Of a stretch of 64,000 nucleotides of DNA, positions 1-64,000 are shown in pieces. This DNA comes from Paracoccus kondratievae. Lineage in GTDB: Bacteria; Pseudomonadota; Alphaproteobacteria; Rhodobacterales; Rhodobacteraceae. Within the stretch, counting starts at the first letter, position 1, and every line of letters begins with the position of its first letter. The stretch is from the NCBI RefSeq assembly GCF_009301415.1, contig NZ_CP045072.1, positions 1 to 64,000 on the forward strand. Reading direction: 5' to 3'. The translations under genes were made by a program, and so were the position numbers. The notes below the pieces were generated by a model, which did no database searches, was not told where the DNA came from, and was given only the letters and a program-made list of their open reading frames with translations.

Positions 1-761
1 ACCCCGATGCGACCGGCGTGCTGGCCGTGGCGCTGGGTGAGGCGACCAAGACCGTGCCGGTCCTGACCGAGGCGCTGAAAGCCTATGATTTTACCGTGCT
101 CTGGGGTGCCGAGACGACGACCGACGACGCTTCGGGCGAGGTGACAAGGACCAGCGACATGCGCCCTGACGAGGCCGCGATCCGCGCCGCACTGCCCGAT
201 TTCACCGGCGAGATCATGCAGGTCCCCCCCGCCGTTTCGGCGGTCCGTGTCGATGGCGCACGCGCCTATGACCTTGCTCGTGAGGGCGAGACGGTCGAGC
301 TTGCCGCCCGCCCGCTGTGGGTGGAATCGCTTGAGCTGCTGGCAGCGACCTCCGACAGCGCCGATCTGCGCATGGTCTGCGGCAAAGGCGGCTATGTCCG
401 CTCGATCGCGCGCGACCTTGGCCGCAAACTGGGCTGCCTTGGCCATGTCGGACAGCTGCGCCGCATCTGGTCAGGCCCCTTCGACGCCGGGGACGGCTTT
501 GCCTTTGACCGCATCGACCGCGCCAATCAGGCCGAGATCGAGGCCGCATTGCTGCCCGTACAAGCCGCCCTGACCGACCTGCCCGAGATGCAGGCGACCG
601 AAATCGGCGCCACCCGTATCCTGAACGGCAACCCCGGTCAGGTTCTGGGCCATGCCGAGTTCGGCGAAGAGGTCTGGGTCAGCCGCAACGGTCGCGCCCT
701 GTGCATCGGCCGTTACATGGGTGGCGAGGTCCAGCCATCGCGAGTCTTTAATCTGGGCTAA
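1..761 (+). CDS. truB: tRNA pseudouridine(55) synthase TruB, 5' end outside window
   Basis: Makes pseudouridine 55 in the T-loop of tRNAs. The reading frame is open from the first base: it begins inside the family's catalytic segment, reading P-D-A-T-G-V-L, which follows the G-x-L-D-P-x-A-T-G pattern of TruB. The catalytic aspartate in L-D-P lies just before or at the edge, so the first 50 or so residues are missing. The rest (about 250 residues) matches the family, including the K-G[10 protein letters not shown] segment. The stop is 3 bp from the stop of the convergent pseudouridine synthase gene, so two RNA-modification genes meet tail to tail. Confidence 0.93.
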
Positions 762-764
762 GGC

Positions 765-1412
765 TCAGAACGGCACGGGCGCGGAAAAGCTTTGCATGAC
801 ACCGGTTTCCGGGTGTTTGAAACGCAGGCTTTCGGCATGCAGCATCAGCCGCGGGAAATCCGCCGCCGCGCCCGTCGCATAAAGCGGATCGCCAAGGATC
901 GGGTGGCCAAGCTCGGCCATATGCACCCGCAACTGATGGCTGCGGCCGGTGATCGGCATCAGCCGCACGCGCGTCTCGGCATCCGAGGATTTGACCACCC
1001 GCCATTCGGTCTGTGCAGGGCGACCCTGTTCATGATCGACCTTCTGTCGCGGGCGATTCGGCCAGTCGACGATCAGCGGCAGGTCCACCATGCCGCTTTT
1101 CGGCTCAAGCCGACCCCAGAGCCGGGCGACATAGGTCTTTTTCGTGCGGCGGTCCTCGAACTGTCTGGACAGATGCCGCTGCGCATGGGGCGTCAGGCCA
1201 AAAACCATCACCCCCGAGGTGTCCATGTCCAGCCGATGCACCAAAAGCACGGTGGGAAAGGCCGTGCGCAACCGCTCGATCAGGCAGTCGGCGCGATCTT
1301 CGCCCCGGCCGGGCACGGACAACAGGCCCGCCGGCTTTTCTACCACGAGGATTTCGTGATCGGCATGGATCACGCGCGGCTGCTCGGCCGTCGGCTGATA
1401 GGAAAAGCTCAT
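765..1412 (-). CDS. RluA-family pseudouridine synthase
   Basis: Isomerises uridine to pseudouridine in rRNA and/or tRNA. The 215-residue protein carries the family signature H-R-L-D-x-x-T-S-G with the catalytic Asp at about residue 62. It also has the late R-x-H-Q-L-R-V-H-M and L-G-D-x-L-Y motifs. Its length matches single-domain RluA (about 219 residues) rather than RluC/RluD, because there is no N-terminal S4 domain. The start at 1412 is chosen because it makes an ATGA overlap with the upstream LysE gene; the frame is open further upstream but that part is shadow of lysE. Whether it is the dual tRNA/23S enzyme RluA cannot be decided from sequence alone. Confidence 0.88.
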   Translation of the reverse strand: MSFSYQPTAEQPRVIHADHEILVVEKPAGLLSVPGRGEDRADCLIERLRTAFPTVLLVHRLDMDTSGVMVFGLTPHAQRHLSRQFEDRRTKKTYVARLWGRLEPKSGMVDLPLIVDWPNRPRQKVDHEQGRPAQTEWRVVKSSDAETRVRLMPITGRSHQLRVHMAELGHPILGDPLYATGAAADFPRLMLHAESLRFKHPETGVMQSFSAPVPF

Positions 1413-2035
1413 TTCCAGACCAGCCGCAGCGCCAGACCGGCAAACATCACCGCCGCGATGCGATTGACGACGCCAAGCCTTTGCCCGATCACCTTGCCTG
1501 CAAGCCCCGCGACCACGCCATAGCCCATGGTGACCAGCGTCCCCGACAGGGTGAACATCAGCCCCAGCCCCAGAATCTGTTGCCATATCGGGCCGTATTC
1601 CGGGCGGGTGAACTGGGGCAGAAAGGCCAGCAGGAACAGCACCGGCTTGGGGTTCAGCAGGTTTGACAGCGCGCCGCGGCGAATGATGTTCCAGCTGCGG
1701 CTGGCGGCGCTGGTCTGTAGCGTGATCGCCCCGGCGTTCCAGCTTTTCCATGCCAGAAACAACAGATAAGCCGCCCCGGCATATTTGATCGCCGCAAGCG
1801 CGCCCGGATGGGCGGCAACCAGCGCGCCCAGGCCGATCGTCGCCATGACGACATGGCAGACGACGCCAAGCCCGACCCCGAACCCGGCCAAAGCCCCCGC
1901 GCGCGGCCCGTTCTGTATGCCACAGGCGCTGGCAAAGAACACATCCTGCCCCGGCGCAAAATTCAGCACCAATGCCCCGGCCATGAAGGCCAGAAGCTGT
2001 TGCAACGGAAAATTCGCCAGCGTGTCCCAGATCAT
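1409..2035 (-). CDS. LysE/RhtB-family amino acid exporter
   Basis: Inner-membrane exporter of the LysE/RhtB type, which moves amino acids or their derivatives out of the cell. The 208 residues form about six hydrophobic segments. The early N-F-A-P-G-Q-D motif (about residues 25-31) is the conserved family signature (N-x-x-P-G-P-x in most members), followed by the small-residue-rich G-x-G-V-G-L-G segment. It is translationally coupled to the downstream pseudouridine synthase by an ATGA overlap. The substrate cannot be inferred from the sequence. Confidence 0.85.
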   Translation of the reverse strand: MIWDTLANFPLQQLLAFMAGALVLNFAPGQDVFFASACGIQNGPRAGALAGFGVGLGVVCHVVMATIGLGALVAAHPGALAAIKYAGAAYLLFLAWKSWNAGAITLQTSAASRSWNIIRRGALSNLLNPKPVLFLLAFLPQFTRPEYGPIWQQILGLGLMFTLSGTLVTMGYGVVAGLAGKVIGQRLGVVNRIAAVMFAGLALRLVWK

Positions 2036-2085
2036 CGCGCGCCCCTTTTTTCCCGCCGCCTATGCCGGGCGGCGCACGGCGTCAA

Positions 2086-2481
2086 CTACTCGTGCGGATC
2101 CTGAGGCAGCCCGTCGATGATCTGATAATAATCACCCTTGTCGGTGACAAAGATATGCCCCTGCAACTGCAACCCGGTCGGGCTGTCGATGGCGCCCGCC
2201 GCCACGTCGATAACGGGGGACCCGTCGCGCTGCCAGAACAGCGAACTGCCGCATTCGGCGCAAAAGCCGCGCCGGGCGATGTCCGAGGCGCGATACCATT
2301 TCACCTCGCCCTCGATCTGCAGCGACCGGGGCAGAATCGCAGCCCAGTAATGCCCCGACCAGCGCCGGCACTGGCTGCAATGGCAGGCCTTGAGGTCATG
2401 CCCTGCGTCATAGGTGCCGTGAAAGCGGATGGCGCCGCAAAGGCAATGGCCAGTGAATTCAGTCGCGTCCGAACGTGGCAT
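2086..2481 (-). CDS. GFA-fold zinc protein (glutathione-dependent formaldehyde-activating family)
   Basis: Small (131 residues) cysteine-rich protein of the GFA/Mss4-like zinc-binding fold. Visible metal ligands are C-L-C near the N-terminus, C-H-C-S-Q-C (about residues 34-39) and C-A-E-C (about residue 75). Most members are of unknown function; the true Gfa is encoded separately at 38992. Start 2481 was chosen because it lies inside the end of the upstream msrC gene (23-bp overlap) and begins just before the conserved domain; the frame is open further upstream but that sequence is msrC read in another frame. Confidence 0.8.
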   Translation of the reverse strand: MPRSDATEFTGHCLCGAIRFHGTYDAGHDLKACHCSQCRRWSGHYWAAILPRSLQIEGEVKWYRASDIARRGFCAECGSSLFWQRDGSPVIDVAAGAIDSPTGLQLQGHIFVTDKGDYYQIIDGLPQDPHE

Positions 2482-2911
2482 CAAGGATCTCCTGCAGGCG
2501 GCCGGCGTCTTGTTGCGTAAAGGCGTCGGGCTGGTCGCTGTCGATATCCAGAACGCCGACCAGCCGTTCACCGCTGGCAATGACCGGGATCACCAGTTCG
2601 GACCTTGTCGAACTGGCGCAGGCGATATGTCCGGGAAAAGCGTCCACATCGGGGACAAGCTGGGTTTGCCGCGTCCGCGCCGCCGCCCCGCAGACCCCAC
2701 GCGAAAACGGAATCACCAGACAGCCATGCCCGCCCTGATAAGGGCCGATCTTAAGTAATCCGGGCTCGGTCACGCGATAAAAGCCGGTCCAGTCGAAACG
2801 GTCGTCCGAGTGGTGGATTTCGCAGGCCAGCGTTGCCATAAGCGCGACCTCGTCGGTCTCGCCATGGGTCAGGGCACGGATGCGGGCAGCAAGGTCATCA
2901 TAATCTGGCAT
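2459..2911 (-). CDS. msrC: Free methionine-(R)-sulfoxide reductase (GAF domain)
   Basis: Repairs free methionine-R-sulfoxide using thioredoxin. The whole 150-residue protein is one GAF domain. The three redox cysteines of the fRMsr family are all present: one in H-G-C, one ten residues later in R-G-V-C-G, and one 24 residues after that in P-G-H-I-A-C. This spacing equals that of the three catalytic cysteines of the E. coli enzyme, so the protein should be active rather than a generic GAF sensor. It overlaps the downstream GFA-fold gene by 23 bp, suggesting co-expression. Confidence 0.88.
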   Translation of the reverse strand: MPDYDDLAARIRALTHGETDEVALMATLACEIHHSDDRFDWTGFYRVTEPGLLKIGPYQGGHGCLVIPFSRGVCGAAARTRQTQLVPDVDAFPGHIACASSTRSELVIPVIASGERLVGVLDIDSDQPDAFTQQDAGRLQEILDATFGRD

Positions 2912-2920
2912 ATGGCCAGA

Positions 2921-3763
2921 TTAACCACGGCTCGCGGCACTGTCACCCTGCAGATCACGCAGGATCGCGGGCATCTCGCGCCGTAAAAACGCCCTTCCGC
3001 CCGGCCTCCAACCCAAAGCCTCCAGCCGGGAGCAAAGCGGCAGGCGCAGCACCGAGGCATCGGCGCGCCCGGGCAGGACCGTTCCGCAGCCGGTCAGCCG
3101 CGCCACCTCGGCCAGCAGGTCCTGCCGGTCCAGCACCAGATCGCTGACGTTATAGCTGCCCGCCATCGCGGGATCGGCCAGTACCATCAGCGCCGCATTG
3201 GCAAGGTCCGCACCATGCACCTCGGTCGCGACGCGGGGGGTGGGGGTCTGGCCCTGCAGGAAATCCGCAATCAGCCCGGCCCATTTCTGCGGCGTGCCCG
3301 GGCCATAAACGCCGGTCGGGCGCAGGCTGGCGGTCAGGAAAGCGGCATCCGCCATTTTGAACAGCGCCGCCTCGGCCCGTGCCTTGACCTCGCCATAAAG
3401 ACTGGTCGGCGCGGGGGGCAGATCGTCGGGCAGCGCCATCCCCTCGGGGTGGCCGTCATGCACTGCGCGCGAGGATAGAAACAGCACCCGGCCCACCCCC
3501 TGATCCCGGGCCGCACGGAAAAGCATCAGCGAGCCATCAAGGTTCGCGCGCAAAAATCCCTGCGGATCGTCACCCTCACCGCCGCGATAGCGCCCGGGCA
3601 GGTGGTGAAATGCAGCATGTATCAGCGCATCGCAGCCCGAAAGACCGGGCAGATCGCCCAGCCGCCAACCGGGCAGTGTCAGCACCTCATGCCCCGCCCC
3701 AAGCGCGGCGCGATGCAGCCAGCGCCCGACGAGGCCCGAAGCCCCGGTCACCGCGATCCTCAT
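2921..3763 (-). CDS. sqdC: SqdC-like NAD-dependent epimerase/reductase of the sulfolipid operon
   Basis: Extended short-chain dehydrogenase of 280 residues: N-terminal Rossmann motif T-G-A-S-G-L-V-G (residues 6-13), S-S-R-A in the serine position, and Y-G-E-V-K as the catalytic Tyr-x-x-x-Lys. It is the last gene of the sqdB-sqdD-sqdC array and overlaps sqdD by 4 bp (ATGA). In Rhodobacter sphaeroides the third gene of this array (sqdC) encodes a small reductase-like protein that influences sulfolipid synthesis but whose reaction is not settled. The name here rests on operon position and fold, so the exact reaction is inference. Confidence 0.72.
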   Translation of the reverse strand: MRIAVTGASGLVGRWLHRAALGAGHEVLTLPGWRLGDLPGLSGCDALIHAAFHHLPGRYRGGEGDDPQGFLRANLDGSLMLFRAARDQGVGRVLFLSSRAVHDGHPEGMALPDDLPPAPTSLYGEVKARAEAALFKMADAAFLTASLRPTGVYGPGTPQKWAGLIADFLQGQTPTPRVATEVHGADLANAALMVLADPAMAGSYNVSDLVLDRQDLLAEVARLTGCGTVLPGRADASVLRLPLCSRLEALGWRPGGRAFLRREMPAILRDLQGDSAASRG

Positions 3764-4614
3764 GCCCCGCCCCCTGCCGCACCGGGCGGGGGTGGCAGAT
3801 CGCGCAGATCAGGAACCGGACCGTCGCCGGCATGGGCGCGCCACAGCTCGATCAGCGAGGCAAGCTGCCGGGCCTTGGCATGGTCCTGCCACGGTTTTTC
3901 ATACTGGTAATGCAACACGCGGATATCCTGCCAGCGCCAGAGCTGGGGCAGGTTCAGCCACACATATTGCAGCATGTTGTCGAACACCGGCAGGCCGTGC
4001 CAATTCGGAAAGAAGCTTTCCAGGAACGTCTGGTCGGTCCTCCGCCAGAACTGCCCCGGCTGGTCCAGACGAGCCAGCATTGCCTGAAAGGTCACCGCCG
4101 AAGGTCTCGCCGTGAACACACCCGAATTCAGCCGATGAAAATCGGCCAGCGATTCATAGACATTCGGCGCGGCCGAGAACTCGGGGTAGTCGAAAAGCCG
4201 GTCGATGTTTTGCAAAACGATGGCATCGGCGTCGATAAAGACCACCCGCGCATAATCCAGCTGCCACAGCCGCAGCTTGGCAAAATTGTCCAGGGGCGTG
4301 TGAAAGGGCGGCTTTTCACCCTTGGTAAAGGGCGCTGCGCCATGCAGCCGGTCACGGGCATGCAGCACATTGAACCCCTCGGAGGTCGGCAACAGATCGA
4401 CGCGCACCGGCCGCACATCCAGTGCCCGCAACCCCTCGACCGCATCCGAGGGCAGGTCAGTATAAAGCAGGACCAGATCGGCGCTGGTCCCGGTCCGCCG
4501 TAACGAACGAAACAGCGCCGCCGCCCCGGTCGCATAGTCGGGGTTGGTGGCCAGCGTGACAAAGGCGCGGTCGGACCGCGCCTTGCCTTCTGGGTGAATG
4601 CCTTGGGAAATCAC
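3760..4614 (-). CDS. sqdD: Sulfoquinovosyltransferase SqdD-like (glycosyltransferase family 8)
   Basis: Probable transfer of sulfoquinovose from UDP-sulfoquinovose to diacylglycerol, the last step of SQDG synthesis. The 284-residue protein has a glycogenin-like GT8 fold: an N-terminal A-F-V-T-L-A-T-N segment and the metal/nucleotide D-x-D site in F-I-D-A-D-A-I-V (about residues 127-134), then L-N-S-G-V-F and late H-Y-x-x-x-K-P-W. Rhodobacter SqdD is also glycogenin-like. The start is a GTG overlapping the sqdB stop (GTGA), indicating translational coupling; no clear ribosome binding site precedes it. Confidence 0.85.
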   Translation of the reverse strand: MISQGIHPEGKARSDRAFVTLATNPDYATGAAALFRSLRRTGTSADLVLLYTDLPSDAVEGLRALDVRPVRVDLLPTSEGFNVLHARDRLHGAAPFTKGEKPPFHTPLDNFAKLRLWQLDYARVVFIDADAIVLQNIDRLFDYPEFSAAPNVYESLADFHRLNSGVFTARPSAVTFQAMLARLDQPGQFWRRTDQTFLESFFPNWHGLPVFDNMLQYVWLNLPQLWRWQDIRVLHYQYEKPWQDHAKARQLASLIELWRAHAGDGPVPDLRDLPPPPGAAGGGA

Positions 4615-5828
4615 GATACGGAACGCAGCCTGTTGCCTTCGGGATCATGCTCAATCCGGCGCGCAAGATCGCGGGTCCAGGCCGAGACCGCCGGCACGCG
4701 CGAACGGTCGATGCGATGGGCATATTTGCGCGCCACCTCGACCACCTCGGACAACAGACCTTCGGCAAGAGTAATCGGTTCCAGACCCAGCGCCAGGAAC
4801 TGGTCGTTCTTGACCACCAGCTCATTCTCATCGGCCTCTTTGCGGGGGTTCGGCAAATAGGCGACCTCGGCCCCGGTCAAGCGCGCGATCATCTCGGCCA
4901 GGTCCCGGACGCGGTGGGTCTCGGTCATCTGGTTAAAGATGCGCACCCGTTCCCCGGCCTGCGGGGCGTCGTTCAAGGCCAGCTCGATACAGCGCACCGA
5001 GTCCTGAATATGAATAAAGGCACGCGTCTGGCCGCCGGTGCCATGCACAGTCAGCGGATAGCCGATCGCCGCCTGAATCAGAAAGCGGTTCAGCACCGTG
5101 CCGTAATCGCCATCATAGTCAAAGCGGTTGATCAGCTGTTCGTGCCGGCGGGTCTGATCGGTATGGGTGCCCCAGACGATCCCTTGATGCAGGTCGGTGA
5201 TCCGCAGCCCGTCATTCTGGGCATAGAACTGGAACATGATCTGATCGAGGCTCTTGGTCATGTGATAGACCGAGCCGGGACGGGTCGGGTACAGGATCTG
5301 CTGTTCGCGCGGGCCGGCGGGCGTGTCGATCGAGACATCCAGATAACCCTCGGGGATCGGGGCGCCAACGGTCGAATAGCCATAAACCCCCATGGTACCC
5401 AGATGAACCAAATGGGCATTGATGCCGGTTTCGACCAGCGCAGCCAGCAGATTATGCGTGGCGTTGATGTTGTTGTCGACGGTATAGACCTTGTGGCGGT
5501 CGGTCTTCATCGAATAGGGCGCGGCGCGCTGTTCGGCGAAATGGATGACCGCGTCGGGACGGTATTCGGCCAGCCACGCCTTCAGCCGCTCATATTCGGT
5601 GGCAAGGTTCAAAAGGTGGAAATGGATGCGCCGCCCGGTCTGCTCCTGCCAGATGCGGCAGCGTTCCTGAATCGAATCCATCGGCGTCAGCGATTGCACC
5701 CCCAGCTCGGTGTCGATCCAGCGCCGCGACAGATTGTCCACTATATGGATATCATGGCCCAGGTTCGACAGATGCAGGGCCGTCGGCCAGCCCACGAAAC
5801 CGTCACCGCCAAGAACTGCGATACGCAT
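4611..5828 (-). CDS. sqdB: UDP-sulfoquinovose synthase SqdB
   Basis: Makes UDP-sulfoquinovose from UDP-glucose and sulfite, the committed step of the sulfolipid head group. The 405-residue protein begins M-R-I-A-V-L-G-G-D-G-F-V-G-W-P, the NAD-binding start typical of SqdB/SQD1. The catalytic Tyr and Lys are in S-V-Y-H-M-T-K-S and the active-site Thr in H-L-G-T-M-G-V-Y-G. Start 5828 is chosen by family N-terminus and an AGGAGAAG ribosome site just upstream. It heads sqdB-sqdD-sqdC, all with 4-bp overlaps. An EcfG-type promoter lies 49 bp upstream. Confidence 0.95.
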   Translation of the reverse strand: MRIAVLGGDGFVGWPTALHLSNLGHDIHIVDNLSRRWIDTELGVQSLTPMDSIQERCRIWQEQTGRRIHFHLLNLATEYERLKAWLAEYRPDAVIHFAEQRAAPYSMKTDRHKVYTVDNNINATHNLLAALVETGINAHLVHLGTMGVYGYSTVGAPIPEGYLDVSIDTPAGPREQQILYPTRPGSVYHMTKSLDQIMFQFYAQNDGLRITDLHQGIVWGTHTDQTRRHEQLINRFDYDGDYGTVLNRFLIQAAIGYPLTVHGTGGQTRAFIHIQDSVRCIELALNDAPQAGERVRIFNQMTETHRVRDLAEMIARLTGAEVAYLPNPRKEADENELVVKNDQFLALGLEPITLAEGLLSEVVEVARKYAHRIDRSRVPAVSAWTRDLARRIEHDPEGNRLRSVS

Positions 5829-5876
5829 GGTCTTCTCCTCGCTTTTGCCGGCAGGAATGCGCTGGCAATGTGTCAA

Positions 5877-5902
5877 AACGATAACGCTTTGGTGTCGGTT
5901 CC
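5877..5902 (-). promoter_or_regulatory. Consensus EcfG (general stress response) promoter before sqdB
   Basis: Reading the minus strand, GGAAC (5902-5898) is followed after exactly 17 bases by CGTT (5880-5877), a perfect match to the alphaproteobacterial EcfG consensus GGAAC-N16/17-CGTT. It lies 49 bp before the sqdB start codon in the 153-bp gap shared with the divergent Rrf2 gene. The EcfG sigma factor itself is encoded 6 kb away. Sequence match is direct; activity is inferred. Confidence 0.72.
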
Positions 5903-5981
5903 TAGACGAAATAAAACCCTGCCTGCAAATTCTTGCCGAAATCATTGCATGATGAGACAGTGAACACTAAGGATTTCCTTT

Positions 5982-6428
5982 ATGATCTCGCAGAAAACGA
6001 AATATGCCATCAAGGCTCTGATGGCCCTGGCAGATGAGGTAGCCGCCGGCGGCAATGCCCTGACGATCGAAGAGATCGCGCAGCGATCCGGCGCACCCAA
6101 ACGTTTTCTCGAACATATCATGCTGGAACTGCGCAACGCCGGCTATGTCGGTTCGCGGCGTGGCCGGGCAGGCGGCTATGTGCTGATCAAGCGACCTCAG
6201 GAAATCTCGATTGGCGAGCTTTTGCGTCAGGTGGACGGGCCTATCGCGCCTTTGCCCTGCCTGTCGCGCCGGTCCTACCAACGCTGCGAGGATTGCGAGG
6301 ACGAGGCGACCTGCCGCCTGCGCCGCATGTTCGGACAGGTGTTCTGGTCCTACCTGCTGCTGATCGAATCGCTGACGCTGGAAGATCTGGTGGCCGAGGG
6401 CGACCTGCCGGAAATCAGCCTGGCCTGA
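5982..6428 (+). CDS. Rrf2-family transcriptional regulator with four cysteines
   Basis: DNA-binding regulator of 148 residues. The N-terminal winged helix (about residues 1-65) has the family pattern M-I-S-Q-K-T-K-Y-A-I-K-A-L and G-R-x-G-G-Y. The cysteines C93, C102, C105 and C111 cluster in the region where IscR and NsrR bind an iron-sulfur cluster; CymR-type Rrf2 proteins instead sense cysteine through a partner. The ligand is therefore open. It is transcribed away from sqdB across a 153-bp gap, so control of sulfolipid or sulfur metabolism is a plausible inference. Confidence 0.85.
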   Translation: MISQKTKYAIKALMALADEVAAGGNALTIEEIAQRSGAPKRFLEHIMLELRNAGYVGSRRGRAGGYVLIKRPQEISIGELLRQVDGPIAPLPCLSRRSYQRCEDCEDEATCRLRRMFGQVFWSYLLLIESLTLEDLVAEGDLPEISLA

Positions 6429-6572
6429 GACATTGGTTGCATTCCTGCCATGGCGGCGGGGGACAAAGGGGCGATGCCGCTTGACCCCGGCACGGGCGGG
6501 CGGCAGTTGTGAGGCAACATATCTGTCCGATGCCGGGGTGATGACCCCATTGGAAAGCGCCGCAGGTTCGCC

Positions 6573-7421
6573 ATGGTTGATACCCCCTCTGCCTCACGTA
6601 ACGTGCCGATTGCCGGCGTCATAGGCTGGCCGATTGCACATTCCCGCTCGCCCCGGCTGCACGGGCACTGGCTGCAACGCTATGGTATCACAGGCCATTA
6701 CGTGCCCCTGCCGGTGATGCCCGAACATCTGGCCGAGGTTCTGCGCGCCATGCCGCGCATGGGTTTTGTCGGTGCAAATGTTACCATCCCGCATAAGGAA
6801 AGCGTGCTGGCGCTGGCCGATGTCGTCACCGACCGCGCGGCGCTGATCGGCGCAGCGAATACGCTGATTTTCCGCCCAGATGGCAAGATTCATGCCGATA
6901 ATACAGACGGTTACGGATTTATTGCCAATATCCGCCAGCATGCGCCGGACTGGATCCCCGGCCTTGGCCCGGCCGCGGTGATCGGGGCCGGGGGTGCGGC
7001 GCGGGCGGTGGTCGCCTCGCTGCTGGAAAGCGGCGTACCCGAGTTGCGCATCACCAACCGCACCCGCATCCGGGCCGAGCAGATCAAGGCCGAGTTCGGC
7101 GCCAAGGTCGTGGTCTATGACTGGGCACAGGCCGGCAACATGCTGGAGGGCGCGGTGACCGTGGTGAACGCCACCTCGATGGGGATGGAGGGCAAGCCTC
7201 CGCTGCGGGTGCCACTGGACGCGCTGGCATCCGGAACGCTGGCCACCGATCTGGTCTATACCCCGCTGATGACTTCCTTTTTGCAAGAGGCGCAGGCGCG
7301 CGGATGCAAGATCGTGGACGGGCTTGGCATGTTGTTGCATCAGGCAACCCCGGGCTTTGAACGCTGGTTCGGCCACCGCCCCGAGGTCGATGACGAACTG
7401 CGCCGGGCCGTTCTGGCATGA
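6573..7421 (+). CDS. aroE: Shikimate dehydrogenase AroE
   Basis: Reduces 3-dehydroshikimate to shikimate with NADPH in aromatic amino acid synthesis. The 282 residues include the substrate loop P-I-A-H-S-R-S-P, the catalytic Lys in N-V-T-I-P-H-K-E, the N-T-D-G-Y-G-F motif and the nucleotide-binding G-A-G-G-A-A-R-A-V. The 144 bp before it, after the Rrf2 gene, show no gene. It overlaps coaE by 4 bp (ATGA), and aroE-coaE-dnaQ is a common origin-proximal order in alphaproteobacteria. Confidence 0.96.
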   Translation: MVDTPSASRNVPIAGVIGWPIAHSRSPRLHGHWLQRYGITGHYVPLPVMPEHLAEVLRAMPRMGFVGANVTIPHKESVLALADVVTDRAALIGAANTLIFRPDGKIHADNTDGYGFIANIRQHAPDWIPGLGPAAVIGAGGAARAVVASLLESGVPELRITNRTRIRAEQIKAEFGAKVVVYDWAQAGNMLEGAVTVVNATSMGMEGKPPLRVPLDALASGTLATDLVYTPLMTSFLQEAQARGCKIVDGLGMLLHQATPGFERWFGHRPEVDDELRRAVLA

Positions 7422-8017
7422 GCTTCCGTCTTGGCCTGACGGGTGGGGTCGGCATGGGCAAATCGACCGCCGCCGGGATGTTTCGCGACCTTGGCCACCC
7501 GGTCTGGGATGCGGATGCGGCGGTGCATCGCCTCTATGCCCCGGGCGGCCGGGCGGTCGCTCCGGTCGCGGCGGCCTTTCCCGGTGTGCTCGGCCCTGAT
7601 GGCAGCATTGATCGCGCCGCCCTGCGCGAAAAGCTGGCGGTCAGGCCCGAGGGTTTTCGCCGCCTTGAAGCCATCGTTCATCCCCTGGTGGCCGAAGATC
7701 GCGCCGCCTTTATATCCACTCATGCCGATGCGCCCATTGTGGTCCTGGACATCCCGCTGTTGTTCGAAGGCGGGATGCAGGCGCAGATGGACGGCGTGGC
7801 GGTTGTCTCGGCCCCGCCCGAGGTGCAGCGCGCCCGCGTCCTTGCCCGACCCGGCATGACCGAGGCGAATTTCCAGATGATCCTGTCGCGCCAGATGCCT
7901 GACGCCGAAAAACGCAAGCGCGCCGACTGGGTAATCCCTTCGGACACGCTGGAAGGCGCGCGCGCCGCCATTGTGGACATCTGCAACCTGATCATGGCAG
8001 GTAAGGCCCATGCGTGA
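7418..8017 (+). CDS. coaE: Dephospho-CoA kinase CoaE
   Basis: Phosphorylates dephospho-CoA, the last step of coenzyme A synthesis. The P-loop is [12 protein letters not shown] near the N-terminus, followed by D-A-D-A-A-V-H, and later the conserved H-P-L-V and D-I-P-L-L-F-E-G motifs. Length (199 residues) is normal. It overlaps aroE by 4 bp upstream and dnaQ by 8 bp downstream, so the three genes form one operon. Confidence 0.96.
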
Positions 8018-8729
8018 GATCGTACTGGATACCGAAACCACGGGCTTTGACCCCGATACCGGCGACCGCATCGTCGAGATCGGCGCGGTCGAGCTGATGA
8101 ACCACCTGCCCACCGGGCAGACCTTTCACGTCTATATCAACCCCGAACGCCCGATGCCGCAGGAGGCATTCGAGGTGCACGGTCTTGGCGACGACTTTCT
8201 GCGCGACAAGCCCAAATTCGCTGAAATCGCCGCCGATTTCGTCAAATTCATCGGCGATGACGCCAAGCTGGTGATCCATAACGCCAGCTTTGACATGAAA
8301 TTCCTCAATGCCGAGCTAAAGCTGTGCGGCTATCCGACCATGCCCTACAGCCGCGCGATCGACACCTTGGAAATCGCGCGCAGTCAGTTTCCGGGGGCGC
8401 AAAACTCGCTTGATGCGCTGTGCCGGCGCTTTCGTATCGACAACTCGAACCGGACGCTGCACGGGGCGCTGCTGGACAGCGAATTGCTGGCCGAGGTCTA
8501 TCTGGCCCTGCGCGGGGGCCGCCAGCCGGGGCTGGTGCTGGAGGGCGGGCCGCTGCGCGGCCGCTCGGGCACGGGAGCTGTGTCGCAGGGCAACGGCCCA
8601 CGCAGCGCACGTCCACGCCCCCTCCCCCCCCGCATCACCGCCGCCGAGGCCGAGGCCCATGCCGCCTTTGTCGAAAAGCTGGGCGAAAAGGCGGTATGGC
8701 TGCGCTATCTCAGTGCCGGGACCAACTGA
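8010..8729 (+). CDS. dnaQ: DNA polymerase III epsilon subunit (3'-5' proofreading exonuclease)
   Basis: Proofreading subunit of the replicative polymerase. The DEDDh exonuclease motifs are all present: [10 protein letters not shown] (Exo I), [10 protein letters not shown] (Exo II) and [14 protein letters not shown] (Exo III). At 239 residues it has a short tail with a late A-F-V-E-K-L-G segment, which in the family helps contact the alpha subunit. It is coupled to coaE by an 8-bp overlap. Confidence 0.95.
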
Positions 8730-8776
8730 CCAGCGGAACCTTTGCTGCGGGGAAACCCTTTCCTCCCCGCCGTTTC

Positions 8777-9703
8777 ATGCAACCGATTAACGAGGGCGGG
8801 CTATTGATCAGGGAATGGTGGCAGTTCCTTCTGGCGATCTTTGAGCGGATGGACAAAATCCACCTCAGCCTGATCGCGGCCGGCGTTGCCTTCTACGCCA
8901 TGTTCGCAGTCTTTCCGGGTCTCGCTGCGCTGTTTGCGATCTGGGGCCTGTGGTACGACCCCCAGGTGATCGAGGAATATGTCCACGCCACCGACGGTTT
9001 CATCCCGCCCAGCGCCGCCGATATCATCTATGGCCAGATCAAAGCGCTGGCGTCGGCCGGGCGCACGCAACTGGGCTGGGCGACGGCGATTTCCTTTCTG
9101 ATCGCCACCGTTTCGGCCCGCGCGGGCGTTGACGGGCTGATCCGGGGGCTGAATGCCGCCTATGGTGTGCGCTCACATTCGACGGTCATGGGTTTTGTCC
9201 TTGCCTATGTGCTGACGCTGGTCATCGTCGCGGTCTGCGCCCTTGGCCTTGCGATGATCGTCATTTTGCCCATCGCCTTTACCCTGCTGCCCGGAGTGCT
9301 TTTGCCCACTGGCTGGCTGACCGGTGCACTGCCGTGGATGGCGATCTTTCTGATCGTGCTGCTGGTGATCGGCATCCTTTACCGCTACGGCCCTAACGTG
9401 AAGGCGCCGCGCACCCCGATCTTTACCTGGGGTTCGGTTTTTGCGGCTCTGGCCTGGGCCGCGGCGTCCTATGGATTTTCGGCCTATCTTGCCAGCTTCA
9501 ACAGCTACAACCGCATCTATGGCTCGATCGGTGCGGTGATCGCACTGCTGATGTGGTTCTATCTGGGCGGGTTCACCGTCATGCTGGGGGCGGTTATCAA
9601 TGTCGAGCTGGCCCGCCGCCGCCGAGTCGTGGCCGCACGAAAACTGCGCCAGGCAGCACGCGAAGCCAGCATTCCAGTCAGCAAGAAAGACCAGGGGGCC
9701 TAA
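8777..9703 (+). CDS. YihY/virulence factor BrkB-family membrane protein
   Basis: Inner-membrane protein of 308 residues, long annotated as ribonuclease BN by mistake; its function is unknown. Typical family features are D-K-I-H-L-S-L-I-A-A-G-V-A-F-Y-A-M near the N-terminus, R-x-G-V-D-G-L-I-R-G-L-N-A-A-Y, about six membrane segments and the late Y-G-S-I-G-A-V-I-A-L-L-M-W-F-Y-L-G signature. The tail is basic and cytoplasmic. The start at 8777 was chosen as the first ATG after dnaQ; upstream open frame is dnaQ shadow. It ends 4 bp inside the convergent kinase gene. Confidence 0.85.
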   Translation: MQPINEGGLLIREWWQFLLAIFERMDKIHLSLIAAGVAFYAMFAVFPGLAALFAIWGLWYDPQVIEEYVHATDGFIPPSAADIIYGQIKALASAGRTQLGWATAISFLIATVSARAGVDGLIRGLNAAYGVRSHSTVMGFVLAYVLTLVIVAVCALGLAMIVILPIAFTLLPGVLLPTGWLTGALPWMAIFLIVLLVIGILYRYGPNVKAPRTPIFTWGSVFAALAWAAASYGFSAYLASFNSYNRIYGSIGAVIALLMWFYLGGFTVMLGAVINVELARRRRVVAARKLRQAAREASIPVSKKDQGA

Positions 9704-11481
9704 TGTCGCGCACCCGGTCGTGCGGCCGAGGTCAGCACCACCGGCGGCGTCTCGACCGGTTCACGCTTGTGCATATGCTCGACCCGGAAACGCAGGGTAA
9801 GAAGGAAACGGCCATCACCGGTCTCTTGCCGCGCCTCGCCCTCAAGCTGGGTCGAAAAGGCCTCGATCAGCTGGCTGCCAAGCCCCGTTCCTTCGGCAAG
9901 GCTGGTGGTCCCCAGCGAGTTCTCGACCTCCAGAACCGCATGTTGCGGCCCGTCTGCGCGCAGCGAGACCCGCACCCAAGGCTCACCCTCCGGGTCTGAC
10001 GCGCCGGAATATTTCAGCGCATTGGTAAATGCCTCGGTCGCAAGCAGGCTCAGCGGGACCGCCTGATCCGGCATCAGCTCAAGCGGCTCAAGCCGGGTGT
10101 CGATACGCAGCCCCGCCCCCGGACCCAGCGTCGCATTGGCCATCTGGTTGATGATGTCCTTGATCAGCCGGTCGGCATGGACCGAGTCCAGATGCTCGGC
10201 CTGATAGAGGTTGCGATAGATTGTGGCCAAAGACGCAACCCGGTCCTGAACCGACCGCAGCACCCGGCGCGCGTCGTCGTGGTCGATTACCCGGATCTGC
10301 ATGTTGATGATCGAAGCGATCAGTTGCAGGTTGTTCTTGACCCGGTGATGGACCTCTTTCAGCAAGACGGTCTTTTCGTTGACTGCCGCCTCCATCGCCT
10401 CTTCGTCACGGATCAGGATGCGGGCCATATTGTGGAAAGTCTGGCTCATATCCTCGATTTCGGCCGGGGCGTCGATCAGAACCGGGGGTGGGGCCGAGCG
10501 GTCGCCGATGGCAAAGCGGCGCATCTGGCCACGCAATTCGCGGATATGACGCAACACCAGCCGGTAGACGGCGAAATAGGCAACGGCAAGCGAAGCCGCC
10601 CACAGGATCAGCGGCAGGATCAGCGCCGTGCGCCGGGTGATGTCGATGCCGGTGATGCCGGATTCGGCGCGGTTCCACGAACCCAGCGCATAGACCAGCC
10701 CCGGCACCACCGGCACGACGCTATAAACCCGCCGTTCGCCAGAGTTCGAGATGTCGCGGAAGGTGGTCTCGCTGCGCGACAAAAGCGAGGGCAGGGATTT
10801 GCCGCGCGGCAGAACCTCGGTGATGTCACCGTCACCCTCGCGGTCCGAAGAGATCACCTCGCCCTGGTTGTTAAAGGTCAGGATGCGCGCGCCATCCGTC
10901 TCAAGCCCCGACACATGGGCCGAGCGCAGCAGATCATGCGACATCGAAACGGTGACAAAGCCCAAAAGCTCTACCCCGCTGTAAAGCGGCTGGATAACCA
11001 CCACCACCGACCTTCCGGTGACCGGACCGTGCTCGCTGGTGGTGACCAGCGTGCCGGGGCTTTCGATGAATTGCTGAAAGGCCGGCGTGCCACTGAGATC
11101 ATGCACCCCCCGCACCGAGGAACATTCCGTCACCCCGTCCAGCCGGGTGAAGCCGGCATAGACAAAGTTCACCGTGCGCTGCACCAGCCCGCGCATGATA
11201 TCCGAACAGGCTTGCGGACGGTCCATCGTCTCAAGCACCGCCGGACCCAGCGCATCTGCGGTGCCGAGCGCGCTTTGCAGCAACGCCCGCTCACCCGCAG
11301 CCGAAGTGGCGGTGCGACCCAAAAGCGCGATCTCGGCCGAACGTTCATATTCACGCGACAGATGCAGCGTCTGAATGACCGAGATCAGGCCGATGGGCAA
11401 AATCGCCACCGACAGGAGGCCGCCCAGCCGAAAACCAAGGCCCTTGCTGAATTCCAGCCTGTCCAGAAAGCGCCGCAGCAC
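9700..11481 (-). CDS. HisKA_2-type sensor histidine kinase, probable general stress response kinase (PhyK-like)
   Basis: Membrane sensor of 593 residues. One hydrophobic segment near residues 20-40 and a second near 290 frame an extracytoplasmic sensing region of about 250 residues. A HAMP-like linker precedes the phosphoacceptor helix with E-V-H-H-R-V-K-N-N-L-Q-L, the HRxN signature of the HisKA_2 family, then an ATP-binding domain ending G-T-G-L-G-S-Q-L-I-E-A-F. It lies 9 bp downstream of ecfG in the nepR-ecfG array, and such kinases control PhyR phosphorylation. The stimulus is unknown. Confidence 0.87.
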   Translation of the reverse strand: MLRRFLDRLEFSKGLGFRLGGLLSVAILPIGLISVIQTLHLSREYERSAEIALLGRTATSAAGERALLQSALGTADALGPAVLETMDRPQACSDIMRGLVQRTVNFVYAGFTRLDGVTECSSVRGVHDLSGTPAFQQFIESPGTLVTTSEHGPVTGRSVVVVIQPLYSGVELLGFVTVSMSHDLLRSAHVSGLETDGARILTFNNQGEVISSDREGDGDITEVLPRGKSLPSLLSRSETTFRDISNSGERRVYSVVPVVPGLVYALGSWNRAESGITGIDITRRTALILPLILWAASLAVAYFAVYRLVLRHIRELRGQMRRFAIGDRSAPPPVLIDAPAEIEDMSQTFHNMARILIRDEEAMEAAVNEKTVLLKEVHHRVKNNLQLIASIINMQIRVIDHDDARRVLRSVQDRVASLATIYRNLYQAEHLDSVHADRLIKDIINQMANATLGPGAGLRIDTRLEPLELMPDQAVPLSLLATEAFTNALKYSGASDPEGEPWVRVSLRADGPQHAVLEVENSLGTTSLAEGTGLGSQLIEAFSTQLEGEARQETGDGRFLLTLRFRVEHMHKREPVETPPVVLTSAARPGARH

Positions 11482-11490
11482 GATCGAAAC

Positions 11491-12084
11491 TCAGCGCAGA
11501 ATCGGGGTATTCAGTGCCATGACAGCCAGAGTGGTACGATCCGTCATCTCGATTTCTTCGCCCTCTTCCAGATGCAGAAGCTCGGCCAGGCGACGGCGGC
11601 CCCGGTTGGCGCGCGACTTGACCGTGCCCACGGCAACACCGGTCATGGCCGCCGCTTCCTCATAGGAAAAGCCCGAAGCGCCCACCAGAATCAAGGCCTC
11701 GCGCTGCTCGTCGGGCAGCTGTTCAAAGGCCACGCGGAAATCATTGAGCGCAAGACGGCCGTCATGGTCGGGGCGGGTGGCCTGCCGGGCGGCATGGATG
11801 CCGTCGGTGTCGTTCACCTCGCGCCGCGTCTTGCGCCGGGCAGAATAGAAGGTGTTTCGCAAAATGGTGAAAAGCCAGGCGCGCAGATTGGTTCCGGGCT
11901 GGAATTTTTCGATATTTGCCCAGGCCTTAACGATGGTGTCCTGCACCAGATCGTCAGCCGAGGACCCGTCACGCGTCAGCGACAGGGCAAAGGCGCGCAG
12001 CGCAGGCAGGTGCTCGACCAACTCGTCCCGAGGATCTGCATGGCCTTCGGGACGGGCGGGGCGCGCCGATTTCTGATCGGTCAT
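11491..12084 (-). CDS. ecfG: ECF sigma factor EcfG, general stress response
   Basis: Sigma factor that directs RNA polymerase to GGAAC / CGTT promoters. The protein has sigma region 2 with D-D-L-V-Q-D-T-I-V-K-A-W-A-N and region 4 with L-P-x-E-Q-R-E-A-L-I-L-V-G-A-x-G-F-S-Y-E-E-A-A and G-T-V-K-S-R-x-N-R-G-R. An AGGAG sits 8 bases before the ATG at 12084, which decides that start; an in-frame GTG at 12093 overlapping the nepR stop is the alternative (three residues longer). It is held inactive by NepR until PhyR~P removes the anti-sigma factor. Confidence 0.92.
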   Translation of the reverse strand: MTDQKSARPARPEGHADPRDELVEHLPALRAFALSLTRDGSSADDLVQDTIVKAWANIEKFQPGTNLRAWLFTILRNTFYSARRKTRREVNDTDGIHAARQATRPDHDGRLALNDFRVAFEQLPDEQREALILVGASGFSYEEAAAMTGVAVGTVKSRANRGRRRLAELLHLEEGEEIEMTDRTTLAVMALNTPILR

Positions 12085-12089
12085 CCAGT

Positions 12090-12236
12090 TCACTCCTGCT
12101 CGCGCAGTTTTTCCAGCAGTTGCAGGAATTTGTCAGGAACTTGCTGGGATACATCCTGTTCGTAAACGCGGCGCAGATTTTCGTCGATCTGCTTCTGGAT
12201 GGCTGCTCGCCTGCGTTCCTCACGCCTGGTATTCAT
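12090..12236 (-). CDS. nepR: Anti-sigma factor NepR (48 residues)
   Basis: Small helical anti-sigma factor that binds EcfG and is released by phosphorylated PhyR. Translation of the minus strand from the ATG at 12236 gives 48 residues. Residues 17-46 follow the NepR core: I-D-E-N-L-R-R-V-Y-E, then V-P-D-K-F-L-Q-L-L-E-K-L-R. The position between phyR and ecfG is the standard one. Its stop overlaps the alternative GTG of ecfG (GTGA). The N-terminus is arginine- and glutamate-rich. An EcfG-type promoter sits 40 bp upstream, so the module is probably autoregulated. Confidence 0.93.
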   Translation of the reverse strand: MNTRREERRRAAIQKQIDENLRRVYEQDVSQQVPDKFLQLLEKLREQE

Positions 12237-12275
12237 TTTTTAGTTATTCCCGGTAATCTTGTGCGCACGTTGCCT

Positions 12276-12301
12276 AACCGTTACCTATCCAATCAGGTTC
12301 C
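12276..12301 (-). promoter_or_regulatory. EcfG-type promoter before nepR-ecfG
   Basis: On the minus strand GGAAC (12301-12297), a 17-base spacer and GGTT (12279-12276) match the EcfG promoter consensus with one deviation in the -10 element. The -10 ends 40 bp before the nepR start. Autoregulation of nepR-ecfG by EcfG is usual in this group. Confidence 0.75.
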
Positions 12302-12334
12302 ATCACACGACGCATTTTTTTTGAGGTATCCCAA

Positions 12335-13141
12335 ATGACCGCAGCGGATCTTGCCCAGTCCATCAGCCGGGAACTTCCCTACCTGCGGCGCTATGCGCGT
12401 GCACTGACCGGCAGTCAGACCGCCGGCGACAATTACGCCGCCGCGACGCTAGAAGCAATCCTGTCCGATCGCAGCCTGATGGATGGCGAGGATGACACCC
12501 GCATCGGGTTGTTCCGCACCTTCCACGCGATCTGGCAAAGCTCGGGCCAGCCCGTCGATATCGAGGCCCAGTCCCCTCGCGAAGCCCGCGCCCAGGCCCA
12601 TCTGCGCAGCCTCACCCCGAATTCGCGTGAGGCGCTGCTTTTGCGTACGATCGAGGAACTGCGCTACGACCAGATCGCCCGCGTCATGCAATGCACCCAA
12701 CCCGAAGCCGAAGAGCTGGTGCAGATCGCACTGAACGAAATGAGCCGCTCGATTGCTGGCAAGGTCATGGTGATCGAGGATGAAACCATCATCGCCATGG
12801 ACCTGAAGGGCATTGTTCAGTCGATGGGCCATGATGTGACCGGCATTGCCCGCACCCATAGCGCCGCCGTCGATCTGGCCAAGCAAAAGCGCCCCGACCT
12901 GATCCTTGCCGATATCCAGCTGGCAGACGGTTCATCGGGGATTGATGCGGTGAACGAACTGCTGCGCGACCTTGGCGACATCCCGGTGATCTTCATCACC
13001 GCCTTCCCCGAGCGGCTGCTGACCGGCGACCGGCCCGAGCCGGCCTTCCTGATCTCAAAGCCCTATTCCGAAGAGCAGGTGCGTTCGGCAGTCAGCCAAG
13101 CCATGTTCTTTGCCACGACCGAAGGGCTGAGCGCCGCCTGA
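12335..13141 (+). CDS. phyR: General stress response regulator PhyR
   Basis: Partner-switching regulator. The N-terminal half (about residues 1-135) mimics sigma regions 2 and 4 and sequesters NepR. The C-terminal receiver domain starts at V-M-V-I-E-D-E (about 144-150), with the phosphoacceptor Asp at about residue 193 in L-A-D-I-Q-L and the conserved Lys in S-K-P-Y. It is divergent from nepR-ecfG across a 98-bp gap. A GAGG ribosome site precedes the ATG. Full length (268 residues) for the family. Confidence 0.95.
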   Translation: MTAADLAQSISRELPYLRRYARALTGSQTAGDNYAAATLEAILSDRSLMDGEDDTRIGLFRTFHAIWQSSGQPVDIEAQSPREARAQAHLRSLTPNSREALLLRTIEELRYDQIARVMQCTQPEAEELVQIALNEMSRSIAGKVMVIEDETIIAMDLKGIVQSMGHDVTGIARTHSAAVDLAKQKRPDLILADIQLADGSSGIDAVNELLRDLGDIPVIFITAFPERLLTGDRPEPAFLISKPYSEEQVRSAVSQAMFFATTEGLSAA

Positions 13142-13156
13142 CGACCCCTGACGGGC

Positions 13157-13172
13157 GGCCCCGTACGGGGCC
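13157..13172. terminator. GC-rich palindrome between convergent phyR and oxidoreductase
   Basis: GGCCCCGT followed directly by ACGGGGCC forms a perfect 8-bp inverted repeat in the 40-bp gap between two convergent genes. There is no T-tract, so an intrinsic terminator role is only plausible. Confidence 0.4.
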
Positions 13173-13181
13173 TGCCCCCGG

Positions 13182-14150
13182 TCACGAGGCGCAAAGCGCC
13201 GTCTTGGCCTCGGTATATTCCCGTGTCAGCCGGTCGATCAGGCTGGCCGCCGGAACGATCTCGCGCACCGCACCGATGCCCTGACCCGAGCCCCAGATCT
13301 GGCTCCACGCCTTGGGACGCGACGAGGCGTCCGAGAAATTCATATCCGAGACATCGCCGCGCTCAAGCCTGTCAGGATCAAGCCCCGCCGCACGGATAGA
13401 CGGCGCAAGATAGTTCCCCGACACGCCGGTAAAGAGCGATGAGGTAACGATATCCTCGGCGCCGCTTTCAACGATCATGCGTTTGTATTCGGGCTGGGCG
13501 TTCGCCTCTTCGGTCGCGATGAAGGGGCTGCCGACATAGGCCAGATCCGCACCCATGGCTTGCACCGCCAATACCGCCCGCCCGGTGGCGATGGCGCCTG
13601 ACAGCAACAGCGGCCCGTCGAACCATGTGCGGATCTCTTGCACCAGCGCAAAGGGGGATTGCGGCCCGGCATGACCGCCAGCCCCGGCCGCGACAGCGAT
13701 CAGCCCGTCTGCACCCTTTTCGATCGCCTTGCGGGCGAAGGTATTGTTGATCACGTCATGCAGCGCGATGCCGCCACAGTCGTGGGCGGCCGCGTTGACC
13801 TCGGGCCGGGCACCAAGGCTGGTGATCCAGATCGGCACCTTGTGCCTGTGACAGATCTCGATATCCCGCTCCAGCCGCGCGTTCGAGCGATGGACGATCT
13901 GGTTCACCGCGAAAGGTGCAGCGGGATTGTCGGGGTTGGCCTGATTGTGGCGGTCCAGCTCTTCCTGGATGCGGGTCAGCCAGACATCCAGCAGCGGCGG
14001 CTCACCATCCTTTTCACGCGCGTTCAGGGCGGGGAAACTGCCGACGATCCCGGCCTTGCATTGCGCAATGACCAGATCGGGCCCCGAGACGATGAACATG
14101 GGCGAGGCAACGACGGGAAGACGCAGGCGCGACAGGATCGGGGGCAGCAT
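13182..14150 (-). CDS. NAD(P)H-dependent flavin oxidoreductase, nitronate monooxygenase family
   Basis: FMN-dependent TIM-barrel enzyme of 322 residues. The start P-V-V-A-S-P-M-F-I-V-S binds the flavin, and the family's A-G-A-G-G-H-A-G-P motif lies at mid-protein with the catalytic-site His. G-A-D-L-A-Y-V-G-S-P-F closes the phosphate site. Relatives oxidise nitronates or act as 2-nitropropane dioxygenase-like reductases, and many have unknown substrates. It follows the aldo/keto reductase on the same strand with an 83-bp gap holding a hairpin, so the two may be separately transcribed. Confidence 0.85.
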   Translation of the reverse strand: MLPPILSRLRLPVVASPMFIVSGPDLVIAQCKAGIVGSFPALNAREKDGEPPLLDVWLTRIQEELDRHNQANPDNPAAPFAVNQIVHRSNARLERDIEICHRHKVPIWITSLGARPEVNAAAHDCGGIALHDVINNTFARKAIEKGADGLIAVAAGAGGHAGPQSPFALVQEIRTWFDGPLLLSGAIATGRAVLAVQAMGADLAYVGSPFIATEEANAQPEYKRMIVESGAEDIVTSSLFTGVSGNYLAPSIRAAGLDPDRLERGDVSDMNFSDASSRPKAWSQIWGSGQGIGAVREIVPAASLIDRLTREYTEAKTALCAS

Positions 14151-14172
14151 GGGGTTCCTCGTGTCTTGGTGA

Positions 14173-14191
14173 CGCGGGCAGATTGCCCGCG
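14173..14191. terminator. Hairpin after the aldo/keto reductase
   Basis: CGCGGGCA, a 3-base loop GAT and TGCCCGCG form a perfect 8-bp stem just downstream of the reductase stop. No U-tract follows, so termination there is possible but unproven. Confidence 0.4.
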
Positions 14192-14233
14192 CCCGGTCGA
14201 TCTGCCAACCGTGCCGTGGCGTCGCGCGGTGGC

Positions 14234-15289
14234 TCAGTAGGGCAGCGGATGGCTGCGATGCAGCCTGTCGATCCGTGCCAGCGCATCGTCCGACAGCCGC
14301 AGATCCAGCCCGGCCAGCAGGTGATCCAGCTGCCCCAGATCGGTCGCGCCAAGGATGGGGATGCAGTGAAATGGCCGCTGCCGGGTAAAGGCGATGGCCA
14401 TATGGATCGGATCCAGCCCCAGCTCGGCCGCGAGCCCGTGCCAGGCGGCGACCGCCTGATCGGCGCGGACAGTGCGCCGCCCGCCCAGATCACCCGGCCC
14501 GCCGGTGGCGCGGTCTGTGGCAACACGGCTGCCAACGGGCTCGTCTCCGTTCAGGTATTTCCCGGTCAGAAGTCCGGCCGCCAGCGGCGAATAAGCCAGC
14601 AGCGTCACCTTTTCATTCACCGCAAGTTCGGCCAGATCAGTGTCAAAGGCGCGATAAAGCAGCGAATATTCGTTCTGGATGCTTACCATGCGGGGTCCGC
14701 CCAGACGCTCGGCCACATCAAGCCAGCGCGCTGTTCCCCAGGCGGATTCGTTGGACAGGCCGATGGCGCGAACCTTGCCGGCGCGCACAACCTCGTCCAG
14801 CGCGGTCAGCACGTCCTCCATATGCGCCAGCGTTTCGGCACGGTCCTGTTTCGAGGGGTCATAGCGCCAGTTCTGACGGAACGCATAGCTGCCCCGCACC
14901 GGCCAGTGCAGCTGGTAAAGGTCGATGTAATCGGTCTTCAGCCGCTTCAGCGAGGCGTCGACGGTCTGACGCAGGATCGCGCCGTTGAACCCTTCGGCCC
15001 GCACCTTGTCACCCGGTCCGGCAGCCTTGGTCGCAATCTGTACCCGGTCGCGGCCCCCGCGTGAGGCAAGCCAGTTGCCGACGATTTCCTCGGTCTGGCC
15101 CACGGTCTCGCGGCGGACCGGGTTCACCGGATACAGCTCGGCAGTATCAAAGAAGGTGATGCCTGCGGCCAGCGCCCGGTCCATCTGGGTGTGGCCATCG
15201 GCCCCTGCCGTCTGATTGCCAAAGGTCATCGTGCCAAGGCACACCTCGCTGACCCGGATATCGCTGCCGCCAAGCGTCGTGCTGTCCAT
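14234..15289 (-). CDS. Aldo/keto reductase (Tas-like)
   Basis: NADPH-dependent carbonyl reductase, TIM barrel of 351 residues. The catalytic residues can be placed: Asp and Tyr in F-F-D-T-A-E-L-Y, Lys in I-A-T-K-A, His in L-Y-Q-L-H-W-P. The insertion after Y-P-V-N-P-V-R-R-E-T-V-G-Q-T-E and the overall length resemble E. coli Tas and plant potassium-channel beta-like reductases. The physiological substrate is unknown. It starts 19 bp from the 3' end of the tRNA-Sec gene. Confidence 0.88.
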   Translation of the reverse strand: MDSTTLGGSDIRVSEVCLGTMTFGNQTAGADGHTQMDRALAAGITFFDTAELYPVNPVRRETVGQTEEIVGNWLASRGGRDRVQIATKAAGPGDKVRAEGFNGAILRQTVDASLKRLKTDYIDLYQLHWPVRGSYAFRQNWRYDPSKQDRAETLAHMEDVLTALDEVVRAGKVRAIGLSNESAWGTARWLDVAERLGGPRMVSIQNEYSLLYRAFDTDLAELAVNEKVTLLAYSPLAAGLLTGKYLNGDEPVGSRVATDRATGGPGDLGGRRTVRADQAVAAWHGLAAELGLDPIHMAIAFTRQRPFHCIPILGATDLGQLDHLLAGLDLRLSDDALARIDRLHRSHPLPY

Positions 15290-15308
15290 TCTGTCCCCTC
15301 ATCGCAAT

Positions 15309-15404
15309 TGGCGGAAGAGAGTGGGAGTCGAACCCACCCGGGACAGGCTCACTGCCCCAACCGGATTTGAAATCCGGCCGCCCCACCGGGGACGATTCTC
15401 TTCC
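15309..15404 (-). tRNA. selC: tRNA-Sec (anticodon UCA)
   Basis: The minus strand folds into the unusual selenocysteine tRNA: an 8-bp acceptor stem (GGAAGAGA with TCTCTTCC), discriminator G and encoded CCA. The anticodon TCA (15370-15368) is flanked by the stem G-C-C-G-G-A / T-C-C-G-G-x. A long extra arm and a T-arm containing GGTTCGACTCC follow. At 96 nt it matches the E. coli selC length of about 95. It reads the in-frame UGA of the formate dehydrogenase alpha gene upstream. Confidence 0.97.
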
Positions 15405-15863
15405 ATTGCCATTGTTTTCAATGGCATAGCGCCTGCCCCCCCGCCAGAGAAAGCTTACCGGTCCCGCAACGTTCGGTGTGTTCATGTCACGGTCCCGTTC
15501 CGTTCCCGGCGCGATTGAGCCTCTTTAACACGGGCGTTCCAGCGAACGGAACCAGCATAATGCGGCGCAGGCAACAGGGGCAGCGATCCCCCGGTGACTG
15601 ACGCAAAAGCAGCAGGGGTGACCCGACATGCATCCCACGCTTAAGGGGTCCTGCCTGCCAGATCATTCCCTGACGCCGATCTACCAAAGGGGATGAGGGG
15701 TAGTCCCCATCAACACCTGCTGAAAGTCACCAGCACATCCTGACCGGAAGCCGGCCTTCTCGGCCGGCCCGTGCATTGTCTGGGTCACGGCAAGATAGAA
15801 ACTCAGACGCAAACGCATCGAGGGAACGCTTAAGCGCCAGCCTTTCTGGTCATTCGCCTGCGC
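15405..15863. other. 459-bp non-coding gap between selB and selC with several hairpins
   Basis: No convincing gene on either strand. It holds a perfect hairpin GCCATTG-TTTT-CAATGGC (15408-15425) three bases before the 5' end of the tRNA-Sec. A second hairpin GCCGGCC-TTCTC-GGCCGGC lies at 15750-15768, and a GATG-a-GGGG / CCCC-ATC stem near 15692-15712. It may carry the selC promoter, the end of the selB transcript or an unrecognised small RNA. Known motifs of RNase P RNA, tmRNA, 6S RNA and SRP RNA were looked for by eye and not found. Confidence 0.4.
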
Positions 15864-17795
15864 TCAGGGCTGGCCGCCTTGACCATCGGGGGTGAACAGG
15901 TCGATCCGGTGCGGATTGATGCGACGCAGATCGCCACGACGCAGGGTCAGCCCCAGCTTGTCAAAGAAATCAAGGATCTGGATCGCCACTTTGCGCCCGT
16001 TCTGCACCCGGTCGCGAAAGGCAGGCGCGGTGAACCAGCCGTCTGACGATCGCGCCCCCAGATCTCGGATGATGCCCACCATCTCGACCGTGGTGGCGCG
16101 GGCAAAGAAATGGTCATGCGCAATCTGGTCAAGGCGGCCCTGACGGGCGGCCATGCGCAGGATGCGGCGGACCTCGGTTTCCCCGGCACCGAATTCATGG
16201 GCAAAATCACGCACGCGGGGTGGGCGAAAACGTTCCTCCCCGCTCAGCCGGGGCAGGATCAGCTCCAACAGCGCCTCATCCTCGGGCGAAAGCCGGGGCA
16301 GGTGGCCGGGCAGGCGGATAAAGGCACCGTCCAGCGCGATACGGCCCGCCTCGGCCTCAGCCCGCAGCAGGGCCGCAAAATCAGCCTTGGGCAGGCGCGG
16401 GGTCAACATCAGCCGAAGCTTTTCACGGCCCACACCCTGAAGATCGGCGTTTTCGGCGTGAAAGGCAGCAAGCTCTGCCTGCATCGCCTCGCGCAGCGCA
16501 TCAAGCCGGGCAGGGGCCAGAGCCTGCCTGCTGCCCGGAATGGTGGCGACACCCGAGGCCGTGACGGCGCGATCAAGCTCGGGCAAAGCAAGCGCACGGT
16601 CGCGGGCAAAGCCGTTAAGGTCGATCACCGTCAGATCAGCCAGAGCCGTCAGCGCCCGCGCCGGGTCAGGCATGGCCATGGCGCGCAAGGCTGCCAGACG
16701 CTCAGGCCGGGCCCGGTGTCGGGCGGGCGCGCGCAGGTCGATCAACCGTCCCCCGCCGATGGTGCGCCGGGCCGAAACATCACGCAGGATGAACCGCTCA
16801 CCCGCCGTAGCGGCAAGCGGACGGTCAAGAACAAGCTGCGCCAGCCTCTCAGCACCGGGCGCAATCGGCCCCTCCAGCGGCACGACGCGGACCCCGGTCT
16901 CGGCCGCGCCCAGATGCAGGCGAGCGGGAAACCATGTGGTCAGTGCTTTTGGTTCGGTCCCAAGCACCCGCAGGGCCACGTCGATGCGCTGGCTTGGCGC
17001 ATGCAGCACCGGGTCCAGCGCGACATCGCCGCGGTGGATTGCATCGCGTGCCACGCCCTCTCCGGCAAGGTTCAGGGCACAGCGCTGACCGGCAAGCCCC
17101 TCACCAGCCTTGCGGTTCTGGGCGTGAATGCCGCGCACCCGCGCAGCAAGACCCGAGGGGCTGATCACGATCTGATCCCCCACCGCCACCCGGCCCGACA
17201 GAACGGTGCCGGTGACGACAGTACCGGTCCCGGCCAGCGTAAAGCTGCGGTCGATGGCCATACGAAACCGCGCCTCGGTCGCACGTATGGCAGTCTCGGT
17301 CTCGGCCTGCATCAGCGCGACACGCAAAGGGTCGATGCCCGCGCCTGTCAGGGCCGAAACCGCAAAGACCGGCGCACCGGCAAGGCCGGTCGGGGCCAGA
17401 AGCGCCGCAATCTCGGCCTCAAGCCGGGCGATGCGGTCTGGCAGAGCCAGATCGGCCTTGGTCAGCGCCACCATCCCGCGCGAGATGCCAAGCAGGTCAA
17501 GAATGGCCAGATGTTCGCGCGTTTGCGGCATGATGCCGTCATCGGCAGCCACGACCAGCAACGCCATGTCGATGCCGCCCGCGCCGGCAAGCATGGTGTG
17601 GACGAATTTCTCGTGCCCCGGCACATCGACAAAGCCAGTAACCGTCCCACCGCCCAGATCGGCGTAGGCAAAGCCAAGTTCGATGGTGATGCCGCGGGCC
17701 TTTTCCTCGGCCAGGCGGTCGGTCTCGACCCCTGTCAGGGCGCGGACCAGCGCGGTCTTACCATGGTCGATATGCCCCGCCGTGCCGACGATCAT
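15864..17795 (-). CDS. selB: Selenocysteine-specific elongation factor SelB
   Basis: GTPase that brings Sec-tRNA to UGA codons marked by a SECIS hairpin. The N-terminal GTPase has [11 protein letters not shown] (residues 4-14), D-V-P-G-H-E and T-K-A-D. Two beta-barrel domains follow. The C-terminal third is a string of winged helices that in the family binds the SECIS RNA. Length (643 residues) is normal. It starts 19 bp after fdhE in what looks like one transcript with the selenoprotein genes. Confidence 0.96.
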
Positions 17796-17814
17796 CGTCC
17801 GCGCCGCACCGCCG

Positions 17815-18723
17815 TCAGTAACCGATCAGGAAGGGGTTAAAGCCGCCCCGTTTCCATTCGGTATCCCGCATCATCAGATCAAGCCCAAGGCTGGCAACAT
17901 CGTCTGCCACCGGCTCAAGCGAGGGGTTACGGTTCTGATAAAGGATCTTGACCCAGCTTTCACACTCGCGACAGACCTCGGCCTTGACGGTCGCCTCGTC
18001 CGTCTCGACCGAGCGATACGAGATGCCCTTGGTCGAACCGCAGCAAAGGCAGGTCACCCGCACCTCGTTCCACAACGTCTGGCACGTCGCGCAAGAACAA
18101 TAGCGCGCGCCCTCGGCACCGATATTCTCGGTCACCACGCTTGATACGGGGCGCCCGCCACAAGCCGGACAGGTGCCGGTGCGGATGCGCACCAGCTTTT
18201 CAGGATCAAGCCTCGCGGCCTGCGTCGCGGCAAGGACCTGTAGCGCGGCAGCAGCAAAAAGATGCGGGGCAACGCTATCCTCGGGGATGGTGTCGGTCAG
18301 GACATTGCCCATCACCCAGTCCAGATCCGAAGGCTCGGCCGCCTGCAAAGCAGCCAGCGCCAGCCGGGCAGGTTCGGGCATCTCAAGCCCGGAAAGCCGC
18401 TTGAGCAGCAGGGGCAGGGCCTCTGCCAGCCCCCTGCGCATCGCATTGCGGTCCAACGGCGGCATGCGGCTGGAGCGGGCAAGCTCGATCCGTTCGGCCG
18501 GGATGGGCTCGGGCCGGGGCAGTTCGCCAGCCAGATCGGCCTGAGCGCGACAGATCCCGGCCAGAAAGCGCAGATAGGGCGCAAGGTTCGGGCTGTGCCC
18601 GGCCAGAAAATCGAACCGCTCGGCCCGGGTGGTAAACAGCGCCACGGGATCGGGCAGGCGCGCCAAGGGAACCTTGGCGACGCCGCCGATCATCGAGGGG
18701 TCGGGTTTCAGAGCGGTGGACAT
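17815..18723 (-). CDS. fdhE: Formate dehydrogenase accessory protein FdhE
   Basis: Cytoplasmic protein needed to mature periplasm-facing formate dehydrogenases. The 302-residue protein has the rubredoxin-like cysteine pairs of FdhE: C-P-A-C-G-G, C-S-C-A-T-C and C-L-C-C-G, then a final C-R-E-C. It lies between the gamma subunit gene and selB. The order alpha-beta-gamma-fdhE is the same as fdoGHI-fdhE of E. coli. Confidence 0.93.
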
Positions 18724-18747
18724 GGCTTCCTTTCGGATCGCTTGGGC

Positions 18748-19434
18748 CTACTTTGCCGGGCCGCTTTCCCCGCGTCCAGCCAGTTCACGCAACCATTTGC
18801 GGTGGTGTCGCCAGGCCCAGCCGCCGGTCACGGTGCCACGCGTCATGGCGCGCAGCGTGCCGCGGGTCCAGATCGCCGCATAGACATGCAGGATAAAGGT
18901 CAGGATGATCGCAATCGCAGCAAGCGCATGGACAAGCACCGCCCAGCGCCGCACCGGGATGGTGACCAGATCAGGGAAATATTCCTGCCAGATCATCACC
19001 CCCGATACGATCAGCACCACGATCAGCACCGACATGGCCCAGAAGACGAATTTCTGTCCGGCATTGTATTTGCCAAGTTCAGGCAGTTTCTCTTCTTCGC
19101 CGCGCACGACATCACCGATCTGACTGACCCAGGTCCGGTCCTCGGGGCGGGGCAGGTTCAGCCGCCACATCTGCAAAAACAGCAGCAGGAAGCTGAAAAA
19201 CAGCAGCACACCCACGAAAGGATGCAGCCAGCGCGTCACCTGCCCCCCACCGAACAAGCCGGTCAGGAAGTAAAGCGAAGGGTGAAACAGCGCCAGCCCC
19301 GAGACCAGCAGCACGATCAGGCTGGCCGCCGTCACCCAGTGGTTCAGCCGGGTGATGCCGCGATAACGGCTGACGGTGACCGGGCGGCGGCTTTCGATGT
19401 GATCACCCCTGGCCGAGAATACACGCCTCGACAT
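18748..19434 (-). CDS. fdoI: Formate dehydrogenase gamma subunit (cytochrome b556)
   Basis: Membrane di-heme cytochrome b that passes electrons from the beta subunit to quinone. Four hydrophobic segments are visible, with His residues in R-L-N-H-W-V-T-A, W-L-H-P-F-V-G-V, L-V-H-A-L-A-A-I and F-I-L-H-V-Y-A-A as heme and quinone-site candidates. Start ATG 19434 makes a TGATG junction with the beta stop; a GTG one codon earlier is an equal alternative. About 228 residues, close to FdnI/FdoI. Confidence 0.92.
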   Translation of the reverse strand: MSRRVFSARGDHIESRRPVTVSRYRGITRLNHWVTAASLIVLLVSGLALFHPSLYFLTGLFGGGQVTRWLHPFVGVLLFFSFLLLFLQMWRLNLPRPEDRTWVSQIGDVVRGEEEKLPELGKYNAGQKFVFWAMSVLIVVLIVSGVMIWQEYFPDLVTIPVRRWAVLVHALAAIAIILTFILHVYAAIWTRGTLRAMTRGTVTGGWAWRHHRKWLRELAGRGESGPAK

Positions 19435-20432
19435 CACACCACCCCCTTTTCTGGCGTGGTCGGGGACTCGCTGCCCTCGACCAGCTTTTCGGCATGGACC
19501 TCATCCTCGGCCGAGACCTTGTTGGCGCGCGCAAGCAGCCCATGCAGGACCGAGCCGACAGCAGCAGCGCCGATGGCGGCAAGGCCCAGCGTCTTGGTCA
19601 CGCCCTTCCAGCCCTGAACCACCGGCGAGATGCGCGGCTCTTCGGGCAGGTTCGAGTAAAGCGAGGGCTGATCGGCGTGGTGCAGCACGTAAAAGACATG
19701 CGTGCCGCCAACCCCTTCGGGATCATAGATGCCGGCATTGTCATAGCCGCGCGATTTCAGATCCTCGACCCGCGCTTCGGCATGGGCAAGCATATCCTCT
19801 TTGGTGCCAAAGACGATTGCCTGGGTCGGACAGGCCTTGGCACAGGCCGGCCCCTGACCCACCGCCACCCGATCCGAACAGAGCGTGCATTTATAGCTCT
19901 TGTGATCGGTCTTGCTGACCCGCGGGATGTTAAAGGGACAGCCAGTGACGCAATAGCCGCAACCGATGCAGTTTTCGTGAATGAAATCCACGATACCGTT
20001 CGAGTATTGCACGATGGCGCCCGGCGCCGGGCAGGCCTTGAGACAGCCCGGATCGGCGCAATGCATGCAGCCGTCCTTGCGGATCAGCCACTCGAAATCG
20101 CCCGTCTGCGGGTTCTCGTATTCCGAGAAGCGCATCAGGGTGAACATGTCGGGCGTCAGATCATGCGGGTTCTCATAGAGACCGACGTTATGTTCGATCT
20201 CGGGTGAGGTGTCGTTCCACTCGGCGCAAGCTGACTGGCAGGCCTTGCAGCCAATGCATTTCGACACGTCGATCAGCTTGGCCACCGGCGTCAACTCGCG
20301 CGTCGGCGGCGGCAGATCAGGCATGGCCGAGGCGCGGACGACATCGCCCGGCCCCAGATTGGCCTGCATCGGTTGTACAGGCGGGTTTGAAACCGCCGTG
20401 CGCGGACTATCGAGGTTCGCATCCGTCGTCAT
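19434..20432 (-). CDS. fdoH: Formate dehydrogenase beta subunit (four [4Fe-4S] ferredoxin)
   Basis: Electron-transfer subunit of 332 residues. Four cysteine clusters are visible: C-I-G-C-K-A-C-Q-S-A-C, C-M-H-C-A-D-P-G-C-L-K-A-C, C-I-G-C-G-Y-C-V-T-G-C and C-T-L-C ... C-A-K-A-C. A C-terminal hydrophobic stretch (V-T-K-T-L-G-L-A-A-I-G-A-A-A-V-G) anchors it to the membrane as in FdnH. It overlaps alpha by ATGA. Confidence 0.95.
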   Translation of the reverse strand: MTTDANLDSPRTAVSNPPVQPMQANLGPGDVVRASAMPDLPPPTRELTPVAKLIDVSKCIGCKACQSACAEWNDTSPEIEHNVGLYENPHDLTPDMFTLMRFSEYENPQTGDFEWLIRKDGCMHCADPGCLKACPAPGAIVQYSNGIVDFIHENCIGCGYCVTGCPFNIPRVSKTDHKSYKCTLCSDRVAVGQGPACAKACPTQAIVFGTKEDMLAHAEARVEDLKSRGYDNAGIYDPEGVGGTHVFYVLHHADQPSLYSNLPEEPRISPVVQGWKGVTKTLGLAAIGAAAVGSVLHGLLARANKVSAEDEVHAEKLVEGSESPTTPEKGVV

Positions 20433-23400
20433 GATACGGCCTCCCCTGTGGCGGGTTCGATATTGACCAGGAACGCCTTGAATTCAGGCGTTTCGACGTT
20501 GGCGTCGCCGACAAAGGGCGTCAGGCTGTTCGGCCCCCAGCCCTTGCGCGCTGCCCCCATAAAGCCCCAGTGCAGCGGGATGCCGATGACATGCACCAGC
20601 TTGTCGCCACATTGCATGGGCTTTAGTCGCCCGGTCACCAGCGCCTTGGCACGGACCTCGCCCCGCTTGGACCAGACCCGTACCGAAGCGCCAGGCTGAA
20701 TGCCCTTTTCAGCGGCCAGCTCACGGCTGATCTCGACAAAGAATTCGGGCTGCAGGGCCGCGTTGATGCGGTTGTGCTTGGTCCAGTAGTGGAAATGCTC
20801 GGTCAACCGGTACGAGGTCGCCACAAAGGGGAACTCGTCACTGGTGGCGAACTGCTCGGCATCGCTGGCAAAGACCCGCGCCACCGGGTTGCCGCGCATC
20901 TCCGGGTTAAAGACGTTGGCAATCGGCGACTCGAACGGCTCCATATGGGTCGGGAAAGGTCCGTCCCGCATCATGCCCCGGGTGAACAGGCGCGAAACGC
21001 CTTCGGGGTTCATGATAAAGGGGCCGACCTCTTCCGGCCTCGAGGCGGGGGCAATGTCGGGCACGTCATAGCCCGTCCATTTCTGGCCGTCCCACTCAAG
21101 CAGCTTGCGCGACGGATCCCAGGGCCGGCCCTGCACATCAGCAGAGGCGCGGTTGTAAAGGATCCGGCGGTTCAGCGGCCAGGCGAACGCCCAGTTCGGA
21201 TAGGCTCCGGTCTCGTCGGGGTCATTATTGTCCCGGCGGGCCATGTTGTTGCCTTCCTCGTTCCAGCAGCCGGCATAAATCCAGCAGGCGCCCATGGTCG
21301 TGCCATCGTCGCGATACTGACTAAAGTTCAGCAGCTGTTTGCCCCTGGCCGTCAGAACCTTGGCCGGGTCGGCGGTGTCGCGGACATCCTCCAGCGCCCT
21401 GCCGTTCAGTTCCTTGGCCAGTTCTTCGGGCGAGGGCTCATCGGGGTCGGCATAGTCCCAGGTCAGGTTCAGGATCGGATCGGGGAAGACCCCGCCTTCA
21501 TCCTCATACAGCTTTTTCACGCGCAGGAAGATCTGCGCCATGATCCAGGTGTCGTGCTTTGCCTGACCGGGCGGCGTCGCCGCAGCCCAGTGCCATTGCA
21601 GCCAGCGGCCCGAGTTGACCAGCGCACCGTCGTCCTCGGCAAAGCAGCTGGAGGGCAGTTCCAGCACCTCGGTCTGAATCGAGGCGGTGTCCACGTCGTT
21701 ATGTTCGCCGTGGTTTTCCCAGAAATGCGCCGTCTCGGTGGCCAGCGGGTCCATCACCACCAGAAGCTTGAGCTTGCTCAGCGCCGAGGTCAGCTTGCCC
21801 CGGTTCGGGAAAGCCAGCAACGGGTTGAAGCCCTGACAGAAATAGATGTTGACCTTGCCCGCATCCATCAGCTCGAACATGCGCAGGATGTCATAGGTCG
21901 GCACATCCAGCTTGGGCAGGTAATGATAGGCCCAGTCGTTTTCGGCCGTGGCCGCATCCCCCCACATGGCCTTCATGAAGCTGACCATGAACTTGGGATA
22001 GTTCTGCCAATAGCTGGTCTGACCCGGCCGCAGCGGCTTAAAGCTGCGGCTGGACATATAGGTCTGCCAGTCCGGTTCCTTTTCGGTCGGGATATTCAGA
22101 TAACCCGGGATCAGGTTCGACATCAGACCGATATCGGTCAGACCCTGGATGTTAGAGTGGCCGCGCAGGGCGTTCATCCCGCCGCCCCGGACACCGATAT
22201 TGCCAAGGATCAGCTGCAACATCGCCATGCCGCGGATGTTTTGCGAACCCTTGGAGTGCTGCGTCCAGCCAAGAGCATACATCGAGGTCATGGTCTTGTC
22301 GGGGGCCGAGCACTCTCCGATCATCTCGGCGACCTTGAGGAAGCGATCTTTTGGCGTGCCACAGACCTGCTCGACCAGCTCGGGCGTATAGCGCGAGACA
22401 TGCTCTTTCAGCAGGTTCCAGACACAGCGCGGATGCTCCAGCGTCGGGTCAACCTCGGCATATCCGTCCTCGCCGAGGACATAGTCCCAGCTTGAGCGGT
22501 CGTAATCCCGCTTTTCGGGGTCATAGCCGGTGAACAGGCCGTCGTTCCAGCCGAAACCCTCCTTCACGATGAAAGGCGCGTTGGTAAAGGCCTTCACATA
22601 TTCCCACTGGACCTTGTCGTTCTGGATCATCCAGTTGATCAAAGCCATGAGGAAAACGATGTCCGAACCCGGGCGGATCGGCGCATAGTAATCGGACACC
22701 GAAGCCGTACGGGTGAAACGCGGGTCCACCACAATCAGCTTGGCGCCACGATGGGCTTTGGCCTCGGTCACCCATTTGAAGCCGCAGGGATGCGCTTCGG
22801 CAGCGTTGCCGCCCATGACGACCACGAGGTCGGTATTCTTGATGTCGGTCCAGGAGTTGGTCATCGCTCCACGGCCAAATGTCGGGCCCAAACTGGACAC
22901 CGTGGGGCCGTGTCAGACGCGCGCCTGGTTATCGAATCCGACAATCCCCATGGCCCGGACCGTCTTGTAGGTCAGCCATGCGGTTTCATTGGTGGTTGCC
23001 GACGCAGCCAGAAAACCGGTCGAGGTCCAGCGGTTGACCGTCACGCCATCATCATTGGTCAGGACCATATTGGCGTCGCGGTCGTCCTTAAGGGCACGGG
23101 CAATCTTGTCCAGCGCCTCTTCCCAGGAAATCTCTTCGAAGGTTGCCGAACCGGGGCGCCGGATGCGCGGCGTCGTCAGCCGGGTTTCGGCATTGACGAA
23201 ATCCTTCAGCGCCGCACCTTTCGGGCACAGCGTGCCGCGGTTGGTCGGATGGTCGGCATCGCCTTCGATGTGCACGACCCTGGCCTCTTCGCCGGCCTTC
23301 AGATCACCGTTCGAATAGATGATGATGCCGCAGGCGACCGAACAATAGGGACAGGTGTTGCGCGTCTCGGTCATCGAGGCCAGCTTGAAGGCACGGACCC

Positions 23401-23512
23401 GCGCCTGCTCTGCCGCCTCTGCCCCGCCGAAGCCCATGGCCCCAAGCGATGTCGCCGCGACACCCGCGCCGGCCAGTTTTAGAAAACCGCGCCGCGAGAG
23501 GTCGATGTTCAT
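20429..23512 (-). CDS. fdoG: Selenocysteine-containing formate dehydrogenase alpha subunit
   Basis: Catalytic molybdopterin subunit, 1026 residues with UGA (22915-22913) read as selenocysteine at residue 200. The frame continues unbroken on both sides, and the context Q-A-R-V-U-H-G-P-T-V is that of FdnG/FdoG, where Sec ligates molybdenum. A Tat signal (S-R-R-G-F-L-K) at the N-terminus sends it to the periplasm. The [4Fe-4S] site is C-P-Y-C-S-V-A-C followed by L-C-P-K-G. SelB, tRNA-Sec and a SECIS hairpin directly after the UGA support readthrough. Simple gene callers would split it into a 199-residue and an 823-residue piece. Confidence 0.96.
22883..22915 (-). promoter_or_regulatory. UGA-Sec codon and bacterial SECIS element
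   Basis: Counting from the U of UGA (22915) as 1, bases 14-33 form CGG, bulged U, GUCCA, loop GUU, UGGGC, CCG. The bulged U is at position 17 and the loop G and U at 23 and 24, the same positions SelB recognises in E. coli fdhF (U17, G23, U24). The element lies inside the coding sequence, as usual in bacteria. Confidence 0.9.
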
Positions 23513-23596
23513 CGTGCCCTCCTTTTGCCTGTCGAGTAGATAGGTACCCTCAAGGATGCGCCCTGTATGGTAGAAATGTCAAGGCAGGCACGGGAA

Positions 23597-23622
23597 CGGG
23601 CGGTCCCCCAAGGAACCGCCCG
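23597..23622. terminator. Hairpin between the Rieske oxygenase pair and the formate dehydrogenase operon
   Basis: CGGGCGGTCC and GGAACCGCCCG pair with one bulged base. It sits in the 161-bp gap downstream of the reductase gene and upstream of fdoG, all on the minus strand, so it may separate the two transcripts. No U-tract follows on the minus strand. Confidence 0.45.
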
Positions 23623-23673
23623 CGCCTTTGAAAAATACAGGTTTTTCGTCAGGTTTTGCCCTGATCCTGCGTT

Positions 23674-24750
23674 CTAGACATCAACGGCGACCGCCCCGAT
23701 GGGATGTGAGCAGCAGGCAAGGATATAGCCTTCCTCGATATCCTCGTCGGTGATACCGCCGTTATGGACCATATGCACCTCTCCCGAGGTTTTGCGGATC
23801 TTGCAGGTCCCGCAAAGGCCAAAGGTGCAGCCCGAGGGGATGTTCAGCCCGTTCGCCTTGGCAACTGCCAGAACGGTATCCGTCTCGTGGCATTTCGCAG
23901 TGACGCCCGATGCCGAAAAAGTGATCTGCGCCGCGCTTTCCTCATCAGGGACAACATCGTCCAGCACAGGGGCATCGGCCTCATTACGGACCGGCGCGCC
24001 AAAGCTTTCCTGATGATAACGGTCCATGTCAAAGCCAAGCGCGATCAGCATGTCGCGCACCGCCTGCATGAACGGCTCGGGACCGCAGCAAAAGACCTCT
24101 CGTTCCAGATAGTCCGGGGCCATGAGGCCCAGCATGATCTGGTTCAGCCGCCCGCGATAGCCGTGCCAGCTGCGGAAGGGGTCGCCCTCTTCGACCGAAA
24201 AGCGCAGTTGCAGCCCCGGCACCCGGTCCGCCATGCCCTCAAGCCGCTGGCGAAAGATGATGTCGCTGGGCGTCCGCGCCGCATGGACAAAGACGATGTC
24301 GGGCATTTCACCCGAATCCCAGGCCCATGTGGTCATCGACATCATCGGCGTGATGCCCGACCCCGCCGAGATGAACAGGTATTTCGACGCCTCATGCCGG
24401 ACGAACGAGAAAATACCCGCCGGACCAAAGGCCTTGATGCGCATCCCCGGCCGCAGATGGTCCAGCATCCAGCGCGTGCCGATGCTGCCCGGCTGCGCCT
24501 TGACCGTGACCGAGATCGACAGCGGCCGCGAAGGGCTTGAACTGATCGTATAGGTCCGCTGCACATTGCCGCCGGGCACGGGCAGATCAAGCGTGATGAA
24601 CTGACCGGGCTGATAGTCGAACCACGCCCCTGACGGCGAACGGAACGTAAAGGTGGCGGTGTCCGATGTCTCGGGCACCACCATCGCGCATTCCAGCGGT
24701 TCGTCGTCTTTCCACGGCTTATCGCCGAATGCCTTGACCAGTACTGCCAT
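23674..24750 (-). CDS. gbcB: Glycine betaine demethylase-type reductase (FAD, NAD(P)H, [2Fe-2S])
   Basis: Reductase of 358 residues that feeds electrons to the adjacent Rieske oxygenase. The FAD motif R-T-Y-T-I-S-S (about residues 67-73) and the pyridine nucleotide region G-S-G-I-T-P-M-M-S lead to F-C-C-G-P-E-P-F. A C-terminal plant-type [2Fe-2S] domain carries C-x4-C-x2-C (C-T-F-G-L-C-G-T-C) and a final C-C-S. The domain order FAD-NAD-2Fe2S equals that of GbcB. It starts directly at the oxygenase stop, so they are coupled. Stachydrine or carnitine reductases look similar, so the substrate is inferred. Confidence 0.82.
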   Translation of the reverse strand: MAVLVKAFGDKPWKDDEPLECAMVVPETSDTATFTFRSPSGAWFDYQPGQFITLDLPVPGGNVQRTYTISSSPSRPLSISVTVKAQPGSIGTRWMLDHLRPGMRIKAFGPAGIFSFVRHEASKYLFISAGSGITPMMSMTTWAWDSGEMPDIVFVHAARTPSDIIFRQRLEGMADRVPGLQLRFSVEEGDPFRSWHGYRGRLNQIMLGLMAPDYLEREVFCCGPEPFMQAVRDMLIALGFDMDRYHQESFGAPVRNEADAPVLDDVVPDEESAAQITFSASGVTAKCHETDTVLAVAKANGLNIPSGCTFGLCGTCKIRKTSGEVHMVHNGGITDEDIEEGYILACCSHPIGAVAVDV

Positions 24751-25988
24751 TATTCAGCCGCCATTGCCGGGGTCGGGGACAGACGTTCAGCCATCGTGTC
24801 GCAATACCAGTCGATGAACTGGACCACGCCTTCTTCCTGGATCATCGAATAGGGACCCGGTTCATAGGCGGGCGACAGGATGCCGCGCTGGTTTTCCTCG
24901 ACCACCTGGCGGTCCTCGTCATTGGTGTTCAGCCAGACGCGGGTCAGGGTCTCGATGTCGTAATCCTGACCTTCGACCGCATCCTTGTGAACCAGCCAGT
25001 TGGTCGTGACCAGCGTTTCCGTCGGGCTTAGCGGCAGGACGCGGAACACGATCGAATGATCGGCAAGGAAGTGGTTCCAGGTGTTGGGATAGTGGAAGAA
25101 CAACAGGCTGCCCGCATCGTTGAAGGGCATCTGGCCCATCCGCTTTGACACCGCGGCCTTGGTGCTGAGCGTATAGCTTTCAGCGTTGTTCAACAGCGGA
25201 ATGCGCGCCAGACGCCACTGCATCCGCGGGTGATTGATAAAGCGCGAGGGCAGGCCGGCCGCCTCGCAGCGGTTCCAGTGCTCAAGGATTTCGGGGCTGG
25301 CGCTGTCGGGACCTTCCATCGCTGTCATGCGCGGGTTGTCCGAATAGGTCCGGCACAGCGAAGGATGGCTGCCGCCGCAATGGTAGCATTCGCGGTTATT
25401 CTCGATCACCAGCTTCCAGTTGCCCTTTTCGATGATGCTGGACGAGAATGCGACCTTGGCATCTGCAAGTCCGCTGGGCGCGAGATAGGTCGCAAGCTTG
25501 CTGGCCAGATCGGCAATCGCCGGCGGCACCTGCGCAAGACAGATGAACACCATGCCGCTGAGATCCACGCAATGCACAGGCTTGAGGCCGAATTTCGAGG
25601 CGTCAAAGTCGTCGCCCATATCACGGGCATAGACCAGCTTGCCGTCCAGCTCATAGGTCCACTGGTGATAGGGACAGACCAGTTTGGCGGTCGAGCCGTT
25701 CGGCTTGGAACAGATGCGCTGGCCGCGATGACGGCAAACGTTGTGGAAGGCGCGGATTTTGCCATCACCACCGCGCACGATCAGCACCGGATAGGAACCG
25801 ACCTGAAGGGTGGCATAATTGCCGGTCTTGGGGATCTCGCAGGCCGGGATAGCGTAGATCCATTCTTTGTACCAGATCTGTTCCAGATCCGCCTGGAACA
25901 CTCCCTCATCGCAATAAAGATCACGCGTCAGGGCGTGATCCTTTCGCCGGTTGGTGATCTGGTTGAGAATTTCGGCTGTGTTCAACAT
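24750..25988 (-). CDS. gbcA: Rieske oxygenase, glycine betaine demethylase-like
   Basis: Aromatic-ring-hydroxylase-type oxygenase that probably removes a methyl group from a quaternary amine as formaldehyde. The Rieske cluster is C-R-H-R-G-Q and C-P-Y-H-Q-W. The mononuclear iron site lies in E-N-N-R-E-C-Y-H-C-G-G-S-H-P. Length (412 residues) and order with the reductase fit GbcAB. The formaldehyde would enter the glutathione pathway encoded at 39-43 kb and end at the neighbouring formate dehydrogenase. The choice between betaine and stachydrine or similar amines is uncertain. Confidence 0.82.
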   Translation of the reverse strand: MLNTAEILNQITNRRKDHALTRDLYCDEGVFQADLEQIWYKEWIYAIPACEIPKTGNYATLQVGSYPVLIVRGGDGKIRAFHNVCRHRGQRICSKPNGSTAKLVCPYHQWTYELDGKLVYARDMGDDFDASKFGLKPVHCVDLSGMVFICLAQVPPAIADLASKLATYLAPSGLADAKVAFSSSIIEKGNWKLVIENNRECYHCGGSHPSLCRTYSDNPRMTAMEGPDSASPEILEHWNRCEAAGLPSRFINHPRMQWRLARIPLLNNAESYTLSTKAAVSKRMGQMPFNDAGSLLFFHYPNTWNHFLADHSIVFRVLPLSPTETLVTTNWLVHKDAVEGQDYDIETLTRVWLNTNDEDRQVVEENQRGILSPAYEPGPYSMIQEEGVVQFIDWYCDTMAERLSPTPAMAAE

Positions 25989-26571
25989 GGCTCGATTCCG
26001 TCACAAGAGAGCTAACCCAACCCAAGCATTGCACCCCTTTGAGGCGGCGTAATTCGCCAAATACGACGCTCGGATGACGGAAACAGACATCGGAGGGGTA
26101 CCGGCGTGTCTGCTGCCTGTAGCAACCAAGTATAAACCATCCCTGTGCGGACCGTGCAGGCAGCTGTCGGGCAGAGCTTTGGAACAAGTCTGGGGATAAC
26201 TCCGTGACATCCGGGGGCAGAATCTGTGGAGATCCCACACCCTTTTCCCATCCCCGCATTCCCGCCCTGAACAGAGCACGAACGAAGATCGGTTCTCCAC
26301 ATGTCTAAAACTGACGAGGAATCCTCCACAAGCTGTGGAAAAGAATAATTTTCACAAACTTATCCACAGAACGATATCTTATATCTCTATGTTTTATTGA
26401 TAAATTTTCAAAGAAGGCGGATCAGGACTCTTGTTTTCCACAGAGGATCTCAGCTGGGGAATTTTGCCCTGAAACAATGATTTCCAGTCATCCACAGGCC
26501 CTATTACAACCACATCCTTTCTTTATCTTCATTCTTTCTTTGATAGAGAGAGGACGTGCCGGAGGTTCCTC
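25989..26571. other. Probable chromosomal replication origin (oriC)
   Basis: No gene in 583 bp. A perfect DnaA box TTATCCACA lies at 26360-26368. Near matches are TTTTCCACA at 26434-26442, TCATCCACA at 26488-26496, TTCTCCACA at 26293-26301 and TCCTCCACA at 26322-26330. On the minus strand there are TTTTCCACA (26342-26334) and TTATCCCCA (26199-26191). The stretch 26340-26415 is strikingly AT-rich for this genome and could be the unwinding element. The flank hemJ-rho-mnmE-mnmG-rsmG-parA-parB is the classical alphaproteobacterial origin neighbourhood. Genes immediately left run leftward and those right run rightward, as expected for replication starting here. Confidence 0.8.
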
Positions 26572-27018
26572 ATGACTGATTTCCTGTCCCTTGCTTATCC
26601 ATGGATCAAATCACTGCATGTGATGGCAGTGATTTCGTGGATGGCCGGACTGTTCTATCTGCCTCGGCTGTTCGTTTATCATGCCGAACGAGCGGGAACT
26701 GGCGATGAACCTGTTCAATCATTTGAAATCATGGAAGAAAAACTTCTTCGGATGATCATGAATCCAGCGATGATCGTCAGTTGGGGGGCAGGGCTTGCCC
26801 TTGTACTGACACCGGGGATCGTCGATTGGACGATGATCTGGCCATGGAGCAAAGCCCTTGGCGTCATCGGGATGACCTGGTTTCACATGTGGCTTGCTGG
26901 TCAGCGCAAGGCACTGTTGCAAGGCAAAGGGCTGAGCGGGCGAAGCTATCGCATGATGAATGAGCTGCCGACGCTTTTCATGGCGGTTATTGTCCTGTCC
27001 GTGATCGTCAAGTTCTGA
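26572..27018 (+). CDS. hemJ: Protoporphyrinogen oxidase HemJ
   Basis: Oxidises protoporphyrinogen IX to protoporphyrin IX in heme synthesis. The 148-residue protein has four membrane segments. The family pattern is present: [25 protein letters not shown] near the N-terminus (conserved His), R-M-I-M-N-P-A-M and the late [16 protein letters not shown] precedes the ATG by seven bases. It sits between oriC and rho, the usual heme-gene position. Confidence 0.93.
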
Positions 27019-27145
27019 AAGAATTGACTCGCGGCCCAATTCTGCCTATGTGAGCCGGAACCGCCGTCCGGCGGGGATTCTCCAGATACATTTTTCCTGC
27101 GCCGGCCGGCCTGAGTGCCAGGCGGTGCTCGCCCATAGGCAAGAC

Positions 27146-28417
<1,272 letters not shown>

Positions 28418-28433
28418 TGGCGCGGAGGATGCG

Positions 28434-29693
28434 GTGGACACGATCTTTGCCGAGGCGACGCCTCCCGGTCGGGGAGGCGTCTCGGTTGTCCGCCTGAGCG
28501 GGCCGAAGGCACGTGCGGCACTGGAATCACTTGCCGGACCGATAGCAGCACCACGAATTGCGGTGCTGCGCGCATTAAGGGATGGCGAAGATCTGATCGA
28601 CCGCGCCCTGGTTCTATGGTTCGAGGAAGGGCACAGCTTTACCGGCGAAGAAGTGGCCGAGCTGCATATTCACGGTGCACCGATCATAGTGAACCGGCTG
28701 ACTCAGGCTTTGCTGGCACGTGGTCTGCGGCGGGCTGAGGCAGGTGAGTTCACCAGGCGTGCATTCCTGAACGGCCGTATGGATCTTGCCGAGGCTGAAG
28801 GTCTGGCAGATCTTTTGGCAGCCGAGACCGAGGCGCAGCGCAAACTTGCCATGCGGGCGACTGAGGGGGAGCTTGGGCAGAAAGCTGACGAGCTACGCTC
28901 GGGGTTGATCCGGGCCGGAGCTCTGGTTGAGGCCAGCATAGATTTTGCTGATGAGGATGTTCCCGAGGATGTTCCCGAAGAGGTCTTTGATCTGATCGAT
29001 AAAGTGCGGTTGGATATTCAGCAGATGCTTACAACTTATCCTGCCACTGAACGGCTGCGTCAGGGTTATGAGGTAGCGATTATTGGTCCTCCGAATGCTG
29101 GTAAATCCACACTGTTGAACCGGATCGGACAGCGCGAAGTAGCCTTGGTTTCCGATATTGCGGGGACAACACGGGATATTCTTGAGCTGCGCACTGACCT
29201 GCGTGGCCTGCCGGTGACTTTCCTGGACACGGCTGGTTTGCGTGAAAGCAGTGATCCGGTCGAGGCGATGGGCGTGGCCAGAGCTCTGAAGCGCGCTGAA
29301 GAGGCTGATCTGCGTATTCATCTTTCGGTCGATGGCATGCCTGTCGAGGAGGTGAAGGACGGAGATATTGTCATTCGCTCCAAATCCGATCTGGGACAAG
29401 GTGAGGGAATGGCGATTTCGGCCATGACCGGGGAAGGGGTCGCAGAGCTTTTGGATATGGTTTATGATCGCCTGCGAGTCAGGGCTGCTGATTCAGGTCT
29501 GGTCAGTCATCGTCGCCAAGCAGAAGCTTTGCAGCGAGCACTGCTTGCTCTGGAAGTTAACAAACATATGGCGCCAGAGCTGCTTGCAGAAGGGTTGCGT
29601 CAGGCAGCTCAAGCTTTGGCGATGATGGTTGGCAGGGTCGGGGCCGAGGATTATCTGGACGAGATCTTCAGCTCGTTCTGCATCGGAAAGTAG
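28434..29693 (+). CDS. mnmE: tRNA modification GTPase MnmE (TrmE)
   Basis: With MnmG it installs the cmnm5 group on wobble U34 of tRNAs. The 419-residue protein has an N-terminal formyl-THF-binding domain ([13 protein letters not shown]), a GTPase insert with G-P-P-N-A-G-K-S-T and D-T-A-G-L-R, and the C-terminal C-I-G-K signature. The start is GTG with GGAGG five bases upstream, 16 bp after rho. mnmG follows. Confidence 0.96.
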
Positions 29694-29709
29694 AGTTTCA
29701 CGTGAAACA
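29694..29709. promoter_or_regulatory. parS: parS site overlapping the mnmG start (15/16)
   Basis: AGTTTCACGTGAAACA differs from the bacterial parS consensus TGTTTCACGTGAAACA only at the first base; the inner 14 bases are a perfect palindrome. It is the likely ParB loading site, 4 kb from parB. The GTG start of mnmG lies inside it. Confidence 0.88.
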
Positions 29710-31564
29710 TTACGACGTAATCGTGATTGGTGGAGGCCATGCCGGCGTCGAGGCCGCCATGGCCGCTGCCCGTATGGGCGTCGAAACGGCTCTGGTGACG
29801 ATGAACCAGACCGATATCGGCACTATGTCCTGCAATCCTGCAATAGGTGGTCTTGGAAAAGGTCATTTGGTGCGAGAAATTGATGCACTGGACGGGATTA
29901 TGGGGCGGTTGGCAGATGCAGCTGGAATCCAGTTCCGCCTTCTTAATCGTCGCAAAGGTCCCGCTGTGCAGGGGCCGCGCGCGCAGGCTGATCGCAAACT
30001 CTACCGTCAGGCGGCGGGGCAAGCGGTTGCAGCGCAATCGGGATTGTCCGTTCTTCTGGGAGAAGCGGCTGAATTAGTTCAAGAAAATGGCCAGGTTGTC
30101 GGGCTGCGGCTGGCGGATGGGCGGGAGCTTCTGTCCCGACAGATTATTCTGACGACCGGGACTTTCCTCAATGGGCTGATCCATATCGGAGAGGTTACCA
30201 AACAGGCAGGCCGTTGGGGTGACTCTGCCTCTGTCTCACTTGCGGCTTCGCTGAAGCCCTTGGACCTGCCTCTGGGTCGGTTGAAAACCGGGACGCCGCC
30301 GCGCATTGCCCGCAGAAGTATTGACTGGGATAGTCTCGACCAGCAGCCCGGCGATGACGAGCCGACGATGTTCTCTTACCTGAACTCGGCGCCAATGGTT
30401 CAGCAAATCAGTTGCGCAGTCACTCATACCAATACTGAAACCCACCGGGTGATCCGCGAAAACCTCGGTCGTTCGGCGATGTACGGGGGACGAATCGATG
30501 GCGTCGGGCCGCGCTATTGTCCCTCGATCGAGGATAAGATTGTCCGCTTTGCTGACAAAGATTCGCATCAGATTTTCCTTGAACCAGAGGGGCTGGACAG
30601 CGATCTGGTCTATCCGAACGGCATCTCAACTTCCCTTCCGGAAGAAGTACAGATTGCCTATGTTCGCTCGATTCGCGGCTTGGAGCAGGCCGAAATCGTC
30701 CAGCCTGGCTATGCTGTGGAATATGACTACGTAGATCCGCGCGCCCTTACCCCAGCGCTAGAGGCGAAAGCGTTAACGGGCTTGTTCCTTGCCGGACAGA
30801 TCAACGGCACTACCGGCTATGAGGAAGCGGCCGCCCAGGGGCTGGTTGCTGGCCTAAACGCTGCGCTGAAAGCTCAGGGCAGGGGTCCGCTGCATTTCAG
30901 CCGGTCGCAAAGCTATATTGGGGTGATGATCGACGATCTGGTTACCCGCGGGGTAAGCGAACCCTACCGCATGTTCACCTCGCGGGCAGAGTTCCGACTG
31001 TCGCTTCGTGCCGATAATGCCGATCAACGACTTACCTCACTCGGAATCGAAACCGGATGCGTGGGACAAGAGCGTCAGGCTGCTTTTGCCGAGAAGCAGA
31101 GACGCTATACTCTTGCCCGCCAGCGTGCGGAGGCGATCACCCTCTCTCCGTCGGATCTGCGGCGGGCAGGAATCGAGGTTCGTCAGGATGGCGTGCGCCG
31201 CAGTTTGTTCTCTCTCTTGGGGCAGCATGAAATCCCTCAAGATCAAGTACTTGAACTTGATCAGGAGCTTAGTTCGTACGATGCAGCGACCATCAAGCAG
31301 CTGGCCGTTGATGCGCTGTATCATCAATATGCGGATCGCCAGAGTCGGGATGCTGAGCTGTTGCGCAAGGAAGAAGCCGTCGCTATCCCGACTGACTTTG
31401 ATTATGATGCCCTCTCTGGGCTATCGAATGAACTGAAATCAAAGCTCAAACAGCATCAGCCAACTAGTCTGGCTGCAGCAGCGACAATTGAGGGGATGAC
31501 CCCGGCAGCTTTGACACTCATTCTCGCCGTTATACGCACTGGGATGCGCCAAAAAGCATGCTGA
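29702..31564 (+). CDS. mnmG: tRNA uridine-5-carboxymethylaminomethyl modification enzyme MnmG (GidA)
   Basis: FAD-dependent partner of MnmE. The 620-residue protein begins with the dinucleotide fold [14 protein letters not shown], has [14 protein letters not shown] and the [12 protein letters not shown] signature. The start is a GTG embedded in a parS palindrome; no ATG fits the family N-terminus better. Its end overlaps rsmG by 7 bp. Base composition looks less GC-rich than in genes far from the origin. Confidence 0.96.
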
Positions 31565-32145
31565 GTGTTTCACGTGAAACAGCCGGGCAGTTGGCGGGTT
31601 ATGCCGCGCTGCTACGGAAGTGGAATCCCGCTATCAATCTGATCGCCCCCTCGACGGTCGATCAGATCGAATCCCGCCATATCGCGGATTGCACCCATCT
31701 GGCTGAAGTTTCAGTTGGGGCACAGGGGAAATGGGCGGATTTAGGTAGCGGAGGCGGTTTACCGGCTGTTGTCTTAGCCATTGCCCGCCCCGATCTTAAT
31801 GTAACGATGGTCGAAAGTGATCAGCGGAAAGCATCCTTTCTTCGTACTGCGATACGTGAGCTGTCGTTGAAAAATGCGCAGGTGATCTCCCAGCGGATCG
31901 AAGTCCTGGATCGGCTCGAAGCAGCGCATGTCAGTGCAAGGGCGCTTGCCCCTCTTCCACGCCTCATGTCATATGTGGAACGGCATCTGGAAACTGATGG
32001 AACTGCCTGGTTGATGAAGGGTCGTAACTGGCAAGCCGAGGTATCCGAGGCCCGGAAAGACTGGTCATTTGACCTGAAAGCACACCCAAGCGCGACAGAT
32101 CCTGACGCGGCCATTCTGGAGATCACGGGAATTCGCCATGCTTGA
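31558..32145 (+). CDS. rsmG: 16S rRNA (guanine(527)-N7)-methyltransferase RsmG (GidB)
   Basis: Methylates G527 of 16S rRNA using S-adenosylmethionine. The 195 residues include the substrate-side L-L[10 protein letters not shown] and the SAM motif [12 protein letters not shown]. The N-terminal V-S-R-E-T is encoded by a parS site. It overlaps mnmG by 7 bp and parA by 8 bp, so mnmE to parB is probably one transcript. Confidence 0.95.
31566..31581. promoter_or_regulatory. parS: Perfect parS site inside the start of rsmG
   Basis: TGTTTCACGTGAAACA, the exact 16-bp parS consensus. It is translated as part of RsmG (residues V-S-R-E-T), 1.9 kb from the first site and 1.4 kb before parB. Confidence 0.93.
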
Positions 32146-32914
32146 TACTCGCATTATTGCCGTTGCAAACCAGAAGGGTGGGGTTGGTAAAACCACCACG
32201 GCCATCAACTTGGGTGCGGCGCTGGCCGAGCAGGGCCAGAAAGTTGCAATTATAGACCTTGATCCTCAGGGCAATGCATCCACAGGATTAGGTGTGCCGC
32301 TGGAAGAGCGCGAGCTTACCTCTTATGATCTGCTGACCGGGGAGCAGACACTTCAGGACACCCTTCAAGACACCGATATTTCCGACCTGCAAATCGTGCC
32401 GTCAAACCGTGATCTGGCCTCAGCGGATCTTGAGCTGTCCAGTCGTGCCGGCCGAACGCAGCTTTTGCGGCGCAAGCTTTCGGGTACGATGGAATTCGAC
32501 TATATCCTGATCGACTGTCCGCCGGCGCTTGGACTGCTGACGGTTAACGCGATGGTGGCTGCGCATAGTGTGCTGGTACCGCTGCAAGCAGAATTCTACG
32601 CGCTTGAAGGGCTGTCGCAGCTTTTGATGACGGTGCGCGAGGTGCGTCAGACCGCCAATCCCGATTTACGGATCGAAGGCGTGCTTTTGACCATGGCCGA
32701 CAGCCGCAACAACCTGTCCCAGCAGGTTGAGGCTGATGCGCGTAACACCCTGTCTGGCCTTGTCTATCGCACGGTGATTCCGCGTAATGTCCGCTTGTCC
32801 GAAGCGCCTTCTCATGCAAAGCCAGTGCTGCATTACGATCCGAATTCCAAAGGAAGCCAGGCCTATCGTGAGCTGGCAAAGGAATTCTTGTCCCGTCAAT
32901 TAGCGACCGCCTGA
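32138..32914 (+). CDS. parA: Chromosome partitioning ATPase ParA
   Basis: Walker-type ATPase that positions ParB-parS complexes after replication. The deviant Walker A is K-G-G-V-G-K-T-T-T (about residues 12-20), followed by D-L-D-P-Q-G-N-A-S and the Walker B-like I-L-I-D-C-P-P. There is no N-terminal DNA-binding domain, which is typical of chromosomal ParA/Soj. 258 residues. Confidence 0.96.
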   Translation: MLDTRIIAVANQKGGVGKTTTAINLGAALAEQGQKVAIIDLDPQGNASTGLGVPLEERELTSYDLLTGEQTLQDTLQDTDISDLQIVPSNRDLASADLELSSRAGRTQLLRRKLSGTMEFDYILIDCPPALGLLTVNAMVAAHSVLVPLQAEFYALEGLSQLLMTVREVRQTANPDLRIEGVLLTMADSRNNLSQQVEADARNTLSGLVYRTVIPRNVRLSEAPSHAKPVLHYDPNSKGSQAYRELAKEFLSRQLATA

Positions 32915-32923
32915 GGAGGAATC

Positions 32924-33802
32924 ATGGTAGAGAACAGGGTAGAAAGACGTGGTCTTGGCCGTGGCCTCTCGGCGCTGATGGCCGATGTGGACCTGATTCC
33001 GTCCGAGCGTCCGGCACCGCGCCAGATGCTTCCGGTCGAACAGATCACCCCCAACCCCGACCAGCCCCGCCGCAGTTTTGCGCCTGAGGCGCTGCAGGAG
33101 CTGGCCGATTCGCTTCGCCACCGCGGCATGCTGCAGCCGCTGATCGTGCGTCCGCATCCGACTGATCGGGGGCTTTACCAGATTGTCGCCGGCGAACGTC
33201 GCTGGCGTGCAGCACAGATTGCCCAGCTGCATGAAGTTCCGGTCATCGTTCGTGACCTGAACGATACCGAAGTGCTGGAAGTTGCGATTGTCGAGAACAT
33301 TCAGCGCGCAGATCTGAACGCGATCGAGGAGGCGAGCTCGTATCGCCAGCTCATGGAGCGTTTCGGCCATACGCAAGAAAAGCTGGCCGAAGCACTGAAC
33401 AAAAGCCGCAGCCATATCGCCAACTTGCTTCGCCTGTTGAACCTGCCCGATCAGATTCAGGCCTGGCTCAAAGAAGGCAAACTGACTGCCGGTCACGCCC
33501 GTGCCCTGATCACTGCGCCGAATGCGGTTGAGCTGGCACGCAGGGTGATTGAAAAGAACCTGTCGGTGCGCGAAACCGAAGAACTGGTTCGCCGGCAAGC
33601 CGAGGGTCCGAGGGCCCAGAAGCCCAGGGCGCCCAAGCAGGAAAAGGACGCAGACACCCGCGCCCTCGAGGGTGATCTGAGCGCGCATCTGAAGATGAAA
33701 GTGACGATCAGTCACTCGGGAACTGACGGAGGTCAGCTGGTGATTTCCTATCGCGACCTTGATCAGCTTGATCGTCTTTGCCAGATTCTTGCCGGGAACT
33801 GA
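32924..33802 (+). CDS. parB: Chromosome partitioning protein ParB
   Basis: Binds parS and spreads on DNA using CTP. The N-terminus starts R-G-L-G-R-G-L-S-A-L. The CTP-binding ParB box is present (D-Q-P-R-R-x-F, Q-P-L-I-V-R-P, G-E-R-R-W-R-A-A, E-N-I-Q-R-A-D-L-N-A-I-E-E-A). A helix-turn-helix with K-S-R-S-H-I-A-N-L-L-R-L follows, and a C-terminal dimerisation segment. A GGAGG precedes the ATG. 292 residues. Confidence 0.96.
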   Translation: MVENRVERRGLGRGLSALMADVDLIPSERPAPRQMLPVEQITPNPDQPRRSFAPEALQELADSLRHRGMLQPLIVRPHPTDRGLYQIVAGERRWRAAQIAQLHEVPVIVRDLNDTEVLEVAIVENIQRADLNAIEEASSYRQLMERFGHTQEKLAEALNKSRSHIANLLRLLNLPDQIQAWLKEGKLTAGHARALITAPNAVELARRVIEKNLSVRETEELVRRQAEGPRAQKPRAPKQEKDADTRALEGDLSAHLKMKVTISHSGTDGGQLVISYRDLDQLDRLCQILAGN

Positions 33803-33868
33803 TACTATATCTGGTATATTTGGTCTATATTCCCACAAAACCAGCCAGATCAATCAATTACGCATGAA

Positions 33869-33899
33869 AAAACCCCCGGGGTTAGCTCCCGGGGGTTTT
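33869..33899. terminator. Bidirectional intrinsic terminator between parB and grpE
   Basis: AAAACCCCCGGG, loop GTTAGCT, CCCGGGGGTTTT: a perfect 12-bp stem flanked by A on one side and T on the other, in the gap between convergent parB and grpE. It can stop transcription from both sides. Confidence 0.9.
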
Positions 33900-33920
33900 G
33901 TCTGGGAAGACGGGTAGTTC

Positions 33921-34463
33921 CTAGCTGGCAGGGGTTGAACTGACGCCAACCTTGGCCGGGCGGAGCAGACGGTCATGCAGCATGAAACCGTTATCCATAA
34001 CCTGAATGATATTGCCGGCGATGGTGCCGGGAACCGGCGCCTCAAACATCGCCTCATGTTTCTGCGGGTCGAATTTCTCGCCGATTTCGGGGGTAATGAC
34101 CTGAATTCCGTGCTTGGCAAAGACGTTGTTCAGCTCGCGCAGGGTCAACTCCACGCCTTCGATCAGTGCGGCTGCCGCGGCGCGCTGCTCTTCGCCGGCG
34201 GCCTCCAGGGCGCGGGTCAGTGCGTCATGTACCGGCAAAAGGTCACGCGCAAGTCGCGAGCCGCCGTACTGCTCGGCTTCGCGGCGGTCCTTGTCGGCGC
34301 GTTTGCGGGCATTCTCTGCATCGGCAAGCGCGCGGATAAACCGGTCGCGATAGTCGTCCCGTTCGGCGATCAGAGCCTCGACATCGGGCGAGGCCTGTTC
34401 ATCGGCCAGCGGGTCGATGGTTTCCTCGTCCAGCGGGCTGCCGTTCGCGTTTTCCTTTGTCAT
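33921..34463 (-). CDS. grpE: Nucleotide exchange factor GrpE
   Basis: Exchanges nucleotide on DnaK. The 180-residue protein has an acidic N-terminus, a long helix with D-R-F-I-R-A-L-A-D-A-E-N-A-R-K-R and the C-terminal beta domain with I-x-P-E-I-G-E-K-F-D-P-x-K-H-E-A-M. It follows hrcA by 7 bp on the same strand. Confidence 0.95.
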   Translation of the reverse strand: MTKENANGSPLDEETIDPLADEQASPDVEALIAERDDYRDRFIRALADAENARKRADKDRREAEQYGGSRLARDLLPVHDALTRALEAAGEEQRAAAAALIEGVELTLRELNNVFAKHGIQVITPEIGEKFDPQKHEAMFEAPVPGTIAGNIIQVMDNGFMLHDRLLRPAKVGVSSTPAS

Positions 34464-34470
34464 ATCCTCA

Positions 34471-35550
34471 TCATCCTTTCCGGCCAGAGATCACCCGGCC
34501 GACAAGCTGCGCAGTATAGTCCACGATCGGGACGATGCGGCCATAGTTCAGCCGCGTCGGACCGATTACACCGACCGCGCCAACAATCTTCCGGTCGGCA
34601 TTCATATAGGGCGAAACGACCAGAGAGGAACCGGAAAGTGAAAAAAGCTTGTTTTCCGAGCCGATGAAAATACGCACACCCTCACCCTGCTCGGCCAGTT
34701 CCAGAAACTCGGCGATGTCGCGCTTGCGCTCCAGATCGTCGAAAAGCCGGCGGACGCGGTCCAGATCGGCCTGTTCATGGGCCAGCAAATTGGCGCGTCC
34801 ACGCACGATCAGGCGCGGATCGTTGTTTTCCCCGTCCCACATCGCCAGGCCCGAGGACGCAAGCTCGGCCGCCATGCTGTTCAGCTGACGGCGGCTTGCC
34901 TCGATCTCCTGTGCGACACTGCGCCGCAGTTCGGCCAGTGTGCGGCCCTCGGCCACGGTATTGAGGAAATTCGCTGCTTCGCGCATGGCGCTGGCGGTAT
35001 GGCCGGGCGGGGGGGTAAATATACGATTCTCAACCCGACCATCGGCAAAGACCAGCACGACCAGCGCCCGGTCGGCCGCAAGGCCGATGAACTCAATATG
35101 CCGGACAGGGGCCTCTTGCTTGGGCATCAGCACCAGCGAGGCACCCTGCGTCAGCGCCGACAGTGCCGTACTGACCCGGTCAAGCATCGCGCCGGTGTCG
35201 CCGCTTTCATCGCCAAGCGTTTCCTCGATCATCTCGCGATCAGTGGACGAGACCGGACCGGCCTCCATCAGCCCGTCGACGAACAGCCGCAGCCCCAGCT
35301 GGGTCGGCATACGCCCGGCCGAGATGTGCGGGTGATCAAGCAGGCCCAGAAGCTCAAGGTCCTGCATCACATTGCGGATTGTTGCTGCGCTGACTTTTTC
35401 GGTCATTTCCCGGGTCAGCGTGCGTGAGCCGACGGGCTCACCAGTGGCGAGATAGGCTTCGACCACGCGCCGAAACACTTCGCGCGAGCGGTCGTTCAGA
35501 TCGGATAGCAGCGGAGTTTCAGGCATTGGCAATCTGGTCAGGTCGTTCAC
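34471..35550 (-). CDS. hrcA: Heat-inducible transcription repressor HrcA
   Basis: Repressor that binds CIRCE operators before chaperonin genes. The 359 residues begin with a winged helix (L-N-D-R-S-R-E-V-F-R-R-V-V-E, G-E-P-V-G-S-R-T-L) and S-A-A-T-I-R-N-V-M. The start shown is a GTG at 35550; an ATG eight codons later (35526) is an equal candidate, since neither has a clear ribosome site. No CIRCE element (TTAGCACTC-N9-GAGTGCTAA) is visible in the short gap to rph, so hrcA-grpE itself may be under another control. Confidence 0.92.
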   Translation of the reverse strand: MNDLTRLPMPETPLLSDLNDRSREVFRRVVEAYLATGEPVGSRTLTREMTEKVSAATIRNVMQDLELLGLLDHPHISAGRMPTQLGLRLFVDGLMEAGPVSSTDREMIEETLGDESGDTGAMLDRVSTALSALTQGASLVLMPKQEAPVRHIEFIGLAADRALVVLVFADGRVENRIFTPPPGHTASAMREAANFLNTVAEGRTLAELRRSVAQEIEASRRQLNSMAAELASSGLAMWDGENNDPRLIVRGRANLLAHEQADLDRVRRLFDDLERKRDIAEFLELAEQGEGVRIFIGSENKLFSLSGSSLVVSPYMNADRKIVGAVGVIGPTRLNYGRIVPIVDYTAQLVGRVISGRKG

Positions 35551-35612
35551 GGGTTGCAGTCGATAGCGTCAGACCTGTATCTGAACAGCAAAACCCCCGA
35601 AAGGAATGAAAG

Positions 35613-36335
35613 ATGCGTCCCTCAGGCAGGAATTTAAGTGATATGCGCCCGATTTCAATCGAAACCGGGGTTTTGCGCCACGCTGAGGGCTCGTGCCTGA
35701 TCTCTTGTGGCGATACGCGCGTGCTTTGCTCGGCCACGATCGAGGATAAGGCGCCGCCCTTTCTTAAGGGTTCGGGACAGGGCTGGGTGACGGCGGAATA
35801 CGGAATGCTGCCGCGCGCCACGAACAGCCGCAACCGGCGCGAGGCTGCGGCGGGCCGCCAATCGGGCCGCACTCAGGAAATCCAGCGCCTGATCGGACGC
35901 GCCCTGCGCGCCGGCGTCGATCGCCGCGCCCTTGGCGAGCGGCAGATCGTCATCGACTGCGACGTGATCCAGGCTGATGGCGGCACGCGCTGCGCCTCCA
36001 TCACCGGTGGCTGGGTGGCGCTGCGGCTGGCGGTCAACCGACTGCTCAAGGCCGGGATCATCACCTCTGATCCGATCGTGGACCATGTCGCTGCGGTGTC
36101 CTGCGGGATCTATGCCGGTCAGGCGGTGCTGGATCTGGACTATGCCGAGGACAGCGAGGCAGGCACGGACGGCAATTTCATCATGACCGGCGCGGGCCGC
36201 CTGATCGAGGTGCAGATGTCGGCCGAGGGTGCGACTTTTACCCGGTCCGAGATGAACCAGCTGCTTGATCTTGCCGAGGCAGGCGTCGCCGAACTGGTCC
36301 GTGCCCAGAACGAGGCGATCTCATGCGCAAGCTGA
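35613..36335 (+). CDS. rph: Ribonuclease PH
   Basis: Phosphorolytic 3'-5' exonuclease trimming tRNA 3' ends. The 240-residue protein has R-P-S-G-R near the N-terminus, [13 protein letters not shown], and the active-site region [11 protein letters not shown]. It is divergent from hrcA over a 62-bp gap and overlaps rdgB by 13 bp. AAGGA precedes the ATG. Confidence 0.95.
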
Positions 36336-36928
36336 CCGAAAGAAAGCTGCTGCTTGCCACCCATAATCGCGGCAAGCTTGAAGAGATCCGCGCCATGATG
36401 GCCCCGCACGGGATCGAGGTCGTCAGCGCCGGAGAGCTGGGTCTGCCCGAACCCGCCGAGACCGAAAACAGCTTTATCGGTAATGCCCGCATCAAGGCGC
36501 TGGCCGCGATGCAGGCGACTGGCCTGCTGGTGCTTGCCGATGATAGTGGGATCACGGTTGACGGGCTTGATGGTGCACCCGGCGTCTATACCGCCGATTG
36601 GGCCGAGACGCCGAACGGGCGCGATTTCATGCAGGCCATGACACGTACCTGGCGCGAGCTTGATGAACGCGGCGTGCCCGAGCCACGCACCGCCCAATTC
36701 CGCGCTACGCTGATCCTACTGTGGCCTGACGGGCATGAAGAGATCTTTGAGGGTGTCGCTCCGGGCCATCTGGTCTGGCCGCCGCGTGGGGAACAGGGCC
36801 ATGGATACGACCCGATCTTTGTGCCCGAAGGTCATGACGTGACCTATGCCGAAATGCCTGCCGAGCAAAAGAACGCGATCAGCCACCGCGCCCGCGCCTT
36901 TCGTCAATTGGAGGCGTTCCTTGCGTAG
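36323..36928 (+). CDS. rdgB: Non-canonical purine NTP pyrophosphatase RdgB (Ham1)
   Basis: Removes ITP and XTP from the nucleotide pool. The 201 residues contain T-H-N-R-G-K-L-E-E at the N-terminus, the nucleotide/metal site L-A-D-D-S-G-I-x-V-D-x-L, [11 protein letters not shown] and the late [14 protein letters not shown] segment. Tightly packed between rph and ridA. Confidence 0.95.
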
Positions 36929-37295
36929 AATCTCGACCGGTTCCCCCTTTGAGGCCGCACTTGGCTACAGCCGTGCGGTGGTCAGGGGGCCGTGGTGCTT
37001 TGTTTCGGGAACCACGGGCTATGATTACACGGCCATGACCATGCCGGAAAGTGCGGCAGATCAGGCGCGTAATGCATTTGCCACCATCTTTGCCACGCTG
37101 GCCGAGGCCGGTTTTGCACCCGCTGATATCGTGCGGGTGCAATACACGATCACCGATCCCCGGATCATTGATGAGATTACCCCGGTTCTGGGCGAAGCGA
37201 TGAAGGATGCGTTACCTGCCGCGACAATGGTTGTAGCGGGGCTCATCAGACCCGAAATGAAGGTCGAGATCGAAGTGACCGCCTATCGGGAATGA
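36921..37295 (+). CDS. RidA/YjgF-family protein with TTG start
   Basis: Small (124 residues) imine/enamine deaminase-type protein; family members clear reactive enamines such as 2-aminoacrylate. Visible features are W-C-F-V-S-G-T-T-G, Q-A-R-N-A-F, D-I-V-R-V-Q-Y and a C-terminal V-E-I-E-V-T-A-Y. The start is a TTG at 36921 with GGAGG six bases upstream and an 8-bp overlap with rdgB; no ATG fits the family N-terminus. It then overlaps hemW by 4 bp. Confidence 0.82.
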   Translation: MRRISTGSPFEAALGYSRAVVRGPWCFVSGTTGYDYTAMTMPESAADQARNAFATIFATLAEAGFAPADIVRVQYTITDPRIIDEITPVLGEAMKDALPAATMVVAGLIRPEMKVEIEVTAYRE

Positions 37296-38515
37296 CCCAA
37301 CCCATGCCAGCCCCCGCGCCAGCCTTTGCGCCAGACGGCACCGCGCATCCCGCCGCCACGCTGGCCGAGGACTGGCGGGCCGGGGGCTTTGGCCTTTACG
37401 TTCACTGGCCCTTTTGCGCAGCCAAATGCCCTTATTGCGATTTCAACAGCCATGTCGCGGCGGTGATAGACCAGGGCCGCTGGCTTGCCGCCTATCGGCG
37501 TGAAATCGCGCGTCTGGGCGATGAGATCCCGGGCCGCGTTCTGAACAGCATCTTTTTCGGCGGTGGCACGCCCAGCCTGATGGCGCCTGAAACCGTCGCC
37601 GGTGTGATCGAGGCCGCCCGCGAGGCCTGGCCCTTTGCCAATGACATCGAGATCGCGCTTGAGGCCAATCCGACCAGTGTCGAGATGGGCCGTTTTCGCG
37701 CCTATGCTGCGGCGGGGGTCAATCGCCTGTCGATGGGTGTGCAGGCGCTGAATGACCAGGATCTGCGCCGTCTGGGCCGAATGCATTCAGCGGCCGAGGC
37801 CCGCGCCGCCTTTGATATCGCGCGGGATTGCTTCACGCGGGTCAGCTTTGACCTGATCTATGCCCGTCAGGATCAGGATCGCGCCCATTGGCGGCGCGAG
37901 CTGACGCAGGCTCTTGGCATGGCGGTCGATCACCTCTCGGCCTATCAGTTGACGATTGAGCCCGGCACGGCCTTTGGCGCACGTCACGCCAAGGGTGGGC
38001 TCAGGGGCCTGCCGGATGATGATCTTTCGGCGGATATGTATCTTGATACGCAAGAGGTCTGCGCTGCTGCCGGGATGCCCGCCTATGAAATCTCGAACCA
38101 CGCCCGGCCTGGCTCGGAAAGCCGCCATAACCTGATCTATTGGCGGCAGGGCGACTGGGCGGCGGCGGGTCCCGGCGCGCATGGCCGGTTGACCTTGCCC
38201 TCGGGCCGCTGGGCGACCGAGGCCCATCGCGCCCCTGCGGCCTGGCTTGAGGCGGTCGAGTCGCGGGGCAACGGTGAAAACGGGCGCGAGGCTCTTGGTC
38301 TTGCCGACCGGGCGCTGGAGTATCTTTTGATGTCGATGCGTCTGTCCGAGGGGATGGAGATGTCGCGTTATCTTGCCCATGGGGCTGAACTGCCGCAGGC
38401 GCGGCTGGCGCATCTGACCGAACTGGGGCTGATTTCTGTCGAAGGTGACCGGCTGATGGCGACCGAGGCCGGACGGCCGGTGCTGAACGCGATCCTGCGC
38501 GAACTGGCAGGATAA
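37292..38515 (+). CDS. hemW: Radical SAM heme chaperone HemW
   Basis: Heme chaperone once called coproporphyrinogen oxidase-like. The radical SAM motif is C-x3-C-x2-C in H-W-P-F-C-A-A-K-C-P-Y-C-D-F-N-S-H. The protein has F-F-G-G-G-T-P-S-L and the HemW C-terminal winged segment, and lacks the extra N-terminal region of HemN. 407 residues, with an alanine- and proline-rich N-terminal extension of about 30 residues. Confidence 0.93.
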   Translation: MTQPMPAPAPAFAPDGTAHPAATLAEDWRAGGFGLYVHWPFCAAKCPYCDFNSHVAAVIDQGRWLAAYRREIARLGDEIPGRVLNSIFFGGGTPSLMAPETVAGVIEAAREAWPFANDIEIALEANPTSVEMGRFRAYAAAGVNRLSMGVQALNDQDLRRLGRMHSAAEARAAFDIARDCFTRVSFDLIYARQDQDRAHWRRELTQALGMAVDHLSAYQLTIEPGTAFGARHAKGGLRGLPDDDLSADMYLDTQEVCAAAGMPAYEISNHARPGSESRHNLIYWRQGDWAAAGPGAHGRLTLPSGRWATEAHRAPAAWLEAVESRGNGENGREALGLADRALEYLLMSMRLSEGMEMSRYLAHGAELPQARLAHLTELGLISVEGDRLMATEAGRPVLNAILRELAG

Positions 38516-38517
38516 AA

Positions 38518-38871
38518 ATGCGCTATCTTTGGCTTTCCGTGGGCTGGCTCGCCCTGACACTGGGCGTGATCGGGGTGTTCTTGCCGGTCATGCCGACGGT
38601 GCCGTTCCTTTTGGTCGCGGTCTGGGCCTTTGCGCGCTCGTCCCCGCGCATCAGCGCCCGGATCATGCGCGATCCGCGCTTTGGGCCGCCGATCCGCGCC
38701 TGGCGCAAGCGTGGCGTCATCGGGCGCGCCGCCAAGATCTGGGCGGTTGCTGCCATGTCAGCCGGTGTTTGCTGGTCGCTGTGGCTTGGACTTGATCCCC
38801 GGCTTGTCGCCGCCCAGACGCTGATTTGCGCGGTGATCGGCCTCTGGCTTGTCACCCGGCCCGAGGTATGA
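38518..38871 (+). CDS. DUF454 (YbaN-family) small membrane protein
   Basis: 117-residue inner-membrane protein with about three hydrophobic segments. The family pattern is G-W-L-A-L-x-L-G-V-I-G-V-F-L-P-V-M-P-T-V-P-F-L-L and F-A-R-S-S-P-R near residue 40. Function is unknown. It lies 2 bp after hemW, so it belongs to the rph-hemW transcript. Confidence 0.85.
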   Translation: MRYLWLSVGWLALTLGVIGVFLPVMPTVPFLLVAVWAFARSSPRISARIMRDPRFGPPIRAWRKRGVIGRAAKIWAVAAMSAGVCWSLWLGLDPRLVAAQTLICAVIGLWLVTRPEV

Positions 38872-38882
38872 GGTGCGGCCCC

Positions 38883-38902
38883 GTCCGGCTACGCAGCCGG
38901 AC
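38883..38902. terminator. Hairpin after the DUF454 gene
   Basis: GTCCGGCT-ACGC-AGCCGGAC is a perfect 8-bp stem with a 4-base loop 12 bp after the stop. No T-tract follows, so it may be a weak or Rho-assisted terminator before gfa. Confidence 0.5.
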
Positions 38903-38991
38903 TGCCAGCGAATACAACCTTTTGCCCACTTGTTCCCAAGCGGGTGCCGCGCGAACCTCGACCCATCAGCTTTGAGGGGGAGAACGGGACT

Positions 38992-39576
38992 ATGGTGGAT
39001 ACTTCGGGGGTGAAGATACATCCCGCCGTGGATAACGGCATCAAACCGGCCAGACCCGGCTTCTCGGGTGGGGAGTTGCATTGCAAGTGCAGCACCGATC
39101 CGGTCCGGGTCGCGATTCGCGCGCAAACCGCGCATAACCACGTCTGCGGCTGCACCAAATGCTGGAAGCCCGAGGGCGCGATCTTTTCACAGGTCGCGGT
39201 CGTCAGCCGCGACGCGCTTGAGGTGGTGCAAGGCGCCGACAAGCTTGAGATCGTGAATGCCGAGGCGCCGATCCAGCGTCATCGCTGCAAAGGGTGCGGT
39301 GCGCATATGTATGGCCGGATCGAAAACAAGGACCATCCCTTCTATGGGCTGGACTTTGTCCATACCGAACTGTCGGATGAGGACGGCTGGTCGCAACCCG
39401 AGTTTGCGGCCTTTGTCAGCTCGGTCATTGAATCGGGTGTCGATCCCAGCCGCATGGACGCGATCCGCGCCCGACTGCGTGAACTGGGGCTGGAACCCTA
39501 TGACGCGCTGTCGCCGCCGCTGATGGATGCGATTGCCACCCATATCGCCAAGCGCTCGGGCGTTCTTGCCGCCTGA
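38992..39576 (+). CDS. gfa: S-(hydroxymethyl)glutathione synthase Gfa
   Basis: Speeds the condensation of formaldehyde with glutathione, the entry to glutathione-linked formaldehyde oxidation. The zinc cysteines are visible in [14 protein letters not shown] and R-C-K-G-C-G-A-H-M. Start 38992 gives 194 residues, the length of the Paracoccus denitrificans protein; the open frame upstream to 38944 has no homology. It directly precedes flhA, whose product uses the adduct. Confidence 0.95.
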
Positions 39577-39601
39577 GTGTCCGACGGTCGTGACAGATGG
39601 C

Positions 39602-39623
39602 GGGGGTCGGTTTACCGGCCCCC
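39602..39623. terminator. Hairpin between gfa and flhA
   Basis: GGGGGTCGG-TTTA-CCGGCCCCC forms a 9-bp stem with one G-T pair. It may attenuate read-through from gfa or protect the gfa transcript 3' end. Confidence 0.45.
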
Positions 39624-39675
39624 GAATCCATGAGAAAACAGCAGGCCCAGGGCCGACACTTAAGGAGAATGTGAT

Positions 39676-40803
39676 ATGAGAACCCGTGCCGCCGTCGCGC
39701 TGGAAGCCGGCAAGCCGCTGGAAGTCATGGAAGTCAATCTCGAGGGCCCCAAGGCGGGCGAAGTGATGATCGAGATCAAGGCGACCGGCATTTGCCACAC
39801 CGACGAATTCACCCTTTCGGGCGCTGATCCCGAAGGGATCTTTCCCTCGATCCTTGGTCACGAAGGTGCGGGCGTCGTGGTCGAGGTCGGTCCCGGCGTC
39901 ACCTCGGTCAAGCCGGGGGATCACGTCATCCCGCTTTACACCCCTGAATGCCGCCAATGTCCGTCCTGCCTGTCGCGCAAGACGAACCTCTGCACCGCGA
40001 TTCGCGCCACGCAGGGTCAGGGGCTCATGCCCGACGGCACCAGCCGTTTCAGCATGCTCGACGGTACGCCGATCTATCACTACATGGGCTGCTCGACCTT
40101 CTCGAACTACACCGTGCTGCCCGAAATCGCGGTGGCCAAGGTGCGCGAGGATGCGCCTTTCGACAAGATCTGCTACATCGGCTGCGGCGTCACCACTGGC
40201 ATCGGTGCGGTGATCAACACCGCCAAGGTCGAAATCGGTGCCAAGGCGGTTGTCTTTGGTCTTGGCGGCATCGGCCTGAACGTGATTCAGGGGCTGCGCC
40301 TTGCCGGGGCTGACATGATTATCGGGGTCGATCTGAACGACGACAAAAAACCGATGGCCGAGCGTTTCGGGATGACCCATTTCATCAACCCGAAGAACTG
40401 CGAAAACGTGGTGCAGGAAATCGTCAACGTCACCAAGACGCCCTTCGACCAGATCGGCGGCGCGGATTACAGCTTTGACTGCACCGGCAACGTCAAGGTG
40501 ATGCGCGACGCGCTGGAATGCACCCATCGCGGCTGGGGTGTCTCGGTCGTTATCGGCGTGGCGCCGGCGGGGGCCGAAATCAGCACCCGTCCGTTCCAGC
40601 TTGTCACCGGCCGGGTGTGGAAGGGCACGGCCTTTGGCGGCGCCCGCGGCCGCACCGATGTGCCGCAGATCGTCGACTGGTACATGGAAGGCAAGATCGA
40701 GATCGACCCGATGATCACCCACACCCTGACGCTGGATGAGATCAACAAAGGCTTTGATCTGATGCACCGGGGCGAGTCTATCCGCTCGGTCGTCCTTTAC
40801 TGA
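39676..40803 (+). CDS. flhA: S-(hydroxymethyl)glutathione dehydrogenase (class III alcohol dehydrogenase)
   Basis: Oxidises S-hydroxymethylglutathione to S-formylglutathione with NAD. This 375-residue zinc enzyme has the catalytic zinc ligand in [15 protein letters not shown], and structural zinc cysteines in [15 protein letters not shown]. Its NAD fold is [10 protein letters not shown]. Length equals the P. denitrificans enzyme, where the gene is called flhA (adhC/frmA elsewhere). AAGGAGAA precedes the ATG by eight bases. Confidence 0.97.
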
Positions 40804-40828
40804 TCGTAAAGGCCTGCTTAGGTAAAAG

Positions 40829-40860
40829 GACGGCGGGGGCGGGAAACCGGTCCCGCCGTC
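40829..40860. terminator. Hairpin after flhA
   Basis: GACGGCGGG pairs with CCCGCCGTC around a loop that itself contains GGCGGGAAACCGG. It lies 26 bp after the flhA stop and just before the ClpP-like gene; no U-tract. Confidence 0.5.
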
Positions 40861-40878
40861 AACATGAAAGGACCGATC

Positions 40879-41514
40879 ATGGTAAAGCACTTCCGCCTGG
40901 ACGACGATGACGACAACGAGGACGAGCGCCGCCAGGAGGGCCAGAAGGACGAAGGGCTTGGCCTTCCCGAAGGCGACCGGCTCGGCAAGCTCTATTTCAA
41001 GTCCCGCACGGTAATCGTTGCCGGTCAGATCACCGACAAGCTGGCGCAACGCACCGTGGCGCATCTGCTGGCCCTGGCCGAGGACAGCGACGCCCCGATC
41101 AACATGCTGATCAGCTCGCCCGGCGGTCATGTCGAATCCGGCGACATGATCCATGACGTGATCAAGTTCATCCGTCCGACCGTGCGCACTATCGGCTCGG
41201 GCTGGGTGGTCTCGGCCGGGGCGCTGATCTTTGTCGGTGCCGAGCGGGAAAACCGTTACTGCCTGCCCAACACCCGTTTCCTTCTGCATCAGCCCTCGGG
41301 TGGGATCGGCGGAACTTCCAGCGACATCATGATTCAGGCCGAACAGATGCGCCTGATGCTCGATCGGCTGAACCGGATCTTTGCTGATGCCACCGGCCAG
41401 ACGGTCGAGCGGATCGAAAAAGACACCCAGCGTGATTTCTGGCTGAACACGCAAGAGGCGCTGGATTACGGTCTGCTGGGCAAGGTCATCCGCTCGGTGG
41501 ATGAGCTGAAATGA
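40879..41514 (+). CDS. ClpP-like serine peptidase with acidic N-terminus
   Basis: Crotonase-fold peptidase of about 211 residues. The ClpP triad can be placed: Ser in W-V-V-S-A-G-A-L-I-F, His in F-L-L-H-Q-P-S-G-G, Asp in K-D-T-Q-R-D-F-W. The N-terminus is unlike ClpP: five consecutive aspartates and many Glu/Arg residues before G-L-P-E-G-D-R-L, with no usual axial-loop motif. Start 40879 is chosen because AAAGGA sits eight bases upstream; an ATG five codons earlier is possible. It sits between flhA and fghA with no chaperone gene nearby, so it may be an alternative ClpP or a separate peptidase. Confidence 0.82.
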   Translation: MVKHFRLDDDDDNEDERRQEGQKDEGLGLPEGDRLGKLYFKSRTVIVAGQITDKLAQRTVAHLLALAEDSDAPINMLISSPGGHVESGDMIHDVIKFIRPTVRTIGSGWVVSAGALIFVGAERENRYCLPNTRFLLHQPSGGIGGTSSDIMIQAEQMRLMLDRLNRIFADATGQTVERIEKDTQRDFWLNTQEALDYGLLGKVIRSVDELK

Positions 41515-41527
41515 AGGGAACGCATTG

Positions 41528-42046
41528 ATGCGGGGCGGGGCTGATATCCTGATCCGTCCCGCAACGCCTGCGGATCATGAGGCGATCTGGACGATCCTTG
41601 AGCCTGTCTATCGTGCAGGCGAAACCTATTGCATCCCGACTGACATCACGCGGGAAGAGGCGCTGGCCGACTGGTTCGCCGCGCCCTTTACCGCTTTTGT
41701 CGCTGAACTGGACGGCAAGGTGCTGGGCGCCAGTCACGTCGGCCGCAACCGGCCCGGTCCTGCATCGCATGTGGCAAATGCAAGCTTTGCCACCCACCCC
41801 GAGGCGCGCGGTCGTGGTATCGCCAGCCGGCTGGTTACCCATGCCAAGGACTGGGCGCGCACGCAGGGTTTCCGGGCGATGCAGTTCAATTTCGTGGTGT
41901 CGACCAATTCCGATGCCGTTCATTCGTGGCAGAAAGCAGGTTTCGCCATTGTCGGCCGCCTGCCCGGCGCGTTTCTTCACCCCAGACATGGCTATGTCGA
42001 CGCGCTGGTCATGTTCCACGACCTGACAGAAGGGAAGAACTCATGA
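41528..42046 (+). CDS. GNAT-family N-acetyltransferase
   Basis: 172-residue acetyl-CoA-dependent transferase. The acetyl-CoA pyrophosphate loop is visible as H-P-E-A-R-G-R-G-I-A-S-R-L, and the domain ends S-W-Q-K-A-G-F-A-I-V-G-R-L-P. The substrate is unknown. Start ATG 41528 follows AAGGGAA; a TTG one codon earlier is in frame. It overlaps fghA by 4 bp, so it is carried in the formaldehyde operon. Confidence 0.85.
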   Translation: MRGGADILIRPATPADHEAIWTILEPVYRAGETYCIPTDITREEALADWFAAPFTAFVAELDGKVLGASHVGRNRPGPASHVANASFATHPEARGRGIASRLVTHAKDWARTQGFRAMQFNFVVSTNSDAVHSWQKAGFAIVGRLPGAFLHPRHGYVDALVMFHDLTEGKNS

Positions 42047-42882
42047 CGCTGGCCTATGAAACCCTCTCGGAGAACCGCAGCTTTGGCGGCATTCAGGGCG
42101 TCTATCGCCACCAGTCGCAGGCGACCGGTACGGCCATGACCTTTGCGGTCTATCTGCCGCCAGAGGCCAGGAATCGTAAGGTGCCGGTGCTTTGGTACCT
42201 TTCGGGCCTGACCTGCACGCATGAAAACGCCATGACCAAGGCCGGCGCACAGGAATGGGCGGCCGAGGCTGGAATCGCGCTGATCTTTCCCGACACCTCT
42301 CCGCGTGGCGAAGGGGTGGCTGATGATCCGGCTTATGATCTGGGGCAGGGCGCGGGTTTCTATGTCGATGCGACCGAGGCGCCCTGGGCACCGCATTTCC
42401 GCATGTGGCACTATGTTACCCATGAACTGCCCGAACTGGTCTTTAACAACTTCGCGCTTGATCGTGATGCGCAGGGCATTACCGGCCATTCGATGGGCGG
42501 GCATGGGGCGCTGACCATCGCGATGACATTCCCCGAGCGTTACAAGTCCGTTTCGGCCTTTGCCCCGATCGCCAACCCCAGCGAATCTGACTGGGGCCGC
42601 AAGCAGCTGACCGCCTATCTGGGGGCGGACAAGGCGGCATGGCGGGGCCATGACTCGACGTTGTTGATGCGCGAGCGTGGCTATCCGGGCGAAATCCTGA
42701 TCGATCAGGGCACGGACGACCAGTTCCTTGACCTGCTCAAGCCCGAGGCGCTGGCCCATGCGATGACCGGGCGTCGTCAGCCCGGCTGCTTCCGCATGCA
42801 GCAGGGGTATGACCACAGCTATTTCTTTGTGCAGACCTTCATGGCCGACCACATCCAGTGGCACGCTGAACGGCTGGGCTGA
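42043..42882 (+). CDS. fghA: S-formylglutathione hydrolase
   Basis: Hydrolyses S-formylglutathione to formate and glutathione. The esterase fold of 279 residues has L-W-Y-L-S-G-L-T-C-T-H-E-N, the nucleophile Ser in G-H-S-M-G-G-H-G-A and the catalytic His in G-Y-D-H-S-Y-F-F. Start 42043 overlaps the GNAT stop (ATGA) and follows a GGGAAG ribosome site. Together with gfa and flhA it completes glutathione-linked formaldehyde oxidation. Confidence 0.96.
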   Translation: MTLAYETLSENRSFGGIQGVYRHQSQATGTAMTFAVYLPPEARNRKVPVLWYLSGLTCTHENAMTKAGAQEWAAEAGIALIFPDTSPRGEGVADDPAYDLGQGAGFYVDATEAPWAPHFRMWHYVTHELPELVFNNFALDRDAQGITGHSMGGHGALTIAMTFPERYKSVSAFAPIANPSESDWGRKQLTAYLGADKAAWRGHDSTLLMRERGYPGEILIDQGTDDQFLDLLKPEALAHAMTGRRQPGCFRMQQGYDHSYFFVQTFMADHIQWHAERLG

Positions 42883-42901
42883 GGTCCGGGCGATTTAGAC
42901 A

Positions 42902-42928
42902 GTATGGGGCAGGGCGTTTGCCCCATAC
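42902..42928. terminator. Terminator hairpin after fghA
   Basis: GTATGGGGCA, loop GGGCGTT, TGCCCCATAC: a perfect 10-bp stem 19 bp after the fghA stop, followed by the T-containing sequence before xoxF. The remaining 143 bp to xoxF probably hold its own promoter. Confidence 0.65.
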
Positions 42929-43071
42929 CTATTACCTAATTTCCCTAATACTTTGGTCCAAACAGCCAGCCGCTCGCGTTGACGTGAAGCCAGCTGAGCC
43001 TGAACCTTGGCCTACAGAAGGTGCCCGCGCGGGAGGAGACGCGCAGTCACCGTCATGGCGGAGGAAAATTC

Positions 43072-44874
43072 ATGAAAAAGCTGATGAACAGTGCCTGTCT
43101 TGCGCTGCTCTTGTCCGGCGTCCCGGCGCTGGCCAATGACAGTGTGCTGGCCGAGATTGCCAAGCCCGAGCAATGGGCGATCCAGACGGGCGACTACGCG
43201 AACACGCGTTATTCGACGCTGGACAAAATCAACAAGGATAACGTCAAGGACCTGCGGGTCGCGTGGACCTTCTCGACCGGGGTGCTGCGCGGGCACGAAG
43301 GCTCGCCGCTGGTGATCGGCGACATCATGTATGTCCACACGCCGTTTCCGAACAACGTCTATGCACTGGATCTGAACGACAACGGCAAGATCCTGTGGCG
43401 CTATCAGCCGCAACAGGATCCGAACGTCATCGCGGTGATGTGCTGCGACACCGTGAACCGCGGCGTGGCCTATGCCGATGGCCTGATTCTGCTGCATCAG
43501 GCTGACACGACCCTGGTTGCTCTTGATGCCAAGACTGGCGAGGTGAAATGGTCGGTCAAGACCGGCGATCCCGCCATTGGTGAGACGAACACCGCGACCG
43601 TGATGCCGGTCAAGGACAAGGTCATCGTCGGTGTCTCGGGCGGCGAATACGGCGTGCGCGGCCGGGTGACGGCTTACAGCCTTGCTGACGGCAAAGAGGT
43701 GTGGAAGGCTTGGTCGACCGGCCCGGACGAAGAACTCCTCGTCGACCCGGAAAAGACCACCCATCTGGGCAAACCGGTCGGCAAGGACAGCTCGCTGAGC
43801 AGCTGGGAAGGCGATCAGTGGAAGATCGGCGGCGGCACCACCTGGGGCTGGTATTCCTATGACCCCGAGCTGAACCTGATCTACTATGGCACCGGCAACC
43901 CCTCGACCTGGAACCCGGCGCAGCGTCCGGGCGACAACAAGTGGTCGATGACCATCATGGCGCGTGATGCCGATACCGGCGTGGCCAGGTGGTTCTATCA
44001 GATGACGCCCCATGACGAATGGGACTATGACGGCGTCAACGAGATGATCCTGACCAACCAGACCATCGACGGTCAGGAACGCAAGCTGCTGACCCACTTT
44101 GACCGCAACGGTCTCGCCTACACGCTGGATCGCGAATCGGGCGAACTGCTGGTGGCCGAAAAATACGATCCGGCGGTGAACTGGACCACCGGCGTCGATA
44201 TGGACCCGAATTCGGAAACCTATGGCCGCCCGGCAGTGGTCGCCGAATACTCGACCGACCAGAACGGCGAAGACACCAACACCACCGGCGTCTGCCCGGC
44301 GGCGCTCGGCACGAAAGACCAGCAGCCGGCGGCCTTCTCGCCCAAGACGAACCTGTTCTACGTCCCGACGAACCACGTCTGCATGGACTATGAGCCGTTC
44401 CGCGTCGCCTATAGCGCCGGTCAGCCCTATGTCGGCGCGACGCTGTCGATGTATCCTGCCCCGAACAGCCATGGCGGCATGGGCAACTTTATCGCCTGGG
44501 ACAACGTCAAGGGCGAGATCAAATGGTCGATCCCGGAACAGTTCTCGGTCTGGTCGGGCGCTCTGGCGACGGCCGGCAACGTGGTCTTCTATGGCACGCT
44601 TGAGGGCTATCTGAAGGCGGTCGATGCCGAAACGGGCGATGAGCTTTACAAGTTCAAGACCCCCTCGGGCGTCATCGGTAACATCATGACCTATGAGCAT
44701 GGCGGCAAACAGTACATCGGCGTCCTGTCGGGCGTCGGCGGTTGGGCCGGGATCGGCCTTGCGGCGGGCCTGACCAACCCCAACGACGGCCTTGGCGCCG
44801 TCGGCGGCTATGCCTCGCTGTCACAATACACCGAACTGGGCGGTCAGCTGACCGTGTTCGAGCTGCCGGGTTAA
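43072..44874 (+). CDS. xoxF: Lanthanide-dependent methanol dehydrogenase XoxF
   Basis: Periplasmic PQQ quinoprotein oxidising methanol. The 600-residue precursor has a signal peptide (about 21 residues) and W-motif beta-propeller repeats. The adjacent cysteines V-M-C-C-D form the PQQ-site disulfide. In H-D-E-W-D-Y-D-G the catalytic Asp is residue 318. The extra Asp two positions on (residue 320) is the mark of XoxF and coordinates the rare-earth ion, unlike calcium MxaF. GGAGG precedes the start. The downstream cytochrome and XoxJ match the Paracoccus xoxF-cycB-xoxJ order. Confidence 0.97.
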
Positions 44875-44915
44875 TACTTTGGTGCAGAAAACCGAAAAGT
44901 GAGCTCGAAACATAT

Positions 44916-44939
44916 CGCCCCAGGGGTAACCTTGGGGCG
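44916..44939. promoter_or_regulatory. Hairpin between xoxF and cycB
   Basis: CGCCCCAGGG-GTAA-CCTTGGGGCG forms a 10-bp stem with one G-T pair, 41 bp after the xoxF stop and 40 bp before the cytochrome start. It could stabilise xoxF mRNA or partly terminate, giving more dehydrogenase than cytochrome. Confidence 0.55.
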
Positions 44940-44979
44940 AAGCCATCATCTTCGGGTGACAGCCCCAGGGAGGAAATTC

Positions 44980-45675
44980 ATGACCAGCAAGACGACCGCC
45001 AGCCTGATGGCGATTTGTGTCGCATGCGCGGCCGGCGCCATCACCGGAACGGCCCTTGCGCAGACAGACCAGACACCACCGGCTCAGACCGGGGCAGGAG
45101 CAGCCGCCGCTGTGTCGGGCGATGCGCAGCAGCCTGCTGCGGACCCCACAGCCGGGGCAGCAGCCCCCGCGGCACCCCAGGAGGAGGACCTGGAGGTTGT
45201 CGAACAGGGTGGCAAGCTTGTCCTGCCGAACGGCCAGGACATCACCCCCGACCATATGGAAAACGGTCGTTGGTACACGACCGAAGGCATCCCGACCTTC
45301 AAGATCGCCGAGGACGGGACGATCGATTACGCTGCATTCTCGGGTTATCGCCGTTATTCGGCGGAATGCCATGTCTGCCACGGCCCGGACGGCGAGGGTT
45401 CGACCTATGCTCCGGCGCTGAAGAACTCGGTCCTGAAGCTGGATTATTACGAGTTTCAGGAAATCGTCGCCTCGGGCAAGCAAGAGGTCAACACGGCGGC
45501 AAATCTCGTCATGCCGGCCTTTGGCACCAACCGCAACGTGTGGTGCTATATCGACGATATCTACGTCTATCTGCTGGCGCGGGGCGCAGGCGACCTGCCG
45601 CGCGGACGTCCGGCAAAGAAAGAGAGCAAGTCCGATGAATTCGCGGCGCAGGAAGATTCCTGCATGAGCGGATGA
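44980..45675 (+). CDS. cycB: Cytochrome c-553i, electron acceptor of XoxF (XoxG type)
   Basis: Periplasmic c-type cytochrome of 231 residues. It has a signal peptide ending near T-A-L-A-Q, a low-complexity Ala/Pro/Gln/Asp linker (about residues 29-65), then one heme site C-H-V-C-H at residues 130-134 and a Met ligand candidate in N-L-V-M-P-A-F. GGGAGGAA precedes the ATG. It resembles P. denitrificans cytochrome c553i (cycB), next to xoxF, and probably takes electrons from it. Confidence 0.93.
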   Translation: MTSKTTASLMAICVACAAGAITGTALAQTDQTPPAQTGAGAAAAVSGDAQQPAADPTAGAAAPAAPQEEDLEVVEQGGKLVLPNGQDITPDHMENGRWYTTEGIPTFKIAEDGTIDYAAFSGYRRYSAECHVCHGPDGEGSTYAPALKNSVLKLDYYEFQEIVASGKQEVNTAANLVMPAFGTNRNVWCYIDDIYVYLLARGAGDLPRGRPAKKESKSDEFAAQEDSCMSG

Positions 45676-46484
45676 GACGCGCTCTTTCACTTATCGCACT
45701 GCTGACCTGCGCCGTGGCTCCGGCCACGGCGCAGGTTGCCGATCTGCGCTCCAAGACCGAATTCCGGGTCTGTGCTGATCCGGCTGCCGTGCCGATGTCG
45801 TCGCGCGACGAGGCCGGGTTTGAAAACCGCATCGCCCGGCTTTTCGGGGAAAAGCTGGGCTTGCCCGTGGTCTATACCTGGTTTCCGCAAGGGCCGGGCT
45901 TTATCCGCAAGACCCTCAGGGCCGGGATCTGCGATGTCGTCATCGGCTATGCCCAGGGTGATGAGCTGGTGCAAAACACCAACCATTATTACACCTCGGC
46001 CTATGGTATCGTGACGCGCAAGGATAGCCCGCTTGCCCCTGTCGATATGCTTGAGGACCCGGCGCTGAAGGATCATCCGATCGGCGTGGTGGCGGGGACG
46101 CCTCCGGCCACCAACCTCGCGCGGGCGGGGCTGGCCAAGGATATGCGCGGCTGGGATCTGTTTGTGGACAGGCGGGTCGAAGACCCGGTCGGCGATATGC
46201 TTGCTCAGGTCAAATCGGGCGAGCTTGCCGCCGCCGTGATCTGGGGACCGCTGGCGGGACCGTTGGTCAAGCAGGACCCTGATCTGCAATTCACTCCGCT
46301 GCTTAAGGAAACGACCGGGCCGCGTATGTTCTATCGTATCACCATGGGTGTGCGGCCGGGCGAGGATGTCTGGAAGCGGCAGCTGAACAGCCTGATCCGC
46401 CGCCATCAGGATGAAATCGACGCGATCCTGCGTGATGCCGGTGTGCCGCTGCTTGACGATTACGGCAAGGCGCTGAGGGAATGA
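45672..46484 (+). CDS. xoxJ: XoxJ, periplasmic binding protein-like partner of the quinoprotein
   Basis: 270-residue secreted protein of the solute-binding fold (family 3), the quinoprotein dehydrogenase-associated type found with XoxF and MxaF (MxaJ). It has a signal peptide ending near A-P-A-T-A-Q, then F-R-V-C-A-D-P-A-A-V-P-M-S-S, with V-I-G-Y-A-Q-G-D-E mid-domain. Proposed role is activation or maturation of the dehydrogenase; it has no own permease. Overlaps cycB by 4 bp. Confidence 0.9.
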   Translation: MRRALSLIALLTCAVAPATAQVADLRSKTEFRVCADPAAVPMSSRDEAGFENRIARLFGEKLGLPVVYTWFPQGPGFIRKTLRAGICDVVIGYAQGDELVQNTNHYYTSAYGIVTRKDSPLAPVDMLEDPALKDHPIGVVAGTPPATNLARAGLAKDMRGWDLFVDRRVEDPVGDMLAQVKSGELAAAVIWGPLAGPLVKQDPDLQFTPLLKETTGPRMFYRITMGVRPGEDVWKRQLNSLIRRHQDEIDAILRDAGVPLLDDYGKALRE

Positions 46485-47023
46485 GACGGCTGGGTGCGGT
46501 GCTGGCGGTGGTTCTGGCCGGCGCTGCCCCGGCCCACCTTCGTGCCGAGGTGACCGGGCCGCAGGGTTTCCACGGAGAGCCCTACCGTTCGGAAACCCCA
46601 GCGACATTGGCCGGTGCACGGGTGATCGACGCGGCAGAGGCAATGCGTCTGCATGGCGATGGCGTGCCCTTTATCGACGTGCTGCCCCGTACCGCGCGGC
46701 CCGAGGGTCTGCCTGAAGGTACGTTGTGGAATGAGCCGCCGCACCTGTCTATCCCCGGCGCGATCTGGCTTTACAACACCGGCTATGACCGGCTTGCCCC
46801 AGCCGAAGAGGCGCGGCTGGCGCAGGGGCTGGAACGTCTGTCAGGCGGTGACAAGGCGGCGCCTCTGGTCATGTTCTGCAAGCGAGACTGCTGGATGAGC
46901 TGGAATGCCGCCAAACGCGCCGTGGCGCTGGGCTATCAGGGCATCATCTGGTTTCCCGACGGAATCGAAGGCTGGCAAGAACAGGGTGGCGAGCTGGTAC
47001 CCGCCACCCCGGTGGATTTCTAG
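46481..47023 (+). CDS. PQQ-associated rhodanese-like protein (CW-motif family)
   Basis: Secreted 180-residue rhodanese-fold protein of the PQQ-dependent catabolism-associated family. The rhodanese active-site region reads M-F-C-K-R-D-C-W-M-S-W-N-A-A-K-R-A with cysteines at 133 and 137. The family is named for a CXXCW motif, but here three residues separate the cysteines. The role may be redox or sulfur handling in periplasmic quinoprotein maturation; the reaction is unknown. Overlaps xoxJ by 4 bp. Confidence 0.85.
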   Translation: MRRLGAVLAVVLAGAAPAHLRAEVTGPQGFHGEPYRSETPATLAGARVIDAAEAMRLHGDGVPFIDVLPRTARPEGLPEGTLWNEPPHLSIPGAIWLYNTGYDRLAPAEEARLAQGLERLSGGDKAAPLVMFCKRDCWMSWNAAKRAVALGYQGIIWFPDGIEGWQEQGGELVPATPVDF

Positions 47024-47050
47024 CGCCCGTTTTCAGGCGGGCAGGGCAGA

Positions 47051-47602
47051 TTACTCTGCCTTGCCAAATTTCTCGGACAGCGCATCAAGCCCGGCCTGAT
47101 AGACGCCGGTCACCGCCGTGGTCGCGGCGTCGTCGTTCAGTTCGGGCGGGGGCTCGTTATTGGGATAGCCGCGATAGAAGCCACCCTTCCAATGAACCAG
47201 CGCCTTGCCGTCCTCATCCTTGACACAAAGGGTCGAGGCATAATTTGTCACCGGCAGGACGGTCAGCTCGACCGCCTCGATGCGATAGGCATAGCAGCGC
47301 TTTTCGGGCTGCAGCTTCGACAGCACCTCGGTAATCGTCGGATCACCCCCGTCGGCTTTCAGATGCAGCACGCGGGTCGATTTCTCGGGCTGGTCGGCCG
47401 AACCGTCGCCGGTCAGCTCAAGGCTTGCAACAGCCGGGTGCCAGCTCATATCGTCGAACTTGCCGATCACGGCCCAGACTTCGTCCGGGGTAGCGTCCAG
47501 CTTTTGCTGCAGCTCCACCTTCAGGCGGGGTGGGCCATGCGCCTCGGCCGCCGGAGCCAGCGCCATCGCCGCGCCCATGGTCAGGATCAGCAGTCGGATC
47601 AT
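47051..47602 (-). CDS. Secreted SRPBCC-fold protein, MxaD-like
   Basis: 183-residue protein with a signal peptide (A-P-A-A-E-A-H) followed by a START/polyketide-cyclase-like domain with A-T-P-D-E-V-W-A-V-I-G-K-F-D-D-M-S-W-H-P. Similar proteins (MxaD) accompany methanol dehydrogenases and are thought to ease contact with the cytochrome. It is on the strand opposite to xoxF and converges on the rhodanese-like gene. It overlaps its upstream partner by 4 bp. Confidence 0.83.
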   Translation of the reverse strand: MIRLLILTMGAAMALAPAAEAHGPPRLKVELQQKLDATPDEVWAVIGKFDDMSWHPAVASLELTGDGSADQPEKSTRVLHLKADGGDPTITEVLSKLQPEKRCYAYRIEAVELTVLPVTNYASTLCVKDEDGKALVHWKGGFYRGYPNNEPPPELNDDAATTAVTGVYQAGLDALSEKFGKAE

Positions 47603-48138
47603 CCTTGTTCCTCCCGAAAGATGATGTTTTTCAACAGATAGCGATAGCCACGGCGAAAGCTTTCGTCGTTATTGCCGCGAATATCGACCGTACCGGCGCG
47701 CACGATCTCTCCGCTGGCGGCTTCGCGGATATAAAGGTTCAACGACAGGATCAGGTTCGAAACCTTTTGCACCTCGCCCGATATGGCATAGGTTGCGCCC
47801 ATCTCGCGCGCGATGCGGCTGTCGCTGCCGTTCGATTGCGAGGGGTTCCTGATCTGCACGACCTGATCGGCGGGTGGCTCGATCAGGGTAAAGCCACGGG
47901 CCTGCAGGTCCTCGGCGATAACGTCCTCGGCCATTTCGATTCGCAAGGTTTCATCCTCGCGCACGCCGTTGATGGCCCCCTCGGTCGAGGTGTCGATAAA
48001 GTACAGCCCGAACCAGACCGCGCTATCCGGCGCGGGCCCGGCACCATGAAGCGGCTCTGCCGCCCCGATGCCCGCAAGGGTCAGGGTCACGGCGCAGGCG
48101 ATCAGGATGTGCCGCAGGAATGCCATGGCGGGAATCAT
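47599..48138 (-). CDS. Secreted protein of unknown function (DUF3280/DUF2380-like)
   Basis: 179 residues with a signal peptide (about 27 residues). The rest resembles small periplasmic proteins with a nucleotide-free alpha/beta fold: V-W-F-G-L-Y-F-I-D-T-S, then G-A-T-Y-A-I-S-G-E-V-Q-K-V-S-N-L-I-L-S-L-N-L-Y-I-R and a late R-G-Y-R-Y-L-L-K-N-I. Such genes recur in PQQ alcohol dehydrogenase clusters; function is not known and the family name is tentative. Start could also be the ATG four codons later (48126). Confidence 0.68.
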   Translation of the reverse strand: MIPAMAFLRHILIACAVTLTLAGIGAAEPLHGAGPAPDSAVWFGLYFIDTSTEGAINGVREDETLRIEMAEDVIAEDLQARGFTLIEPPADQVVQIRNPSQSNGSDSRIAREMGATYAISGEVQKVSNLILSLNLYIREAASGEIVRAGTVDIRGNNDESFRRGYRYLLKNIIFREEQG

Positions 48139-48278
48139 GCGTCGCCGCAGCCTGCCCGTCCATAAGACGAAAGTCCGTGCGACTTAAGTTTCAGGAGAAT
48201 CTGCCCGATCAGACAAGGGGAGTTTGCCGGGTTGGCGCGGGCGGATTGGCCCGGCATGATGCAGGCGGGAGGAGCGCC

Positions 48279-49475
48279 ATGAAAGGCAGAATCATCATAC
48301 TTTTGGCTGGATTGTCCATAGCAAACCAGGCCTTTGCACAAAATTCCGCGGATGGGGCGCAGCCTCAGACCGTGCGGGCGGCGGTGCTGCGGGTCGATGC
48401 GCCGCATTTGCCGCCGATTTCGCGGCTGGACGCGGCGCCCGAGGATCTGGGTTTTGCCGGTGCGCGGCTGGCGATCGAGGATAACGACACCACCGGCCGC
48501 TTCATGGGACAGGATTTCGAGGCGGTCGAGGTCACGGCCACGCCTGAAACCGCCGCAGCGGAAATGGATAAGCTGCTGGCCGAGGGGTTCCCCTTTATCG
48601 TCACGCTGGCGGATGATGCCGAGACACTGGCGCTGGCCGATCAGGTGGGCGACAGGGCGCTGGTGCTGAACGCGCGGGCGCGGGGCGACAACCTGCGGGG
48701 CGCGGATTGCCGCATCAACGTGATCCATACCGCACCAAGCTACGCGATGCTTGCCGATGCGCTGGCACAATTCCTGATGTGGAAGAAGTGGTCGAACTGG
48801 TTCCTGATCGCCGGCAGTCACCCCGAGGATGTCGCACTGGCCGACGCCTATCGTCGCGCAGCGGTCAAGTTTGGCGCCAAGATCGTCGAGGAACGGACCT
48901 ATGAGGATACCGGCGGCAGCCGCCGCAGCGACAGCGGCCATGTTCAGGTCCAGCAGCAGATGCCGGTCTTTACCCAGCGCGCGGCGTCGCATGACGTTGT
49001 GATCGCAGCCGACGAAAACGGCGTCTTTGCCGACTGGCTGCCCTATGCGACCTGGGACCCGCGGCCGGTTACCGGCTCGTCCGGACTGGTGCCCCGGTCC
49101 TGGGCGCCCTCGCTTGAGGCATGGGGGGCGACGCAGTTCCAGAACCGCTTTGAAAAGCTGGCAGGCCGCCCGATCCGCGAAGAGGACTACCAGACCTGGG
49201 TCGCGTTGCGCATGATCGGCGAGGCGGCGACCCGCACGCAAAGCACCGATCCTGCCAAGCTCAAAGAATTCATGCTCTCGGATAACTTTGAGGTCGCGGG
49301 CTTCAAGGGGCAGAAACTGACCATGCGCGACTGGGACCATCAGCTGCGCCAGCCGATCCTTTTGACAACCGGCTCTGTAACCGCATCGGTCAGCCCGCAG
49401 GATCAATACCTGCACCAGACATCCGCACTGGATACGCTGGGCTTTGACCGGCCCGAAACCGAATGCAAGTTCTGA
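48279..49475 (+). CDS. PQQ-alcohol-dehydrogenase-associated ABC substrate-binding protein
   Basis: 398-residue secreted protein of the branched-chain amino acid-binding (Leu/Ile/Val) fold. It has a signal peptide ending near Q-A-F-A-Q, then a two-lobed domain with N-V-I-H-T-A-P-S-Y-A-M-L and W-K-K-W-S-N-W-F-L. It belongs with the ATPase and permease genes 2 kb downstream in the set usually called the PQQ-dependent alcohol dehydrogenase ABC system. The ligand is unknown. GGGAGGAG precedes the start; the open frame upstream is not homologous. Confidence 0.85.
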   Translation: MKGRIIILLAGLSIANQAFAQNSADGAQPQTVRAAVLRVDAPHLPPISRLDAAPEDLGFAGARLAIEDNDTTGRFMGQDFEAVEVTATPETAAAEMDKLLAEGFPFIVTLADDAETLALADQVGDRALVLNARARGDNLRGADCRINVIHTAPSYAMLADALAQFLMWKKWSNWFLIAGSHPEDVALADAYRRAAVKFGAKIVEERTYEDTGGSRRSDSGHVQVQQQMPVFTQRAASHDVVIAADENGVFADWLPYATWDPRPVTGSSGLVPRSWAPSLEAWGATQFQNRFEKLAGRPIREEDYQTWVALRMIGEAATRTQSTDPAKLKEFMLSDNFEVAGFKGQKLTMRDWDHQLRQPILLTTGSVTASVSPQDQYLHQTSALDTLGFDRPETECKF

Positions 49476-49483
49476 GGTGTAAG

Positions 49484-50455
49484 ATGAAAGCTGCAACCGC
49501 CATCCTGACCTCGGCTCTGTGCCTTGGTTTTGCCCTGCCGGCCGCCGCCAACCGGGTCTTTGTCAGCAATGAAAAAGGCAATGACGTCACCGTTCTGGAC
49601 AGCGAGACGCTGGAGGTGATCGGCACCTACCCCGTGGGCGCCCGCCCGCGCGGCATCACCATCAGCCCCGATGGCAAGGAACTGTATGTCTGCGCCTCGG
49701 ACGATGACCTTGTGCGGGTCTTTAACCCCGAGACCATGGAGGAAACGCATACGCTGCCTTCGGGTCCGGACCCTGAACTGTTCGTGCTGCATCCCTCGGG
49801 CAACCCGCTTTACATCGCCAATGAGGACGACAACCTTGTGACCGTGGTCGATACCCGGACCCATAAGGTTCTGGCCGAGATCCCGGTCGGGGTCGAACCC
49901 GAGGGGATGGGCGTCAGCCCTGATGGCAAGGTGGTGATCAACACCTCTGAAACCACCAATATGGCGCATTTCATCAATAGCGAGACGTTTGAGATCTTTG
50001 CCAATGTGCTGGTCGATTCTCGTCCGCGCTTTGCCCAGTTCAACGATGCCGGGAACAAGCTATACGTCAGCTCGGAAATTGGCGGCACGGTCAGCGTGAT
50101 CGACCCCGAAACGCAGCAGATCACCAAGAAGATCAGCTTTGAAATCCCGGGCGTTCTGCCCGAGGCGATCCAGCCCGTCGGCGTGCGCGTGACCAAAGAC
50201 GGCAAAAAGGTCTTTGTCGCCCTGGGTCCTGCCAACCGCGTCGCGGTCATCAATGGCGAGACGGATGAGGTCGAGGATTATCTGCTTGTCGGTCAGCGCG
50301 TCTGGCAGATGGCCTTTACCCCCGACGAAAAATACCTGTTCACCACAAATGGCAATTCCAACGATGTCTCGGTGATCGACGTGGCCGCAAACAAGGTCAT
50401 CAAATCCGTGCCCGTGGGCCAGCAGCCCTGGGGTGTCGTCGTCGCACCGAACTGA
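49484..50455 (+). CDS. YVTN-type beta-propeller protein of the PQQ cluster
   Basis: 323-residue secreted seven-bladed propeller. After the signal peptide (A-L-P-A-A-A-N) come repeats of the type N-D-V-T-V-L-D-S-E-T-L-E-V-I with G-x-x-P-x-G-I-x-x-S-P-D-G. Start 49484 follows GAGGTG; an earlier ATG at 49463 lies within the previous gene. It matches the PQQ-dependent catabolism-associated beta-propeller group, whose function is unknown. Confidence 0.87.
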   Translation: MKAATAILTSALCLGFALPAAANRVFVSNEKGNDVTVLDSETLEVIGTYPVGARPRGITISPDGKELYVCASDDDLVRVFNPETMEETHTLPSGPDPELFVLHPSGNPLYIANEDDNLVTVVDTRTHKVLAEIPVGVEPEGMGVSPDGKVVINTSETTNMAHFINSETFEIFANVLVDSRPRFAQFNDAGNKLYVSSEIGGTVSVIDPETQQITKKISFEIPGVLPEAIQPVGVRVTKDGKKVFVALGPANRVAVINGETDEVEDYLLVGQRVWQMAFTPDEKYLFTTNGNSNDVSVIDVAANKVIKSVPVGQQPWGVVVAPN

Positions 50456-50481
50456 TCCAAAAAACGAGGGAGGAGAATCAC

Positions 50482-51048
50482 ATGACCCGTTTCCTGACCA
50501 TCCTGCTGATCATGGCTGGCCTTGCCGCGCCCGCAGTCGCCCAGGAAGAGACGCCGAAACCCGACGATGCTGCCGCCGCCGAGGCCGCCGCGCCCGAAGC
50601 CGATGGCGACGAGGATGACGACGACGATGAGGAAGAGGCCGCCGCCGAAGAGGGCGTGCACGAGGCCGGCTCGAAATTCGACTTTGGTTTCTCGGGGATC
50701 ATGGCGCGTGATAACCGCACTGATCTTGCCCCGCTGACGCTGGGCGCGGGCAAGCCGGTCGCCACCGCGGAATACAAGCTGAAATCGGGCGGCTTCTACC
50801 GCATCGCCATCAATGCCGATGGCAGTCAGGAACTGGCGCTGTCGGGCGGAGATTTCTTCCGCGCCATCTGGATCAATGAGGTCGTGATCAACGATATCGA
50901 AATTCGGCCGATGGGCGTGCATTCGCTGGAATTCGACGATGCCGGTACTGCGACGATCAGCTTTATCGCCATCGTGCCGGGCCGCTACACTTTGTCGGTC
51001 CCCGGCTCGCATGGTGAAACGCAGCAGGCTGTGTTCAACATCCAGTGA
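50482..51048 (+). CDS. Secreted protein with a long Asp/Glu-rich segment, unknown function
   Basis: 188 residues: signal peptide ending A-P-A-V-A-Q (residue 21), then a low-complexity acidic stretch (about residues 22-58) with runs of Ala, Asp and Glu including D-D-D-D-D-E-E-E, then a compact beta-rich domain of about 125 residues. That domain contains F-Y-R-I-A-I-N-A-D-G-S-Q-E-L-A-L and ends P-G-R-Y-T-L-S-V-P-G, resembling a cupredoxin-like or Ig-like fold without obvious copper ligands. It lies between the propeller and ABC genes in the XoxF cluster. The polyacidic arm could bind cations, lanthanides included, but this is speculation. Confidence 0.8.
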   Translation: MTRFLTILLIMAGLAAPAVAQEETPKPDDAAAAEAAAPEADGDEDDDDDEEEAAAEEGVHEAGSKFDFGFSGIMARDNRTDLAPLTLGAGKPVATAEYKLKSGGFYRIAINADGSQELALSGGDFFRAIWINEVVINDIEIRPMGVHSLEFDDAGTATISFIAIVPGRYTLSVPGSHGETQQAVFNIQ

Positions 51049-51085
51049 CGAGGGGTGCGGGGCCTTTGGGCCCCGCCTCTGTCAG

Positions 51086-51808
51086 ATGCAGCAACAGGAC
51101 GCGCTTTCGATTCAGAACGTCAGCCACAGCTTTGGCAGCTTTCAGGCGCTGAAGGATGTGTCTCTGACCGTGCCGCGCGGTGGGTTCACCGCGCTTTTGG
51201 GCGTAAACGGTGCCGGCAAGACGACGCTGTTTTCGCTGATCACCCGGCTTTACGACAACCGCTCGGGCCGGATCGAGGTCGCGGGCCATGACCTGCGCCG
51301 CCAGTCGGGCGCGGCGCTGGCGCGGCTGGGGGTGGTGTTCCAGTCCCGCGCGCTGGATCCCGACCTGACCGTGGCGCAGAATATGGAATATCACGCCGCG
51401 CTGCATGGCATTTCCCGGCGCGAGGCGCGGCCGCGCATCGCTGAGGTGCTGGCTCAGGTCGATCTGGCCGACCGGCTGAACGCGCGGGTTTCGTCCCTGT
51501 CGGGCGGTCAAAGCCGCCGGGCCGAGATCGCCCGTGCCCTGATCCACCGCCCCGAACTTTTGCTGCTTGACGAGCCGACGGTCGGCCTTGATGTCAGGTC
51601 GCGGGCCGAGGTGGTGGCCCTGACCCGCGCTTTGGTGCAGGATGGGGTTTCGGCGCTTTGGGCCACGCATATCCTTGACGAGATCCGCCCCGGGGACGGG
51701 CTGATCATCCTGCACAAAGGCGAGGTCCTGGCCCATGGCAATGCGGGCGAGATCGGCGATGGGGACCTGACCCGGACCTTTCTGCGCCTGACGGGGGAAC
51801 AGGTATGA
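51086..51808 (+). CDS. ABC transporter ATP-binding protein of the PQQ cluster
   Basis: 240-residue ATPase: Walker A G-V-N-G-A-G-K-T-T, Q-loop V-V-F-Q-S, signature L-S-G-G-Q-S-R-R, Walker B L-L-L-L-D-E-P-T, switch His in W-A-T-H-I. It is of the DrrA/ABC-2 exporter subtype. Start ATG 51086 is inferred from the family N-terminus; the upstream frame overlaps the acidic-protein gene. It is coupled to the permease by ATGA. The transported compound is unknown. Confidence 0.92.
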   Translation: MQQQDALSIQNVSHSFGSFQALKDVSLTVPRGGFTALLGVNGAGKTTLFSLITRLYDNRSGRIEVAGHDLRRQSGAALARLGVVFQSRALDPDLTVAQNMEYHAALHGISRREARPRIAEVLAQVDLADRLNARVSSLSGGQSRRAEIARALIHRPELLLLDEPTVGLDVRSRAEVVALTRALVQDGVSALWATHILDEIRPGDGLIILHKGEVLAHGNAGEIGDGDLTRTFLRLTGEQV

Positions 51809-52623
51809 GCCGCCGCCTGACACCCCGCATGTGGCTGATCGCCTTTCTGGGTATTGCCCGGCGCGAGACGCTGCGTTTCATCAATCAGCGTGGCCGCTTT
51901 CTGGCGGCGCTGGTCCGTCCGCTGGTCTGGCTGTTTATCTTTGCCGCTGGTTTCCGCGCCGTCCTGGGGCTGTCGATCACGCCGCCTTATCAGACCTATG
52001 TTCTGTACGAGGTCTATGTGACGCCTGGTCTTTGCGCGATGATCCAGCTTTTCAACGGGATGCAAAGTTCGCTGTCGATGGTGCATGACCGTGAAACGGG
52101 GGCGATGCGCACGCTGCTGGTCAGCCCGTTTCCGCGCTGGTTTCTTTTGGCAAGCAAGCTGGTCGCGGGGGTGATCGTTTCGATCATCCAGGTCTATACC
52201 TTCCTTGGCATCGCCTGGCTCTGGGGGATCGAGGCGCCGCCTGTCGGCTATCTGACCGTGCTGCCTGCGCTGTTTCTGTCGGGGCTGATGCTTGGGGCGA
52301 TGGGACTTTTCCTGTCCTCGACCATCCGGCAGCTGGAAAACTTTGCCGGGGTGATGAATTTCGTCATTTTCCCGATCTTTTTTGCCTCAAGCGCGCTCTA
52401 TCCGCTGTGGAGAATGAACGAAAGCTCACCCCTCTTGCACGACATCTGCGCGGTGAACCCCTTCACCCATGCGGTTGAGCTGATCCGTTTTGCCCTTTAC
52501 GCGCGTCTGGATCTTTTGTCCTTGTTGGTGGTGTCGGGCTGTCTGGTCCTGTTCTTTGCAGGGGCCGTGATCATGTATGATCCGGGTAAGGGGCTATGGG
52601 CGCGGCGAAAGGGGGGAGCATGA
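51805..52623 (+). CDS. ABC-2 type permease of the PQQ cluster
   Basis: 272-residue inner-membrane protein with six hydrophobic segments and the ABC-2 pattern (R-E-T-L-R-F near the N-terminus, M-V-H-D-R-E-T-G-A-M-R-T-L-L-V-S-P, late F-x-S-S-A-L-Y-P-L). It pairs with the ATPase just upstream. Recurrent next to PQQ alcohol dehydrogenases; a role in exporting a cofactor-related compound or in membrane assembly is only conjecture. Confidence 0.9.
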   Translation: MSRRLTPRMWLIAFLGIARRETLRFINQRGRFLAALVRPLVWLFIFAAGFRAVLGLSITPPYQTYVLYEVYVTPGLCAMIQLFNGMQSSLSMVHDRETGAMRTLLVSPFPRWFLLASKLVAGVIVSIIQVYTFLGIAWLWGIEAPPVGYLTVLPALFLSGLMLGAMGLFLSSTIRQLENFAGVMNFVIFPIFFASSALYPLWRMNESSPLLHDICAVNPFTHAVELIRFALYARLDLLSLLVVSGCLVLFFAGAVIMYDPGKGLWARRKGGA

Positions 52624-53210
52624 AATATCTGGTTCTGGCACTATGTCTTGTCGCAGGCGCGGCGCAGGCGGAAACAGGCGCGGACCCGGACTGGCCTTGT
52701 GTCCAGCGCAAGCAGCCGCATCTGTCGCTGGGACAGATGTGGAGCGGGCCCGAGCCGGACGAGACCGTCCGTGAACTGGCGCGCACGCCTGAAATCGCGG
52801 CGCTGGCCGACCGTCTTGAGCAGCGGCGCCTGCCTTTGGAAAAGGCCGAGGCCGAGGTTGCGGAATTTGCCAAGACCGCTGACAACAAGCAGCTGACAGC
52901 GCTGATGGTGGCGATTTTCGACCGGATCGACCCGCATCGTGCGGCGCTGATCGCGGGCATTGCCCGTTATGGCAACAAGCAGGTAGACTTGGCCAAGCGG
53001 ATCGGGGATCACCGCCAGAAGATGGAAGAGATGCAAAAGGCCGAAAAACCGGACTTCGATGCCCTTGACGCTGAGGAAGAGCAGCTCGACTGGGACACGC
53101 GCATCTTTCAGGATCGCCAGCAGGCGCTGACCTATGTCTGTGAAACTCCGGTCATTCTTGAACAGCGGGTCTTTGCGCTGGCCCGCGCCATCGCAGCAGG
53201 GTTGAAATGA
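52620..53210 (+). CDS. Secreted 196-residue protein of unknown function
   Basis: Signal peptide (A-G-A-A-Q-A near residue 17), then W-P-C-V-Q-R-K-Q-P-H-L-S-L-G-Q-M-W-S-G-P, then a largely helical, charged body rich in Glu, Lys, Arg and Gln, with a second cysteine in Y-V-C-E-T-P that may form a disulfide with the first. No family recognised. It overlaps the permease stop (ATGA) and mobA by 4 bp, so it is made with them. GGGGGGAG precedes the start. Confidence 0.8.
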   Translation: MKYLVLALCLVAGAAQAETGADPDWPCVQRKQPHLSLGQMWSGPEPDETVRELARTPEIAALADRLEQRRLPLEKAEAEVAEFAKTADNKQLTALMVAIFDRIDPHRAALIAGIARYGNKQVDLAKRIGDHRQKMEEMQKAEKPDFDALDAEEEQLDWDTRIFQDRQQALTYVCETPVILEQRVFALARAIAAGLK

Positions 53211-53824
53211 AGCACACCCCCGCCGTCATTCTTGCCGGAGGTCTGTCCAGACGCATGGGCGGGGGGAACAAGGCGCTGCGGATGCTGGAGGGCGAGACGT
53301 TGCTTGCCCGGGTGATCGCCCGGCTTTTGCCGCAATGCGGCCGGCTTGCCATCAACGCCAATGGCGATCCCGAAGGCTTTGCCGAATACGGCCTGCCGGT
53401 GATCGCAGACGGCATTGCCGGTTTCGCCGGGCCTTTGGCCGGTATTCTGGCCGGGATGGAATGGGCAGCCGGTGAGGGGGCGGACAGCGTCGTCAGCGTC
53501 AGTGTCGATACGCCCTTTCTGCCCGGCGATCTGGTGCACAGGCTGCGCGAGGCGCGGGGACGCTCGGGTGTCGCCATTGCAGCAAGCCCGGATGAAACCG
53601 GGCAATTGTACGACCATCCGACCTGCGCGCTATGGCCGGTCACGTTGCAACGGGAATTGCGGGCCGCGCTGGAATCGGGCCTGCATCGCGTCGGTCAGTT
53701 CGCCGCCGCCCATGACCCGGGGCGCGCGGTGTTCGACAGCCATCCCGTCGATCCGTTCATGAACCTTAACACGCCCGAGGATCTGGCCCGCGCAGCCGGA
53801 TTCGTCAGGGCCGCGCCGCTTTAG
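53207..53824 (+). CDS. mobA: Molybdenum cofactor guanylyltransferase MobA
   Basis: Attaches GMP to molybdopterin to give the guanine dinucleotide cofactor. 205 residues with V-I-L-A-G-G-L-S-R-R-M-G-G-G-N-K-A-L at the N-terminus, the metal Asp region S-V-D-T-P-F-L-P and L-N-T-P-E-D-L near the end. It is the last gene of the xox cluster. The likely client in this window is the formate dehydrogenase alpha subunit, whose Mo centre needs this cofactor. Confidence 0.95.
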   Translation: MKHTPAVILAGGLSRRMGGGNKALRMLEGETLLARVIARLLPQCGRLAINANGDPEGFAEYGLPVIADGIAGFAGPLAGILAGMEWAAGEGADSVVSVSVDTPFLPGDLVHRLREARGRSGVAIAASPDETGQLYDHPTCALWPVTLQRELRAALESGLHRVGQFAAAHDPGRAVFDSHPVDPFMNLNTPEDLARAAGFVRAAPL

Positions 53825-53918
53825 AAAACATTGCTCTGACTCGGCCCTTTGGGCAGCGGTGACCGGCGAATCCGCCATCCTTATCTCTGCGCGTGGTTGC
53901 GGACGATAAAAGCTTTCT

Positions 53919-53964
53919 CCCTGACCCGGGGTTTTTGGAATGGCCGCGGCCGTTCTGGTCAGGG
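53919..53964. promoter_or_regulatory. Long inverted repeat upstream of the leader ORF
   Basis: CCCTGACC (53919-53926) and GGTCAGGG (53957-53964) are perfect complements across 30 bases that include GGCCGCGGCC. It may be an operator or part of a structured leader before the sulfur operon, 40 bp before the small ORF. Confidence 0.4.
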
Positions 53965-54003
53965 ATATTAGACGACAAATCAGATCGTCATTAGGAGAGA
54001 CCC

Positions 54004-54153
54004 ATGACCCTCTGCATCGCCGGTTATCCCGGCCGTTCAGACGGCCTGCCGCAAGCCATGCTGGCGGTCGCTCTGATGGCAGATGAGGCCGCAATCTGCG
54101 CCATTGCCGCACCGCGATGTATGCGGCGGCACATGTTCGCCGCGACTGCCTGA
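54004..54153 (+). CDS. 49-residue ORF, possible leader peptide
   Basis: ATG at 54004 with AGGAG eight bases upstream, stop at 54151. The predicted peptide has cysteines at positions 4, 32 and 39 and ends with a cluster of C-M-R-R-H-M. It lies 84 bp before a sulfonate-type monooxygenase gene with a strong hairpin in between, the layout of a transcription attenuator. No homolog is recognised. It could equally be a chance ORF. Confidence 0.45.
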   Translation: MTLCIAGYPGRSDGLPQAMLAVALMADEAAICAIAAPRCMRRHMFAATA

Positions 54154-54183
54154 CCCTCACACCAGATCTCATCCCCTGATCCA

Positions 54184-54212
54184 GGCTGACCCGCCCTCTC
54201 GCGGGACCAGCC
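54184..54212 (+). promoter_or_regulatory. Hairpin between the leader ORF and the monooxygenase
   Basis: GGCTG-A-CCCGC, loop CCTCTC, GCGGG-AC-CAGCC: two stacked 5-bp stems, 25 bp before the monooxygenase start. Possible attenuator or ribosome-site mask. Confidence 0.45.
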
Positions 54213-54237
54213 GAGTATTGCCAAAAGGAAAGCACAG

Positions 54238-55590
54238 ATGACCCGCAAGATCCGCCTTGGTGCCTTTCTTCCCGGTGGCGGCCAGCATATTGCCGCCTGG
54301 CGCCACCCCGACCAGCCCGCCGACGGGGCGACCAGTTTTGATTTCCATCTCAAGCTTGCTCAAGAGGCCGAGCGCGGCCTTTTTGACGCCTATTTCCTTG
54401 CCGACGGGCTTGCCATCGCCTTTGGCGGCAGTATCGAGGGCGGCAATGCCAAGGTCGCGGGCTTTGAGCCGGTGACCCTGTTTTCGGCGCTTGCGCCGCT
54501 GACGCGGAACCTTGGCTTTATCGCCACCGCTTCGACCACCTACGAAGAACCCTATAACCTTGCGCGCAAATTCGCCTCGCTTGATCTGATATCGGACGGG
54601 CGTACGGGCTGGAACGTGGTGACAACAGCCACGGAAAGCGCGGCGCATAACTTTAGCCTTGACCACCAGCACCCACATGCATGGCGCTATCGCCGGGCGG
54701 CGGAATTCGTCGATGTGGTCAAGAAACTTTGGGACAGTTTCGAGGACGACGCCTTTATCCGCGACAAGGAAACCGGGGTGTTCTTTGACGTCGATAAGGT
54801 GCATTTCACTGATCATCAGGGCGAACATTTCAAGGTCAGGGGGCCGCTGAACGTTTCGCGCTCGGCGCAGGGGCATCCGGTCATCGTCCAGGCCGGCCAG
54901 TCCGAGGACGGCCGCGGCCTTGCCGCCGCCACCGCCGAGGTGATCTTTACCGCCCATCAGCGTCTTGATACCGCGCAGGAATTCTATCGCGATATCAAGG
55001 CCCGGGCGCGTGGGCTGGGACGTAACCCCGATCACATCCTGATCATGCCGGGCGTCTCGCCCTTTGTCGGCCGGACCGAGGCCGAAGCGCGCGAAAAGTA
55101 TGAGCGCCTTACCAGCCTGATTCTGGAAGAGGACGGAATCGCGCTGATCAAGGGGCTGACAGGCGGTACGCTGGATCTGACCGGCGCCGATCTGGATGGG
55201 CCGCTGCCGCCGCTTGATCCGACCGAGGGGATGAAGTCGCGCCAGACGCTGATCCGCCAGATCGCCGATGAAAACGGCTTTACCATCCGTCAGCTTTACC
55301 AATGGATCGCCTCGGCGCGCGGTCATTTCACCATTGTGGGCAGCGCCCGGCAGGTCGCCGATACCCTGCAGGAATGGTTCGAGAACGAGGGTGCGGATGG
55401 TTTCAATATCCTGCCGCCTTGGTTGCCGACCGGGCTGACCGATTTCGTCGATCTGGTCATCCCCGAGCTGCAACGCCGCGGGCTGTTCCGCACCGAATAC
55501 GAAGGCCGGACCCTGCGCGAAAATCTGGGCCTGCCCTTCCCTGAAAACCGCTGGACGGTGCAGCGCCGTTCGGTTCATGCGGCGGAGTGA
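54238..55590 (+). CDS. LLM-class flavin monooxygenase, NtaA/SnaA/DszA family
   Basis: Reduced-flavin-dependent monooxygenase of 450 residues. N-terminus R-K-I-R-L-G-A-F-L-P-G-G-G-Q-H, then A-E-R-G-L-F-D-A-Y-F-L-A-D, R-T-G-W-N-V-V-T-T and the long C-terminal region of the DszA/NtaA group. Substrates in the group include sulfones, nitrilotriacetate and alkyl sulfonates. The adjoining nitrate/sulfonate-type ABC genes make desulfonation of an organosulfur compound the likely task. It needs a separate flavin reductase, not found nearby. Confidence 0.87.
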   Translation: MTRKIRLGAFLPGGGQHIAAWRHPDQPADGATSFDFHLKLAQEAERGLFDAYFLADGLAIAFGGSIEGGNAKVAGFEPVTLFSALAPLTRNLGFIATASTTYEEPYNLARKFASLDLISDGRTGWNVVTTATESAAHNFSLDHQHPHAWRYRRAAEFVDVVKKLWDSFEDDAFIRDKETGVFFDVDKVHFTDHQGEHFKVRGPLNVSRSAQGHPVIVQAGQSEDGRGLAAATAEVIFTAHQRLDTAQEFYRDIKARARGLGRNPDHILIMPGVSPFVGRTEAEAREKYERLTSLILEEDGIALIKGLTGGTLDLTGADLDGPLPPLDPTEGMKSRQTLIRQIADENGFTIRQLYQWIASARGHFTIVGSARQVADTLQEWFENEGADGFNILPPWLPTGLTDFVDLVIPELQRRGLFRTEYEGRTLRENLGLPFPENRWTVQRRSVHAAE

Positions 55591-55594
55591 CACG

Positions 55595-56434
55595 ATGACC
55601 TATCAGCATCTCGACAGCACCACCGTGCAGGTATCCGGCGAAAGCGCAGAGCCGGGCCTGACCCGTCGCGGGGCGGCTTTTGCCCGTGAGGCATTGTCGC
55701 GCTATGGCCTTCTTGCCGGTTTCCTGATCCTTTGGCAGGTGGCAAGCCGGTCCGGCTGGGTCAGCCCCTCGGTGCTGCCGCCGCTGGATACCATCGCATC
55801 GGCGCTGTGGAACGGGATCGCCTCGGGTGCGCTGGTCGATGACATCGCGATCAGTCTGCAACGCTCGGGTATCGCTTTTGCTGCGGCGGTGGTGCTGGGC
55901 ATCCCTTTGGGGCTGTTCATGGGCCAGATCGCGGCGGTGGAACGGGCGCTTGATCCGATCCTGCAACTTTTCCGTCAGACCTCGGCACTGGCGCTTTACC
56001 CGGTCTTTATCCTGCTATTGGGACTGGGTGAGACCTCCAAGATCTTTGTGATCTTCTGGGCGACGCTGTTTCCGGTCCTGTTGGCCACCATCGGCGGCGT
56101 GAAAGAGGTGGACCGCAAGCTGATCGAGATGGCCCGGACCTATGGCGCGACGCCCCTTGCGGTGTTCCGGCGTGTGATCCTGCCCGCGTCGGTTCCGTCG
56201 ATCTTTGTCGGACTGCGACTGTCGGCGACCACGGCGCTATTGCTGCTGATCGCGGCTGAAATGATCGGCGCGAACAAGGGCCTGGGTTTTCAGGTGATGA
56301 ACGCTCAGTACAATTTCCAGATCCCGCTGATGTTCGCGTCGATCTTTTTGCTGGCTGGTCTGGGGCTTGTGGCGAACTTCATCCTTGTTGCGCTGCAAAA
56401 CCGCCTGTGCCGCTGGGCCGCGCCCGTCCGCTGA
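55595..56434 (+). CDS. ABC transporter permease, sulfonate/taurine type (SsuC-like)
   Basis: 279-residue membrane protein with six segments and the binding-protein-dependent permease loop E-M-A-R-T-Y-G-A-T-P-L-A-V-F-R-R-V-I-L-P-A-S. It resembles SsuC/TauC. Start 55595 is selected because GGAG sits eight bases upstream; an in-frame ATG six codons earlier lies inside the monooxygenase gene. Partner of the next two genes. Confidence 0.88.
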   Translation: MTYQHLDSTTVQVSGESAEPGLTRRGAAFAREALSRYGLLAGFLILWQVASRSGWVSPSVLPPLDTIASALWNGIASGALVDDIAISLQRSGIAFAAAVVLGIPLGLFMGQIAAVERALDPILQLFRQTSALALYPVFILLLGLGETSKIFVIFWATLFPVLLATIGGVKEVDRKLIEMARTYGATPLAVFRRVILPASVPSIFVGLRLSATTALLLLIAAEMIGANKGLGFQVMNAQYNFQIPLMFASIFLLAGLGLVANFILVALQNRLCRWAAPVR

Positions 56435-56463
56435 TCACCCCCCTTTCAAGAAAGAGACACCCC

Positions 56464-57447
56464 ATGACTGCTATCTTTTCCCTGCGCAGCCTTGCGCTGA
56501 CGACCGCGCTTGGCCTTTCGTTCGGCACCGCTGCTGAGGCCGAGGTGACCCTACGCTATCTGGCCAGCCATGGCGGCCTGTCGGCCCATGAACTGGCCGA
56601 AGAACTGGGCTATTACGAAGGCACCGGGATCAAGCTTGAAAACCTTGGCTATGCCTCGGGCGGGCCTGAATCGCTGATCGCCCTTGCCGGGGGCAGTGCC
56701 GATATCGGCAGCGCGGCGACCTCGGCTGTGCTGAACTCGATTATCGGCGGGAATGACTTTGTCGCCGCCTATCCGACCCAGGGCATCAATGACGAGGTCC
56801 AGTCGATCTTTTACGTGCTCGAAGACAGCCCGATCAAGTCGATCGAGGATATCGCGGGCAAGACTGTCGCCGTGAACACTCTGGGTGCTCATCTGGATTA
56901 TACCGTTCGCGAGGCGCTGCACCAAAAAGGGCTGCCGCAGGATGCGGTTAACCTTGTCGTCGTCCCGGGACCGCAGCTTGAACAGGTGCTGCGTTCAAAA
57001 CAGGTGGATGTGTCGGCATTTGGCTATTGGCAGACCACCTTTGAGGGCGCGGCCCGTCAGGGTGGCGGCATCCGCGCGATCTTTGACGATACCGACGTGC
57101 TGGGCGAGATCGCGGGCGGCTTTGTCGTTCTGCGCCGCGACTGGGTAGATGCCCATCCGCAAGAGGCGCGCGCCTTTGTCGATGGTGCGGCCAAGGCGCT
57201 GGACTGGGCGCGCGAGAACCCTGACGAGGCCAAAAAGGTATTCGCCAAGGTGCTGAGCGAGCGGGGCGAAAACCCCGAGGTCGCGCAGTATTTCGCCGGC
57301 TACGGTGTGCGCAAAGGCGGCCTGCCGGTCGAGCGTGACATCCAGTTCTGGATCGACGTGCTTGAACGCGAAGGCAAGGTCGAAAAGGGCAAGCTCAAGG
57401 CAGCCGACATTCTGCTGGTCAGCGGCGAAGCGGTGGCGGCGAAATGA
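56464..57447 (+). CDS. ABC substrate-binding protein, sulfonate type (SsuA-like)
   Basis: 327-residue periplasmic protein: signal peptide ending A-A-E-A-E, then E-E-L-G-Y-Y-E-G-T-G-I-K-L-E, and the NMT1/THI5-like pattern A-L-A-G-G-S-A-D-I-G-S-A-A and A-G-K-T-V-A-V-N-T. Binds the organosulfur substrate for import (inferred). The ATG follows AAGAAAGAG. Overlaps the ATPase by 4 bp. Confidence 0.88.
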   Translation: MTAIFSLRSLALTTALGLSFGTAAEAEVTLRYLASHGGLSAHELAEELGYYEGTGIKLENLGYASGGPESLIALAGGSADIGSAATSAVLNSIIGGNDFVAAYPTQGINDEVQSIFYVLEDSPIKSIEDIAGKTVAVNTLGAHLDYTVREALHQKGLPQDAVNLVVVPGPQLEQVLRSKQVDVSAFGYWQTTFEGAARQGGGIRAIFDDTDVLGEIAGGFVVLRRDWVDAHPQEARAFVDGAAKALDWARENPDEAKKVFAKVLSERGENPEVAQYFAGYGVRKGGLPVERDIQFWIDVLEREGKVEKGKLKAADILLVSGEAVAAK

Positions 57448-58217
57448 CGGATCTGCAACCTTCCATCCTGCGCGGAGAGGTCAAGGTCAGGGGCCTGTCC
57501 AAATCCTATGCGCTGAACCGCAGTTCGCTTTCGGTGCTGCGTAATCTGGATCTGGACGTGAACGGTGGCGAGATCCTCGCCATCGTCGGCCCCTCGGGCT
57601 GCGGCAAGACCACGCTTTTGCGGGTACTCGCCGGACTTGAATCGCCCGACCGGGGCGAGGTGCTGATCGACGGCCATCCGGTAGCCGGCGTCGGGCGGGA
57701 ACGGGCCGTGATCTTTCAGGAACCCCGGCTTCTGCCATGGCTCACGGTACTGGAAAACGTCGCCTTCGGGCTTGAGGTGCGGGGCGTTCCCGCCGCTCAG
57801 GCCCGCGAACGGGCGCGCCATTACATTCACCTTGTCGGTCTGACCGAATTTGCCGAGGCGTGGCCGCGCCAGCTTTCGGGTGGCATGGCGCAACGCGTCG
57901 GCATCGCCCGTGCCCTGACCGTGCAGCCCGAAATCCTGCTGCTGGACGAGCCTTTTGGCGCGCTGGACGCCATGACCAAGCTGACTATGCAAGAAGAGCT
58001 GGCCCGCATCTGGCGTGAAGAGGGCGTGACCATGATTCTTGTTACGCATGACCTTGAAGAAGCGATCTTTCTTGCCGATCGGGTGCTGGTCCTGTCCCGC
58101 GACAATAGCGACCCCGCCCGTCTGATTGATGTGGACCTGCCGCGACCACGGGATCGCAGCGAGCAGGGCTTTGTTGCCATGCGCCGCCGTCTGATGGCGG
58201 AGTTCGGTCTGCATTGA
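57444..58217 (+). CDS. ABC transporter ATP-binding protein, sulfonate type (SsuB-like)
   Basis: 257-residue ATPase with Walker A G-P-S-G-C-G-K-T-T, Q-loop V-I-F-Q-E-P-R-L-L-P-W, signature L-S-G-G-M-A-Q-R-V, Walker B L-L-L-D-E-P-F-G-A-L-D and H-loop V-T-H-D-L-E-E-A. The Q-E-P-R-L-L-P-W motif is typical of SsuB/TauB/NrtD. Last gene of the operon. Confidence 0.92.
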   Translation: MTDLQPSILRGEVKVRGLSKSYALNRSSLSVLRNLDLDVNGGEILAIVGPSGCGKTTLLRVLAGLESPDRGEVLIDGHPVAGVGRERAVIFQEPRLLPWLTVLENVAFGLEVRGVPAAQARERARHYIHLVGLTEFAEAWPRQLSGGMAQRVGIARALTVQPEILLLDEPFGALDAMTKLTMQEELARIWREEGVTMILVTHDLEEAIFLADRVLVLSRDNSDPARLIDVDLPRPRDRSEQGFVAMRRRLMAEFGLH

Positions 58218-58352
58218 CCGCGAGCCCTGTCTGGCCGCCTCTCCTCCCTCCGCCATGCGGGCCAGACAGGGTTTCGTGATCTTTTGCTTTCCTGCAGGCA
58301 ATGGGTGCGGGCGCTTTGCGTGATGGTCTCGACTTAAGGGCGGAAATCCTGT

Positions 58353-58366
58353 ATCAATCGATTGAT
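58353..58366. promoter_or_regulatory. Palindrome, probable TetR operator
   Basis: ATCAATCGATTGAT is a perfect 14-bp palindrome, 11 bp before the TetR start at 58378. It is a good candidate for autoregulation of the export operon. Confidence 0.6.
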
Positions 58367-58377
58367 TGATTTCTGGT

Positions 58378-59019
58378 ATGTCGGCCATGAAACCGCATCC
58401 GACCCGCGTCGCGCTGATCCGCGCTGCTATGGAGCAGTTTGGGCATGGCGGCTTTGAGGCCGCCTCGACCCGGGCCATCGCTGCGCAGGCGGGGGTCAAT
58501 ATTTCCTCGATCGCCTATCATTTCGGCGGCAAAGAGAGATTGCGCCTTGCCTGTGCCGATATGGTGGCGGAATGGGTGGCGCATGTCGCCCGCCCTCTGC
58601 CCGCAGGTCAAGAGCGGCCGGATGCGCGTCTGGCGCGTCTGATCCTGCGGCGTCTGGTCCGCCGGATCGTGACCTTTCTGATTGTCAGCCCCGGTGCCAG
58701 CGACGCGGTAGCCTTTGTGCTGCGCGAACTGGCCCAGCCGGGCAGCCCGGTGCTGGACCGGCTTTACCTGACGCTGGTCGAGCCGCGCCACCGGGGGCTA
58801 TGCGCGCTGTGGTCCGCCGCGACAGGTGCTGATGCCGAGGATGAGGACGTCAAGCTTGCCGTATTTTCGCTGTTCGGGCAGGCGGTCTATTTCCGTGTCG
58901 CCGCGCCCATCGTTCAGCGCCGGATGGGGTGGAGCCAGTATTCCCGCACCGAGGCCCGTGCGATCATGCGCCGCATGCTGATCAACCTTGACCGGATGAT
59001 CGGGGGCGGGGATGGCTGA
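58378..59019 (+). CDS. TetR-family regulator, CecR/YbiH-like
   Basis: 213-residue repressor. N-terminal helix-turn-helix with T-R-A-I-A-A-Q-A-G-V-N-I-S-S-I-A-Y-H-F-G-G-K; the ligand domain resembles the CecR (YbiH) group, whose E. coli member controls the ybhGFSR export genes. Downstream are an HlyD-type protein, an ATPase and a permease, an analogous set. Start 58378 (or 58387) is chosen by distance to a palindromic operator. It overlaps the HlyD gene by 8 bp. Confidence 0.85.
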   Translation: MSAMKPHPTRVALIRAAMEQFGHGGFEAASTRAIAAQAGVNISSIAYHFGGKERLRLACADMVAEWVAHVARPLPAGQERPDARLARLILRRLVRRIVTFLIVSPGASDAVAFVLRELAQPGSPVLDRLYLTLVEPRHRGLCALWSAATGADAEDEDVKLAVFSLFGQAVYFRVAAPIVQRRMGWSQYSRTEARAIMRRMLINLDRMIGGGDG

Positions 59020-59953
59020 CCTGCTGTGCGCATTGGGCTTTCTTGCTGCGTTGCTGCCCTATTGTGGGGCATCCGCACCGCTGGGCACCGGCTATGTCGA
59101 GGGCGAGTATATCCACATCGCACCGATAGTGGCAGCCCGGGTCGAGATGCTGGACGTCCAGCGCGGTGACCGGGTCGAGGCGGGACAGCTTTTGGTCCAG
59201 ATGGAAAACCGCGACGCTGCGTTCGCGCTGGCTGGGGCAGAGGCGGCCTATACCCGCGCGGCCAGCGCATTAGCTGATCTGGAAAAAGGTGGCCGCACGC
59301 CCGAGATTGCCGCCAGCGAGGCCGCCGTCGCCTCGGCCCGCGCCCATGCCGATCAGACGGCGCGCGAGGCCGTGCGGCAAGAGCGGTTGCTTGCACAGCG
59401 CGTCAGCTCGCCCGCTCAGCTGGACGATGCCCGCGCTGCTGCCGATATGGCGCAGGCCGCGCTGCATGAGGCCGAGGCCCGGCTGGCCGTGGTCGCCTTG
59501 CCCGCCCGTCCCGATGCCATCGCCGCCACCCGCGCCACGCTGTCCGAGGCCGGGGCAAACCGCGAGGCGATGGAATGGCAGCTTCAGCAGCGTCGCCTGA
59601 CCGCCCCAGCCCCGGGCATTGTCACCGATATCCTGCGCCATCCGGGTGAAATGGCCGGACCCTCGGCCCCTGTGCTGGTTTTTCTGCCGGACGGGGCGCT
59701 GCGGCTGCGCTTTTACGTCAGCGAAGCGGATATTTCGGCGCTGGCTTTGGGGACGCGGCTGACGGTCGGTTGCGACGGTTGCGCGCCCGTCTCGGCCACC
59801 GTTTCATTCATCGCGGATGAGGCCGAGTTTACGCCTCCGGTCATCTATGCCCGCGACAGCCGGCAAAAGCTGATCTATCTGGTCGAGGCCGTCCCGGACC
59901 CCGGCAATGCGCTGAAGCCCGGCCAGATCGTTGAGGTCTGGGCTGAGCCATGA
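59012..59953 (+). CDS. HlyD/YbhG-type periplasmic adaptor
   Basis: 313-residue membrane fusion protein: hydrophobic N-terminus (about residues 4-20) as anchor or signal, lipoyl-like half A-R-V-E-M-L-D-V-Q-R-G-D-R-V-E-A-G-Q-L-L, an alanine-rich coiled coil (about residues 65-170), the second lipoyl half R-L-T-A-P-A-P-G-I-V, and a beta-barrel. Bridges the inner-membrane ABC pump to an outer-membrane channel encoded elsewhere. Overlaps the ATPase by 4 bp. Confidence 0.88.
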   Translation: MADLLCALGFLAALLPYCGASAPLGTGYVEGEYIHIAPIVAARVEMLDVQRGDRVEAGQLLVQMENRDAAFALAGAEAAYTRAASALADLEKGGRTPEIAASEAAVASARAHADQTAREAVRQERLLAQRVSSPAQLDDARAAADMAQAALHEAEARLAVVALPARPDAIAATRATLSEAGANREAMEWQLQQRRLTAPAPGIVTDILRHPGEMAGPSAPVLVFLPDGALRLRFYVSEADISALALGTRLTVGCDGCAPVSATVSFIADEAEFTPPVIYARDSRQKLIYLVEAVPDPGNALKPGQIVEVWAEP

Positions 59954-60858
59954 CCGTGGTGACCGCCATTGATGTCTCGGGCCTGACGAAATCCTTTGGC
60001 GGCAGGAAGGTGGTCGATGACGTCGCCCTGAAGGTCGCCGAGGGCGAAATTGCCGGGTTTCTGGGCCCGAACGGCTCGGGCAAGACGACCTGCATTCGCA
60101 TGATCTGCGGCCTTCTGACCCCCGATGCGGGCAGCGGTACGGTGCTGGGCCTTGACGTGCGCCGCGATCAGCGGGCGATCCGCCGACAGGTCGGCTATAT
60201 GACGCAGCGGTTTTCCTTTTATGAAGACCTGTCGATCGAAGAGAACCTTGGTTTCGTCGCCGGGCTTTATGGCCTGCCGCGCCAGGCGGTGCGCGACACG
60301 CTTGAGGATCTGGGCCTGACCGCGCGTCGCGCCCAGCTTGCCGGCAGCCTGTCGGGCGGGTGGAAACAGCGGCTGGCGCTTGCCGCCTGCATCATGCACC
60401 AGCCGCGTCTTTTGCTGCTTGATGAGCCGACGGCGGGTGTCGATCCCAAGGCGCGCCGGCAGTTCTGGGATGAAATCCACGCCCGCGCGCTGTCGGGCAT
60501 GACGGTGCTGGTTTCGACCCATTACATGGACGAGGCCGAGCGTTGTCACCGCATCAATTACATCGCCTATGGCAGGCTGGTGGTTTCGGGTACGGTGGCC
60601 AAGGTCATCGCGGGGGCAGGGCTGATCACGATGACCGTGCAGTCGCCCCGGCCCGGTGCGCTGGCCGAGCGGTTGCGCAAGGCTCCGGGCGTCGGGCAGG
60701 TCGAACCCTTTGGCACCTCGCTGCATGTGACCGGGCCCGACCGCGCAAGGCTTGAGGCGGCGTTGGCGGCCGAAGGGGTCTCGGGCCAGCCGGTCGAGAC
60801 AAGCCTTGAGGATGTGTTCATCCGCCTGATGGATCAGTCGCAGGACAATATGCAATGA
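59950..60858 (+). CDS. ABC-2 exporter ATP-binding protein
   Basis: 302-residue ATPase with Walker A G-P-N-G-S-G-K-T-T, signature L-S-G-G-W-K-Q-R-L, Walker B L-L-L-L-D-E-P-T-A-G-V-D and H-loop V-S-T-H-Y-M-D-E. It is one half the size of E. coli YbhF, which has two ATPase domains. Exports a hydrophobic substrate with the permease just downstream (overlap 4 bp). Confidence 0.92.
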   Translation: MTVVTAIDVSGLTKSFGGRKVVDDVALKVAEGEIAGFLGPNGSGKTTCIRMICGLLTPDAGSGTVLGLDVRRDQRAIRRQVGYMTQRFSFYEDLSIEENLGFVAGLYGLPRQAVRDTLEDLGLTARRAQLAGSLSGGWKQRLALAACIMHQPRLLLLDEPTAGVDPKARRQFWDEIHARALSGMTVLVSTHYMDEAERCHRINYIAYGRLVVSGTVAKVIAGAGLITMTVQSPRPGALAERLRKAPGVGQVEPFGTSLHVTGPDRARLEAALAAEGVSGQPVETSLEDVFIRLMDQSQDNMQ

Positions 60859-61967
60859 GCCTTTCGCTGACACGTCTGTGGGCGATCCTGCGCAAGGAAT
60901 TCATCCAGATGCGCCGCGACCGGGTGACCTTTGCGATGATGCTGGGCGTGCCCATCATGCAATTGCTGCTGTTTGGCTATGCGATCAACAGCGATCCGCG
61001 CCACATGCCGACGGCGCTGATCGCCCCGGTTCAGGATCAGTTCAGCCGCAGCCTTGTCGCCGCGCTTGAAAACAGTGGCTATTATCGCATCACCCATCCC
61101 GATGCGCAGCCCTCTGAGGCCGAGCGGCTGATCGCGCAAGGCAAGGTCTCATTTGTCGTCACCGTACCTGCTGATTTCGGCCAGCGGTTGCTGCGTGGCG
61201 AACGGGCGCAGGTCCTGGTCGAGGCTGACGGTTCGGACCCGACGGCCACCAGCGGCGCAATCGCCGCTTTGGGTGGTATCGCCGAAAGCGCCTTTCGCCG
61301 CGACCTTGCGGTGCCCGAGGCCGCAGGACCCGAGATCGTCGTCCACCGCCGCTATAACCCCGAGGGCATCACCCATTACAACATCGTCCCCGGTCTTTTG
61401 GGTGTGATCTTGCAAATGACCATGGTGATGATGACCGCCATGGCCCTGACCCGGGAGATCGAGCGCGGCACGATGGAGAACCTGCTTGCCATGCCCGCCA
61501 CCGCGGCCGAGATCATGCTGGGCAAGATCGCGCCCTTTCTTGGCGTGGGGGCGGTGCAGGTCCTTGTGATCCTTGGTGTGGCATGGGCGCTGTTCGATGT
61601 GCCCTTCATGGGTTTGCCCGCGCTGTTGCTTGCCGGGGTGATGGTCTTTGTACTGGCGCTGGTGCTGCTTGGTTATCTGATCTCGACCGTCGCCCGTACG
61701 CAGATGCAGGCGATGCAGATTGCGATATTCGTCTTTCTGCCCTCGATTCTGCTGTCGGGGTTTATGTTCCCGTTCCGGGGCATGCCCGGCTGGGCGCAGA
61801 TGCTGGGTGAACTGTTGCCGGTCACCCATCTGCTGCGCCTCGTCCGGGGCATCATGCTAAAGGGGGCGGGGCTGCCCGATGTGCTGGCGCAATTCGGCGC
61901 GCTTTCGGTCATGGTGGTGGTGCTGGGGGCGCTGGCGCTGTTGCGGTTCCGCCGGACGCTGGACTAG
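60855..61967 (+). CDS. ABC-2 exporter permease (YbhS/YbhR-like)
   Basis: 370-residue permease: N-terminal R-K-E-F-I-Q-M-R-R-D-R-V-T-F-A-M-M, one membrane helix, a periplasmic domain of about 150 residues, then five helices with T-R-E-I-E-R-G-T-M-E-N-L-L-A and F-P-F-R-G-M-P. E. coli has two such genes (ybhS, ybhR); here a single one must form a homodimer or pair elsewhere. The stop is 4 bp from the end of the convergent thiamin-type permease. Confidence 0.9.
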   Translation: MSLSLTRLWAILRKEFIQMRRDRVTFAMMLGVPIMQLLLFGYAINSDPRHMPTALIAPVQDQFSRSLVAALENSGYYRITHPDAQPSEAERLIAQGKVSFVVTVPADFGQRLLRGERAQVLVEADGSDPTATSGAIAALGGIAESAFRRDLAVPEAAGPEIVVHRRYNPEGITHYNIVPGLLGVILQMTMVMMTAMALTREIERGTMENLLAMPATAAEIMLGKIAPFLGVGAVQVLVILGVAWALFDVPFMGLPALLLAGVMVFVLALVLLGYLISTVARTQMQAMQIAIFVFLPSILLSGFMFPFRGMPGWAQMLGELLPVTHLLRLVRGIMLKGAGLPDVLAQFGALSVMVVVLGALALLRFRRTLD

Positions 61968-61971
61968 GCGC

Positions 61972-62703
61972 TCAGACCCCATAGCGCGAAAGCAGGCGGT
62001 GCAGCGCCAGTGCCACCAGCCGGGCAAAGACTACGGTCATTACCGACAGCACCAACAGGGCGGCAAAGACCAGATCGGTCTTCATCCGGCCGTTGGCGTG
62101 GATCATCAGCGCCCCAAGGCCGCGTGCGCCGCCGACCCATTCGCCGATCACCGCCCCGATCGGGGCATAGACTGCCGCCAGGCGCAGCCCGGTCGCAAGG
62201 CCTGGCAGTGCTGCAGGGATGCGCAGGTGGCGCATGATACGGATGGGGCTGGCGCCCATGACCTGCGCCAGATCCAGCGCAGCCTGAGGCGTCCGCATCA
62301 GCCCGTCCAGAAAGGCGCTGACCACCGGGAAAAAGACAATCAGCACCGTCATGGCGACCTTGGGCGACATGCCAAAGCCCAGCCACAGCGTCAGGATCGG
62401 CGCCAGCGCAAAGACCGGAATGGTCTGGCTGAATGTCAGGATGGGGCGCAGCACACCGGTCAGCTTTTGCGAAAAGCCCATCACCACCGCCAGCGCCGCC
62501 CCCAGGGCCGAGCCAAGGGTAAAGCCCAGCACCACCTCGGCCAGCGTGAAACCGGCGTGACGGGTGATCTCGGCCCGGTTCAGCCACAGCGCCTCGAGCA
62601 CCGCGCGGGGCGAGGGCAGCAGAAAGGGCGGCATGCCGGCCAGCCAGATGACCCCCTGCCACAGCACCAGAACGGTGACGATCAGCGCGATAACTGTTCT
62701 CAC
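61972..62703 (-). CDS. thiX: ABC permease of thiamin-precursor type (ThiX-like)
   Basis: 243-residue membrane protein with six segments and the permease loop D-L-A-Q-V-M-G-A-S-P-I-R-I-M-R-H-L-R-I-P-A-A-L-P. It is the second partner of the ATPase upstream and follows tenA, the tenA-thiZ-thiX arrangement of uptake systems for hydroxymethylpyrimidine precursors. The binding protein (ThiY) is not in the window. Confidence 0.78.
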   Translation of the reverse strand: MRTVIALIVTVLVLWQGVIWLAGMPPFLLPSPRAVLEALWLNRAEITRHAGFTLAEVVLGFTLGSALGAALAVVMGFSQKLTGVLRPILTFSQTIPVFALAPILTLWLGFGMSPKVAMTVLIVFFPVVSAFLDGLMRTPQAALDLAQVMGASPIRIMRHLRIPAALPGLATGLRLAAVYAPIGAVIGEWVGGARGLGALMIHANGRMKTDLVFAALLVLSVMTVVFARLVALALHRLLSRYGV

Positions 62704-63419
62704 GCCATCATCCCCCGCATCAGCCGGGCCTGCAATTGCAGGACCTCGGGTGCGTCATAGGGGCGGGCGGCGCCTTTGGGGCGCAGGGTCGGGACCGGCC
62801 ATTCGGTCAGCCCCGTCTCTCGCAGCAGCAGAATCCGGTCGCCAAGCCGCGCTGCCTCGGCCGGGTCATGGGTAACGAGCAGCACCGCACGCCCTTCCAG
62901 CAGCCGCGCGGCCAGGTCCTGCATCTGTGCCCGCGTCCGCGCGTCAAGCGCCGAAAAGGGCTCATCAAGCAGCACCAGCGGCCGGTCCTCGAACAGAGTC
63001 CGGGCAAGGGCGACGCGCTGGCGCTGCCCGCCCGAAAGATTCGCCGGCAGGTGATGGGCGCGGTCGGTAAGCCCCACGGCCTTGATCAGCGCGGCCGCGC
63101 GGGCGGCGGGCTCGTCCCCTTGTCGCAGCGTGCCGCGCAGCCTTGCGCCAAGCGTGACATTGCCTGTCACATCAAGCCAGGGGATCAGGCCCGGGTCCTG
63201 CGCCATCAGCGCCACGGGCTTGTCGCGCGTCGCCTCACCCTCAAAGCGTGCTCCGGTTTCAAGCCCGGCGATCAGCCGCAGGATGGTTGATTTGCCGACA
63301 CCCGAGGGGCCAAGCAGGCAGGTCCAGCCCGCATCTTCAAGCCGCAGGTCGACCGGTGCGAACAACGGGGCCTCGCCCACCCAGGCACGGCCACGGACCA
63401 GCGCTGCCGCGGCGGTCAT
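62700..63419 (-). CDS. thiZ: ABC ATP-binding protein of thiamin-precursor type (ThiZ-like)
   Basis: 239-residue ATPase: Walker A G-P-S-G-V-G-K-S-T, Q-loop M-A-Q-D-P-G-L-I-P-W, signature L-S-G-G-Q-R-Q-R-V, Walker B V-L-L-D-E-P-F-S-A-L-D and V-T-H-D-P-A-E-A. Overlaps both tenA and the permease by 4 bp, so the three are co-translated. Assigned to pyrimidine uptake by its neighbour TenA. Confidence 0.8.
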   Translation of the reverse strand: MTAAAALVRGRAWVGEAPLFAPVDLRLEDAGWTCLLGPSGVGKSTILRLIAGLETGARFEGEATRDKPVALMAQDPGLIPWLDVTGNVTLGARLRGTLRQGDEPAARAAALIKAVGLTDRAHHLPANLSGGQRQRVALARTLFEDRPLVLLDEPFSALDARTRAQMQDLAARLLEGRAVLLVTHDPAEAARLGDRILLLRETGLTEWPVPTLRPKGAARPYDAPEVLQLQARLMRGMMA

Positions 63420-64000
63420 GGCTTGCCCAGTTCCCAGAACGCGACCTCAAGCCGGGTTGCGGTCGCAAAGCGGTCAGAGAGCGCGGCCCATCGGGGGCTT
63501 TGTTCGGGGGTGTCGCCCAGCCGTTTGCGGATCGCGCTGTCAAGCAGCGCCCCGGCCTCGGCGCAGGCCGCCTGATATTCCTCGCCCGCATAGGTGTCGA
63601 TCCAGTTCCGGTAGGGCGTGTCGGGCGCTGCCTCGCGTGCAAGCCGCAGCCCGATTTCGCCATAGCCCAGCACGCAAGGCATCAGCGCCGCAAGCAGGTC
63701 CAGAAAATCGCCCGAATAGCCTGCCTCGAGCACATAGCGGGTATAGGCGATATTGGTCACCGCCTCTTGGGCGTTGCTCAGCACCTCGCGATCCATGCCG
63801 GCGCTGGCGCAGGTGCGCACATGCAAGTCCATTTCATAGTTCAGCAGCGTGTGAACCGTGGTCGAGCAGGTCTGCATTTCCGTAAGATCACCAGCCTTGA
63901 CCACGGCCAGCGCCCATGCGCGCGAAAAGTTCTGCAAGAACAGGTAGTCCTGAACCAGATAGGTCAGAAAAGCCGATTGCGGCAGGGTGCCGTCGCGCAA
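63416..64000 (-). CDS. tenA: Thiaminase II TenA, 5' end outside window
   Basis: Salvages thiamin breakdown products by hydrolysing aminopyrimidines to HMP. 194 residues are visible, with L-V-Q-D-Y-L-F-L-x-N-F-S-R-A-W, L-H-V-R-T, Y-T-R-Y-V-L, the catalytic Cys in L-M-P-C-V-L-G-Y-G-E-I-G, and the late W-I-D-T-Y-A-G-E-E-Y. About 20-30 N-terminal residues lie beyond base 64000. It heads a tenA-ATPase-permease operon. Confidence 0.9.
   Translation of the reverse strand: MRDGTLPQSAFLTYLVQDYLFLQNFSRAWALAVVKAGDLTEMQTCSTTVHTLLNYEMDLHVRTCASAGMDREVLSNAQEAVTNIAYTRYVLEAGYSGDFLDLLAALMPCVLGYGEIGLRLAREAAPDTPYRNWIDTYAGEEYQAACAEAGALLDSAIRKRLGDTPEQSPRWAALSDRFATATRLEVAFWELGKP

Follow-up and report, generated by a model that had tools for sequence, protein, structure and literature searches.

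The window, that is, the whole stretch of 64,000 nucleotides of Paracoccus kondratievae DNA that was analysed, carries a sulfolipid operon, sqdBDC, on its minus strand. The first gene, sqdB (4611-5828), encodes a UDP-sulfoquinovose synthase; its best solved relative is SQD1 (E 1.4e-97), and its match to NF041015, the NCBI family for UDP-sulfoquinovose synthase, lies below the cut-off (333.5 of 575 bits). The first ATG in the open frame is at 5945. Read from ATG 5828 (MRIAVLGG), SqdB has 405 amino acids and its alignment begins at residue 1 in the listed full-length relatives. The next gene encodes a family 8 glycosyltransferase resembling SqdD (3760-4614, minus strand; PF01501 and gene order) and shares 4 bp with the end of sqdB, and the third encodes an NAD-dependent epimerase/reductase resembling SqdC (2921-3763, minus strand; PF01370 and gene order). 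A gene for an Rrf2-family regulator (5982-6428, plus strand; PF02082 and TIGR00738, above cut-off) diverges from sqdB and has one common intergenic region with it, a feature absent from the sequence-only reading that preceded this analysis.

That reading had placed a general stress response promoter, GGAAC-N17-CGTT, upstream of sqdB. The sequence GGAACCGACACCAAAGCGTTATCGTT does occupy exactly 5877-5902 of the minus strand, with a GGAAC -35 element at 5898-5902, a CGTT -10 element at 5877-5880 and a spacing of 17, and we annotate it as the predicted EcfG promoter of sqdBDC. Because the sqdB start that fits the relatives is 5828 and not 5945, the motif is intergenic, with 49 bp between it and the likely ATG. 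The arrangement is that of an EcfG-type promoter, with GGAAC and nGTT 16-18 bp apart and close upstream of a gene start. No known RNA, riboswitches included, was found in the leader by an Rfam scan of 5500-6500 at gathering thresholds.

Taken alone, this single match is no more than chance: the window contains one GGAAC-N15-19-CGTT site against a mean of 2.2 in shuffles. Across the whole genome, 42 GGAAC/CGTT sites with N16-17 were counted, compared with 115 for a backwards-read control pattern and 29 for a spacing of 20-21; we dropped this count as evidence for a promoter, as 42 against 115 in the backwards control is no excess. What raises the sqdB motif above chance is its conservation in relatives.

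EcfG, NepR and PhyR are all encoded in the genome. Their genes occupy 11491-13141, and about 5.7 kb separates this locus from the start of sqdB. The general stress sigma factor gene ecfG (11491-12093, minus strand) scores 340 bits against NF009198 (cut-off 270), nepR (12090-12236, minus strand) encodes an anti-sigma factor of 48 residues (PF18557, above cut-off), and phyR (12335-13141, plus strand) encodes the anti-anti-sigma response regulator (NF006623, 365 bits, cut-off 240); solved relatives also back the identities of PhyR and the sigma factor. The gene for a PhyK-like histidine kinase of the HisKA_2 type (9700-11481, minus strand) matches PF07568 above cut-off and NF051872 below it (210.6 of 750 bits). 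An EcfG-type motif, GGAAC-N17-GGTT (12276-12301, minus strand), also precedes nepR-ecfG and is predicted to serve as an autoregulatory promoter. Since sigma factors act in trans, the proximity of this locus to sqdB is no evidence by itself. Two other ECF-type sigma genes were counted as Pfam matches above cut-off, one more PF04542 match lying below it, and each of the two adjoins FecR/DUF4880 genes. On account of these neighbours, EcfG is the only stress-type ECF factor seen, and we judged it unlikely that another ECF sigma factor acts at the sqdB motif.

Conservation of the EcfG-type motif in Paracoccus

We searched 125 Paracoccus genomes for SqdB and compared 58 that have a near full-length, 84-100% identical protein, together with 12 of those whose SqdB is 66-70% identical. 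The distant type occurs in about half of the SqdB-bearing Paracoccus genomes; neither at three such loci (L187, L189 and L195) nor, within the 16-kb stretch, at three loci with an 86-87% identical SqdB (L177, L178 and L180) did we detect a relative of sqdD or sqdC. An rrf2 gene diverges from sqdB in 29 of the 58 genomes and was not found in the compared stretches of the other 29 Paracoccus. In 28 of the 29 genomes of this rrf2 branch, ecfG lies at most 8 kb from sqdB on the same contig, the remaining one being split between contigs, and in the other 29 Paracoccus with a near SqdB, no ecfG shares a contig with sqdB at a distance of up to 40 kb. The closeness of ecfG and sqdB is a trait common to the rrf2 branch.

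When the regions upstream of sqdB in related Paracoccus were scanned, GGAAC-N17/18-[CA]GTT was present at the same place in 24 of the 29 rrf2-branch genomes, which are related, so that the counts are not independent; about 0.1 would be expected from shuffles. With two pairs of identical regions each taken once, 22 of 27 distinct upstream rows carry the motif. GGAAC begins 74-86 bp before sqdB in the 24 genomes, and the pair reads N17-CGTT in 10, N17-AGTT in 4 and N18-CGTT in 10 of them, the spacing of 18 being one longer than in the local nepR promoters. Five genomes have no pair in place; one of these, L125, shows a stray match at -127. The N17-CGTT form is present at the sqdB locus of Paracoccus thiocyanatus (L036). 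The motif was not kept outside the branch, where its loose form was found upstream of sqdB in 3/29 other Paracoccus, 0/12 genomes with a distant SqdB, and 1/21 and 0/50 other loci, the last set comprising sqdB loci mostly from Rhizobiales (L061-L110). Conservation of the predicted -35/-10 pair is limited to one Paracoccus branch.

Similar motifs precede two other genes across the genus. GGAAC-N16-18-nGTT lies upstream of nepR in 28 of 30 Paracoccus loci, the misses being L208 and L209. Of 30 loci of a LysM gene, one lacked the gene start, and in 26 of the remaining 29 the motif precedes the gene with N16 or N17. From these nepR and LysM promoters, it follows that the Paracoccus EcfG motif is as in other Alphaproteobacteria, whose EcfG (ECF15, RpoE2 or SigT) promoters are described with the same GGAAC, spacing and GTT; the available text of two reports gives GGAAC-N17-20-GTT for Sphingomonas melonis (PMC6599016) and GGAACN16-17cgTT for an EcfG-type (RpoE2) promoter in a Rhizobium (PMC6011840).

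In an alternative explanation, the main control comes from a different factor, for example the divergent Rrf2 regulator, and GGAAC is part of its site. The rrf2 gene adjoins sqdB in all 29 branch genomes, the only compared Paracoccus stretches in which it was found, and a block near it, TTGCAATGATTTCG, also appears conserved. However, GGAAC and nGTT at promoter spacing match the nepR and LysM promoters, which Rrf2 has no reason to target, and we consider this explanation barely credible. Between rrf2 and the EcfG site, a block resembling TTGCAATGATTTCGG (5925-5955 of the window) is apparently conserved across the majority of the 29 genomes with the rrf2-sqdB arrangement (L111-L139), perhaps as an Rrf2 operator or as the promoter of rrf2.

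The Pho box and the two promoter registers

A Pho box that had been overlooked, CGTTATC-GTTT-TGACACA-TT, lies at 5886-5867 on the minus strand and contains the -10 CGTT. It is composed of two 7-mers with an 11-bp period, the form described for PHO boxes as 11-nt direct repeats of 7-mers (PMC4415409), and reached a score of 8.7, which none of 60 shuffles equalled, with a matrix built from 26 of 30 Paracoccus pstS promoters (L314, L320, L321 and L322, in which the anchor pattern was not found, were excluded). The pstS promoter of this genome reads TGTCGCT-GAAC-TGTTACA; by eye, many Paracoccus pstS promoters (L293-L319) contain roughly four Pho half-sites that recur every 11 bp. Run over the 150 bp before sqdB, with p derived from each region's own 60 shuffles, the matrix identified a Pho box at p<=0.05 in 28 of the 29 rrf2-branch genomes, and in 27 of them the best match lay between -58 and -63. 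Matches were found in 2/30 nepR control regions, 20/29 other Paracoccus, 4/12 genomes with the distant type of SqdB, and 13/22 and 21/50 other loci.

A scan of the minus strand from 5700 to 6100 gave no sigma-70-type site; GCGCATT, downstream of the Pho box, is conserved yet poor as a sigma-70 -10. This element (offsets +13 to +18 from TGACACA) and TCG[TC]CA upstream of the box (offsets -20 to -15) show few changes on the tree in L111-L139 and are accounted for by neither the EcfG nor the Pho motif.

Measured from the conserved TGACACA of the Pho box, GGAAC is kept in 25 of the 29 genomes in two registers, at -27 in 15 genomes (register A, to which the window belongs) and at -34 or -33 in 10 (register B), and is absent in 4. 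The -10 element follows these positions: nGTT at -5, the place occupied here by 5877-5880, is found in 13/15 register-A genomes versus 0/10 in register B, and CGTT at -11 in 10/10 register-B genomes versus 4/15 in register A and 0/4 of those without GGAAC (Fisher p 2e-5 and 5e-5 for the pairing, a guide only because kinship is ignored). The predicted -35 and -10 elements shift together between registers; in register B, conservation of CGTT may come partly from the Pho box itself. Because one register-A genome, L137, is placed apart from the main group on a tree with low support at several nodes, the shift may have occurred more than once.

An overlap of this kind could mean that the conserved block is a PhoB-dependent promoter only and that the Pho box together with chance produced the EcfG match. 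In the window the -10 CGTT falls within the Pho box, in register B it is the first Pho half-site, sqdB is described as part of the Pho regulon of Sinorhizobium meliloti (PMC10315480), and the Pho-type matches at sqdB in other Paracoccus mostly occur without an EcfG motif. Against this reading, GGAAC is kept although it stands outside the Pho box, and the register-A GTT sits in the Pho spacer, a stretch that differs in the pstS boxes and in register B. We regard PhoB-only control as unlikely.

The motif and its conservation might instead reflect shared ancestry and chance without function, given that the single match is within chance and that most of the 42 genome sites lie inside genes. Column conservation within the register subsets was discarded as circular, the subsets having been picked by GGAAC, and whole-set counts and a neutral simulation were used in its place. 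When the simulated rate was set to that of the intergenic columns on either side (mean of 10.1 changes on the tree, an estimate that misalignment may have inflated; scale 6), GGAAC was present in a mean of 1.5 of 29 genomes and in at most 8 over 2,000 runs. At the rate of sqdB/rrf2 coding DNA (scale 1), the mean was 13.3 of 29, and 51% of runs kept GGAAC in at least 15 of 29 genomes. As the outcome differs strongly between scales, how much weight this test carries depends on the assumed rate. The scale-6 runs and the joint shift of the -35 and -10 elements argue against a functionless motif, which we hold to be very improbable.

A composite promoter model for sqdBDC

Based on the conserved sequence elements, sqdBDC probably has a composite promoter, in which an EcfG promoter is laid over phosphate control and does not replace it. 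Both the EcfG-type promoter and the Pho box are present at fixed places and are kept in the Paracoccus branch. The sequence-only reading had proposed that EcfG controls the sulfolipid operon; that proposal is favoured by the retention of the predicted promoter in 24 of 29 genomes, by the pairing of its -35 and -10 elements and by a motif shared with nepR and LysM promoters, but the replacement of phosphate control that it implied does not agree with a Pho box overlapping the -10.

According to the composite model, stress would cause PhyR to bind NepR and thereby free EcfG, and EcfG-RNA polymerase would start sqdBDC at GGAAC-N17-CGTT (5902-5877). Under phosphate shortage, phosphorylated PhoB would act via the Pho box (5886-5867) on the same promoter region. 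We infer that the EcfG holoenzyme and PhoB both bind at the sqdB promoter, and they would probably use separate start sites, one for EcfG near 5870 and a PhoB-dependent one further downstream. The latter position is predicted from an overlap rule in S. meliloti, where 16 of 33 PhoB boxes with mapped starts are described as overlapping the -35 of the promoter that they serve (PMC3616915). Because their sites overlap, EcfG and PhoB would be mutually exclusive. A further step, which we put forward tentatively and lean against, is a two-input switch: EcfG polymerase and PhoB would compete for overlapping DNA, each starting the sulfolipid genes from its own site, the EcfG promoter having slid by ~6-7 bp, -35 and -10 together, over a fixed Pho box. 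If true, the sliding pair would offer a natural case in which to study the gain of a sigma-factor promoter atop an older control.

Sulfolipid is usually viewed as a phospholipid substitute under phosphate shortage. Direct EcfG control, if true, would put it in the general stress response and tie membrane lipid make-up to two stresses. It could also connect sulfolipid control to the membrane-stress role of PhyR in Rhodobacter sphaeroides, whose PhyR-NepR-EcfG cascade has the same locus layout; there, loss of phyR function by mutation is described as causing sensitivity to ethanol and SDS/EDTA, with a rise of ecfG mRNA in membrane stress only, and the available text holds no sulfolipid link (PMC5830050).

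The operon is a new target within a known promoter class, and the Pho-box overlay is the unusual part: compared with known EcfG promoters, the predicted one here serves sulfolipid genes and has its -10 within a Pho box. S. meliloti sqdB is described as Pho-controlled as well (PMC10315480), with 11-bp 7-mer repeats (PMC4415409), whereas here the predicted EcfG promoter overlaps the box, a motif seen at none of the 50 sqdB loci L061-L110. The aioXSR operon of Rhizobium NT-26, with RpoD and RpoE2 promoters, likewise has a general-stress promoter beside a second one; in contrast, its second promoter is RpoD-type and its target is the regulation of arsenite oxidation, and the available text gave 0 hits for phosphate or PhoB and no phosphate input (PMC6011840). 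Among open-licence PMC papers, we found none treating both EcfG and sulfolipid, and EcfG control of sulfolipid was absent among the matches listed in a broader literature search of the same collection.

Other EcfG-type sites in the genome

Eight of the 42 motif sites were placed by script 33-76 bp before a gene on the same strand, or 10 of 42, at 30-80 bp, when the sqdB and rpoH sites were placed by hand, compared with 1 of 29 sites for the 20-21 spacing control, which was placed by script only, hand placement being confined to the motif sites. This positional enrichment (Fisher p 0.022 for 10/42 versus 1/29; p 0.073 for the script counts, 8/42 versus 1/29) gives weak support to the sites as EcfG promoters. 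Among the other promoter-placed sites, conservation was compared at a single one, the LysM site. The genes behind them include those for an RpoH-like sigma factor, DUF1269, a LysM protein, an OmpA-type lipoprotein, TelA, LolA, LpxB, GlpX and a 3-dmu-9 protein. Sites before envelope genes (LysM protein, OmpA-type lipoprotein, LolA and LpxB) fit an envelope-centred response. The sigma factor gene, which we take to be RpoH-like from its sequence, has GGAAC-N17-CGTT ~40 bp before its likely start (L010, reverse strand, and L143), which is what an EcfG target should show.
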